From Chloroflexota bacterium (lineage in GTDB: Bacteria > Chloroflexota > UBA11872 > VXOZ01): a stretch of 43,549 nucleotides of DNA. Below are positions 1-43,549 of the stretch, one piece after another; positions within the stretch are counted from its first letter, which is position 1, and each line of letters begins with the position of its first letter. The notes under the pieces were generated by a model that made no database searches, was not told the DNA's origin, and saw only the letters and a program-made list of their open reading frames with translations. The stretch covers positions 1 through 43,549 of the forward strand of contig JAJEAH010000025.1 in assembly GCA_022824225.1 (NCBI GenBank), given 5' to 3'. Made by a program: the position numbers and the translations under genes.

Positions 1-329
1 AGGTCCGGCCCGATGATGTCGGCGATGGACTGCACCAGCCGCTCCTGCACGAGCGCGTGCGCCCAGGCAGTGCTGTAGCTCTGCAACTCGTGGATGGTCA
101 CAAGGAGACTTTTTGCATCCGCGTCCGCTTCCATCAGTTGCTTGCGCCATGGGCCGGTCCAGCCCTTGCCGTGGGTCGCGAAGTATTGAATGATATGGTC
201 GAGTTCCTCGCTGAGCGCCGCGACCTCTTGCGGGTCGAAGACCTGCTTCAGCCGCAGGTACCCGTTTTCATTGAAGAAGTCTACGTCCTCTGCGGGCAGA
301 CGTTGGGGCGCAGAAACGGCAACACTCAT
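1..329 (-). CDS. Phytanoyl-CoA dioxygenase (PhyH) family protein, N-terminal part
   Basis: The minus strand reads open from an ATG at 329-327 to the window edge, so only the first 109 codons are present. Residues about 17-42 (FFNENGYLRLKQVFDPQEV onward) match the typical opening of PhyH-type Fe(II)/2-oxoglutarate dioxygenases. An AAAGGAG ribosome site lies just upstream of the ATG (about 341-347). The catalytic HxD...H residues would lie beyond the window, so activity cannot be judged. Family members hydroxylate small molecules or lipids; the substrate is unknown here. The plus-strand reading frames over the same stretch are shadows. Confidence 0.8.
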   Translation of the reverse strand, partial: MSVAVSAPQRLPAEDVDFFNENGYLRLKQVFDPQEVAALSEELDHIIQYFATHGKGWTGPWRKQLMEADADAKSLLVTIHELQSYSTAWAHALVQERLVQSIADIIGPD

Positions 330-998
330 GGCCGGGGCTCCTTTCAAACGACATGAACGGTGCGCGGTCGCACCCAAATCGGACGGCACTTTCCGTTAGC
401 TGCTATGCTGCGGCGGCGGCGCGCCGGAGTCAAGGCGCCGTAGAGCGGTGTAGGCAGCATAGATCTCGGTTCAGAACCACTGCGCGCGGGGTACCGCTTT
501 GCCGCCGCCGGTACACACGGTGTCGCGAATTGACAAATGCCTGCGTCCGCTTCACTATACAGCACAGGCAAAGGGACGTTTCCGCGGAAATCCTCTCTTG
601 GCTGCGCCGTTGAAGCGCCATATCAGTGACCGCTGCGCGCTCCAATTGCTATGGCTTTCTGCAAAGCGGCGAATCGGTGTCTGGCTCCAAGCATATGTGG
701 AGTAGGCGGCAGTTCCTCCCGCCATTGCGCGGCTTGCGCACACCCATGGCCGCGCACAGCCGTCAGCGGCGGTCTCTCCGGAGTCCGGAGCGCGCACGTT
801 GTCCGGACGCGCCTGAATTCCTCTCCTATAGATGCTAGTGTAACCTCAGGGCTCGCGAGGCGCGGGAGCGCGCGATCGCACCGGAGCGGCGGGAGCAAGG
901 CGCGGCGGGCGCCCCATACAGCGATAGGGCAACTGTTGGCGCGCCGGACGCAATTTGCCGCGCACGCGCAGTAACAACGGGAAAAACAGAGGAATCAG
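330..998. other. Intergenic region without recognisable gene
   Basis: This 670-bp gap separates the divergent PhyH and YIP1 genes. Small open frames exist on both strands but none has a recognisable protein or ribosome site. A TTGACA hexamer at 530-535 has no good partner -10 box at normal spacing (TATACA at 556-561 is 20 nt away). Short self-complementary stretches occur near 775-800 (CTCCGGAG, GTCCGGAC). No tRNA-like fold was seen. Confidence 0.4.
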
Positions 999-1583
999 AT
1001 GCTTGCCGACCGCATGTTTCGCGCCGCCATGCTCGACCCCCTGGTCTTCGACGAGATCAAAGAAGACCGTAAGTCCTTGCCGCAAGCGGTGCAGGTCATC
1101 CTGATTGTCACCGTCGTCAGCATCGTGAGCAGCCTGGTGCAAGTCCTCAACGCGCCGGTAGAGACCGGCTTGGAAGACTTCGATCTGACGAACGTGGCGG
1201 CGGCGGGGGCGACCACAATCGGCAGTTGGCTGCTCTGGGCCTTTCTGGCCTACCTGCTCGGCACGGGAGTCTTTGGCGGGACCGCCAGCTTCATGGAATT
1301 GCTGCGGGCGCTTGGGTTCGCTCAGGCGCCGTCCGTAATCAACATTCTCGCCGTGCCGCTCGCCTTCATTCCGTTCGCCGGCGCGGTGTTGGGCGGACTC
1401 CTGGGTCTTGTCGCGTCGCTCTGGACCCTCTTCGTCATCGTCGTCGCCACGCGCCAGACCTTGGGCATCAGCACCGGCCGGGCAACGATCATCTCGTTGG
1501 TTACCGTGGTCGTGCTGGTCGTGGCGTACTTGGCGGTCACCCTGGCCTTGTTCCCTGAGGTCTTCGAACTGCCGTCCCAGTAA
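999..1583 (+). CDS. YIP1-type multi-pass membrane protein (first paralogue)
   Basis: The 194-aa product has a short charged N-terminus (residues 1-29) followed by hydrophobic segments at about 31-50, 70-92, 112-148 and 163-186. The layout and the motifs GTGVFGGTASF and LRALGFAQAP resemble bacterial YIP1-domain proteins. AGAGGAA lies 5-10 nt before the ATG. Function is unknown; the family is membrane-embedded with no assigned enzymatic role. It is clearly related to the gene at 1956-2495, with which it shares RAAMLDP, VFGGTA and LGFAQ in the same order, so the pair arose by tandem duplication. Confidence 0.75.
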   Translation: MLADRMFRAAMLDPLVFDEIKEDRKSLPQAVQVILIVTVVSIVSSLVQVLNAPVETGLEDFDLTNVAAAGATTIGSWLLWAFLAYLLGTGVFGGTASFMELLRALGFAQAPSVINILAVPLAFIPFAGAVLGGLLGLVASLWTLFVIVVATRQTLGISTGRATIISLVTVVVLVVAYLAVTLALFPEVFELPSQ

Positions 1584-1955
1584 TGGCCCGCCGTTGGCCG
1601 GGTAGGTGGCTTGCCGCGCACGGGGTTTGCCGCGTACGGGGTAATCCCCGTATATGTCCTTGGCCGCCCGGCGGGACAAGCAAGTTTCCCAGTGTCGCAT
1701 TCACCACGGCCAGGCGCGTTGCGGATGCGCGGGGCGGACGCCAAGCGGGCGCGGGGCGCGCTCCATGTGTGCGTAGACCATGCGCTCCCCGCTTGCAAGC
1801 GCGAGAATTCTGACAGGTACTTCACAAATTGAATATGGGAATTGCAATATCGCAGTTCTTATGCTAGTCTTTAGCAAGAAGTGGAAGTAATCATTATTGC
1901 GCTGGGCCGCCCCGTTGTGGTGGGCGCCTCGGCGCTACGCAGAAGGGAAGAGGCC
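1584..1955. other. Intergenic region between YIP1 paralogues
   Basis: Apart from the stem-loop and the two direct repeats at about 1612-1641, this 372-bp stretch is GC-rich up to about 1800 and then turns AT-rich (about 1805-1880). The AT-rich part probably carries the promoter of the second YIP1 gene, but no well-spaced -35/-10 pair could be identified. Confidence 0.35.
1635..1652 (+). terminator. Short perfect stem-loop downstream of the first YIP1 gene
   Basis: TACGGGG and CCCCGTA form a perfect 7-bp stem around the loop TAAT, 52 nt after the stop codon. It follows two direct copies of TTGCCGCGyACGGGG (about 1612-1641). There is no T-run after the stem, so intrinsic termination is only a possibility. 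Confidence 0.35.
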
Positions 1956-2495
1956 ATGCTCGTCAATCGCATGATCCGCGCCGCCATGCTCGATCCTCGT
2001 CTGTACGAGGAAGTGGAGCATGACCGCAACGCCACCAGTCAAGCCCTGCAGGTCGTCGTCATCGTGGCCCTTGCGAGCGGCATCGGCGGCGCATTGTGGA
2101 AACTCCTGACGCTTAATCCGATTGACGCGGTCACCGGCCTGATTGGCGGCATCGTTGCGGCGGTAGTCGGCTGGTTAGTCTGGGCGCTCGTCACGTTCGT
2201 TATTGGCACCAGCGTCTTTGGCGGCACCGCCACCTACGGTGAGATGCTCCGTACCCTCGGCTTTGCCCAATCGCCCAACGTGCTGCTCATCTTCACCGCC
2301 ATACCGCTCCTGGGCGGGCTCCTGCGCTTCATTTTGTTGATCTGGGTGCTGCTGGCCGGCCTCATCGCCATCCGCCAGGCTCTGGACGTGGGCACCGGCA
2401 AAGCGATTCTAACCGCCATCATCGGCTGGCTCGTGATGGTCATTGTGATCGGGATACTCGCGGCCGTGTTTGGTATCGGCATTCCGGGGTTCTGA
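1956..2495 (+). CDS. YIP1-type multi-pass membrane protein (second paralogue)
   Basis: The start is placed at the ATG at 1956, because GGAAGAGG lies just upstream and the resulting N-terminus (MLVNRMIRAAMLDP) aligns with that of the paralogue at 999. An upstream in-frame start at 1881 would add 25 unrelated residues. The 179-aa protein has hydrophobic segments at about 31-50, 60-88, 110-140 and 150-177 and the shared motifs VFGGTATYGEMLRTLGFAQ. It is predicted to be an integral membrane protein of the YIP1 type, function unknown. It is separated from its twin by 370 bp and probably has its own promoter. Confidence 0.75.
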   Translation: MLVNRMIRAAMLDPRLYEEVEHDRNATSQALQVVVIVALASGIGGALWKLLTLNPIDAVTGLIGGIVAAVVGWLVWALVTFVIGTSVFGGTATYGEMLRTLGFAQSPNVLLIFTAIPLLGGLLRFILLIWVLLAGLIAIRQALDVGTGKAILTAIIGWLVMVIVIGILAAVFGIGIPGF

Positions 2496-2647
2496 GCTAA
2501 CCCATCGGACTAGACCATCGATCAGCCAGCGCTGCGCGTGAAGGGGAGCACGGCTATTTGCCTCGCTCCCATCTCGCAGCGCCGGCCGCCGCAGGGCCGT
2601 AGTTTGGGCGAAATCGGTCGGAAGCGCTCGAGGAGACGCCGCCAATA

Positions 2648-3061
2648 ATGAACACCATCCCCTTTCAATTCACGGAAATCTACGCCGGCCTTGCGGAATC
2701 CGAGGGCTTGTTGAGCCTCTCGCCGGAGGCTCTGGTACTGGAATTCCAAATCAAGGACGCCATCGTCGGCGCCTTGAAATCGAAGGTCAAGCGAATCGAA
2801 CTGCGCTTCGCGGACATAGACGAAGTCCAACTGCATACAAACGTGCTGGGGACTAGCCTTACCGTCGTCGTGGACAGCCTGCAACTCGTAGAAGATGTAC
2901 CCAACGTGAAGCAGGGCAGATTCAAGGTGAAGGTCCCTCGCAGCCACCGCAAAGAAGCGGCGGCGCTGGCGCGGGAGGCTTCGATAAGGGTCTCGGAACT
3001 CCGGCTGGACCGCCTGGACAACACGCTCGACCGCACGATGACGTGTGCGGGTGATACCTAG
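2648..3061 (+). CDS. Hypothetical protein, predicted soluble beta-rich domain
   Basis: This 137-aa protein is not recognised. It has no signal peptide or membrane segment. The middle part alternates hydrophobic and charged residues (KRIELRFADIDEVQL, GTSLTVVVDSL, GRFKVKVPRS), which suggests a beta-sandwich or PH-like fold, followed by an Ala/Arg-rich helix (about residues 103-122). GAGGAG stands roughly a dozen bases before the ATG. Codon use looks normal for the window. It converges on fabI across a hairpin at 3075-3119. The PH-like suggestion is inference from pattern only. Confidence 0.6.
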   Translation: MNTIPFQFTEIYAGLAESEGLLSLSPEALVLEFQIKDAIVGALKSKVKRIELRFADIDEVQLHTNVLGTSLTVVVDSLQLVEDVPNVKQGRFKVKVPRSHRKEAAALAREASIRVSELRLDRLDNTLDRTMTCAGDT

Positions 3062-3074
3062 CGGAGCACGTCCC

Positions 3075-3119
3075 GCAACGCGGAAGCGTTGAGCGGCTGC
3101 CTGCTGCCGCTTGCGTTGC
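3075..3119. terminator. Hairpin between convergent genes
   Basis: GCAACGC (3075-3081) pairs with GCGTTGC (3113-3119), and inside it AGCGGC (3092-3097) pairs with GCCGCT (3106-3111). The element sits exactly between the stop codons of the 2648-3061 gene and fabI, where it could end transcription from both sides. No T-tract is present. Confidence 0.4.
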
Positions 3120-3126
3120 TGGCCGC

Positions 3127-3906
3127 CTATAGGCCGATGATGTGGTAGCCCGCGTCCACGTGAATGGTCTCGCCGGTCACGCCGGACGAAAGGGATGACG
3201 CCAGATAGAGGGCGGTATCGCCGACTTCGGCTTGGGTGATGTTGCGTTTCAGCGGGGTGCGCTCCGGTAGATCGAGCAGAAAGTTGCGCCCGCCGGGAAT
3301 GCCCGCCAACGACAGGGTGCGCATGGCGCCGGCGGAGATAGCATTTACACGAATGTTGTGGGCGCCGAGGTTCTCGGCCAGGTAGCGCACGTTGGCTTCC
3401 AGCGTCGCCTTGGCCGGGCCCATGAGCTTGTAGCCCGCCACCACGCGCTCGCCGCCGAGATACGTCAGCGCCATAACGCTGCCGCCGCCGGTCTTTTGCA
3501 TCAGGGGCAGCGCCGCCCGCGAAAGCGTAATCAAGGAGTGAGCGCTGATTTCGATCGCCTGCAAGAAGCCGTCGCGGGACGTATCCACGAATTCCTTGGC
3601 GAATTCGTCCCGGCTGGCAAAGGCGAGACTATGCACCAGGATGTCCAAGGAGCCGAATTCACGCTCCACCAGGGCAAAGAGCGCTGCCACCTCATCCGGT
3701 TGGGTGACGTCGCACGGCGCGACCAATGGGTTGTCCAGCGTGGCCGCCAGGTCTTGCACCCGCGACGCCAGGCGTTCAGTCTGATAGTTCATGCCAATGC
3801 GGGCGCCGGCGCCCGCCAAAGCCTGCACGATAGCCCACGCCGCGCTCTCCTTGTTCGCCACGCCCATAACGAGGGCATGCTTGCCGTGCAGATCGATCGT
3901 GTACAT
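3127..3906 (-). CDS. fabI: Enoyl-[acyl-carrier-protein] reductase (NADH), FabI type
   Basis: FabI reduces the trans-2-enoyl-ACP double bond in the last step of each fatty-acid elongation cycle, in the cytoplasm. The 259-aa product has the FabI form of the NAD-binding loop (GVANKESAAWAI, about residues 15-26), the ILVHSLAFA strand, and Tyr149, Tyr159 and Lys166 spaced exactly like the FabI active-site Tyr-x9-Tyr-x6-Lys. The start is set at 3906 because AAGGAGA lies 8 nt upstream; a longer frame from 3939 lacks such a site. It is transcribed alone. Together with plsY at 6456 it indicates ordinary bacterial ester-lipid synthesis. Residues conserved for triclosan-sensitive FabI are present, but drug response cannot be inferred. 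Confidence 0.95.
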   Translation of the reverse strand: MYTIDLHGKHALVMGVANKESAAWAIVQALAGAGARIGMNYQTERLASRVQDLAATLDNPLVAPCDVTQPDEVAALFALVEREFGSLDILVHSLAFASRDEFAKEFVDTSRDGFLQAIEISAHSLITLSRAALPLMQKTGGGSVMALTYLGGERVVAGYKLMGPAKATLEANVRYLAENLGAHNIRVNAISAGAMRTLSLAGIPGGRNFLLDLPERTPLKRNITQAEVGDTALYLASSLSSGVTGETIHVDAGYHIIGL

Positions 3907-4171
3907 GCATCTTCTCCTTGATTGGTGCGCGCGGCGCAAGAAGCGCTTCTTGCTATATTCCTACGACTACTAGCGGGCGGTCCGTCTGCGCGCCGACCCC
4001 GTGCCGGCCGTTTCGCAGCTATGCCCTGCAACAGAAGTCAATGATACCGCAAAGCGCAGTCCACTACGGCAAAAGCACGCTTCGTGGCCACTTCAGACTA
4101 TCGCGGTGTTGACAGAAGGGCAGAGACGCTTCGAAAATGTAGTATGACGGTAGGAGAGGAAGGTTGCGCCT

Positions 4172-4453
4172 ATGGACACGGAAGACTGGCTCACGATCGT
4201 CGAAGCAGCGTTGGATGACGCCACCGCCTGGCTGCGAAGCATTGGGCCGCAAGAACTGGACCAAGTTCCCGATTGGGGTATTTGGGCTATAATCGGCATC
4301 GGCATTTTGGTGGTTTTTTCTCTCATCTCCCAAGTTGTCAGCGCACTGCTCAAGCCGATCGTGAGAGTGGTGCAAGTCCTTGCTTTTCTGGCAGTGGCCG
4401 GGGCTGCCGGCTTGTACATTTTGCAGGCGCTGGGGTACGTGAACTTCCAGTAG
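4172..4453 (+). CDS. Small membrane protein, two hydrophobic segments
   Basis: This 93-aa protein has an acidic N-terminal half (residues 1-35) and two hydrophobic stretches, about 37-60 (WAIIGIGILVVFSLISQVV) and 66-88. GGAGAGGAAGG precedes the ATG by about 7 nt, a strong ribosome site. No family is recognised. It lies divergently from fabI and upstream of the gamma-glutamyltransferase gene, 241 bp away, and shows no obvious functional link to either. Confidence 0.65.
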   Translation: MDTEDWLTIVEAALDDATAWLRSIGPQELDQVPDWGIWAIIGIGILVVFSLISQVVSALLKPIVRVVQVLAFLAVAGAAGLYILQALGYVNFQ

Positions 4454-4694
4454 GTGCGCCCAAGGCCCGCGAAATTGGCTGAACGGCCCGCGTCTGCGTG
4501 CGTGAGCAGACTTTCCCGGTCCTGTGGGCGGGGCTTCTCGCCCTGTTGTCTGCCAGGCCGCCCCGGGGCAGCAAATCCGAACGGCTCACCGCAATCTCCG
4601 CGTAACGAAGGCGAGCGTGTGCGAGTCCCACACGGCGCCGCGCCAATTCAAACGACACGAGAACGCCGCATTCACCGCAAAGCCGGAGGCAAGC

Positions 4695-6431
4695 ATGGCA
4701 ACGGAAACGCACTGGGAAGCCCACGTACAGGCCGCCACCGCATCCTCAGGCATGGTGGCCGCCAAGCATCGCCTGGCCGCCCAAGCAGGCCTGGAGGTGC
4801 TGCAAGCCGGCGGCAACGCGGTGGACGCCGCCGTGGCGACAGCGTTCGCCATCGGCGTGGTGGAGCCGCCCATGAGCGGCGTTGGCGGCGGCGGCTACCT
4901 GTCCGTCTTCCTGCAAGAGACGCAGCAACGGGTTGTGATTGCCTTTCCCATGCAAGCGCCGCACGCGGCTACACCCGATATGTGGGAACTGGCCGAAGGC
5001 TACGACAATGAGCTCTTCGGCTGGCGCTTGGTCAAAGACAACGCCAACATATTTGGTTACCGCTCGATTGCCATTCCCGGCATGGTGGCCGGCATGGCGG
5101 CGGCCCTGGAACGCTACGGCACCCTCGGGCTCGACCGGGCCATGGCGCCGGCTATTCGGCTGGCGGAAGAAGGCTTTGCCCTCTCGTGGTTCGAGACCAT
5201 GTGGCAGGCGCAGGATCTGGCCCTGCTCAACCGCTTTCCCGCCACCGCCGCCGCGTTCCTCAGCAACGGATACCCTCATCGTTTGCCGTATCTCACCCAA
5301 CCCGGCGCGGCCGGCACGCTCAGCCAGCCGGACCTTGCCCAGACGCTGCGCGCCATCGCCGACCACGGACCGTCGGCGCTCTACGGCGGCGAGCTTGGCG
5401 CATCCATCGCCGCGCACGTGCAGGCGAACGGGGGCATCCTGACCGCGGAGGACTTTGCCCAGTACGAGGCCACGGTGCACGAGCAGTCCGTCCTGGGCAC
5501 GTACCGCGGGGCCAACGTGATCGGCATGCGCGGCGGCACGGGTGCGCCAACCTTGATGCAGATTCTCAACCTGCTGGACACGTTCGACGTGCGCAGTTAC
5601 GGCCACAACCAGGCGGATTACCTGCACACGTTCATCGAAGCCTCGGGCCAGGCCTTTGCCGACCGGTTCGCGTACATGGCAGACCCCACCCGCGTGGCTG
5701 TGCCCCTGGACGGCCTGCTCTCCAAGGCATATGCAGCCGACATGGCGGAGACCATCGCCCCCGACCGCACCCAGGCCCAGCGCGCGGCGGGCGACCCGTG
5801 GCGCTATCAAGACGGTACCGGCGCGGCGGGCGGCAGTCCTCCCCCCAGCGCATCGTCCGACGGCCGCTCACCCGAGTCAACTACGCATCTCGCCGTCATG
5901 GATGCCGCCGGGAACGCCGTCGCGCTTACGCAGACGCTGCTCTCGGCTTGGGGCTCGCGCGTGGTCGCGCCGGGCACCGGCGTGCTGCTCAACAACGGCA
6001 TGATGTGGTACAACCCGGAACCGGGCACCAGCAATTCCATCGAAGGCGGCAAGAAGCCGCTCAACAACATGTGCCCGGTGGTGCTGGAGCGTGACGGCAG
6101 CGCGGTGGCCGCGCTGGGCGCTTCCGGCGGGCGGCGCATCATCAACACGGTGGCGCAACTCGCCGTCAATCTGCTGGACTTCGACCTGGACATGCAAGCG
6201 GCTATCGACGCGCCGCGTATCGATTGCAGCACGCTGCAGCCAATTCTGAGCGCGCGCATCGATCCCGCCGTCTGCGCAGAACTCAGGCGGCGCGGTCACA
6301 ACGCTCTTGTTGCAGAGGAAGCCTTCTTGCCGCGCTACTTTGCCAGCCCAGTGGCCATTCAAAGGCAAGGAGACGTTCTAATCGGCGCCGCAGACCCCTA
6401 TTACCCGACTTCAGCGGCAGTGGGGTTCTAG
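4695..6431 (+). CDS. ggt: Gamma-glutamyltransferase family protein (Ntn hydrolase)
   Basis: The enzyme family cleaves or transfers the gamma-glutamyl group of glutathione and related amides. The 578-aa length matches a standard GGT precursor. The N-terminus has GMVAAKHRLAAQAGLEVLQ and GGNAVDAAVATAFAIGVVEP, typical of GGT. The processing site is at TTHLAVMD, where Thr396 is the expected nucleophile exposed by self-cleavage into a large (1-395) and small (396-578) chain. GASGGRRI around residue 475 matches the small-chain glycine motif. GGAGG lies 6 nt before the chosen ATG. No signal peptide is visible, which is unusual because many GGTs are exported; a cytoplasmic role or a GGT-like acylase activity is possible. 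Converges on plsY with only 24 bp between. Confidence 0.92.
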   Translation: MATETHWEAHVQAATASSGMVAAKHRLAAQAGLEVLQAGGNAVDAAVATAFAIGVVEPPMSGVGGGGYLSVFLQETQQRVVIAFPMQAPHAATPDMWELAEGYDNELFGWRLVKDNANIFGYRSIAIPGMVAGMAAALERYGTLGLDRAMAPAIRLAEEGFALSWFETMWQAQDLALLNRFPATAAAFLSNGYPHRLPYLTQPGAAGTLSQPDLAQTLRAIADHGPSALYGGELGASIAAHVQANGGILTAEDFAQYEATVHEQSVLGTYRGANVIGMRGGTGAPTLMQILNLLDTFDVRSYGHNQADYLHTFIEASGQAFADRFAYMADPTRVAVPLDGLLSKAYAADMAETIAPDRTQAQRAAGDPWRYQDGTGAAGGSPPPSASSDGRSPESTTHLAVMDAAGNAVALTQTLLSAWGSRVVAPGTGVLLNNGMMWYNPEPGTSNSIEGGKKPLNNMCPVVLERDGSAVAALGASGGRRIINTVAQLAVNLLDFDLDMQAAIDAPRIDCSTLQPILSARIDPAVCAELRRRGHNALVAEEAFLPRYFASPVAIQRQGDVLIGAADPYYPTSAAVGF

Positions 6432-6455
6432 TTGTAGCCTCTCTGCGCGCGGCTC

Positions 6456-7148
6456 TTATTCCTGGGCGCGGTCATAGAGAAACCGATTGCGCAAGCGCGT
6501 AGAGAGTGGGACTGGGGAACCTCGGTCCTGACGCAGACCGGCAGTGAGACGGCGCAAGATGAGTAAGAGTGAGAGTGCCGTGAACGTGAGCACTACGGTC
6601 GCCGATGCGCCCAGCCAGAATCCAACCAAAGGAAAGATTACGATCGAGACCATCATCAAGAAGGGCACGATGCGGCTCTCTCTGCTTTCTGCCGCAATCA
6701 CGCCGGCTACATCTTGCGGTTGACGCCCACTCATCACGGCATAGGCCACAAGACCGGACGCGGCCGGCAATACGGCCAAGACAAAGGTCAATGGTGAATG
6801 GGCAAGGACCGCGCCGCCCACCACTGAGATGCCGCGACCCCCACGAAAGCGGAGAAATACCGGCCAGCACTGACCCACCACCGCCCCGATTGCCGCCAGG
6901 GCCGCAGCGCCGTCGTTGAAGTCCAGCGCCCGAGCCGCCAGCACCACTACAACACCTTTGCCAATGTCCAGACCTGCTCCCACCACACCGGTTAGCGGCC
7001 CCACTGTGCGAAACAGGTTTGTGCCGCCGACATTCCGGCTTCCCGTGTCACGCAGGTCAACACCGGCCAAACGCCCGATATAGTAGACAAACGGCATTGC
7101 CCCAATGAGGTACGCACTGAGCATCAAACCGGGCACAAGCGGGTCCAT
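6456..7148 (-). CDS. plsY: Glycerol-3-phosphate acyltransferase, PlsY type
   Basis: PlsY is the membrane enzyme that moves an acyl group from acyl-phosphate to glycerol-3-phosphate, the first step of phospholipid synthesis. The 230-aa product is polytopic. Motif 1 is clear (GSRNVGGTNLFRTVG, about residues 36-50), as is the DIGKG segment. Motif 2 is altered: FRGGRGIS stands where most PlsY have a GGKGVAT-like sequence. The C-terminal motif is also weak, and the protein is longer than the usual 200 or so residues. It could be a divergent PlsY or a paralogue. Divergent from proB, sharing a 178-bp upstream region. Confidence 0.85.
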   Translation of the reverse strand: MDPLVPGLMLSAYLIGAMPFVYYIGRLAGVDLRDTGSRNVGGTNLFRTVGPLTGVVGAGLDIGKGVVVVLAARALDFNDGAAALAAIGAVVGQCWPVFLRFRGGRGISVVGGAVLAHSPLTFVLAVLPAASGLVAYAVMSGRQPQDVAGVIAAESRESRIVPFLMMVSIVIFPLVGFWLGASATVVLTFTALSLLLILRRLTAGLRQDRGSPVPLSTRLRNRFLYDRAQE

Positions 7149-7326
7149 AGCGTTTTACACACTTCCCTATGCTTGAACACGATAACGGCAGGCGAGCGCC
7201 AACACTCGCTACACTACAGCTATCTTGCCTAAACACACTGCTTTCCTGCAACATGGCGCCCTTGGTATTCTGTGCAGGTAAGACACGGGTACCGCGTTGA
7301 CGCAAGCTAGGCACGGCACAGCGACT

Positions 7327-8439
7327 ATGGCGACACCACCGCGGCGCATCGTCATCAAGATCGGCACGAATCTCCTGACGCACGGCGGGAAGCGCTTGAA
7401 CCGCGAGCGCATGGCGGACTTCGCGCGCCAGATCGCCGCACTGCGGGGCCAAGGCGTGGAAGTCGTTTTCGTCACGTCCGGCGCCGTGGCCGCGGGCGCC
7501 AGCGCCAACGTCCCGCCGCCCGGCGGTAAGGGCATACCCGTGCGCCAGATTCTCGCCGCCATCGGCCAGCCGCTGCTCATGCGCACCTACGCGGAACTCT
7601 TCGAGCCCCACGGCGTCGCGGTGGCGCAGGCGCTCTTCACCCGCACCGAACTGCAGCGCGACGGCTACCTCAACGCCCGCAACACGCTGTTGGGGCTTCT
7701 GGAAGCGGGCGTACTCCCGATCTGCAACGAGAATGACGTGGTGGCCGTGGCTGAACTTCAGCAGATCGGCGACAATGACACACTTTCAGCGCTGGTGGCA
7801 AATCTGGTCGACGCCGACCTGCTCGCGCTCTTGACCGACATCAAAGGGTTGTATACCTCTGACCCGCGCAACGATGCCTCGGCGATCCACGTGCCGGTGG
7901 TAGAACGCATCACCCGCGAGGTGGAAGCCATGGCGGGCGGGGCGGGTTCCCGCAGCAGCGTGGGCGGCATGGCCACGAAGATCAAGGCCGCCCGCATGGC
8001 CACCGCCGCGGGCACGGACGTGGTCATCTGCCAGGGCACGATTCCCGATGTGATCCTCGCCATCGCCAACGGTGAGCACGTGGGCACGCGTTTTGCCAGC
8101 AAGGTGAGCCGCACGAACAGCCTGCGGGAAGCGTGGATGGCGTCCGATCTCGCGCGCGGCCATCGCTTGGTCGTGGACTCCGGCGCGGCGCGGGCACTGC
8201 TGGCAAACGGCCGCAGCCTCTTGCCCGCCGGCATTGTGGCTGTGGAAGGGTCATTTCAGAGGGGCGACACGGTAGAAATCCGCGCTGCCGGCGGGGACGC
8301 CCTCGCCTGCGGGTTGGCAAACTACCCCTCCGACGAGTTGCGGAAGATTATGGGCAAAAGGTCCAGCGAGATCGCCAAGCTGCTGCCCGAGTCCTTTGGC
8401 GACGAGGCCGTCCACCGCAATAACATGGTTTTTCTCTAG
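7327..8439 (+). CDS. proB: Glutamate 5-kinase
   Basis: ProB phosphorylates glutamate to gamma-glutamyl phosphate, the first step of proline synthesis. The 370-aa product has the amino-acid kinase opening (IVIKIGTNLL), VTSGAVAAG, the INENDxVA-like segment CNENDVVAVAE, GDNDTLSALVA, DIKGLYTSDPR and GGMATKI, in the order found in E. coli ProB. The last 75 or so residues (GRSLLPAGIVAVEGSFQRGD onward) form the PUA domain. An in-frame TTG at 7297 would add 10 residues; neither start has a convincing ribosome site and the ATG fits family length better. No proA is adjacent, unlike many proBA operons. Confidence 0.95.
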   Translation: MATPPRRIVIKIGTNLLTHGGKRLNRERMADFARQIAALRGQGVEVVFVTSGAVAAGASANVPPPGGKGIPVRQILAAIGQPLLMRTYAELFEPHGVAVAQALFTRTELQRDGYLNARNTLLGLLEAGVLPICNENDVVAVAELQQIGDNDTLSALVANLVDADLLALLTDIKGLYTSDPRNDASAIHVPVVERITREVEAMAGGAGSRSSVGGMATKIKAARMATAAGTDVVICQGTIPDVILAIANGEHVGTRFASKVSRTNSLREAWMASDLARGHRLVVDSGAARALLANGRSLLPAGIVAVEGSFQRGDTVEIRAAGGDALACGLANYPSDELRKIMGKRSSEIAKLLPESFGDEAVHRNNMVFL

Positions 8440-8641
8440 ACCGGCGGAGGTTCCTGTACTACGTGCGTGGCTCTTGCCGCCTGCGCTATGGCCCCGGCGA
8501 ACCAAGCCGTGAGTCTGGAATCGTCGTGTAGAAGCGCGTCTCGTTTTGGGCCGGACAGCCACCAACAACCGTGTATGCGGCGCAGAACCGGCAGCGCAGC
8601 ACGCGCGGCCCAACCAACCTGTACACCAGAAGGAGTCTGCC

Positions 8642-9649
8642 ATGCCAACCGGTCACGCCGTCGTCTTTCCCCGCGCGTTCGCGGCTGAACTCGAAGAGAT
8701 TCCCATCCCCAGTCCCGGCCCCGGGCAAATCCTGGTGAAAGCTGAGTATAGCTGCATCAGCGCCGGCACGGAACGCAAGCGCTACATGAACGTATACGCC
8801 GATTCCGGCGTGCCCCAGCGCCCTTTTCCCGTGCGGCCGGGCTACGCGAGCGTGGGCACGATCGTGTCGTGCGGCCCCGAGGTTGAGGCGTATCAGCCCG
8901 GCGAACGTGTCCTCACCATGGCAAACCACGCGAGCCATTACGTGCGCACGGTCGGCGCCGACGCCATCGACCGCCTGCCGCCGGAGACGCCATCCGATCA
9001 GGCCTCTCTGGGTGTCTTGGCGCAAGTTGCCCTGGCCGGCGTGCGCCGCGCGCCGCCGGAACTAGGCGAGGCCGCCCTCGTCGCCGGGCAAGGCGTCGTG
9101 GGGCAAATGGCCGTCCAATTCCTGAAAGCCGCCGGCTGCATGCCGGTGATTGCTACCGACGTGGCAGACTCCCGCCTCGAGCACTCGCGCACGAGCGGCG
9201 CCGACCTGACGTTGCGCGCCGACTGCGACGACGTGTATGCGGAAGTCATGGCAGCCACAAATGGCAACGGCGTGGAACGCGTCTACGACGCCACCCCGGT
9301 CCCTGCCGCCTTGCCGACCAGCCTGCGCGTCGCAGCGACGCGCGGCATCATCGTGATGCTGGGAGGGCCCATGGGCAAAGCGGAGCTGAACCTGTACGCC
9401 GACTTCTTCCGCCGCGACCTGACGCTCATGGGCGTCTTCCAGCCGCTCACGCCCACGGTGCCGACGCCGCAAACGCCCTGGACGCAGCAGCGCCACCGGC
9501 ATCTCTACCTCACGATGTTGGCAAGCGGCGCGGTTGATGCCGCGCACTTGATTACCCACGCGGCGCCGCCGGACCAGGCGACGGAGATCTACGCCATGCT
9601 GGCCGCGGGGGGCGAGGATTCCCTCGGGGTGCTCTTCGACTGGCGCTAG
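8642..9649 (+). CDS. MDR-superfamily dehydrogenase without zinc ligands
   Basis: The 335-aa protein belongs to the medium-chain dehydrogenase/reductase superfamily. The N-terminal catalytic domain has YSCISAGTE where zinc enzymes have GxCGTD, and the usual His-Glu zinc ligands are absent. The Rossmann domain starts at GQGVVGQ (Gly149-Gly154) and probably binds NAD(P). The SxISxGTE pattern is shared with BchC-like and sugar-linked dehydrogenases; the substrate is unknown. AAGGAG lies 7 nt before the ATG at 8642, which rules out the upstream frame start at 8546. It faces a distant paralogue (9849-10871) end to end, and both finish with a similar GVxxxW tail. Confidence 0.85.
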   Translation: MPTGHAVVFPRAFAAELEEIPIPSPGPGQILVKAEYSCISAGTERKRYMNVYADSGVPQRPFPVRPGYASVGTIVSCGPEVEAYQPGERVLTMANHASHYVRTVGADAIDRLPPETPSDQASLGVLAQVALAGVRRAPPELGEAALVAGQGVVGQMAVQFLKAAGCMPVIATDVADSRLEHSRTSGADLTLRADCDDVYAEVMAATNGNGVERVYDATPVPAALPTSLRVAATRGIIVMLGGPMGKAELNLYADFFRRDLTLMGVFQPLTPTVPTPQTPWTQQRHRHLYLTMLASGAVDAAHLITHAAPPDQATEIYAMLAAGGEDSLGVLFDWR

Positions 9650-9671
9650 ATTCTGGCGCGCCGCGAGGGGT

Positions 9672-9799
9672 CCCACTGTGGCGGGTGCCCACTGCCGAGA
9701 AGGCCCGCTGTAGCGGGAGCCCACTGTGGTGGGAGCCCACTGTGGTGGGAACCCACTGTGGTGGGAGCCCGCTGCGGCGGGAGCCCGCTGCGGCTAACG
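9672..9799. repeat. Array of eight 16-bp hairpin units (array A)
   Basis: Eight consecutive units of exactly 16 bp fill the space between the two convergent MDR genes. The design is 5-bp stem, 4-nt loop, 5-bp stem and 2-nt spacer. Units at 9720, 9736 and 9752 read CCCAC-TGTG-GTGGG; units at 9704 and 9768 read CCCGC-TGTA/TGCG-GCGGG. The A-to-G change in the left arm is matched by T-to-C in the right arm, so pairing is kept. The units at 9672, 9688 and 9784 are degenerate. A related array lies at 28743-28870. Confidence 0.9.
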
Positions 9800-9848
9800 G
9801 TCATGCCGGCGACTGGCTGGAGCCTTTGACCTGCTCCGGCCAGCGCCG

Positions 9849-10871
9849 CTACCACTCCAGTATTACGCCGAGGTATGCGGTGCGGTCCGCCAGAAGCTTG
9901 GGATATACTTCCGGCGCGCTGGCGGCTGGCAGGCGGTGCGTGATGAGGTCGCGCACGTTGACGAGCCTTTGGGCCAGCAATTCCATGAAGTAGGCGGTGT
10001 GCGCTCCACGCGTCCACCGGTTCTCCTGCGACTCGCCGGTGGGGTGGTTGCCAATCGCGCCAATAATCCGCAGCGGCTTGATGTGCACCTGCTGCATGTC
10101 AACCTTGGCCGGGTAGCGCGGTGAACCCAAGCCCACCACGCGGCCATGGGGACGTGTCAGTGCGAAAGTCAGGTCATACGTTTGCGTAAGGCCGGTGGCC
10201 TCGAAGACGACGTCCGCGCCGCGGCCGGCCGTCAAATCATGCACCGCGGCCGCCACGTCCTCCTGCCCGGCGGCAAGGCGGTGCGTAGCCGCCCCCACCT
10301 GCTGTGTCAATGCCAGACGCGACAACTCCAGGTCTACCGCGATCACCGGGTCGCAGCCGCCCAGCCGGAGAAACTGCACGGCGAGTTGGCCCAGGAGGCC
10401 CTGCCCGACGACAACCGCGCTCTCACCCAACTGGGGCGCGCCGCGCCGGTAGGCGTTGAGCACCGTCGCCCCCAGCGTGCAGAATGTGGCTTCTTCATCG
10501 GAGACCGCGTCCGCGATCTTCGCCGCCCCATCCAGGCGGCGCGCGATTTGGCACGTGGCGTGCCGGCCGGATCCGGCGATGCGGTCACCCGCCTGCCACG
10601 CATCTACGCCCGTGCCGACTGCGGTCACGACGCCGGCGTTGGAATACCCGGGATAGGCCGGGTACTTGGGCAACGTGCCCGCGCCGGGATTCGTCCACTC
10701 GCGGCCCGAAAAGAACGCCAACTCCGTCCCGATGCTAATCAGCGAGCGACGGGACTCCACGAGAATCTCGGCCGGTTGCGGCGCGGCAACGGGGACATCC
10801 TCCCACGCCGCACGCTGCGGGCCGGGGAACACCACGCACTGAGCCGTCATTGGGGCATCTGGGTCTGGCAT
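9849..10871 (-). CDS. MDR-superfamily dehydrogenase without zinc ligands (paralogue)
   Basis: This 340-aa protein has the same build as the product of 8642-9649: an N-terminal domain with SLISIGTE in place of the zinc-binding GxCGTD motif, and a Rossmann domain starting at GQGLLGQ (Gly156-Gly161). It also has YPGYSNAG, close to the RPGYASVG of its neighbour. GGAG lies 10 nt before the ATG at 10871; Met8 is an alternative start. It is likely an NAD(P)-dependent oxidoreductase acting on a sugar or polyol, but nothing nearby names the substrate. The two genes are convergent, so they are not one operon despite their similarity. Confidence 0.85.
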   Translation of the reverse strand: MPDPDAPMTAQCVVFPGPQRAAWEDVPVAAPQPAEILVESRRSLISIGTELAFFSGREWTNPGAGTLPKYPAYPGYSNAGVVTAVGTGVDAWQAGDRIAGSGRHATCQIARRLDGAAKIADAVSDEEATFCTLGATVLNAYRRGAPQLGESAVVVGQGLLGQLAVQFLRLGGCDPVIAVDLELSRLALTQQVGAATHRLAAGQEDVAAAVHDLTAGRGADVVFEATGLTQTYDLTFALTRPHGRVVGLGSPRYPAKVDMQQVHIKPLRIIGAIGNHPTGESQENRWTRGAHTAYFMELLAQRLVNVRDLITHRLPAASAPEVYPKLLADRTAYLGVILEW

Positions 10872-11304
10872 AGCGCAATTCTCCAGGGGGAGGGTGAGGT
10901 TACGTGCCGCTGCACTGCGTCATGCGGGGGAACCGGCTGGACGTGAAGGCTAGGCGCTGTCTGTCCGACTAAGCCGCGTCTCGGCAAGAATGCTCGACGC
11001 CACTGCGGGACGGCCACTGTGCCAACGCGCAACCGTTAAGCCGCCTTCAGCGCGCGGCGGCAGGAGCTTGATGACGAGGCAGGCGTCGGCCCAGCCAGCG
11101 CGCGCCACTACCCGATCGCCATGGCCCATCGGCATGCGTTCGGGAGCGCTGCCGCGGAAACGCGGGGCGTTCGCGCTCGTTCCATGATCGGGCCCTGGTA
11201 AACTGCTCACGTCCGAATTCGTCGCAAGCCCTCAGTCTGCGTGTGGCGCGTCGAACAAGTCCGCTGAGCGCCCGCTTGGGCCGCCGGTACCTTCCGCTGC
11301 CAGC
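10872..11304. other. Intergenic region without recognisable gene
   Basis: This 433-bp gap holds overlapping short frames (for example minus 10950-11210 and plus 10990-11187) with no ribosome site and no recognised product. A short tRNA-like TCGAGCATTC stretch near 10990 has no acceptor or anticodon arms around it. No strong promoter or hairpin was found. Confidence 0.35.
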
Positions 11305-11553
11305 CTAGGGGCCGTCGTAGGGCTGAGGGCGATACGGGGTTTCAGGCTTGTCCCAGTCGATCCATAGCTTCTTGCGGCGGAACTGGAAGACCCAAAAGTC
11401 CAAAGCCGCCAGAAAGATGATGAGCGTCGCCAGCATGACCCCGCCAAAGAGTGCGTAATTCGTGGCGATTGACGCAAACTCAAGGCTCTGCGCGGCCTGC
11501 TTGCCCCATTCGATAAAGGGCGGCACGTCGAAGAACAGGTCCAATCTCGGCAT
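11305..11553 (-). CDS. Small single-pass membrane protein
   Basis: The 82-aa product has an amphipathic N-terminus, one hydrophobic segment (about residues 33-56, YALFGGVMLATLIIFLAALD), then a basic RRKK stretch and a Pro/Tyr-rich tail. The positive charges right after the segment predict that the C-terminus faces the cytoplasm. GAGAGG stands about 7 nt before the ATG. Unknown function and no recognised family. Confidence 0.55.
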   Translation of the reverse strand: MPRLDLFFDVPPFIEWGKQAAQSLEFASIATNYALFGGVMLATLIIFLAALDFWVFQFRRKKLWIDWDKPETPYRPQPYDGP

Positions 11554-11862
11554 TGCCTACCTCTCAGCGTTGATGTTTGCACTATTATGGCACGGCGCAT
11601 CCGCCCTCGCAACATCGCGGGAGGCGGCAAACTCCGAATTGGCAAGCGGGCCGATTATGTGGCGCTTCGGCCAAGTCTACGTGGCGCTTCGGCCAAGTCT
11701 GCGTGGCGCTTCGGCCAGTGCAACGCGGCCTTACGGCCAGGGCAACAAAGCGCACCCTCGCCAAGGCGGCCGCTATGCGCTCTCACCTGCGTTTCGGCGG
11801 ACCAACCCGTCGCCGCCGCTTGGACCAGACCGGCCGGCGCAGGAGGCCAAGGAAGCAGAAGG
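11554..11862. other. Intergenic region holding the 22-bp array
   Basis: The gap between the two small minus-strand genes contains the four 22-bp units and a faded copy of the unit just before them (about 11641-11658). The open frames crossing the array translate the repeat and are not considered genes. Confidence 0.5.
11659..11746. repeat. Tandem array of four 22-bp units
   Basis: Three units begin GTGGCGCTTCGGCCA (11659, 11681, 11703) and a fourth (11725) reads GCGGCCTTACGGCCAG. Each unit can form a small stem: TGGC/GCCA in the first three and GGCC/GGCC around TTAC in the fourth. The array lies in the noncoding gap 11554-11862, between two small minus-strand genes. It differs in unit length and sequence from the 16-bp arrays. 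Confidence 0.85.
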
Positions 11863-12168
11863 CTACAAGAACAGTTCTCGGAACCGGGCGAGCGCCCGGC
11901 CATACACCACGGCGGTCGTTGACCGGTCCTGGGCCCACTGGGCAACCTGCGCGTGCAAGTCCTCGCCCAACGCAAAGCGCCAGTCACCGAGAATCTCCAT
12001 CGTTCCCGGCAATTCCATCTGCAAGGTTGCCAAAAAGAGGTCTAGTTGCGGGTTAGACCGTCCCTGCGCCGCCGTCCGCTTACCGACCAGGAATCGCAGC
12101 ACGAGTTCCTGCTCCTCCGGCGTAGACTGCGCCAGGCGCGCGAAGAGGTCATGCGCGATAGCCTTCAC
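11863..12168 (-). CDS. Small unknown protein encoded directly after dprA
   Basis: The 101-aa product is predicted to be mostly helical, with no membrane segment or known motif. It begins with a GTG at 12168, 9 nt past the dprA stop codon. Its ribosome site AGGAG overlaps that stop, so translation is probably coupled to dprA. The position suggests co-expression with DprA, but a role in DNA uptake or recombination is only inference. The C-terminal part (WAQDRSTTAVVYGRALARFRELF) is the best-ordered stretch. Confidence 0.6.
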   Translation of the reverse strand: MKAIAHDLFARLAQSTPEEQELVLRFLVGKRTAAQGRSNPQLDLFLATLQMELPGTMEILGDWRFALGEDLHAQVAQWAQDRSTTAVVYGRALARFRELFL

Positions 12169-12177
12169 CGTGCGCTC

Positions 12178-13272
12178 CTAGTTCCTGCCCCGGGCGTAGG
12201 TGAGCGCGCCGACCGCATGCACCACGCCACGCACTTCCATGAGGGTCAGCAGGCTGCTCACCTGTTGGACGGGGATATTCGTCTGGGCGCTCAATTCGTC
12301 AACATGGACGGGGTCTCCGGCCAACGCCTCCAGAATCCGGGCTTCCTCCGGGCTCAGGGGCACGGCCGCCGTCAACTCGGGCTGCCGGGCGGCCAGGTGG
12401 ATGTTGAGTTCGTTCAGAATGTCTTCCACCTGCATGACGAGCTTGGCGCCGTCCTGAATGAGGCGGTGCGGCCCCGCGCTGGACGCATTCAAGATGCTGC
12501 CCGGCACGGCAAACACGTCCCGCCCTTGCTGTCCCGCGAATTCGGCCGTAATCAACGCCCCGCTCCGCTCCCGCGATTCCGTGATTACCACGCCCAGCGA
12601 AAGCCCGCTAATCAAGCGATTGCGCACCGGAAACTGCTCGGCAGACGGCTTTCTGTCCAGTGGATATTCGGAAATGAGCGCGCCGTGCGCCGCGACGTCC
12701 TGGGCGAGTTGTCTGTGTTCCGGCGGGTAGATGACGTTCAAGCCGCAACCGAAGACGGCCAACGTGCGCCCACCGGCGCCCAGCGCGGCACGGTGGGCCT
12801 CCGCATCAATGCCGCGCGCCAGCCCACTGACCACGGTCAGGCCGCTGGCAGCCAGATCCGCGGCCAGGCGGCGCGTCACGCCCCGACCGTACGCCGTTGC
12901 ATTGCGCGTGCCTACGATGGCAACCGCGAGCTGATCGCTCGCCGCCAGACTGCCCCGCACGTAGAGGAGCGCAGGCGGGCTGGGAATCTGGCGCAGCAGC
13001 GGCGGGAAGGCGTCGTCCGACCAGATGAGCGCCGAAACGTTCGCCTGGGCTAGGCCCGCCATGGCCTGGCGTGTATTGATTTCCGCTCGCGCGCGGGTCA
13101 ATCTTTCGACCACCGACGGGCTAAGTCCGGCATCCCGCCATGCGGCCCGCGACCCGTGCCAGGCGGCCCGCATAGAGCCAAAGTGCCGCAACAAGCGGTG
13201 CATTCGCCCCGGCCCAACGTCCGGGACCATGCTCAGCGCCACGTAACACGCGCGCTCTTCATCTTGGTTCAT
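12178..13272 (-). CDS. dprA: DNA-processing protein A (single-strand DNA-binding, RecA loader)
   Basis: DprA binds incoming single-stranded DNA during transformation and loads RecA. The 364-aa protein has an N-terminal helix-hairpin-helix-like part (about 1-65, with VPDVGPGRMHRLLRHFG), the Rossmann-type SMF core (about 75-285, with VGTRNATAYGR, SGLARGIDAEAHRAAL, FPVRNRLISGLS and ITAEFAGQQGRDVFAVPG), and a C-terminal winged-helix part (about 305-360). All core motifs are intact. It heads a two-gene unit with the 101-aa protein. No other competence genes are in view. Divergent from the beta-helix gene at 13506. Confidence 0.95.
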   Translation of the reverse strand: MNQDEERACYVALSMVPDVGPGRMHRLLRHFGSMRAAWHGSRAAWRDAGLSPSVVERLTRARAEINTRQAMAGLAQANVSALIWSDDAFPPLLRQIPSPPALLYVRGSLAASDQLAVAIVGTRNATAYGRGVTRRLAADLAASGLTVVSGLARGIDAEAHRAALGAGGRTLAVFGCGLNVIYPPEHRQLAQDVAAHGALISEYPLDRKPSAEQFPVRNRLISGLSLGVVITESRERSGALITAEFAGQQGRDVFAVPGSILNASSAGPHRLIQDGAKLVMQVEDILNELNIHLAARQPELTAAVPLSPEEARILEALAGDPVHVDELSAQTNIPVQQVSSLLTLMEVRGVVHAVGALTYARGRN

Positions 13273-13505
13273 TGACAGTATGGTTGAGAAAGTGTTGGAT
13301 GCATCCGCATAGTATTTTCGGGCCCGCCGGGCGCGCCGTCCCTGAAGCGCTCTTTGCAGCGCCTACCGGCTGCCCAAACACGAAAGAATGCCGCACGCAG
13401 AAGATTCAGTAGACCGTTAACAATTCGCCGGTGTTGCGCCATATGAGCGGCTAGTAGTGTATCATATAGCCAAACGCATTCTCTTGGACAAGAAAGAGCA
13501 AATCA

Positions 13506-15179
13506 ATGCGTCTCCGTGCTCTTCTCATCGTTGGCATCATGTTGCTCAGCCTCTGGCCCACCGCCACCGTCCAGGCGGATAAGACCTGGCGAGAGAACAT
13601 CACCGAGGACACCATTTGGACGGAAAGAGAAGGTACCTATACCGTTACGCGCAGCATCTCGGTTGCCAAGGATGTGACCCTTAGGATCGAACCCGGCGTC
13701 ACCGTGCGGCTGGCTCCCGACGTTGTCCTGCGCATCCACGGCAAAGTCATCGCCGAGGGCCGCGAGAATAGGCCCATTGCGTTTACGTGGGATACGGAGG
13801 GACGGCGTTGGGGCTCCATCACGGTTGATGCCAGCGGCAGTATCTCGCTCAATCAAGTCACGGTGCGCCATGCGGACATCGGCCTCCAAATTCGCGATTG
13901 GGGCCCTCCCTCGGTCATATTCACCAGCCTCTTCCGCGACAATGGCGTGGCTATCCAGAATGATCGCTTAGGCGGGGCGAGAGCCGCGGGCAAGGAAGAC
14001 GTGCCCGATTTGACGGTCCAGTTTGCGCTGATAACCGGAAACGTGATCGGAGTCCTCGCAAATCAGGGCTCGACGAACCTCTATCGCAACAACATTAGCG
14101 AAAACGCCGAACAGGGCATCGGCGCGTTCGCCAAAGTCAACATCGAGCAGAACACCATTTACGCCAACGGCACCGACGGCATCGAGACGGTGACCAGGGG
14201 CGGATCTCCAAGGGTCACGATAACCAAGAACTCCATTCACTACAACGGCTTTGGCGGGCTAAGTCTGCGCGAGGGCACCTACGAAATCGCGGACAACAAC
14301 ATCTTTGGGAACGTCAGTTTCGACGTGCGCTGGTTGGATACCGCCAAGCTCGACGCGCGATGGAACTACTGGGGCAGCGCTACGGCTAATCTTCAGGACC
14401 GCATCGTAGACGGCGACTATCGGTCGGCTGTGTCGCGGGTTGACACCCGGCCTGTACGCACCGCTCCCATTGCCGAGGCGCCAGTACCCTTGCCGGCGCC
14501 GCAGCCGGTGGTGGCGGTCGTCCCGGCCTCCACGCCTGCACCCGCACCCACGCCTGCACCCGCTCCCGCGCCTGCACCCGCGCCCGCGCCGGTTGCTCCC
14601 GCTGAACCGCTCATCACCGATCGGGTTCCGCCCAAGGCGGGCGCGCTCTACTTCGATGAAACCGGACACAATGTCGAGGGTGTCTTCCGCAGCTATTTTG
14701 AAAGCCGCGGCGGCCTCTTCCAGTTCGGCTTCCCGCGCACGGAAGCCATAATGCAGGACGGTCTGCGCGTCCAGTGGTTCGAGCGCGGCCGCATGGAACA
14801 CTATCCGGAGAATGCCGGCACGCAGTATGAGGTGGAAATGACGCTCCTTGGCGATACGCTGACAGCGGAATTGCGCCCGTTCCCGGTTGCGCCGGTGCCG
14901 TGCGGCACGACACCCGATTGCCGGTACTTCCCGGAGACCCAGCACATCGTGCACGGCCTGTTCTTGGAATTCTTCGAGAATAACGGCGGGCTGAAAGCCT
15001 TCGGACACCCGATTTCCGAGCAATTCAGAGGCTACAATGGCGACGGCTCCGGCCGCGCGTACACGATGCAGTGGTTCCAACGTGCCCGCTTCGAGCATCA
15101 CCCTGAAGTCGGGCCTCGGGTTGTCCTGCTGGGCCTGCTTGGCCTGGAGCAACTTGAGAACCTCGGCTTGATACGATAG
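13506..15179 (+). CDS. Secreted protein: parallel beta-helix plus two YFxETGH-type C-terminal modules
   Basis: The 557-aa product starts with a signal peptide (residues 1-24, likely cut after VQA). Residues about 40-300 contain recurring Asn/Ile/Gly turns (NLYRNNISENAEQGIGA, ITKNSIHYNGFGGLSL) typical of a right-handed beta-helix of the PbH1/NosD kind, often sugar-binding or lyase-like. A Pro-Ala linker (about 321-370) follows. Two related modules close the protein, near residues 379 (YFDETGHNVEGVF) and 472 (YFPETQHIVHGLF), each with GxxxFGxP and QWFxRxRxEHxPE. Such modules are common in Chloroflexota exported proteins. Likely exported and perhaps cell-surface bound. The upstream gap contains a spaced ATATGA/TCATAT inverted repeat (13441-13467). 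Confidence 0.85.
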   Translation: MRLRALLIVGIMLLSLWPTATVQADKTWRENITEDTIWTEREGTYTVTRSISVAKDVTLRIEPGVTVRLAPDVVLRIHGKVIAEGRENRPIAFTWDTEGRRWGSITVDASGSISLNQVTVRHADIGLQIRDWGPPSVIFTSLFRDNGVAIQNDRLGGARAAGKEDVPDLTVQFALITGNVIGVLANQGSTNLYRNNISENAEQGIGAFAKVNIEQNTIYANGTDGIETVTRGGSPRVTITKNSIHYNGFGGLSLREGTYEIADNNIFGNVSFDVRWLDTAKLDARWNYWGSATANLQDRIVDGDYRSAVSRVDTRPVRTAPIAEAPVPLPAPQPVVAVVPASTPAPAPTPAPAPAPAPAPAPVAPAEPLITDRVPPKAGALYFDETGHNVEGVFRSYFESRGGLFQFGFPRTEAIMQDGLRVQWFERGRMEHYPENAGTQYEVEMTLLGDTLTAELRPFPVAPVPCGTTPDCRYFPETQHIVHGLFLEFFENNGGLKAFGHPISEQFRGYNGDGSGRAYTMQWFQRARFEHHPEVGPRVVLLGLLGLEQLENLGLIR

Positions 15180-15486
15180 CGATGTCATCGTAACTACACA
15201 CAGACAAGCCGCTTGGCTAGCACGGCGGTGTGTCCGTGTGTAGTCGAACTCGAGTAGAGCGTCCTGCGATATCCTCAACGATAGGAAAATCCGCGTACCC
15301 GCAGAATGCACACCGGGATCGTGAAGAGATCACCGCGGTTGATTCCGCCGGGCGCTGCACGTGAAGCCGTCGAGTGTTGTGGGAGGACACATTCGTCGGT
15401 GGTATCCCTGAATACGAACCCTATAGAGCCGCGATCACAGCACAGCACCAGATGCAGCCGCTGATCGGCAGAAGCAAGAGTATCCC
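15180..15486. other. Intergenic region upstream of the ANTAR regulator
   Basis: After the hairpin at 15193-15244 this stretch has no gene. ANTAR proteins bind paired short RNA stem-loops, so this leader is a natural place to look for one, but no clear dual hexaloop pair could be picked out by eye. Confidence 0.3.
15193..15244 (+). terminator. Long hairpin after the beta-helix gene
   Basis: ACTACACACAGACA (15193-15206) pairs with TGTCCGTGTGTAGT (15231-15244) at 13 of 14 positions, and GCCG/CGGC can extend the stem inside. It begins 14 nt after the stop codon of the 13506-15179 gene. The stem is long enough for a terminator but no T-run follows. Confidence 0.5.
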
Positions 15487-16107
15487 ATGAGTACCCAACA
15501 CAGAGACTCAGCGACAATCGAGGAAACAACAACGAGAGCCAGCATTCTCATTGTCGATGACGAGTCCATCATCCGGCTTGACCTGCAGGAACGGCTATCC
15601 GACCTCGGGTATACCGTGGTGGGTGAAGCGGCCGACGGAGAAACGGCGGTAACGCTGGCGCGGCAGCTCCAGCCCGACCTGGTGCTGATGGACATCAAGA
15701 TGCCCAAGATGGACGGCATAACCGCCGCTACCATCCTGCTGGAGGAACGCATCGCGCCGGTCGTCCTGCTCACGGCTTTCAGCGACCGGGACCTCATCGA
15801 AGACGCGCAGGAAGCCGGCGTCCTGGGCTACATCTCCAAGCCGTTCCGGGAAGCCGATCTGGTGCCGACGCTCGAGGTCGCCATCGCGCGCTTCCAGGAG
15901 CTCTGCGCGATCGAGGAAGAGAACGACAACCTCAAAGCCACACTTGAGACCCGCCGGCTGGTCGATCGGGCGAAAGGCATCCTGATGGATACCCAAGGCC
16001 TGACGGAAAACGCCGCCTTCCGCCGCATCCAGAAGCTCGCGATGGACCGTCGCAAGTCCATGAAAGAGATCGCGGAAGCCATCATCTTGGCGCGTGAGAT
16101 AACCTAG
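15487..16107 (+). CDS. Response regulator with ANTAR RNA-binding domain
   Basis: The 206-aa product has a receiver domain (about 18-132) with the acidic pair Asp24-Asp25, phosphoacceptor Asp69 (VLMDIKMPKMDG), Thr96 and Lys118, all in place. A short coiled link (EEENDNLKATLETRRLV) leads to an ANTAR domain (about 142-203, with AKGILMDTQGLTENAAFRRIQKLA). Proteins of this build (PdtaR/AmiR-NasT type) act by antitermination on target RNAs after phosphorylation by a histidine kinase. No kinase gene is nearby, so it is an orphan regulator here. The ribosome site is weak (AGAAGCAAGAG). Confidence 0.93.
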   Translation: MSTQHRDSATIEETTTRASILIVDDESIIRLDLQERLSDLGYTVVGEAADGETAVTLARQLQPDLVLMDIKMPKMDGITAATILLEERIAPVVLLTAFSDRDLIEDAQEAGVLGYISKPFREADLVPTLEVAIARFQELCAIEEENDNLKATLETRRLVDRAKGILMDTQGLTENAAFRRIQKLAMDRRKSMKEIAEAIILAREIT

Positions 16108-16380
16108 CCCCGCACGGCTGTGCCGCTAGCGCCTCTTGCCTGCCAACGCGGCGTTTGTGGGTTTTCGCTTACTCGTTTTACTTCAAGCCACGCCGAACCG
16201 CCAAGCCGCGTAATTCTCGTTGCCGTGCCTCGCTATCGGGATCGTCTGTTGGGCCAGGCGCCCTCTCAGTGTTCCCAGCAATTCCGTCGAGACTTGAGCA
16301 AGGGAGTCATTTGCCCCGCCGCCGCGCCTCTCCTATCATTAACCCAGATACCGCAGCGCTAGACTCCCACGGCCCCACGC

Positions 16381-19300
16381 ATGGCATTTCCGTTCCAGAC
16401 TTCTCCGCATTCGTTCCTTGGCCGCAATGGGCCGTGGCTCGGCGCGGCGCTGCTCCTCGCGGCGCTCGTCACCGCGTTCTTTTGGAAAGCGCTGCTCACG
16501 GATCGGGTCCTGGCGGGTTACGACCTCTCAACCTACTTCTACCCCTACCGCCAGTATGCCGCCACCGTTCTGAGCCGCGGCAACCTGCCCCTGTGGAATC
16601 CATTTCTCTTTTTGGGTGTACCATTTCTGGCCAACCAACAGACCGCCGTCCTCTATCCGCCCAACCTGCTCTACCTCATGTTCGCAACTGCCACGGGTCT
16701 GGCGCTTTCCATCGCGTTGCACCTGCTCTGGGCCGCTCTTGGCGTCTACGCCTTTGCGCGGTATGCCCAAGGGCTCGTGTGGCCGGCAGCCATCGGCGCT
16801 GCCGTGACGTTCGGACTTAGTGGATTCTTGGGAGCGCAGGTAGGACACGTCAATCAGGTAAACGCCGCCGCGTGGCTGCCCTGGGCGTTGCTGGCTACGC
16901 ATCAGATCTACACTCGCCGCAGCGTGCGGTGGGCGATTGTACTGGCCCTCGTTCTCGCGTTGCAGTTCCTTGCGGGCCATGCCCAACCGTCGTTCCTTAC
17001 TCTCTTCACCATTCTGCTCTACTGGATGGGACACGCCGCGTGGGACTGGCTGGGGGCCGCTGCCGCGCGCCCGGCGTTCTTCAGCGGCGCCGGAGACGCT
17101 GACACCGTCCTCGCCGCGTGCCCACAACATGGCGCCGGCCATGGCCGGGCGCCCGCGTGGTTTGCGCGCTGCCGGGACTGGCTCCTGCACACGACGCGGC
17201 GACCGCTGGTGGCGCTGGCCCTGCTCGGCGGGGCACTTGGGGCGACAGCGGCACTGGCCGCCCCGCAAATCCTACCGATGCTCCAGCTCACCCACCACTC
17301 AATTCGTGAAGGCGGCTTGAGCTACAACGAGGCCACGGCGTTTTCGCTCTCCCCGCGCGAGTTCTTGGCCGGCATGTTGCCTACGCCCGACGGCTACGTG
17401 AGCACGGCCGAATTCTACGGCTTCATCGGCGTGCTCGCCATGGCGCTGGCGCTGCTGGCGGTCGCGGCCACGCACCGGCGTCCCGCCACGTGGGGATTCG
17501 CCGCCCTGGCTTTGGCGGGCCTGCTTCTGGCGCTGGGCGCGTATAATCCCCTCTATGCCGTACTCTTCGATTTCGTGCCCGGCTTCGACTTGTTCCGTGT
17601 GCCCGCCCGCTGGCTACTGATGTACACCTTCGCCGCCAGCATCCTCGCGGGAATCGGTATCGACTGGCTGGCGACGCACACGCCGACCCGCGCGGAGGCG
17701 CGCGCGGTACTGCTGCGCTTCGGCGCGGCGGTCATCCTCTTGGCGATCATTCTGACCGTCCTTGCGCCGCTCCAACACTCGCTCGCCCCCGCATTGCCGC
17801 TCATCTGGCTTGGTCTCACGGCGGCAAGTGTCGGCTTGATTCTGCTGGCGCTGCGGGCGCCCCGGCTCGTTTGGTTGCTGCCGCCGTTGCTTGCCCTGGA
17901 ACTGTTCTGGGGGTCACGGCACTTGGAGTACAACCAAGCGCCGCCGCCCATGGCATATGCCGACCCGGGGCCGGTGTCCGACGCGCTCCGCGCCGACTAT
18001 GCCGGCGGACGTGTGCTAAGCCTCGCCAGCACCGCGTACGCCCCTGGCATCGAGCCTCAATTGCGCGAGCAGTTCGCGCATCTGGGCGCGGGCAGCACCT
18101 ACAACCTGTTGGTTACCCAGAAGTACTTCGAAGTCATGACGCCCAACGTGACCCAGGGCTTTGGCATCGCCACCGTGGACGGCTATGACGGCGGGGTGCT
18201 GCCGTTGGACGGGTACGCGCGAATGAAGGACATCCTGCAGGCCGGCGCATCCGCGCGGCCGGATACCATCCTGCGCGACCAGGTGCGCACCGTGCCGCCG
18301 CCGCGCATTCTGGACCTATTCGGCGTCACGTACGTGCTCAGAGATAAGATCCTCGATCCGTGGCTGGACGGCGTCTACTACGACACCACGTTCGGCCAAG
18401 CCGTTAATGCGGGCCAGCCCAGCATCACGCTGCCAAACGTGCCGGACACGCCGGCCAACCGCATCGGCATCATTTCATATCTGACCGCGGCGGCTGCGCT
18501 CCCCCAGGAAGAGACGGTGGCCGTGCTCCGCGTCACCACCACGGACAACCGTGTCATCGAGCGGCCGTTGCAGGCAGGCATACACACCGCCGAAGGCGAG
18601 TACGAGAAGTCACAGCCGGCGCACCAAGCGGGGCGCGTCGTCGGCGCGTGGCCGGAAAACCCTGAGGGACGGCACTACCTCGCCATCGTCGACCTGGGGG
18701 AGACGGTCACCCTAAAGGATGTCAGCGTGGCCTATCAAGAGGCGGACGGCACGCTCCATCTGGTCGCCGTGAGCGCCATTGGCCCGGACGTTCATGCTCC
18801 CGTGCTCCTCACGACAGAACCGGTGACACTCCTGTTCAGCGGTGACGTCAAACTCTACCGGCGCGACCGGCCGCTGGGCCTGGTGTACGCCGCGGACACG
18901 GTATTCATGGCAGAGAGCACCGACCTGGCCCGCCTGGCGCTGCTCGATCCCGCCTTTCGCGTCGGACAGGACGTCATTCTGGAACGCGAGCAGGACTTCT
19001 TCGAATTGCCGCCGCGCAATGCCCTGACCGGCTACGCGCGGCCCCTGAAGCACTGGCTCCAACGCCGGGACCTCTGGGGCGGCGGCCCGCCGTTTGGCGT
19101 GGTCGGGTCACGGGATGAGGCCCGGCTTGGGCAGCCCGCCGCACCGGGCGCGCTGGCTATGCCGCACTACGCGCTGGGAGACGCCGGCCCGGCGACCGTC
19201 GCCGTGGATCGCCCCCGGCCGGAACTGCTCACCGTGCGCGTGGATTCTCCCGCGCCCCGGATGCTGGTCTTTGCGGAGACCTTCATCCCCGGTTGGCGGG

Positions 19301-19506
19301 CGGCCATCAACGGCGAGCCGGTGGAAATCTGGCGCGCCAACGCCTATTACCAAGCGGTCTACGTTCCCGCCGGGAGCCATGAAGTCGTCTTTCGCTACCA
19401 GCCCGAGGCCCTGGCAATCGGCGTCGTCATCGCGGTCAGTGCCGTGCCCGTGCTCGTAATAATCTGGTTTGTGCCCACCGTCTTGCGCCGGCTGAGGTGG
19501 ATGTAA
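16381..19506 (+). CDS. Large YfhO-family multi-pass membrane protein
   Basis: The 1041-aa protein has about a dozen hydrophobic segments in its first half (for example 20-37, 105-125, 177-195, 288-305, 345-360, 430-470) and one near the C-terminus. The opening DLSTYFYPYRQYAA and LPLWNPFLFLGVPFLANQQ after the first membrane segment, and the closing FAETFIPGWRAAINGEPVEI with PAGSHEVVFRYQP, are typical of YfhO-type proteins. In Firmicutes YfhO takes part in glycosylation of lipoteichoic acid, acting as a lipid-linked sugar transferase; the role here is inferred by family and by the glycosyltransferase gene right behind it. No ribosome site is visible before the ATG. Confidence 0.88.
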   Translation: MAFPFQTSPHSFLGRNGPWLGAALLLAALVTAFFWKALLTDRVLAGYDLSTYFYPYRQYAATVLSRGNLPLWNPFLFLGVPFLANQQTAVLYPPNLLYLMFATATGLALSIALHLLWAALGVYAFARYAQGLVWPAAIGAAVTFGLSGFLGAQVGHVNQVNAAAWLPWALLATHQIYTRRSVRWAIVLALVLALQFLAGHAQPSFLTLFTILLYWMGHAAWDWLGAAAARPAFFSGAGDADTVLAACPQHGAGHGRAPAWFARCRDWLLHTTRRPLVALALLGGALGATAALAAPQILPMLQLTHHSIREGGLSYNEATAFSLSPREFLAGMLPTPDGYVSTAEFYGFIGVLAMALALLAVAATHRRPATWGFAALALAGLLLALGAYNPLYAVLFDFVPGFDLFRVPARWLLMYTFAASILAGIGIDWLATHTPTRAEARAVLLRFGAAVILLAIILTVLAPLQHSLAPALPLIWLGLTAASVGLILLALRAPRLVWLLPPLLALELFWGSRHLEYNQAPPPMAYADPGPVSDALRADYAGGRVLSLASTAYAPGIEPQLREQFAHLGAGSTYNLLVTQKYFEVMTPNVTQGFGIATVDGYDGGVLPLDGYARMKDILQAGASARPDTILRDQVRTVPPPRILDLFGVTYVLRDKILDPWLDGVYYDTTFGQAVNAGQPSITLPNVPDTPANRIGIISYLTAAAALPQEETVAVLRVTTTDNRVIERPLQAGIHTAEGEYEKSQPAHQAGRVVGAWPENPEGRHYLAIVDLGETVTLKDVSVAYQEADGTLHLVAVSAIGPDVHAPVLLTTEPVTLLFSGDVKLYRRDRPLGLVYAADTVFMAESTDLARLALLDPAFRVGQDVILEREQDFFELPPRNALTGYARPLKHWLQRRDLWGGGPPFGVVGSRDEARLGQPAAPGALAMPHYALGDAGPATVAVDRPRPELLTVRVDSPAPRMLVFAETFIPGWRAAINGEPVEIWRANAYYQAVYVPAGSHEVVFRYQPEALAIGVVIAVSAVPVLVIIWFVPTVLRRLRWM

Positions 19507-19602
19507 AGGCCTCTGCCGCCTCACTTGGAAACGGCCGCCGTCACGAAGCGATACCTGGTCCGGTTGCTACCCCTTGCGTACGTCCCCGTGGGATGTGAAC
19601 TG

Positions 19603-20790
19603 GTGAAGATCACGCTCCTTGCGCCTTTTGCCATGCAGCCGAAAGGCACCACGCGCGTGCGCGTGTTGCCCTTGGCTCGAGCCCTGGCGCGGCGCGGCCA
19701 CAGGGTCAGCGTCATCATACCGCCCTACGACCATCCCCAGGACAGCGAAGTCGAGTGGGAAGACCACGGGGTCCGCGTGCGCAACCTGCGTGTGGGCCCC
19801 ACACCCGGCAACGCCTCTCTGGCGCTCCTGGGCCCGGCCATGGCGCGCGCGGCGCGGCGCGAACAAGGCGACGTCGTGCACGTCTTCAAGCCGAAAGGCG
19901 TAACGGGCCTGGCTCAATTCACCTTGCACGCCTTCCGGCAGCGCCGCGTCGTGCTGGACATTGACGACTGGGAGGGCCGGGGCGGCTGGAATGAGCGGGG
20001 GGCCTACTCGGGCGTACAGCAGCGACTCTTCGCATGGCAGGAACAGTGGGGCATCCGCCGCGCGGCCGCCCTCACTGCCGCCAGCCGGGCGCTCATTGCC
20101 CAAGCGCACGGCCTCGGCGTGCCTGGGCCACGTTGTTTCTACGTCCCTAACGGCGTGGATGAGGCCCTGTACCACCGCTGGCGCGACGCCGCTGGGGAAG
20201 CAGTGCGCGCCGCCTACGGCCTGGCCGATCGTCCGGTGGCGCTGCTCTACTCCCGCTTCTTCGAGTTCGACGCCGCCCGCGTGGCCGCGATATTCACACA
20301 GGTCGCCCGCGCCGTGCCGGAGAGCGCGCTCCTCGTGGTGGGCGCCGGGCCGCGGGGTGAAGAACGCGCTCTGGCCGCAGCGTTGGCGGACGAAGGCCTG
20401 GCCGATCGCGTGGTGGTGGCCGGCTGGCAGGAGCCGGCTGACTTGCCCGCGCTCGTGGCGGCAGCCGACGTCGCGCTCTATCCCTTGGACGATACGCTCC
20501 TCAACCGCTCCAAGTGTCCGGCCAAGCTGGTGGAACTCATGGCCGCCGGCCGTCCGGTGGTGGCCGAGCAGGTGGGCGAAGCCGCGCGGTACATGGTGCC
20601 CGGCGAGACCGGCCTGCTCGTCGAGTCCGGCAACTCAGAGGCCTTTGCCGCCGCCGTTTCCGGCCTGCTGCGCGAGCCTGCCCGCGCCCGCCAACTCGGC
20701 GCGGAGGCGCAGGACCGCGTGTGGGCGCGCTACCACTGGGACGTCCTCGCGCAAGAGGTTGAGCGCGCCTACGCCGCCGCCCTGGGCTAA
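19603..20790 (+). CDS. Glycosyltransferase, GT4-like (GT-B fold)
   Basis: The start is set at GTG 19603, because the product then begins VKITLLAPFAMQPKGTTRVR, the usual beginning of this group. A TTG at 19525 would add 26 poorly fitting residues. The 395-aa protein has the N-terminal Rossmann domain with the acceptor-side VKITLLAPF...RVLPLARALARRGHRV. The C-terminal nucleotide-sugar domain has SRFFEFDAARV, VVAGW and the EX7E region CPAKLVELMAAGRPVVAEQVGEA. It is a retaining family-4-type transferase; donor and acceptor are unknown. It follows the YfhO gene by 96 bp and is probably co-transcribed, pointing to surface glycan or glycolipid work. Confidence 0.88.
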   Translation: MKITLLAPFAMQPKGTTRVRVLPLARALARRGHRVSVIIPPYDHPQDSEVEWEDHGVRVRNLRVGPTPGNASLALLGPAMARAARREQGDVVHVFKPKGVTGLAQFTLHAFRQRRVVLDIDDWEGRGGWNERGAYSGVQQRLFAWQEQWGIRRAAALTAASRALIAQAHGLGVPGPRCFYVPNGVDEALYHRWRDAAGEAVRAAYGLADRPVALLYSRFFEFDAARVAAIFTQVARAVPESALLVVGAGPRGEERALAAALADEGLADRVVVAGWQEPADLPALVAAADVALYPLDDTLLNRSKCPAKLVELMAAGRPVVAEQVGEAARYMVPGETGLLVESGNSEAFAAAVSGLLREPARARQLGAEAQDRVWARYHWDVLAQEVERAYAAALG

Positions 20791-20798
20791 GCCCGGCT

Positions 20799-20817
20799 TC
20801 CCAGTTCCCCGCTGGGA
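20799..20817 (+). terminator. Short stem-loop after the glycosyltransferase gene
   Basis: TCCCAG and CTGGGA form a 6-bp stem with a 7-nt loop, 8 nt after the stop codon. There is no T-run. Confidence 0.3.
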
Positions 20818-21180
20818 GCGCCGCCACTCGCGTTGCCGCCGGCCTGCCTTCCCCAAACGCTTGCCTTCGGTGCCCAGTAAGCGATCCGCGCACTGCGCCG
20901 GCCGTCCGTAATGTGATTCCCGGCAATTGCGGCTCTTGTAGTCCAGAATCGCTTGCCAACGCCCTCTTCGGACCATCCTTCCCACAGCTAGTGGTTCAGA
21001 AATTTTGCACCGATGGGTAGGAGCGCCGGAAGCACAGGACTGCAAACAGTGCCCAGCCCCTCGGATAGGTGCGCTCGCTCCACACTGCGGCAAGCTAGCG
21101 CAGACTACGCGCATGTCCCGCGTGAATCTGCGCTCCCCACCAGTAGAGCCGTGTTGGACTACTAGGCAGTGTTGAAATTT

Positions 21181-21215
21181 CATGTCATTCCGAGCGCAGC
21201 GAGGAATCTAGAGCG
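21181..21215 (+). repeat. Lone half of the REP/MITE-like element
   Basis: ATGTCATTCCGAGCGCAGCG followed by AGGAATCTAGA matches the left arm of the paired elements at 38840-38944 and 39041-39122. The matching right arm is not present within 150 bp. Confidence 0.75.
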
Positions 21216-21440
21216 TAGCACGGGAGCCTGTATTCCCCTTGGAACAGCGCGCGTCAGCGCGGAGGGATGGATTCCCGCTGGCGCGCGAACGACGACAGAA
21301 CGTCAACACAACGTAGAGCACGCGCGATTCCGGGAGTGGCAAACGCCTCTGGCGCTCTGCCGACGCGTATCGGGCGTTTCTACAGATTTCTTATCTCCTT
21401 CTCACGCTTGACAATCCAGTTTGAGTAATACTGCTTAACA

Positions 21441-21465
21441 TACTGACACATGGGTGGTGTCAGTA
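21441..21465. promoter_or_regulatory. Perfect 9-bp inverted repeat, candidate operator
   Basis: TACTGACAC and GTGTCAGTA flank the 7-nt centre ATGGGTG. The site lies 57 bp before the start codon of the solute-binding lipoprotein gene and 27 bp after a TTGACA hexamer (21408-21413). A dyad of this size and place suits a dimeric repressor or activator. No clear -10 box was found. Confidence 0.55.
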
Positions 21466-21521
21466 CAGGAGGTCGCTAGGGTCCCTTGCGGGGCCCCAGC
21501 CGCGCGAGGAGGAGCATTACG

Positions 21522-22811
21522 ATGATTTCACGTCGCAGACTAATTGGCGCGAGCGCCGCGCTTGCCGCGGGCATCAGTAGTGTCGGGTGTTCCTTCTCCG
21601 CGCCGGGAGTCGTCACAGACCCGGAAATCAACTGGGCAGTTCGCGTTGCCGCCGGTTCCAGGTTTCCCATGGATGAGAACCATGAGACCTTCTTCCAACG
21701 AGCGGTAACGGAACTTGCCGAGGACGAAGACAACCCCCTGGGACCCAAACGCGCCCGCTACACCCTGAACATGCGCTACCAGGTGGAACTCTTAGATCAG
21801 GATGACCTCGTCTCATGGATCGAGGCCAACGAGATCGACCTGCTGACGGTGGACCAGTGGAGCGCCATCGGCTTGGGGGAAGACGGTGTCATCCTGCCCT
21901 TGGACCAGTTTACGGGTGCCGACGGGCCCGCTATTACGCAGTCATTCTATCCCGTGATACTGGAGCAGTACCGGCGGGGAGCGCTCTACGGTCTGCCGCT
22001 TGACGCCCTACCCATGATGCTGAACTACTACCCCGCGTACTTCAAAGAAGAGCCGCAACCGCCAGACGGTGGCTGGGACTGGGACGACTTGACGGAAAAC
22101 GCGGCGAAGGTGCTGCGGATCAGGGAAGACGGCGAGGTAACACGTTGGGGCGTGATACCCCACTTCAATAACCTCTGGTGGGCGCTGTGGCAGAACGAAG
22201 CCCAGGCGGTGGACCCGGACACGCAGGCCTGCCGGCTGCAAGGGCCCGCCGCCGTCGAGGCCCTGCAGTTCGTGCACGATCTGATGCACACCCACCGCGT
22301 GACCCCCACAGTAGCGGCGCAAGACCTCTGGAAGCTGGTATTTGGGCACATAGGACAGCCCCCGGCCATGGTCTACACCTATCACGACATGGGCAAGAAT
22401 TCCTACGGCTACCGCGTGGCTCCGCTGCCGCGAGGAAAAGTGCAGGCCGTGCCGACGTGGTCGAGCATGGGCATAGGCATCACAGCGCGCACCAAGCACC
22501 CGGAGGCAGCTTACACGGCGCTCAAGGCGCTCGTTGGGCCCATGCAGTCACGAGTGCACATACCGGCCCAGAAGGAGGCGGTGGCTCGCCTCGACGAATT
22601 GCAGCCGGAGTTTACGCCGGAGGAAGTGGCGGCCTACCAGCAGGCCATGGCGCATGGCCGCGAGTGGATGTCGCCGTTCAACGCCGCGAACTACGCCATG
22701 CACGGCGTCTGGGAAATGCTGGTGCGCGGCGACGACGTGTCCGACATCGTCAACCGGGGGTGCTCGCTGGTCAGCGAATACCAGCGCACCGGCGGCAACA
22801 TTGGCGAGTAA
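21522..22811 (+). CDS. ABC-type extracellular solute-binding lipoprotein (family 1), orphan
   Basis: The start is the ATG at 21522 behind GAGGAGGAG. The 429-aa product begins MISRRRLIGASAALAAG...SVGC, combining a Tat-like Arg motif with a lipobox whose Cys23 would be lipidated. The mature part has the two-lobe solute-binding pattern (LPLDALPMMLNYYPAYFKE, FNNLWWALWQNEAQAVD, AYTALKALVG). Family members capture sugars or oligosaccharides for an ABC importer. No permease or ATPase gene for import is adjacent; the ABC pair at 23828-25634 is an exporter type. The palindrome at 21441-21465 suggests regulated expression. Confidence 0.88.
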   Translation: MISRRRLIGASAALAAGISSVGCSFSAPGVVTDPEINWAVRVAAGSRFPMDENHETFFQRAVTELAEDEDNPLGPKRARYTLNMRYQVELLDQDDLVSWIEANEIDLLTVDQWSAIGLGEDGVILPLDQFTGADGPAITQSFYPVILEQYRRGALYGLPLDALPMMLNYYPAYFKEEPQPPDGGWDWDDLTENAAKVLRIREDGEVTRWGVIPHFNNLWWALWQNEAQAVDPDTQACRLQGPAAVEALQFVHDLMHTHRVTPTVAAQDLWKLVFGHIGQPPAMVYTYHDMGKNSYGYRVAPLPRGKVQAVPTWSSMGIGITARTKHPEAAYTALKALVGPMQSRVHIPAQKEAVARLDELQPEFTPEEVAAYQQAMAHGREWMSPFNAANYAMHGVWEMLVRGDDVSDIVNRGCSLVSEYQRTGGNIGE

Positions 22812-22881
22812 GCGGCGCGGCGCATGCGGGCAGCGAGAGGCGGAATAGGCTGCGGCGGCGCAGACCGGCGCGCGCCCGTGC

Positions 22882-23628
22882 TCATTCCGCCCTGCCCGCG
22901 CTCGCGGCCTGCCGCGTCCGCCAGACGTGATAGAGCAGAATCGACCCGGCCACGGCGGCATTGAGTGACGCTACCTTGCCCGTCATGGGTATGTGCACGC
23001 AGTAATCGCACGCCCGCCGCACCAGCGGGCGCAGACCTTTCCCCTCGCTGCCAACCACCACCGCCAGGGGCCGCTCGTAGTCCGGCGCTTCAAACTGCGT
23101 TTCTCCGGCGGGATCGAGTCCGACCACCCAAATGCCGCGCTCCTTGTACCAGGAGAGCGCCCGGGTGAGGTTTGTCACCGCGCAGAGCGACAGGTGCTCC
23201 GCCGCGCCGCTGGAGATGCGGGACACCGTGGCGCTCGCGCCAACGCTGCGGTCCTTGGGCAGCAGGACGCCATGCACCCCAACCGCCTCTGCCGTGCGCA
23301 AGAGCGAGCCGAGATTCTGCGGGTCTTGCAGCAAGTCCAGGGCCAGGACGAGGGGCAGTTGCCCGCGCGCGTCGGCCAGCGCCAGCGGCCGGTCGAGCGG
23401 GTAGAGTGTACGATCGGGAAAACGCGCCGCCACGTTCTGATGGTGGCTGCTGCGGCAGAGGTCGCCCAACTCCCGCCGCGCCACCGCATGAGGCGTCACG
23501 CCGCTCGCCCGCGCCAGGGCGACGATTTCGCCCAGCCCGTTGGCGCCCGCTACTACCCAGACTTCGTGGGGCACACGCCCGGCGCGCAGCGCTTCCCGCA
23601 CAGGATGCAAACCATAGAGTAGTTCCAC
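22882..23628 (-). CDS. rlmB: SpoU/TrmH-family RNA 2'-O-methyltransferase, RlmB type
   Basis: These enzymes methylate the ribose 2'-OH of a guanosine in 23S rRNA (RlmB) or tRNA (TrmH), using SAM. Start: GTG at 23628, since AAGGAG lies 5 nt upstream and the protein then starts VELLYGLHPVREALRAG, the usual beginning. The ATGs at 23652 and 23670 have no such site. The 248-aa protein has an N-terminal substrate-binding domain (1-75) and the knotted SPOUT domain with motif 1 LQDPQNLGSLLRTAEAVG, motif 2 VVGSEGKGL and motif 3 IPMTGKVASLNAAVAGSILL. Assignment to RlmB over other SpoU members rests on the N-terminal domain and length. Confidence 0.9.
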   Translation of the reverse strand: MELLYGLHPVREALRAGRVPHEVWVVAGANGLGEIVALARASGVTPHAVARRELGDLCRSSHHQNVAARFPDRTLYPLDRPLALADARGQLPLVLALDLLQDPQNLGSLLRTAEAVGVHGVLLPKDRSVGASATVSRISSGAAEHLSLCAVTNLTRALSWYKERGIWVVGLDPAGETQFEAPDYERPLAVVVGSEGKGLRPLVRRACDYCVHIPMTGKVASLNAAVAGSILLYHVWRTRQAASAGRAE

Positions 23629-23827
23629 GTGATCTCCTTGCCAACGGGGCATCCCGCAGCCTTCGGGCATCCCGCAGCCTACGGCATAGTATAGAATGAA
23701 AGAGAGGGACGACGACAGACTCCGCTAGCAAATGCGCTCGCTGGGCACTCGTCTCTGCCAAACGCCTTCTATCCGCGCCGGGGTACCAATTCAGCCATGC
23801 GCGGCCGTCACCGTCAACCAAGCGCCA

Positions 23828-24742
23828 ATGCCCAATCTTGCCATCACCACAAACCAACTGCGGAAAGTGTACGGTGGCACACCCGCCGTTGCCAGCCTGG
23901 ATCTCGCCGTGCCCACCGGCGAAATCTTTGGATTTTTGGGCCCAAACGGCGCAGGCAAGAGCACGTGCGTAAAGATGCTGCTCGGCTTGGTCTTTCCCAC
24001 CAGCGGCGGCGGCACGCTGCTGGGCGAGCCGTTGGGCGACCGGCGCGTCAAGGCGAGAATCGGCTTCCTGCCGGAGCTCTTTCGCTTTCACGAGTGGTTC
24101 ACCGCCCGCGAGTTCCTGGACTTTCACGGCCGGCTCTGCGGCCTGGACAAATCACGCCGCGCGCAGCGCATCGGTGACGTGCTCGCGCTCGTCAACCTGG
24201 AGCGCGCCGCCGGCCAGCAACTGCGCACGTTTTCCAAGGGCATGCTGCAGCGCATCGGCATTGCCCAGGCGCTGATTCACGACCCGGAACTGGTCTTTCT
24301 GGATGAACCGACCAGCGCACTCGATCCCATTGGCCGCCGCCTGGTGCGAGACATCATTCGCCGGCTGAAAGAAGAGAAGAAAACGGTCTTCCTCAACTCC
24401 CATTTGCTTTCCGAAGTCGAGGCGGTGTGCGACCGGGTGGCTATCATCCAGCGCGGCGAAGTCGTGCGAGAGGGGTCGCTTGAGGAACTGCTCGCCACGC
24501 AGCGCTTGCTGGACGTGGAGGCGAATGGCATCAGCGACAGTGTGCGTGCCCGACTAGAAGAAAAGTGGTCGATCGCCGCCCATGAAGGCGACAAGCTAAC
24601 CGTATCGCTGACAGAGCCTGCGGACGTGCCGCACGTGGTGAAACTCCTGGTGGATGGCGGCGCGGCGGTGCATCAGGTGGCGCTGCGTCACGAAAGCCTG
24701 GAAGACCTTTTCGTCCGCACGGTGGACGACACCGGCGCATAG
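23828..24742 (+). CDS. ABC transporter ATP-binding protein (exporter type)
   Basis: The 304-aa protein has Walker A GPNGAGKST, a modified signature FSKGMLQR, Walker B LVFLDEPTSALDP and the switch histidine in NSHLL. A C-terminal domain (about 225-304) resembles that of ABC-2/CcmA-like ATPases. ATG 23828 is chosen because homology starts there; the frame opens earlier at 23732, and neither start has a clear ribosome site. It is followed after 46 bp by its permease. Substrate unknown; this group exports drugs, lipids or peptides. Confidence 0.92.
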   Translation: MPNLAITTNQLRKVYGGTPAVASLDLAVPTGEIFGFLGPNGAGKSTCVKMLLGLVFPTSGGGTLLGEPLGDRRVKARIGFLPELFRFHEWFTAREFLDFHGRLCGLDKSRRAQRIGDVLALVNLERAAGQQLRTFSKGMLQRIGIAQALIHDPELVFLDEPTSALDPIGRRLVRDIIRRLKEEKKTVFLNSHLLSEVEAVCDRVAIIQRGEVVREGSLEELLATQRLLDVEANGISDSVRARLEEKWSIAAHEGDKLTVSLTEPADVPHVVKLLVDGGAAVHQVALRHESLEDLFVRTVDDTGA

Positions 24743-24788
24743 CCGCCTCACCAAAATTCGTACGAACGCCCGGAAACAGGCAGCCTTC

Positions 24789-25634
24789 ATGCTCCCCATC
24801 TACATCATCGCCAAGCTCACCTTGCAGGAGGGGATCCGCAAGAAGGCAGTCCTCGGCGGCGTGCTCCTGGCGGCGGCGTTCCTCGCGCTCTACGGGCTCG
24901 GCATGTTCTTCGTGATGCGCGACCTGGAGGCGCCCGAACGATTCATCGACCCGCAAGTGTTCCGGGACGCCGTTTCGGGCCAACTCCTGGCCGCGGCGCT
25001 CAACGTAGCCGGCATGCTCACGGCGCTGGTGGCGATCTTCACGTCGGCGGGCGCCATCGCCACCGAGGTTGAGCAGAACACGCTCCACGCCATCGTGCCG
25101 AAACCCCTCAGCCGCTGGCAGGTGCTCGTCGGCAAGTGCTGCGGTCTCGGCGCCATGTCCGCCGCGTTTGCCATCACCACCACGCTTTCGCTGCTCATAC
25201 TCACCTGGGTCTTTGCCGGATTCTATTCGTGGTCGGGGCTACAGTCGGCGCTCTTGCTCGGCCTGCTGGGCATACTGCTCACGTGCGTGACCGTGTGCGC
25301 GAGCACGCTGCTCTCCACGCTGACCGCGGGCGTGACCGTCATCATGCTCTACGGCTTGGCGCTGGTGGGCGGCATGGTGGAGCAGCTTGGCATCCTGCTG
25401 GCTAATCAGGTGATGCAAAACATCGGCATCATCTCCAGCCTGCTGCTGCCGTCGGACGCGCTCTGGCGCATGGCGGCGCAGCGGCTGAACGTGCAAGAAC
25501 TCGCTATCCTGGCAGGCGGCGGCCCTTTCACGGGATCCAGCCAGCCTTCAGGCATTATGTTCATTTGGGCGCTCCTGTACATCACAGGAGCGGTTCTGCT
25601 GGGCATGCGCGCATTCGCGAAGAAGGACCTGTAG
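24789..25634 (+). CDS. ABC-2 type transporter permease
   Basis: The 281-aa product has six predicted membrane segments (about 20-42, 72-95, 120-150, 160-190, 195-215, 255-275) and a cytoplasmic loop QNTLHAIVPKPLSRWQVLVGK typical of ABC-2 permeases, between segments two and three. The ATG at 24789 follows GGAAACAGG. It pairs with the ATPase at 23828-24742 as a two-gene export unit. Ligand unknown. Confidence 0.85.
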   Translation: MLPIYIIAKLTLQEGIRKKAVLGGVLLAAAFLALYGLGMFFVMRDLEAPERFIDPQVFRDAVSGQLLAAALNVAGMLTALVAIFTSAGAIATEVEQNTLHAIVPKPLSRWQVLVGKCCGLGAMSAAFAITTTLSLLILTWVFAGFYSWSGLQSALLLGLLGILLTCVTVCASTLLSTLTAGVTVIMLYGLALVGGMVEQLGILLANQVMQNIGIISSLLLPSDALWRMAAQRLNVQELAILAGGGPFTGSSQPSGIMFIWALLYITGAVLLGMRAFAKKDL

Positions 25635-25708
25635 ACGCCGCGCCCCGCGCAATGCACTGCGGCGTGGTTTGCTGCAGTACCGTATTTCCGCCACAGATGC
25701 CGATGGGG

Positions 25709-25728
25709 AGACAGGCGGGCGCCTGTCT
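25709..25728. terminator. Nine-base-pair hairpin between convergent genes
   Basis: AGACAGGCG and CGCCTGTCT pair perfectly around a GG centre, between the ABC permease stop (25634) and the stop of the minus-strand methyltransferase (25758). It may end transcription from both sides; there is no T-run. Confidence 0.45.
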
Positions 25729-25757
25729 GGGCCAGCCAATAGGCCGCAATGAAGACT

Positions 25758-26369
25758 CTACGGCTTGCGGGCGATCATGCGGTTCACCGCGTGTTGATGC
25801 GGAATGCCGCCGGACATGCAGTCAAAGACCTCTTCCGCGCAGTACTCAATTCGCCAATCATGGTAAAGCGTGAGGAGTTCGCCCGATAGCCAGGGCTCGG
25901 CGCCGGGATCACTGTCGGGCGCTTTGCCGATAAATGGCTTACGCACGAAGAGGGAGAATACGTTCAGGCCGCCCGCAGTCGTGCGCCGCTTAAAGTGGGT
26001 AAAGACTTCCTGCCGCAGATTGCGGGGGATGAGGTGGAAGACGCCCGTGGAGAACAGGATGCCAAAGTCCTGTTCCAGCCTGTGCTCATTCATGTCGGCC
26101 TGAAAGACCGAGATTGGGACCTGCACCGCTTTGGCAAGGCGTTCCGTCTTGGCCACCCCCTCCGCCGATTCATCAAATGCGGTTACGCCATAGCCGCTGT
26201 GGGCGAAGAATACCGCGTTCCTGCCTTCCCCACAGCCAATATCAAGCAGAGACACCGCCCGATCGGGCGGTATGAGTTGCAGGACTTGGTGGCAAATGGC
26301 CGACGGCTTGGTGCCCCAATAGTACCCTTGACCCGCGTACCGTTCATCGTACGAGGATGCTTGAGCCAT
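25758..26369 (-). CDS. Class I SAM-dependent methyltransferase, TehB-like
   Basis: The start is ATG 26369, preceded by AGGGGAG. The 203-aa protein shows SAM motif I LDIGCGEGRNAVF, the acidic end of strand 2 (AFDESAEG), ADMN and the FSTGVFHLI segment. NVFSLFVRKPFI is close to TehB-type proteins linked to tellurite resistance; most such relatives methylate unknown small molecules. It lies 100 bp downstream of the exporter permease on the same strand and may be the last gene of that operon, but the two need not work together. Confidence 0.85.
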   Translation of the reverse strand: MAQASSYDERYAGQGYYWGTKPSAICHQVLQLIPPDRAVSLLDIGCGEGRNAVFFAHSGYGVTAFDESAEGVAKTERLAKAVQVPISVFQADMNEHRLEQDFGILFSTGVFHLIPRNLRQEVFTHFKRRTTAGGLNVFSLFVRKPFIGKAPDSDPGAEPWLSGELLTLYHDWRIEYCAEEVFDCMSGGIPHQHAVNRMIARKP

Positions 26370-26468
26370 CTTCGCTCCCCTCTTGACGACAGAAGTCACT
26401 GCACCTTCGCTCTGTGGCAGTGTGACTTGCTTCAAAACCACCGCAGCATCGGGCAGAAGAAGACCCCC

Positions 26469-27725
26469 TTACTCGTAGCGCAGAGCTTGGATTGGGTCCA
26501 GCCGGGCGGCCCGGTTTGCGGGATAGATTCCGAAGAAGATACCCACCGTTGCCGCCACGCTAACGGCCAGCACAATGATGTCCAGCGTCACCGCGGTCTG
26601 GAGGCTCTCGCCATCCGGGCCCAGCGGAAGTTGCGAGATGCCAAATGAGATCAGCCCGCCGAGCAGGATGCCGAGGATTCCGCCCAGCACACTTACCACC
26701 ACGCTTTCCACCAAGAACTGCACCAGGATGTCACGACGCTTGGCGCCCACCGCCTTGCGGATGCCGATTTCGCGGGTGCGCTCCGTAACGGATACCAGCA
26801 TGATGTTCATGATCCCGATGCCGCCAACCAGCAGGGATATTCCCGCGATGGCGCCCAGGAAGAGCGTGAAGACGCCGATGGCCGCGCTCACCGCCTCGAT
26901 CAGGTCTTTGGGACTCATGATGATGAAGTCATCATCGGCGTCATCGGCGATTTCATGACGTTCGCGCAGGATCGAGCGAATACTGGCCGCGCCGGCATCT
27001 ATCGTCTCTTCACGCTCATCCACCAACTTGACACTGATGGAGTTGACGGGCCGCTCGCCCTCCGGCGTGACCCAGCGGCTCAGGCGCGCTTGCGCAGTCG
27101 TGATCGGGATGAATACCAAGTCGTCCGGACTGCCGCCGAACGCGCCGCCGCCTTGTTCCTCCAGCACGCCAATGACGTGCAGCCGCAGATTGTCCGCCCG
27201 GATCGTCTGGTCTATGGGATCGTCATCCGGGAACAGGTTGGCGGCAACCGTAGCGCCGAGCACGGCCACGGCGGCCCGGGAAGAAAGGTCGGATTCCGTA
27301 AGAGTGTCGCCGAACGCAATAGTCAGATTGTTCACGGGCATATAGCTGGGCGTTACGCCTTGCACGGTAACGCGCGTATCGCCGCTTTCCGCGACCACAC
27401 TCAAATTGCGGCTGTTGCCAACCGCCGCGACGCCCACGACCGTGCCGTCCCACGTGAGTTCCTCGAGAGCCAACGAATCTTCATACGTTAGTTGTCGAAT
27501 TGGGTCTTCATCGTCGGAGCCGCCGGGACGCCCGCTAAAGATGAAGAGCACGTTGGTGCCGGCTGCCTGCAGCTCCGCCGTGATCTGCTTTTCCACGCCG
27601 CGGCCGATGGACATGAGCGCGGTGACCGACGCCACGCCGATGATCATGCCCAGCAACGTCAAGCTCGTCCGCAGCTTATTGGCGGCCAGTGCGCTGATGG
27701 CGACTTTCAGCGTTGCGAATCTCAC
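26469..27725 (-). CDS. MacB-type ABC transporter permease (FtsX-like domain)
   Basis: The 418-aa protein has a first membrane segment (about 20-40) after [20 protein letters not shown], a large extracytoplasmic MacB core domain (about 45-270) and three C-terminal segments in the FtsX fold (about 285-310, 335-365, 380-405), with the conserved [17 protein letters not shown] loop. The GTG start overlaps the ATPase stop in the sequence GTGA, so translation is coupled. It forms a tripartite unit with the ATPase and the HlyD-type adaptor. As in the YknXYZ systems of monoderm bacteria, no TolC partner is present. Confidence 0.93.
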
Positions 27726-28666
27726 CGGCGCGTCTCCAAGGGGGACGTTACCGTCGGCGTTGAAGGCTCATTCGCCGCCGCAGTTGGGCCGGAGGCGTCC
27801 GCTGAGGCAGCAGGAGCGTCCGCTGAGGCAGCGGTATCCATGCCTTTCTCGCCGCGCTCCTCGGCCTCGATGCGGCCGTCCATCATGCGGACGATCCGGT
27901 TCGTCTGGCGGGCAATCTCATCTTCGTGTGTGATGAAGACGACGGTAATGCCTCGTTCGCTATTCAGCCGCAGCAAGAGGCCCATCAACTCTTCGCTCGT
28001 GCGGGAGTCCAGGTTGCCGGTCGGCTCATCGGCCAGAATGATGGCCGGATCGGTGACCAGGGCCCGGGCGATGGCCACGCGCTGTTGCTGACCGCCGGAA
28101 AGTTCTGTCGGCTTGTGGGACATCCGGTCCTCCAAGCCTACGGCGATCAAGGCCTCTCTGGCCCGGTCGCGCCAGCTTGCGCCGCCCCGTTGCAGCATGA
28201 GGTCGCGCGCCATACCGACCCGCTCCTGGGCATCGGGCACACCGGCGGCGCCTCCGACGGGCGCTCCTGCCTGCGCGCGCCGCGCCGCCTTGCCGCCGGG
28301 GCTCCCGCCGCCGTAGAGGAGCGGCAGTTCCACCTGCTCCAGGGCGCTGACCCGGGGCAGCAGGTTGAATGACTGGAAGACGAAGCCAATCTGCCGATTG
28401 CGAATTTCGGCCAGTCGATTGTCGTTGAGCGTGCTGACGTCTTCGCCGTCCAGCAGGTATTCGCCGCCGTCCGGCCGGTCCAAACACCCCAAGATATTCA
28501 TCAGGGTGGACTTGCCGGAACCCGAAGGGCCCGTAATCGCCAAGAGTTCCCCGCGGCTGATTTGCACCGAGACACCGTCCAGGGCATGTATCTCAGAGTC
28601 GCCCATGACATAGGTCTTTCTGAGGTTGTTCGTTTCGATTACGGTCTCAGGCATGTGATATTCCAT
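27722..28666 (-). CDS. MacB-type ABC transporter ATPase with internal insert and long tail
   Basis: The 314-aa protein has Walker [11 protein letters not shown]-loop [11 protein letters not shown], signature [10 protein letters not shown], Walker [13 protein letters not shown] and the H-loop THE. Compared with the usual MacB ATPase, about 45 extra residues ([14 protein letters not shown] onward, roughly 122-165) sit between VELPLLYGG and the helix [12 protein letters not shown]. The C-terminus also carries a low-complexity tail with a 7-residue duplication ([14 protein letters not shown]) encoded by a 21-bp direct repeat at 27795-27832. Met5 is an alternative start. It drives export with the permease at 26469. 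Confidence 0.93.
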
Positions 28667-28742
28667 CTGCTCGGACGATCTTGACCTAAGTTCATTGTAG
28701 CTTGTGTTGGCTGCGGCGACCGTGTGCCTGCTTGAGCGTGAT

Positions 28743-28870
28743 CACGCCAAAGCGGGTGCCCACCAAAGCGGGTGCCCGCTAGCGCGGGTGCCCGCTAGTG
28801 CAGGTGCCCGCCAACGCGTGGTCACGCTACCGCGTGTGCCCGCTATCGCGGGTGCCCGCTATCGCGTGCG
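28743..28870. repeat. Array of eight 16-bp hairpin units (array B)
   Basis: Eight units of 16 bp with the same 5-4-5-2 design as the array at 9672. The typical unit is CCCGC-TATC-GCGGG-TG (28839). At 28823 the unit reads CACGC-TACC-GCGTG, where a C-to-A change on the left is matched by G-to-T on the right. Most other units have one mismatch. The array separates the adaptor gene from its ATPase gene inside one operon, and its last unit (28855-28870) supplies the stop codon and final codons of the adaptor. Confidence 0.9.
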
Positions 28871-30802
28871 CACGTCGATGCCGCCGCCGCCCAGGGTGCC
28901 GCCTGCCCGCACCGGGATTGCCACCTCTTCCCCTTCGCTCACGCCGCTGATTATTTCCGTCACGTCGCTATCGCGCACGCCGATTTCGACCACGCGCCGC
29001 TCTAGTTCATCTCCCGCCAAGCGCACGTACACCACGCGCTCGTTCTCTTCGCGCCGGATAGCGCGCGTGGGTACCAGGAGCACGTTGTCGCGGCTGGAGA
29101 CTTCCACTGTGGCATTGGCCGAAAGTCCACCGCGCAGGCTTTGTTCCCCAGGGTCCAGCCGGATGGTGATGGGATAGAGCACCACGCCTTGTTCGTCGAT
29201 CGAGGTCGGGGAAATGGTCTCCACCGTGCCGGCAATGATGACGTCCGGTGAGGCGTAGGTGGTCACTTCGGCCTTCTGGCCCACCTGGATTGTCGCGACG
29301 TCGGATTCGTCCACGTTCGCTCGCATTTCGATGCGGTCCGCGCGCACCAGCGTCACCACCTTATTGCCCGCCGTTTGGCCGACGCTGCCCTCGACGGCCG
29401 CCACCAGTCCGGTGAACGGCGCCCGCAGAACGGCGTCCGCCAGATTGCGCTGGGCCTTTTCGAGGTTCAACTGGGCGCGTTCTACCTGGATTTCCTGCAA
29501 CTCGACATCTTGGGCGTTGGCGCCGGTCTGCACGCGCTGCAGGTCTAGCCGCGCCCGCTCCACGTCGTTGCGCGCGCCGGCCAATTCATCCTGATCGGGT
29601 CCGGCTTGCAGGTCTGCCAGAGTCTCTTGGGCGTTTTCCAGGCTGAGCCGTTTGCTTTCCACCTGTTGTTCGGCGGTGGTGAGGTCTTCCTGCGTCGGAT
29701 TGCGCAGGTCATGGAGTTCGCGGCGGGCGATTTCCAGCGACTGCTCGTCGATTTGTACGCGGCGCCGGGCGGAGTCAACATCCTCTTTGGCCGACACTTC
29801 TGCGCTTTCCAAGTCCAGCTCCGCCTTCCTCACCGCAGCCGTCAACTCACCGACTTTCGTGCCCGGCGGCGGGCTATCAGAAAGCTCAGCCTGGCGAATG
29901 CTGATTTCCGGTTCCACGCGTTCCCGGACTTCATTGTAGTTCCGCAGCGCGGAGTCCCGTTCCCTGCGATTGTCATCGCTGTCGTCTTCCTGTACTCTGC
30001 GTTCGGCTCGTTCCCAGTGCTCGCGCGCTTCCTTCAACTCACTTTCGAAGGCGGCGATGTCGGTACGCACCCGCACCTTTTCAGTTTCCACGCGGTTCCG
30101 CGCCATGTTCAACGCGTTTTCCGCCGCCAGCAGCGTTGCCTCACTGCCTCCGGCCTCAAGGGCCTGTACTGCGGCTTGGGCCTGCGCAAACGCGCTTTCG
30201 GCATTGGCTACTTTGTTCTGGGCTGCCTGAACGGCGCTGGGGCCGGGATTCCGCAGGTTCTCCAACGACTTCACGGCTTCGTCATAAGCCACCTGCGCGC
30301 TCTTCACGTTGGCTTCCGCCTGGTTTATTTCATGTTGCGTCGGGCCCTGCTCCACGTCTGCCAGGCGCGTTTCCGCCTCCAACAGGGCAAGCTCCGCCTT
30401 GCGCACATCCTCCGTAGCCGCCGGCGCCAGCAGTTTCTCCAGATTGAGCTCGGCCGTGCGCAAATTCGTCTGTTCGCGGCGCACCGCGTCTTGGAGTTCG
30501 GTATCGTCCAGATAGGCTAGTGGATCGCCCTCCGCTACTGCATCGCCTACGGCTACCGCGAGTTCTTCCAGGTCCCCCGTTACCGAGAAAGCCAGGTCCA
30601 CCTGATCGGGATAGACGATGTTGCCTGAAGCGTTTACGGTGGTCAAGATGGTACCGCGCGTGACCGGCACGAATTCGTTTTGCTCAACCATCGGCGCGGC
30701 CTCGGTGTCACCACCCAGGAACCGCTGGACCGCAATTCTGCCAAGGAACACGAGCGCTATTACAATGAGAACCAGGATTGCGATCTTCTGCCATCTAGCC
30801 AC
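28859..30802 (-). CDS. HlyD/MacA-family efflux adaptor with very long coiled coil
   Basis: The 647-aa protein has one N-terminal membrane segment (about 7-26), the split lipoyl/barrel part (about 45-100, VNASGNIVYPDQVDLAFSVTG), a helical region of about 350 residues (100-455) with continuous heptad-like Glu/Ala/Leu/Arg patterns, and the closing half of the lipoyl and beta-barrel domains (LRAPFTGLVAAVEGSVGQ, about 460-480, and IRREENERVVYV). MacA adaptors are usually 370-400 residues, so the hairpin region is extended. It delivers substrate to or gates the MacB-type pair downstream. An extended -10 box at 30932-30940 may start this operon. Confidence 0.9.
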   Translation of the reverse strand: MARWQKIAILVLIVIALVFLGRIAVQRFLGGDTEAAPMVEQNEFVPVTRGTILTTVNASGNIVYPDQVDLAFSVTGDLEELAVAVGDAVAEGDPLAYLDDTELQDAVRREQTNLRTAELNLEKLLAPAATEDVRKAELALLEAETRLADVEQGPTQHEINQAEANVKSAQVAYDEAVKSLENLRNPGPSAVQAAQNKVANAESAFAQAQAAVQALEAGGSEATLLAAENALNMARNRVETEKVRVRTDIAAFESELKEAREHWERAERRVQEDDSDDNRRERDSALRNYNEVRERVEPEISIRQAELSDSPPPGTKVGELTAAVRKAELDLESAEVSAKEDVDSARRRVQIDEQSLEIARRELHDLRNPTQEDLTTAEQQVESKRLSLENAQETLADLQAGPDQDELAGARNDVERARLDLQRVQTGANAQDVELQEIQVERAQLNLEKAQRNLADAVLRAPFTGLVAAVEGSVGQTAGNKVVTLVRADRIEMRANVDESDVATIQVGQKAEVTTYASPDVIIAGTVETISPTSIDEQGVVLYPITIRLDPGEQSLRGGLSANATVEVSSRDNVLLVPTRAIRREENERVVYVRLAGDELERRVVEIGVRDSDVTEIISGVSEGEEVAIPVRAGGTLGGGGIDVRTR

Positions 30803-30931
30803 TGTAGCGACTCCATGCTGGATCGAATTACCGAATCGTTCGAAAGTTTGGGTTGGGTACTGCTACCGCCGCAAGCGGCTACCGCAAACAAGCGTCCGCG
30901 GCGAGAAACTACAGACTCGTACTATTGTTGT

Positions 30932-30940
30932 ATTATAACA
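30932..30940 (-). promoter_or_regulatory. Candidate extended -10 promoter of the exporter operon
   Basis: The minus strand reads TGTTATAAT: a perfect TATAAT box with the TGn extension. It lies 130 bp upstream of the adaptor start codon in an AT-rich pocket of an otherwise GC-rich region. The -35 region (CCCAGG) does not match consensus, which extended -10 promoters tolerate. Confidence 0.45.
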
Positions 30941-31081
30941 GTCAACTCTGCGCGCCTGGGCAAACAGCGGGCCCTACTGCCCTGCCACGCTCAGACGCGT
31001 ACACGCGCCGGATCGGGTTCGCCCACTGCCTTACTTACTAGCATAGAATATACATTCACAAATGACAACTCAGATGCCTGT

Positions 31082-31098
31082 GGAATTGCTGCAATTCC
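31082..31098. promoter_or_regulatory. Perfect 17-bp palindrome, candidate operator
   Basis: GGAATTGC and GCAATTCC are exact inverted copies around a single T. The site is 95 bp before the SDR start codon. TTGCTG within it and CATTAT at 31110-31115 could form a weak promoter with an 18-bp spacer, which would place the dyad over the -35 box. Confidence 0.5.
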
Positions 31099-31193
31099 GC
31101 CCATTTATTCATTATCTTAAACACTAATATTCACAGATACGACGTGGCTCACGCTTCCGCCCGGTGCGGCGGCGTACCGGAAGGAGAGCGGAC

Positions 31194-31988
31194 ATGACGG
31201 AACAACCCCATACAGGCAGGGCCGCCATCGTAACCGGCGGCAGCCGCGGAATTGGCAAAGCAATCGCCCTGACGTTGTCGCGCCAGGGGGCGGACGTGGC
31301 CCTGGCGGCGCGCACGGCCGGCGAACTCGATGAGACTGCCGCCGCCATCGCCGAGGAGACCGGTCGCCGGATACGCGGGGTTGCCGCCGACGTGACGGAC
31401 CCCAGCGCCATCCGGTCCGCGCTGCATACGGCTTTTGCTGAATTTGGTCGGCTGGACATTCTGGTAGCATGTGCGGGCGGGGGCATTGTCGGCGGCAACC
31501 TGGACGTTCCCGACACGGCCTGGGAGGAGCAGTTCCGGCTCAAGCTGCTCGGCTACATTCGCGCGGCGCGGGATGCGGTGCCCTACATGCGCCGCAGTGG
31601 AGGCGGCGCAATCGTCCTCATTGGCGGCGGCTCGGCGCACGATCCGTCAACGCGGTTGGCAATTGCCAGCGTGATGAACGCCGGACTGTTGGCCTTTACG
31701 AAAACGCTTGCTGACGAAGTGGCCGCCGACGGCATTCGCATCGTGATGGTGAATCCCGGCCTCACGGAAACCGGCTTGATCGACGACATGGCGCAACAGA
31801 ACGAACGCCTGCGCGGCATACCGGCAGCGGAGGCCGCGGCGGAGATGCGCGCGCCAAACCCGTTGGGACGGGTAACGATGCCGGCGGACGTAGCCGAACT
31901 GGTCGCCTTCCTGGCTTCGGACCGCGCGGCGATGGTTACCGGCACGTCCATTGACATAGACGCCGGCGCGCGGCGGGGACTGGCATGA
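31194..31988 (+). CDS. SDR-family protein lacking the catalytic Ser-Tyr-Lys
   Basis: The 264-aa product has the classical SDR cofactor motif TGGSRGIGKAI (about 15-25), DVTDPSAI and the ACAGG equivalent of NNAG. Aligned on the helix NAGLLAFTKTLADEVAADGIR, the usual Tyr-x3-Lys reads Ala-x3-Asn (ASVMN), and the strand that normally carries the catalytic Ser reads VLIGGG. It therefore keeps nucleotide binding but not the standard catalytic residues. Some annotated SDRs in other bacteria share such changes. AAGGAG precedes the ATG at 31194. It may be co-transcribed with rmuC, 98 bp downstream. Confidence 0.88.
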   Translation: MTEQPHTGRAAIVTGGSRGIGKAIALTLSRQGADVALAARTAGELDETAAAIAEETGRRIRGVAADVTDPSAIRSALHTAFAEFGRLDILVACAGGGIVGGNLDVPDTAWEEQFRLKLLGYIRAARDAVPYMRRSGGGAIVLIGGGSAHDPSTRLAIASVMNAGLLAFTKTLADEVAADGIRIVMVNPGLTETGLIDDMAQQNERLRGIPAAEAAAEMRAPNPLGRVTMPADVAELVAFLASDRAAMVTGTSIDIDAGARRGLA

Positions 31989-32086
31989 CGGCGGCCGGCA
32001 TCCGGCTGCCCCGCAACCATGGCCCGCGTGGCGTGGACTACGCAATCCGGCTCACGGCGACCGGCTAGCGCTCTGGGGACACGAGA

Positions 32087-33280
32087 ATGGACACAACTTC
32101 GCTCGCGGTCGGCGGACTGGCAGGCCTGCTGATCGGGCTTGCCCTGGCCGCGGCGTTCGGCTTGTGGCACAGGTTTACCGCCGGGACGTTGGAAGAACGT
32201 TTGCGCGCGGACAATGCGCAAGCCCAACAAGCGCACGCGGAACAACTGCTGGCGCAAGTGTCCGGCCAGTTCGGCAAGCTCTCGCTGGAAGCCCTCAATC
32301 AGAGCACGAGCCAACTCGTGGAAATCGCCAAGACCCAGCTTGGCGCGCAACAAGCCCAGCAATCCCAGGAGTTCGAAAGCAAGAAAAGCCTAATCGACCA
32401 GCAACTCGATCAGATGGGCCAGACGCTGGAGCAGGTGCGCACGCTCATGACCGACGTGCAGGCGCAAAGCGGCGCCAAGCTGAGCGCCCTGACCACGGAA
32501 ATCCGCAATACCGCCGACCAGACCAAGCGCCTGACGGACACCACAAACTCGCTGCGGGAAACGCTGGCGAATAGCCGCGCCCGGGGCGCGTGGGGCGAGC
32601 GCATGGCCGAAGACGTGCTGCACGCCGCCGGTATGCTGCCCAACATCCACTACACCAAGCAGTCCGTGACGTCGGCGGGGACCCGGCCCGACTTCACGTT
32701 CAAGTTGCCCAAAGACCTGCGGCTCAACATGGACGTCAAGTTTCCGCTGGATAACTACCTGCGCGCGTTGGAAGCGGAATCCGACAGCGAACAGGAGACC
32801 TTTCAGCAGCAGTTCATCCGCGACGTGCGCGGCCACGTGAAAGCCGTGACGTCCAGGGAGTACATCGACGCCGCGTCAAACACCGTGGATTGCGTTCTGC
32901 TGTTCATCCCCCTGGAACAGGTGTACGGCTACATCTTGCAGCGCGACCGCACACTGTTGGAGGATAGTCTTCAGAGCCGCGTCGTGCTCTGCTCGCCTTT
33001 CAGTCTCTTTGGCGTCCTCAGCGTCATTCGCCAAGCGGCGGAGGTCTTCTCACTCCAGCAGACGGCGGGGGAGATCCTCGATCTGCTCGAGCAATTTACC
33101 AAAGAGTGGTCGCGCTACGCCGGAGCCTTGGACAAGCTGGAAAGAGACTTTCAGCGACTCACCAATGACTTCGACACCCTAACCGGCACGCGCCGCCGGG
33201 GCATGGAACGGCAAATCGTCAAGCTGGAAGCCTTGAAAACCGCCGAGAACGCCACCAGCCTGGAGGAGCAGGAGGAGTGA
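32087..33280 (+). CDS. rmuC: DNA recombination protein RmuC homologue
   Basis: RmuC limits recombination between inverted repeats in E. coli and is thought to have a nuclease-like core. The 397-aa protein has an N-terminal membrane anchor (about 6-27), a long coiled coil (35-165) and the RmuC core with RGAWGERMAEDVL, GTRPDFTFKLP, MDVKFPLDNYLR and LFIPLEQVYGYIL. All family landmarks are present and the length is near normal. The ribosome site is weak. It converges on topA with 104 bp between. In a region so rich in inverted repeats its presence is fitting, though no direct link is shown. Confidence 0.93.
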   Translation: MDTTSLAVGGLAGLLIGLALAAAFGLWHRFTAGTLEERLRADNAQAQQAHAEQLLAQVSGQFGKLSLEALNQSTSQLVEIAKTQLGAQQAQQSQEFESKKSLIDQQLDQMGQTLEQVRTLMTDVQAQSGAKLSALTTEIRNTADQTKRLTDTTNSLRETLANSRARGAWGERMAEDVLHAAGMLPNIHYTKQSVTSAGTRPDFTFKLPKDLRLNMDVKFPLDNYLRALEAESDSEQETFQQQFIRDVRGHVKAVTSREYIDAASNTVDCVLLFIPLEQVYGYILQRDRTLLEDSLQSRVVLCSPFSLFGVLSVIRQAAEVFSLQQTAGEILDLLEQFTKEWSRYAGALDKLERDFQRLTNDFDTLTGTRRRGMERQIVKLEALKTAENATSLEEQEE

Positions 33281-33384
33281 GGGACTCCGCGCGGCGAGCC
33301 GCACGTCTGCGCCTGCACGCGCCATGCCACGGCCACGGGCCGCGCCCACGGGCTGCAACCGCCCCCACGGCAGCGGGGAAGAGT

Positions 33385-35460
33385 CTAGTCCCCCGCCACC
33401 TCCGCCGGCTCCTTGGCTTTCTCCGGTGAGGGTTCGTCCTGGGGAGGGGCCGGCGGACGGGAACTCGCGAATTCGCATTCCGGATATCGCGAGCAGCTAT
33501 AGAAGATGCTGCGCCGCTTATTGCGCTTGCGCACCACCTCTCCTTGCCGGCACTGCGGGCACGTGACGCCGATGGTATCCAGGTACGGCTTGGTAAACCG
33601 GCACTTGGGAAAGCCGCTGCACCCGATGAACTTGCCGAACCGCCCCTCGCGCAGCAGCAGGGGCTTGCCGCACTCCTCGCACATTTCGCCGGTCTCCACC
33701 ACGGGCGTCTGCACGCGCTCCGCCTCGGCATCCGCCTTCTCCAACGCCGCGCTGAAGCCGCCATAGAACTCCTTGAGCACCGGCGTCCACTGCTTCTCGC
33801 CACGGGAGATGGAGTCGAGATCCTCTTCCATGTCCGCCGTAAACTCGGACTTGATGATGTCCGGAAAGTGCTTGACCAAAAGGTCGTTCACCACCGCGCC
33901 GAGTTCCGTGGGCGTGAGGCTGCGGCCTTCCCGCTCCACGTACGTGCGCTCCTGTATGACGGAGACGATCGGCGCATAGGTGCTGGGCCGGCCGATGCCC
34001 TGCTCCTCTAGGGCCCGGATCAGGCTGGCCTCGGTGAACCGAGACGGCGGCTGGGTGAAGTGCTGGTCCGGCCACAACTTGCGCAGGTCTAAATCCTCGC
34101 CTTCTACCAAGGGCGGCAAAGGCGGCTGCCCGCCCTCCTGGTCGTCGTCCCTTTGGTACACCTGGCGGTATCCGGGCACTTTGACCCGCATCGCGGAAGC
34201 GCGGAAGCGGTACTTCAGGGCGGCGCCGTCCCGGTTGGGGACGATGTCCACCGACGTTGTCTCCAAAACGGCCGGCCGCATTTGGCTGGCCACGAACCGC
34301 TGCCAGATGAGCGTATAGAGCCGCAACTGGTCCTTGTCCAAGAATTCCCGCATCTGCTCGGGTGTGCGAGAGGCGCTGGTGGGCCGGATGGCCTCGTGGG
34401 CCTCTTGCGCGTTCTTGACCCGCGACCGGTAGGTGTTGGGCTTGGCCGGGACTTCATCCGGGCCGTAGGTCTGGCCGATGAAATCCCGGACCTGGGCTAT
34501 GGCTTCGCCGCTGACTTGCACAGAGTCCGTCCGCATGTAGGTGATGAGGCCCACTTGGCCTTCCCCGCCGATGGCAATGCCTTCGTAGAGTTGCTGGGCC
34601 AGCCGCATGGTGCGCGCAGCGCCATAGTTCAGGCGTCCGGAGGCGTCCTGTTGGAGCGTGCTGGTCGTATACGGCGCGTTGGGCCGCTGCCGCCGCTCGC
34701 GCACGGAAATCTTCTGCACCGGCCAGGCGGCGCCGTCTAGCTCATCCAGAATGCTCTTGGCCGCGCCCTCGTCCTGAATTTCGGGTTTCTTGCCGCTGAT
34801 CCGCACCAGCTCAGCATCGAATTCGTCTTGCGCGCGCCGCGCCTCCTGCTTGGCCAGTTTGGCATGGAGCGACCAGTACTCTTGCGGTACAAAGGCCTCG
34901 ATTTCGCGTTCGCGATCGACGATGAGCCGCAGGGCAACCGACTGGACACGTCCCGCCGACAGGCCGCGCCGCACTTTGCGCCACAGGAAGGGGCTCATCT
35001 TATAGCCGACCAGTCGGTCGAGCACGCGGCGGGCTTGTTGGGCATCCACGAGGTCCGCGTTGATTTCACGGGGTTCCGCGAGCGCCTTTTGCACCGCCGA
35101 TTCCGTAATCTCGTGGAAGACCACTCGCTTGGCGCTCAGGTCTTGCTTCTTCATCTTGCGCTTCAGGGCCTCGAGCACGTGCCAGGCGATAGCCTCGCCC
35201 TCGCGGTCCGGGTCGGTGGCGAGCAGAATCTCTCCGGCCTTCCGCGCCTGGTCGGTGAGCTTCTTTACAGCCGGATTCTTATCGCGGGGAATGACGTATG
35301 AGGGCGCGAAGTCCTGCTCGACCTCTACGCCGAGCTTGCTCTTGGGCAGATCACGCACGTGACCCATCGATGATTCGACCGCAAAGCCGCGTCCCAGGAA
35401 CTTCTTGATTGTCCGCGCCTTAGTCGGCGATTCTACGACGATCAGTTTTCTCTTAGCCAA
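33385..35460 (-). CDS. topA: DNA topoisomerase I (type IA)
   Basis: TopA relaxes negative supercoils through a 5'-phosphotyrosine link. The 691-aa protein has the Toprim domain (LIVVESPTKARTIKKFLG, ATDPDREGEAIAWH), the catalytic Tyr308 in GLITYMRTDSV, and two C-terminal four-Cys zinc motifs (CEECGKP...CSGFPKC and CPQCRQG...CSRYPEC, about 590-675). The start is a TTG at 35460, which lines up with the family start MAKRKLIVVES. A nearby ATG at 35467 is out of frame and opens a 4-codon frame that overlaps the TTG. AGGTGA lies 9 nt before the TTG. Confidence 0.97.
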   Translation of the reverse strand: MAKRKLIVVESPTKARTIKKFLGRGFAVESSMGHVRDLPKSKLGVEVEQDFAPSYVIPRDKNPAVKKLTDQARKAGEILLATDPDREGEAIAWHVLEALKRKMKKQDLSAKRVVFHEITESAVQKALAEPREINADLVDAQQARRVLDRLVGYKMSPFLWRKVRRGLSAGRVQSVALRLIVDREREIEAFVPQEYWSLHAKLAKQEARRAQDEFDAELVRISGKKPEIQDEGAAKSILDELDGAAWPVQKISVRERRQRPNAPYTTSTLQQDASGRLNYGAARTMRLAQQLYEGIAIGGEGQVGLITYMRTDSVQVSGEAIAQVRDFIGQTYGPDEVPAKPNTYRSRVKNAQEAHEAIRPTSASRTPEQMREFLDKDQLRLYTLIWQRFVASQMRPAVLETTSVDIVPNRDGAALKYRFRASAMRVKVPGYRQVYQRDDDQEGGQPPLPPLVEGEDLDLRKLWPDQHFTQPPSRFTEASLIRALEEQGIGRPSTYAPIVSVIQERTYVEREGRSLTPTELGAVVNDLLVKHFPDIIKSEFTADMEEDLDSISRGEKQWTPVLKEFYGGFSAALEKADAEAERVQTPVVETGEMCEECGKPLLLREGRFGKFIGCSGFPKCRFTKPYLDTIGVTCPQCRQGEVVRKRNKRRSIFYSCSRYPECEFASSRPPAPPQDEPSPEKAKEPAEVAGD

Positions 35461-35628
35461 AGTTCATCACCTATCGAATCTACTGTGTCAGTCCGCGGGT
35501 CCAGCCGCAGAAGTGATTGAAGTCAAGAGCATCTGCACGCTCTGTCCCGCTATTTGAGCGCCAGTGATTATCTCTAACACACTCACCCGACGTTGCGCAA
35601 TGGCAAGCGCCTGCCATCTGGGCAAGGG

Positions 35629-36918
35629 CTAGGCGCCGGCTTGCGTTACTTCCCAGGCGTGCAGTTCGGCAACGTGCTCGCGAATCTTGCGAACTGCGTC
35701 CAGAACGAGGTCCATGTGCTCCGGCGGTCCCAGGAACAGCGGATGGGAAAACGAGAGCGCTTCCGTGGCCGCGATGCGTTCGGTTTCCGGACAGTGAAAT
35801 CCTCTGTAGTCCAGCGCCTGTCCGTAGACCTGGGCATTGAACGGGTAGTTCGTGCGTCCACAGTCCATATCCGTAAGCACCGGGTTGCGGTAGAGCGGCG
35901 CGGTCTGGCCCGTGCTGGCCGGCACGCCCTCGGCCTTGAGTGCGGCCAGGAACGTATCGCGTTGTATACCGTCGAATTCCGCGCCGATGAAGCGCCAGTG
36001 CCAAATGTAGAAGCTCCAGCGCGTCACGCGCGGGTCCCACGTCAGGCCTTCCACCCCGGGAATCTCGGCAAGTCCCGCCATGAGGCGGCGCGCGTTCGCC
36101 TCGCGTAGGGCGACTTGCTCCGGCAGCCGCGCCATAGCCGCCAGCCCCAGCGCGCCGATCCACTCCGTCATGCGCAGATTGGTGGCGGGCAGCGACCGCT
36201 CCGGCTTGGGACGTCCGTTCGCGCCGTTCACGTGGTGCAGGCCGAAGAGGCGCTCCTGCACGTCATCGCGGTCGGTGAGCACCATGCCGCCTTCGCCCAG
36301 GGCCACCACCTTGCTGCCCTGGAAGCTGAACGCGCCCGCGTCCTCTATGGCGCCGACGCCCCGGCCCCGCCACTGGCTGCCGTGGGCGTGGGCACAGTCG
36401 CCCACCAACGCGATGCCATGCCGATCGACCAACTCCCGCAATGCATCCATGTCCGCCGGCATGCCGCCGTTGTGCACGCACATGACGGCGCGGGTCCTGG
36501 GCGTGATGGCGGCCTCAACTTTGTCGGCGTCGATATTGTACGTGCCGGGATCGATGTCCACGAACACGGGAGCGGCCCCCACGGCGATCACCGCCGTAGC
36601 AACCGTGATCCACGTAGCCGCCGGGATGATCACCTCGTCACCCGGTTCCACGCCCACGGCCTTGAGGGCCAATTCCATGCCGATTGACCCGGTGGCCACC
36701 GCCACCCCGTGCCGGGCGTCCTGGAATTCCGCAAAGGCGTCTTCGAAGCGCCATACCCAGGATTCCGCGTCTTGGAACTTGGAGCGCGTCCACGACCGGC
36801 TGTGCAGCACGTCCCGCAGGAGTTCCTCGTCCCGCTCGTCATAGACCGGCCACGCGGCGCCCAACGGCCCGGCGACCACCGGCGCGCCGCCGGTCAGTGC
36901 TAGCTTACCCATGTGCAC
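35629..36918 (-). CDS. DegT/DnrJ/EryC1/StrS-family PLP aminotransferase
   Basis: Members transfer an amino group to keto-sugars, or in some cases dehydrate sugars, in surface glycan or antibiotic pathways. The 429-aa product has the PLP-binding Asp184 in LVGDCAHAHGS and the Schiff-base lysine Lys203 in FSFQGSKVVALGEGG. GGAAGG sits 5 nt before the GTG start at 36918; an ATG two codons on is an alternative. It has no sugar-nucleotide genes next to it, so the substrate cannot be named. The long variable C-terminus (YIWHWRFIGAEFDGI) resembles AHBA-synthase-like and scyllo-inosose-type members only in general terms. Confidence 0.88.
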   Translation of the reverse strand: MHMGKLALTGGAPVVAGPLGAAWPVYDERDEELLRDVLHSRSWTRSKFQDAESWVWRFEDAFAEFQDARHGVAVATGSIGMELALKAVGVEPGDEVIIPAATWITVATAVIAVGAAPVFVDIDPGTYNIDADKVEAAITPRTRAVMCVHNGGMPADMDALRELVDRHGIALVGDCAHAHGSQWRGRGVGAIEDAGAFSFQGSKVVALGEGGMVLTDRDDVQERLFGLHHVNGANGRPKPERSLPATNLRMTEWIGALGLAAMARLPEQVALREANARRLMAGLAEIPGVEGLTWDPRVTRWSFYIWHWRFIGAEFDGIQRDTFLAALKAEGVPASTGQTAPLYRNPVLTDMDCGRTNYPFNAQVYGQALDYRGFHCPETERIAATEALSFSHPLFLGPPEHMDLVLDAVRKIREHVAELHAWEVTQAGA

Positions 36919-37239
36919 GCAATCCTTCCGACGCTACGCTTCTTCAAGGAGATTCCATGCATGTGCGCATTGCTCACGTCGCCGCAACGCGGCGCGTGCA
37001 ACGGTGATGGACGGCAAGGCGGAGATCCGGGCCGCTCTGAGGCGCAAAGCGACTCGCTGCCGCCGTGCGGTACAACGGTGCGGATTGGGGCTCTTGCGCC
37101 AGCACGCTCCCCGCGACGGGCCCCCGGGGGTCTTGATAGCCGCTTGCTGCCGATCCACGCCCAACCTGCCGCTGCGCCGTACGTTCTACTCAGAAACCCG
37201 CATTCGCACGGGGCCTTCCCATTGCCAGGCGAACGCACG
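36919..37239. other. Intergenic region without recognisable gene
   Basis: The 321-bp gap between the MidA-like gene and the DegT gene, both on the minus strand, is GC-rich. Frames of about 110 codons run across it on both strands but show no family, membrane pattern or ribosome site. No clear promoter or repeat was found. Confidence 0.35.
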
Positions 37240-38610
37240 CTAGTATAGCACACTCGTTTCCTGAATCAAGACGCGAAAGCCGCCAAGACCGTCCGGCCAG
37301 ATGAGATCGGTGATTGCCCGTTTGCGCCGCAGGGCCGCCGCCGAAACGGGTTGCCGGGCGAGCGCGGCGAGTTCTTCACCGATGCCGAGCGCGAGCAAAA
37401 ACTCGGCTTGCGACTCATAGCGCGCGGTGCGCAGACCAAGCTCCGCGCCCCGATCCATCAATGCGGTAAAGTTTACGTGCGCGGTAATGTCCTGCGCGCC
37501 GATGCGTTGGTACGGGTCCGTGCTAACGCCGTGCCGATAGTAGCACGCCAGCGTGCCGCCGCTGTGCCGCGGGCCGCAAAGTTCTGCCCAGGTCGCGCCG
37601 TAGTCAATCGTAATCACCGTACCCCGGTCCAGCAATCGGGCCACGTCTTCCAGCCACGTGACGGCGGCGAGACAGATTTCACCTTGCCAACCTGGGGCAG
37701 GCCGCCCCAGATCAGCTACGTATGCCGTGAGCTCCGGTCGGCTGGGCTCACCCCACTCTCCCACCAAGTGACCGTTGTCGAGAGTTATGTACAGTTCCTC
37801 CAGCGTGTCCCCGCGCATGCGCACCCGATGCACCGGCAGCGCATCCAGAAGTTCATTGGATAGCACGACACCTGCTACCGGCTTAGCGAGAGCGGGGCGC
37901 ACGCTCACGGGTCGCGCAGCCGCCGCAGCCAACGCCTGGCGCTGGGCGGGACCAGGCCCCGGCCCGCGCTCGACCATGCGGTAGCAGACGGCTTCCCAGC
38001 ACGCCGGCGCGTCCCGGCGCAGGGCGCGGAGCACGTCCCAGCCCAGGATGCCGCGTCCCGCGCCCATTTCCACCACGTCGAAATGCCGGGGGGAGCCGAG
38101 TTGCCGCCAGACTTGCACAACGTGGCGCGCTAGATACGTGCCAAACACGCCATGGAGTTGCGGCGCGGTGTAGTAGTCGCGCGGCGGCCCGGCCTCGGGT
38201 GCGCGCGCTGCTGCGTCTCTAGCTGCAGATGGATTTCCGCTTTCGCGGGAATGACGGACCGGAGGCTTCCGGCTGTCACTGGGCTTCCGGTCGCCACTGC
38301 GCGTTTGGCCGCCACTGGGCTTCCGGTTGTCACTGGGCTTCCAGCCACTATCGGGCGTATGGCCACTACTGGGAGTATGGCCGCCGCTGGACGTGTGGCC
38401 GCTGCTGGGCGTGTGGCCACCATTGGGCTTCCGGCCGCCATGGGGAAGACCTGGGGAGGAGGTATAGTACCCCACGCCTGGCGCGTAGAGGGCGATTTCC
38501 ATGAATTCGGCGAACGTGATTCTGCCTTGCTCCGCGATCGCCGCGCGGACAAGCTCCGTTGCCGTTGCCGGAGTCTGATTCTCATTCTCAATGTCGGACT
38601 TGCTTGCCAT
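37240..38610 (-). CDS. MidA/NDUFAF7-like SAM-dependent methyltransferase with repeat-derived insert
   Basis: The 456-aa protein starts at ATG 38610 (GGAG just upstream). Residues 13-50 (LVRAAIAEQGRITFAEFMEIALYAPGVGYYT) and 145 onward (DYYTAPQLHGVFGTYLARH, VVEMGAGRGILGWDVL, VLSNELLDALPVHRV) match MidA-type arginine methyltransferases, which modify complex I subunits in mitochondria. The usual protein joins GYYT almost directly to the DxxTSP segment. Here about 90 residues intervene: ten hexapeptides of the type SGHTPS/SDRKPS (about 58-117), then VRHSRESGNPSA (118 on), which is the translated form of a dispersed hairpin repeat. Without the insert the length is normal. Confidence 0.88.
   Translation of the reverse strand: MASKSDIENENQTPATATELVRAAIAEQGRITFAEFMEIALYAPGVGYYTSSPGLPHGGRKPNGGHTPSSGHTSSGGHTPSSGHTPDSGWKPSDNRKPSGGQTRSGDRKPSDSRKPPVRHSRESGNPSAARDAAARAPEAGPPRDYYTAPQLHGVFGTYLARHVVQVWRQLGSPRHFDVVEMGAGRGILGWDVLRALRRDAPACWEAVCYRMVERGPGPGPAQRQALAAAAARPVSVRPALAKPVAGVVLSNELLDALPVHRVRMRGDTLEELYITLDNGHLVGEWGEPSRPELTAYVADLGRPAPGWQGEICLAAVTWLEDVARLLDRGTVITIDYGATWAELCGPRHSGGTLACYYRHGVSTDPYQRIGAQDITAHVNFTALMDRGAELGLRTARYESQAEFLLALGIGEELAALARQPVSAAALRRKRAITDLIWPDGLGGFRVLIQETSVLY
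38228..38256. repeat. Dispersed hairpin repeat inside a coding region
   Basis: GGATTTCCGC-TTTC-GCGGGAATGACG has the same sequence, in opposite orientation, as the TCATTCCCGCG...CGGGAATCCA units at 43081-43287. It lies in frame in the MidA-like gene and encodes RHSRESGNPS. The hairpin stem TTTCCGC/GCGGGAA is largely kept. Confidence 0.85.
38266..38445. repeat. Ten 18-bp tandem units encoding a hexapeptide repeat
   Basis: Ten units of exactly 18 bp, consensus near CKTNYGGCCRCYACTGGG, lie within the MidA-like gene. As 18 is a multiple of three, the frame is kept and the minus strand encodes ten related hexapeptides (GGHTPS, SGHTPD, SDRKPS types). Confidence 0.9.
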
Positions 38611-38811
38611 ATCGTCTCCACCCCACGTGCGGCAGGCATCATGCAAGCCACTGGCTACTCGCCCGCATCAGACGGCAATTATCAGTTTCAGTCTTGGGCT
38701 GGCAAGAGGCAAGACTTGCGAGCGTCTTGGGCCTGGAACTACTTCCAACTGTCATTTGTATGTTGTAGAAGACGGGGAGGGGGTGAAGAGGTAGCGCGAA
38801 GGGTATATCGA

Positions 38812-38835
38812 ATGTCATTCCGAACGGAGCGACTA
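38812..38835 (+). repeat. Partial REP/MITE-like arm
   Basis: AATGTCATTCCGAACGGAGCG repeats the left arm of the element that starts 28 bp further on; it has no right arm of its own. Confidence 0.75.
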
Positions 38836-38839
38836 ATCC

Positions 38840-38944
38840 AATGTCATTCCGAACGGAGCGCAGCGCAGTGAGGAATCTAAGGAGCCGCGCCAAGCGGGCG
38901 GTACGTTGCGCGGACGCTAGATTCCTCGCAGGGCTCGGAATGAC
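38840..38944. repeat. Complete REP/MITE-like element with terminal inverted repeats
   Basis: The ~105-bp element begins ATGTCATTCCGAACGGAGCG...GAGGAATCTA and ends TAGATTCCTCG...CTCGGAATGACA, so both outer and inner arms are inverted copies. It has no coding capacity. A second one lies at 39041-39122. Confidence 0.85.
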
Positions 38945-39040
38945 AAAAGATAGGAAACGCACAGCCATGCCACGCCGAACGCAGCACGCGCCCACGCCAA
39001 ACCGAACGCTGCACCCCCTATGTCATTCCGAACGGCAATC

Positions 39041-39122
39041 AATGTCATTCTGAGGAGCGCAGCGACGAAGAATCTAGAGTTGGCGGATCACCTAGATCCC
39101 TCGCTCCGCTCGGAATGACATT
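39041..39122. repeat. Second complete REP/MITE-like element
   Basis: This ~82-bp copy begins ATGTCATTCTGAGGAGCGCA...AGAATCTAGA and ends TAGATCCCTCG...CTCGGAATGACAT. It is shorter than the 38840 element, with a different centre. A further partial left arm stands at 39019-39033. Confidence 0.85.
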
Positions 39123-39320
39123 ATTCTGCGCTCGGCAGGACTTGGACGGTGCCCGCAATTGGTTAGAGCCTCAAAGAGCCTCACTCCACTGCTTCCGGAT
39201 CAAACACCACACGCCTAATTCCACAACAAACGTCGCGCGCCCCCTCTGTCCGCTCTTCTGTACAATAGAGGGCAACACGGCGGCGAACAACCCGAGAGGT
39301 ACCGTAGAGAGGTGTGGGCC

Positions 39321-41099
39321 ATGACCTTGCGGAGTCAAGATTTACGCGACCTCAACCGCCAGGGCGACGCCTTGCGTATGGGCATGGACTGGACCGTGGA
39401 CGACCTGGGCAAGCCGCAGGTGCTGGTGGAGAGCGTGACGGGCTGCTCGCATCCTTCCAGCGTGCATTTGGGCGACCTGGTCGAGCAGGCCAAGTTTGGC
39501 GTATATACGCGGGGCGGCAAACCCGCCGAGTTCTACTGCACCGACATCTGCGACGGCGTGGCGCAAGCCCACGCCGGTATGCGTTTCAGCCTGCCCTCGC
39601 GGGACATCATCAGCTACATGACGGAAATCCACGCCCTGGCGCATCCCCACGACGCCATGGTCTGCATCTCCACCGCCGACAAGGCGGTGCCCGGCCATCT
39701 GATGGCCATGGCCCGCGTGAACCTGCCCGCCATCCACGTCCCCGGCGGCACCCAGACGAACGGCCCGTGCAACATGTCGTCGGAGCTCATGTATCCGCTC
39801 GGCATCATGCGGGATAAGGGTCAAATAACTGAGGAAGAACTAATCGCCAAGCAGAAGCACGCCTGTCCCACGCCCGGCGCGTGCCAGTTCATGGGCACGG
39901 CCAGCAGCAACCAGGTGATCTCGGAAGCCTTGGGACTGGCGTTGCCGGGCAGCGCGCTGATTCCGGCGGCCCTGCGCGAACTCACCCGCATGGCCCGTGA
40001 TGCCGGTGAGCAAGTGATGACTTTGCTGGAACAGAACATCCGTCCCCGCGACATTCTGACGCCGGAAGCCTTCCACAACGCTCTCGTGCTCCACGCCGCC
40101 GTCGGCGGTTCCACCAATCTTTTGCTCCACGTGCCCGCTATCGCCCAAGAAGTGGGTATCGAGATCAATCCGGGGCAGTTCGACGAAATCGGCCGCAAAG
40201 TCCCGGTGCTGACCGACGTGAAGACCTACGGAACGCATCCGGTAGAGTATATCTGGTATTGCGGCGGCGTGCCGGCCCTGATGAATGAAGTCAAGGACTT
40301 CCTCTATCTCGACTGTCTCACGGTCACGGGCAAGACCATCCGCGAAAACCTGGCAGACCTTGAAGCGTCCGGCTGGTTCGATGAGATCGCCGGTTACCTG
40401 GACAACCACGGCCTGCGCAAGGAAGAAGTGCTCTATCCCATCGAGCGGCCATACAAGACCGGCGGCACGATAGCGGTGCTCACCGGCAACCTGGCGCCGG
40501 AGGGAGCCGTGATGAAGCACGTGGCCGCCGACCCCCGCACTCACCGGATGGTGGGCCGCGCGGTGCCCTACGACTGCGAGGAAGACGCCATCGCGGGCGT
40601 AAAGAACGACGAGATCAAGCCCGGCGACGCCATGATCATCCGCTATGAGGGCTTGCGCTCCACCGGCATGCCGGAGATGTACTTCTGCACTACCGTCATT
40701 TCGGCCCGGCCCGACTTGGAAGCAAGCACCGCCATCATCACCGACGGGCGCTACTCCGGCGCGGCCAAAGGCCCGAACATCGGCCACGTGATGCCGGAAG
40801 CGGCGCTGGGCGGTCCGCTGGCGCTGGTGGAAACGGACGACCTCATCGAAATCGACGTGCCCGCCCGCTCGCTGAATATCGTGGGCGTGCGCGGCGCACG
40901 CAAATCCCCGGCGGAGATCGACCGCATTCTGGCCGAGCGCCGCGCGCGCTGGCAGCCGCCCGCGCCGCGACACGACGCCGGCGTGCTCTCCCTCTATACC
41001 CGCGAGGCCACAGACACTGCCGCCAGTTCGCCAAACACAAACGGTCCTCCGTCAGACGTCACGGTGCGGCCCCAGACCGGGTCCACGCCGCGTTCATGA
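39321..41099 (+). CDS. IlvD/Edd-family dehydratase with altered cluster ligands
   Basis: The family dehydrates dihydroxy acids or sugar acids with an iron-sulfur cluster. The 592-aa protein (ATG 39321, GAGAGG 8 nt upstream; GTG 39312 possible) has ESVTGCSHPSS with Cys42, TDICDGVAQ, LPSRDIISYMTE, CPTPGACQFMGTASS with Cys182/Cys188, and GGSTNLLLHVPAIA. In most members the second ligand is the Cys of a CDK motif; here the motif reads STADK (Ala119-Asp120-Lys121). Cys77 or Cys115 might substitute. It may be a sugar-acid dehydratase rather than IlvD. The stop overlaps the next gene's start (ATGA). Confidence 0.85.
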   Translation: MTLRSQDLRDLNRQGDALRMGMDWTVDDLGKPQVLVESVTGCSHPSSVHLGDLVEQAKFGVYTRGGKPAEFYCTDICDGVAQAHAGMRFSLPSRDIISYMTEIHALAHPHDAMVCISTADKAVPGHLMAMARVNLPAIHVPGGTQTNGPCNMSSELMYPLGIMRDKGQITEEELIAKQKHACPTPGACQFMGTASSNQVISEALGLALPGSALIPAALRELTRMARDAGEQVMTLLEQNIRPRDILTPEAFHNALVLHAAVGGSTNLLLHVPAIAQEVGIEINPGQFDEIGRKVPVLTDVKTYGTHPVEYIWYCGGVPALMNEVKDFLYLDCLTVTGKTIRENLADLEASGWFDEIAGYLDNHGLRKEEVLYPIERPYKTGGTIAVLTGNLAPEGAVMKHVAADPRTHRMVGRAVPYDCEEDAIAGVKNDEIKPGDAMIIRYEGLRSTGMPEMYFCTTVISARPDLEASTAIITDGRYSGAAKGPNIGHVMPEAALGGPLALVETDDLIEIDVPARSLNIVGVRGARKSPAEIDRILAERRARWQPPAPRHDAGVLSLYTREATDTAASSPNTNGPPSDVTVRPQTGSTPRS

Positions 41100-42364
41100 G
41101 CGCGCGCTCGCCGTATCCGCTCTATGCCGTGCTCACCTTGGCGCTGCACGCCCAGGGCCTGGGCAGGTCGGCGGCGGAAGTCACCCACCCGGGAATTGAC
41201 GACGTGTACGCCGCGATTGAACGGGTGGGCTGGGTGCAAATCGATACGCTTCAGGTAGTTAATCGGGCGCAGTACCTCACGCTCTGGAGCAGGCTGGGCA
41301 CGTACGACCCCGCTCTGCTCGACACGTTGCTCTACGCTGGCGGCGATACCTCGCCGGAAAACAACCGCCGCCTATTCGAGTACTGGGCCCACGCGGCCTG
41401 CATCATCCCGCTGACCCTCTACCCCAATTTCATGCCGCGCATGCGGGGCCACAAGAACGGCGCAAACAAGTGGGTCAGCAACTGGCTGGCGCAGCCGGCA
41501 AACCGGCAGTTGATCGCCAGGCTGCTCGCGACGGTCGGTGAGCGGGGCGCTTCTCGTCCGGCGGACTTCCGCACCGAGAAGCGCGCGCCCGGTTCCTGGT
41601 GGAACTGGGATGAAGCCAAGATTGCCATGGAGCATCTCTACAACACTGGCGAGTTCGCCGTGGCGAACCGGGTGAATTTCCAGCGTATCTACGACGTGCG
41701 CGACCGCGTGCTGCCCTCCTGGGTCGAACGAGAGGAACCAACGACAGAAACCGCGCTGAGACACCTGCTGGAAATTGCCATGCGGGCGCTCGGGATTTGT
41801 GCCCCCGCACAGGTTGGCGACTATCTCAAGCTGAAAGCGTCTGAAGCGCGGCCCGTGGTGCAGGCTCTGATTGCGGAAGGCACGTTCCGCCGCGTTCAAG
41901 GCCAGTTGGCCGATGGATCAACACGCGATCTCCTCGTTCACCGCGACAACCTGCAACTGCTGGAAGCCGCGGCAGACGGCGCCCTGCGCGTGCGGCGCAC
42001 GACGTTTCTCAATCCGTTCGATAGCCTCTTCTGGGCCAGAGGCCGCGACCGCGCCATGTGGGGCTTCGATCAGACGCTTGAGTGCTACAAGCGAGCACCG
42101 GAACGGAAGTGGGGCTACTTCTGCCTGCCCATCCTGGACAAGCGGCGCTTGGTCGGTCGTTTCGATCCCAAGCTGGAGCGCAAGAGCGGCCTGCTCCGGC
42201 TGAAAGCGCTCCATCTCGAACCGGGCGTACGGCCCAGCCAACGGCTGGCGGATTCCGTCGCCCGCGCCATGCGCGACTTCATGCGCTTCCACGACGCGAC
42301 GGACCTCGTGATCGAGCGCAGCGACCCGCCGGAATTCGGCAGCAAACTCATGTCCGCCTTATAG
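41096..42364 (+). CDS. YcaQ/AlkZ-family (HTH_42) DNA glycosylase-like protein
   Basis: The 422-aa product matches the winged-helix family that includes E. coli YcaQ and Streptomyces AlkZ, glycosylases that unhook DNA crosslinks or remove bulky alkyl lesions. Visible landmarks: ERVGWVQIDTLQVVNRAQYLTLWSRLGTYD with the catalytic-type Gln-x-Asp (Gln48-Ile-Asp50), FEYWAHAACIIP, WWNWDEAKIAMEHLYNTGEF, and LNPFDSLFWARGRD. The Q-x-D form is that of the YcaQ-like branch. It overlaps the IlvD/Edd gene by 4 bp, implying translational coupling. AlkZ-like genes often accompany genotoxin pathways; none is evident here. Confidence 0.9.
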   Translation: MSARSPYPLYAVLTLALHAQGLGRSAAEVTHPGIDDVYAAIERVGWVQIDTLQVVNRAQYLTLWSRLGTYDPALLDTLLYAGGDTSPENNRRLFEYWAHAACIIPLTLYPNFMPRMRGHKNGANKWVSNWLAQPANRQLIARLLATVGERGASRPADFRTEKRAPGSWWNWDEAKIAMEHLYNTGEFAVANRVNFQRIYDVRDRVLPSWVEREEPTTETALRHLLEIAMRALGICAPAQVGDYLKLKASEARPVVQALIAEGTFRRVQGQLADGSTRDLLVHRDNLQLLEAAADGALRVRRTTFLNPFDSLFWARGRDRAMWGFDQTLECYKRAPERKWGYFCLPILDKRRLVGRFDPKLERKSGLLRLKALHLEPGVRPSQRLADSVARAMRDFMRFHDATDLVIERSDPPEFGSKLMSAL

Positions 42365-42438
42365 TACATTGCTAGCGTAGGAGTCAAGGCAACGGCTTCA
42401 ACCAATATGGCACACGAGCCACCACGGGAGGCGCGGCA

Positions 42439-42870
42439 ATGCAAACGGTGACCGTCAAGAGCCATGAGCGGCTGCAGCATGTGATTGTCACAGATGCCCA
42501 TGCGCTGATTGCCGACGAACCCGCGCCGGAGGGCGAGAATCTCGGCCCCAATCCGTACGAACTCCTGCTGGCCGCGCTTGGTACCTGCACGGCCATGACG
42601 CTGCGGCTGTACGCCGACTGGAAGGAATGGGATGTGCGGGCCGTGCGGGTGGAGCTTAGCCACGAGCGCGTCCACGCCCGGGACTGTGAAGAGTGCGAGG
42701 AGCAGAGCAACACCAGAATCGATCTAATCCGGCGTAACATTGTCGTCACCGGCACACTGGATGAAGCCCAGACCAAACGGCTCCTGCAAATTGCCGAGCG
42801 CTGTCCTGTGCACCGCACGCTCCACGGAGGGCCGACGATTCTCACGCAACTAGACGTGGAAGAGGGTTAG
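42439..42870 (+). CDS. OsmC/Ohr-family protein
   Basis: OsmC/Ohr proteins reduce organic hydroperoxides with two cysteines. The 143-aa product has the two expected residues, Cys50 (ALGTCTAMTL) and Cys122 (AERCPVHRTL), and the GPNPYELLLAALG helix. An extra CEEC pair (Cys83, Cys86) lies in the charged loop RDCEECEEQS, which is not part of the usual site; related YhfA-type members have loops of this kind. GGAGG precedes the ATG. It is followed by a 28-bp palindrome and a repeat-rich gap. Confidence 0.92.
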   Translation: MQTVTVKSHERLQHVIVTDAHALIADEPAPEGENLGPNPYELLLAALGTCTAMTLRLYADWKEWDVRAVRVELSHERVHARDCEECEEQSNTRIDLIRRNIVVTGTLDEAQTKRLLQIAERCPVHRTLHGGPTILTQLDVEEG

Positions 42871-42927
42871 GCAACCCAGCGCGTAGCGGCGGTTCGCACA
42901 CTGCCTCTTACCGAACTTGACACGATG

Positions 42928-42955
42928 GTAGGGGCGGTTCGCGAACCGCCCCTAC
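42928..42955. repeat. Perfect 28-bp palindrome
   Basis: GTAGGGGCGGTTCG is followed directly by its exact reverse complement. It stands 57 bp after the osmC stop and could act as a terminator or a dispersed palindromic repeat. Parts of the right arm recur downstream (ACCGCCCCTGCC at 42986). Confidence 0.85.
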
Positions 42956-42984
42956 GTCGCTAGACCGGAAATGGGCAGTCCGGT

Positions 42985-43046
42985 AACCGCCCCTGCCTTG
43001 CCCCAAGAACTGCCCCTGCCCTGCCCCAAGCGGGGGACAGCCCCCG
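42985..43046. repeat. Two 23-bp direct units plus a hairpin
   Basis: AACyGCCCCTGCCyTGCCCCAAG occurs twice in a row (42985-43007 and 43008-43030). Immediately after it CGGGGG and CCCCCG form a 6-bp stem with loop ACAG (43031-43046). Confidence 0.8.
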
Positions 43047-43078
43047 TGCGCTACGAAAAGAGATAGAGCCGAATACGC

Positions 43079-43287
43079 GTCATTCCCGCGCTCACGGGAA
43101 TCCATCCAGCCGGATCTAGCGCATCGACTTACGTTCCCATCTTTCCTGTGCTCGCAGGAATCCACTCGACCGGATCTAGCGCATTCGCTTACGTCCCCGT
43201 CATTCCCGCGCACGCGGGAATCCAGCAAGCCGCCAGGGCCGCCGCCTGGGCCGTCGCCCGTCATTCCCGCGCACGCGGGAATCCATC
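43079..43287. repeat. Four hairpin units at a 60-bp period
   Basis: Units starting near 43081, 43141, 43201 and 43262 each have the core TTCCCGCG...CGGGAATCCA. The second reads TTCCTG...CAGGAA, a paired change that keeps the stem. The DNA between units 1-2 and 2-3 is also related (both contain CCGGATCTAGCGCAT), so this is a duplicated block rather than a CRISPR. The same core occurs in reverse at 38228-38256. Confidence 0.85.
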
Positions 43288-43440
43288 TTCTCCCGATATG
43301 CCCGTGCACACCGCGACGCCGGGTGGCGATCAGCCAGGCGGCCACGTGCTGTCTCTGCCACTTTGCTAGTCTCGCTTCCCCTCGCAATAGGTCAATCTGT
43401 CCCAGCCTGAAGATGGATTCGCTAGACTCACAAACGAAGT

Positions 43441-43463
43441 GCAACACTTTGCTAAGGTGTTGC
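43441..43463. repeat. Stem-loop at the left end of the IS element
   Basis: GCAACAC and GTGTTGC form a 7-bp stem with a 9-nt loop ending 1 nt before the transposase ATG. It probably belongs to the terminal region of the IS element; the exact end cannot be set with one side only. Confidence 0.5.
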
Positions 43464-43464
43464 C

Positions 43465-43549
43465 ATGGGAAAACACTACAGTCAGTTCACCTTTGAAGAG
43501 CGGTGTGAAGTGGCCCGTCTACTCACCGCCAAGCAGTCGTACTGGAAAA
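43465..43549 (+). mobile_element. IS30-family transposase, N-terminal fragment cut by window end
   Basis: The frame opens MGKHYSQFTFEERCEVARLL, the usual beginning of IS30-type transposases, in which this region starts the helix-turn-helix that binds the element ends. Only 28 codons are visible. The catalytic DDE domain and right end would lie beyond the window. The preceding repeat-laden gap is a plausible target zone. Confidence 0.8.

Follow-up and report, generated by a model that had tools for sequence, protein, structure and literature searches.

A tandem array of 16-bp imperfect palindromes between convergent genes in a Chloroflexota genome, probably a young intergenic minisatellite

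Array A and its surroundings

The window analysed here is a stretch of 43,549 nucleotides, contig 23 of a Chloroflexota genome of 3.37 Mb in 87 contigs. The nearest named relatives of this genome are Chloroflexota MAGs, which to judge from their isolate names would be sponge symbionts; no literature on repeats in sponge-associated Chloroflexota was found. Two convergent genes in the window, ending at 9649 (+) and 9849 (−), enclose a tandem array of short palindromic units, array A. The features of this locus are:

8636–9649, + strand: left convergent gene, zinc-dependent alcohol dehydrogenase-like (ADH_zinc_N, ADH_N)
9672–9799, no strand assigned: array A, eight 16-bp units of the pattern CCCRC-N4-GYGGG-NN
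9808–9848, + strand: a separate strong stem-loop downstream of array A, CTGGCTGGAGC ... GCTCCGGCCAG, seen in RNA folds of 9650–9848
9849–10871, − strand: right convergent gene, zinc-dependent alcohol dehydrogenase-like

The eight consecutive 16-bp units between convergent genes that the sequence-only reading had reported were borne out: at 9672–9799 Tandem Repeats Finder gives a period of 16 with 7.7 copies and 80% matches, and there are no gaps between the units. The 5-4-5-2 layout that it had described holds for most units, with imperfect pairing in three. The arms of units 3–7 (9704–9781) pair perfectly, and three of these five units (4–6) have identical 14-bp cores. Unit 1 (9672) is CCCAC/GCGGG, with a single A.C mismatch, and units 2 (9688) and 8 (9784) are degenerate, with the 3’ arms GAGAA and GCTAA. 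The loops are TGTG, TAGC and TATC. The window has 12 copies of CCCRC-N4-GYGGG, where shuffling gives an expectation of 0.87. In the whole genome there are 126 copies, compared to 59 of the reversed control.

Pairing and covariation of the arms

The palindrome in array A is real – permuting the columns of the array seldom yields equally good 5-4-5 pairing (p about 0.01), and only ~1% of permutations match the 5-bp stem. The further claim, that units switch between CCCAC/GTGGG and CCCGC/GCGGG with both arms changing together, is weak for array A and was over-read as covariation. While five of the eight units are perfectly paired, unit 1 is a half-changed form between the two states, and because the cores of units 4–6 are identical, the ‘switches’ come down to roughly a single altered pair (4/11) rather than a series of separate events. 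When arm 2 was shuffled among units, the observed pairing was reached in ~7% of shuffles (p about 0.07).

A covariation analysis of aligned units, which had been suggested as a check, was made on 27 distinct units pooled from six arrays of this type. In the pool, 88.1% of cells are paired, compared to 84.3% when shuffled, and the covariation score is 0.183, compared to 0.125; in each case 1 of 500 shuffles was as high. Relatedness among the units alone can produce such an excess. When the pooled units were shuffled within arrays, the pairing was only slightly better than shuffled (p = 0.055).

Over all arrays pooled, one stem pair covaries modestly. This is pair 4/11 (Fisher test over the distinct cores, p = 0.015), with two-sided changes in five cells. 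Pair 2/13 has a two-sided change in one cell; its changes are mostly one-sided, with nine unpaired cells and one compensated. Each base of pair 4/11 lies within a CpG (in CCCGC and in GCGGG), and its changes are of the C-to-T kind on either strand, so a shared mutational hot spot could explain the pair. Units next to each other show no significant excess of similarity over a random ordering (p 0.08–0.15), and the order of duplication is therefore not proven.

Folding of the intergenic region

RNA folds of the intergenic region 9650–9848 are strong on both strands (z = −5.5 and −5.2). This strength comes largely from pairing between units, as is expected for any array of palindromes. The separate stem-loop, which is without a T-run, is possibly an ordinary 3’ hairpin of the convergent gene pair. 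No terminator-like site (a GC-rich stem followed by a T-run) was found in the region. No Rfam family matched the array above its gathering score; the best match, to a miRNA (22.5 bits, with a gathering score of 150), was rejected as due to chance.

Arrays of the same type in this genome and its relatives

The 16-bp layout of array A is also found at 28727–28870 in the window (array B), on contig 48 of this genome, at two sites in the congener G003 and at one site in G005. Of 400 Chloroflexota genomes, three contain a three-unit pattern with at most two mismatches, and all three belong to this genus; the reversed control had 0 hits. No exact match to the three-unit pattern was found in the viral contigs searched. 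A two-unit pattern also matched in G012, G019 and G028, which belong to other families of the class; these matches were set aside as isolated coincidences, not arrays, and an array in G006 as a different 16-bp repeat.

At its own site, array A is absent from five of five other members of the genus. All five have an ortholog of the left dehydrogenase gene beside this site, and the two dehydrogenase genes lie next to each other with little between them; the aligned gap is 7–30 bp in four congeners (by BLAST), compared to 180–199 bp in the genome studied here. A seed for array A was sought in the sister intergenic gaps, where the best match had 4–6 mismatches, at chance level. Orthologous arrays with CTTG loops occupy a third site, which lies upstream of a gene that matches no Pfam family, and have three units in G005 and four in G003; no array was seen there in the genome studied here (G000), G001 or G002. 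The search of related genomes proposed in the sequence-only reading found arrays in relatives of the same genus, though at other sites. That reading had staked its case on the presence of the array in relatives and on arm changes paired better than shuffled ones, and the outcome is mixed: similar arrays exist in relatives, array A itself is missing from its site there, and the pairing exceeds the shuffled level slightly.

The gene contexts of these arrays are convergent (array A), codirectional (array B, the contig 48 array and an array between ylxR and infB in G003) and divergent (the G003/G005 array). With all three settings represented, no common regulatory place is apparent.

Array B and its single-copy seed

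Array B lies between two genes of the same direction, and overlaps one of them:

27722–28666, − strand: ABC transporter ATPase gene, downstream of array B and in the same direction as the HlyD-like gene
28727–28870, no strand assigned: array B, nine 16-bp units with the same 5-4-5-2 layout as array A
28859–30802, − strand: HlyD/membrane-fusion-like gene, the 3’ end of which is part of array B

The HlyD-like gene ends R-T-R-stop, and its stop codon falls in the last unit of array B. In three sister species, a single palindrome lies over this stop codon. G003 has one CACGC-GGTA-GCGTG there that matches one array B unit at 14 of 14 bases, and the match is 13/14 in G004 and 12/14 in G002; the palindrome is absent from this place in G001. 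Random segments are rarely within 2 mismatches of an array B unit. The single copies in sisters indicate that array B grew locally from a seed. Array B is most likely a local duplication of a palindrome that was already present, not the insertion of a foreign element. Its arms have 3 mismatches in 40 when paired with the neighbouring unit, compared to 7 in 45 within the unit.

The preservation of this single-copy seed in sister species is the instructive feature of the system. Because the seed is kept in sisters and an array-rich genome has array-poor relatives, the birth of minisatellites can be followed here, and the genus is a useful natural setting in which to do so.

Tandem arrays across the genome

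Arrays with periods of 14–36 were counted in sampled stretches of G000 (1.15 Mb), G003 (0.4 Mb) and G001 (0.4 Mb). There are 91 per Mb in G000, 20 in G003 and 15 in G001, a four- to six-fold density of short-period arrays in G000 over these two congeners. Restricted to periods not divisible by 3, the densities are 44, 8 and 2 per Mb, respectively. Six of the 88 arrays tested are hairpin-like at p≤0.05, where about 4 would be expected, and unit sequences are diverse. With many short-period arrays and few hairpins, array A appears as one minisatellite among many in a genome rich in repeats, with a unit that is palindromic.

Several other repeats were seen. A dispersed composite repeat of several hundred bp consists of a 26-bp array followed ~120 bp later by a 27-bp array, with copies at L071:493–837, L074:11934–12296 and L077:2035–2384 and partial copies at 38806–39103 in the window and in many sampled stretches. 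The window also has an 18-bp array of ten copies (GGCTTCCGGCCGCCACTG) at 38264–38444, which is not a hairpin, and a 22-bp array (2.7 copies, 97% matches) at 11659–11717, with none reported in the scanned sister loci. A 21-bp array at L075:88–182 has the strongest hairpin signal of the sample, and directly follows a dRS3-like element at the start of its contig.

Origin of the arrays

Array A is probably a young intergenic minisatellite, with a unit of one imperfect palindrome plus two bases, built by tandem duplication. A short local palindrome would have served as the seed and been duplicated head-to-tail, presumably through replication slippage or hairpin-assisted copying, and the array would then have been extended by copying of whole units. 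Changes in both arms could arise when already-paired units are copied, or when the same C-to-T type of change strikes the CpG in both arms, which may leave half-changed intermediates behind. Template-switch correction of a quasipalindrome may also have contributed. In E. coli, template switching makes imperfect inverted repeats more perfect (PMC7202029), and in rRNA hairpins, stems with 4-base loops and those with CTTG loops show an excess of instantaneous double changes (PMC8794818). Template switching and slippage together could therefore yield arrays of paired units without selection, and the arrays are likely to be nearly neutral. On quasipalindrome template switching, in which an imperfect repeat becomes better paired in one step, the arrays show paired units as well as half-changed intermediates.

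The minisatellite reading is favoured by the empty site of array A in sisters, the array B seed, the excess of arrays in this genome, the half-changed intermediates and the lack of a detected Y1 transposase. Against it, sisters show no seed for array A, the CCCGC/GCGGG arms recur at unrelated sites, which separate seeds do not predict, the pooled covariation is above that of simple shuffles, and the likeness of neighbours is not significant. Of the two causes offered in the sequence-only reading, whole-unit copying fits better than structural selection, given the identical cores, the lineage-specific arrays and the array B seed in sisters.

Structural selection would mean that stems are kept for the sake of a folded RNA transcribed from the array, or of a cruciform with a function, for example in 3’-end protection or supercoil control. 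This is unlikely, though the pooled excess in pairing and covariation, the signal at pair 4/11 and the strong intergenic folds agree with it. The within-array shuffles, pooled or of array A alone, and the scarcity of compensation at pair 2/13 speak against it, as do the better pairing of array B units with their neighbours than with themselves and the presence of arrays in every gene orientation, gained or lost within the genus. Selection for a folded RNA is weakly supported, and the arrays do not require it. A caution follows from these arrays – unit copying, CpG sites in both arms and template switching can mimic the arm changes expected from selection on RNA.

It is quite improbable that the recurrence of the arms reflects a previously undescribed process, a lineage-specific, hairpin-templated copying that builds 16-bp arrays from hairpin seeds and drives different seeds to CCCGC/GCGGG.

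Another possible source of the units is a REP-like element spread by a tyrosine transposase, or the TTCCCGC-N4-GCGGGAA repeats of this genome, which are dRS3-like. The frequency of CCCGC-N4-GCGGG does peak sharply at a loop length of 4 (48 copies, compared to 7–12 at other lengths), and array units have the same arms and loop length; 25 of the 48 copies in the sample are TTCCCGC-N4-GCGGGAA. Either origin is nonetheless very unlikely: the array loops (TGTG, TAGC, TATC) are not the common dRS3-like ones (GAAA, GTGC), the outer TT/AA ends are absent from array units, and array B arose from a palindrome at the end of a gene. A Y1 (RAYT-type) transposase, PF01797, was not found in the genome (95% complete), while control genomes were positive, which gives no support to a REP system driven by RAYT. 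A link between array units and the dispersed dRS3-like repeats is possible, with loops and ends that differ. The dRS3-like repeats (ATTCCCGC-N4-GCGGGAAT) were seen at 43080–43285 in the window and at L058:1046–1750, and also occur in tandem with periods of 33, 66 and 99 bp.

That array A terminates the transcription of both convergent genes is highly improbable: the site lies between convergent genes and hairpins on each strand are stable, but there is neither a T-run nor a terminator-like site, sister species manage without array A, and related arrays lie within codirectional pairs (array B, contig 48, G003 ylxR-infB) or between divergent genes (G003/G005).

Comparison with known systems

The dispersed TTCCCGC-N4-GCGGGAA repeats of this genome presumably resemble the dRS3 of Neisseria. 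They have the CCCGC-N4-GCGGG core in common with array units, but unlike array A they are dispersed, have longer stems ending in TT/AA and form no 16-bp array. The Neisseria dRS3 is listed in PMC2267715. REP elements with RAYT transposases (PMC3733652) are likewise short extragenic palindromes that are sometimes clustered, whereas array A is a 14-bp palindrome in a regular 16-bp tandem, with no Y1 transposase found in its genome, and its palindromes have neither GTAG nor CGTC as a constant tag at their foot (the linkers are AG, TG, AA, CA and others).

Quasipalindrome template-switch mutation (PMC7202029, PMC8794818) also gives better pairing without selection and favours 4-base loops; here, however, the palindrome is tandemly duplicated as well, and no loop inversion was seen. 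Bacterial intergenic minisatellites (PMC6749651) share with these arrays the short head-to-tail units, patchy presence among close relatives, variable copy number and often non-coding periods. They differ in that the unit here is an imperfect palindrome and the 5-4-5-2 layout recurs within one genus. With a regular head-to-tail period, and with presence and copy number that differ among congeners (3 units in G005, 4 in G003), array A most likely belongs to this known kind, the bacterial minisatellites, and is not put forward as a new functional RNA or mobile element.
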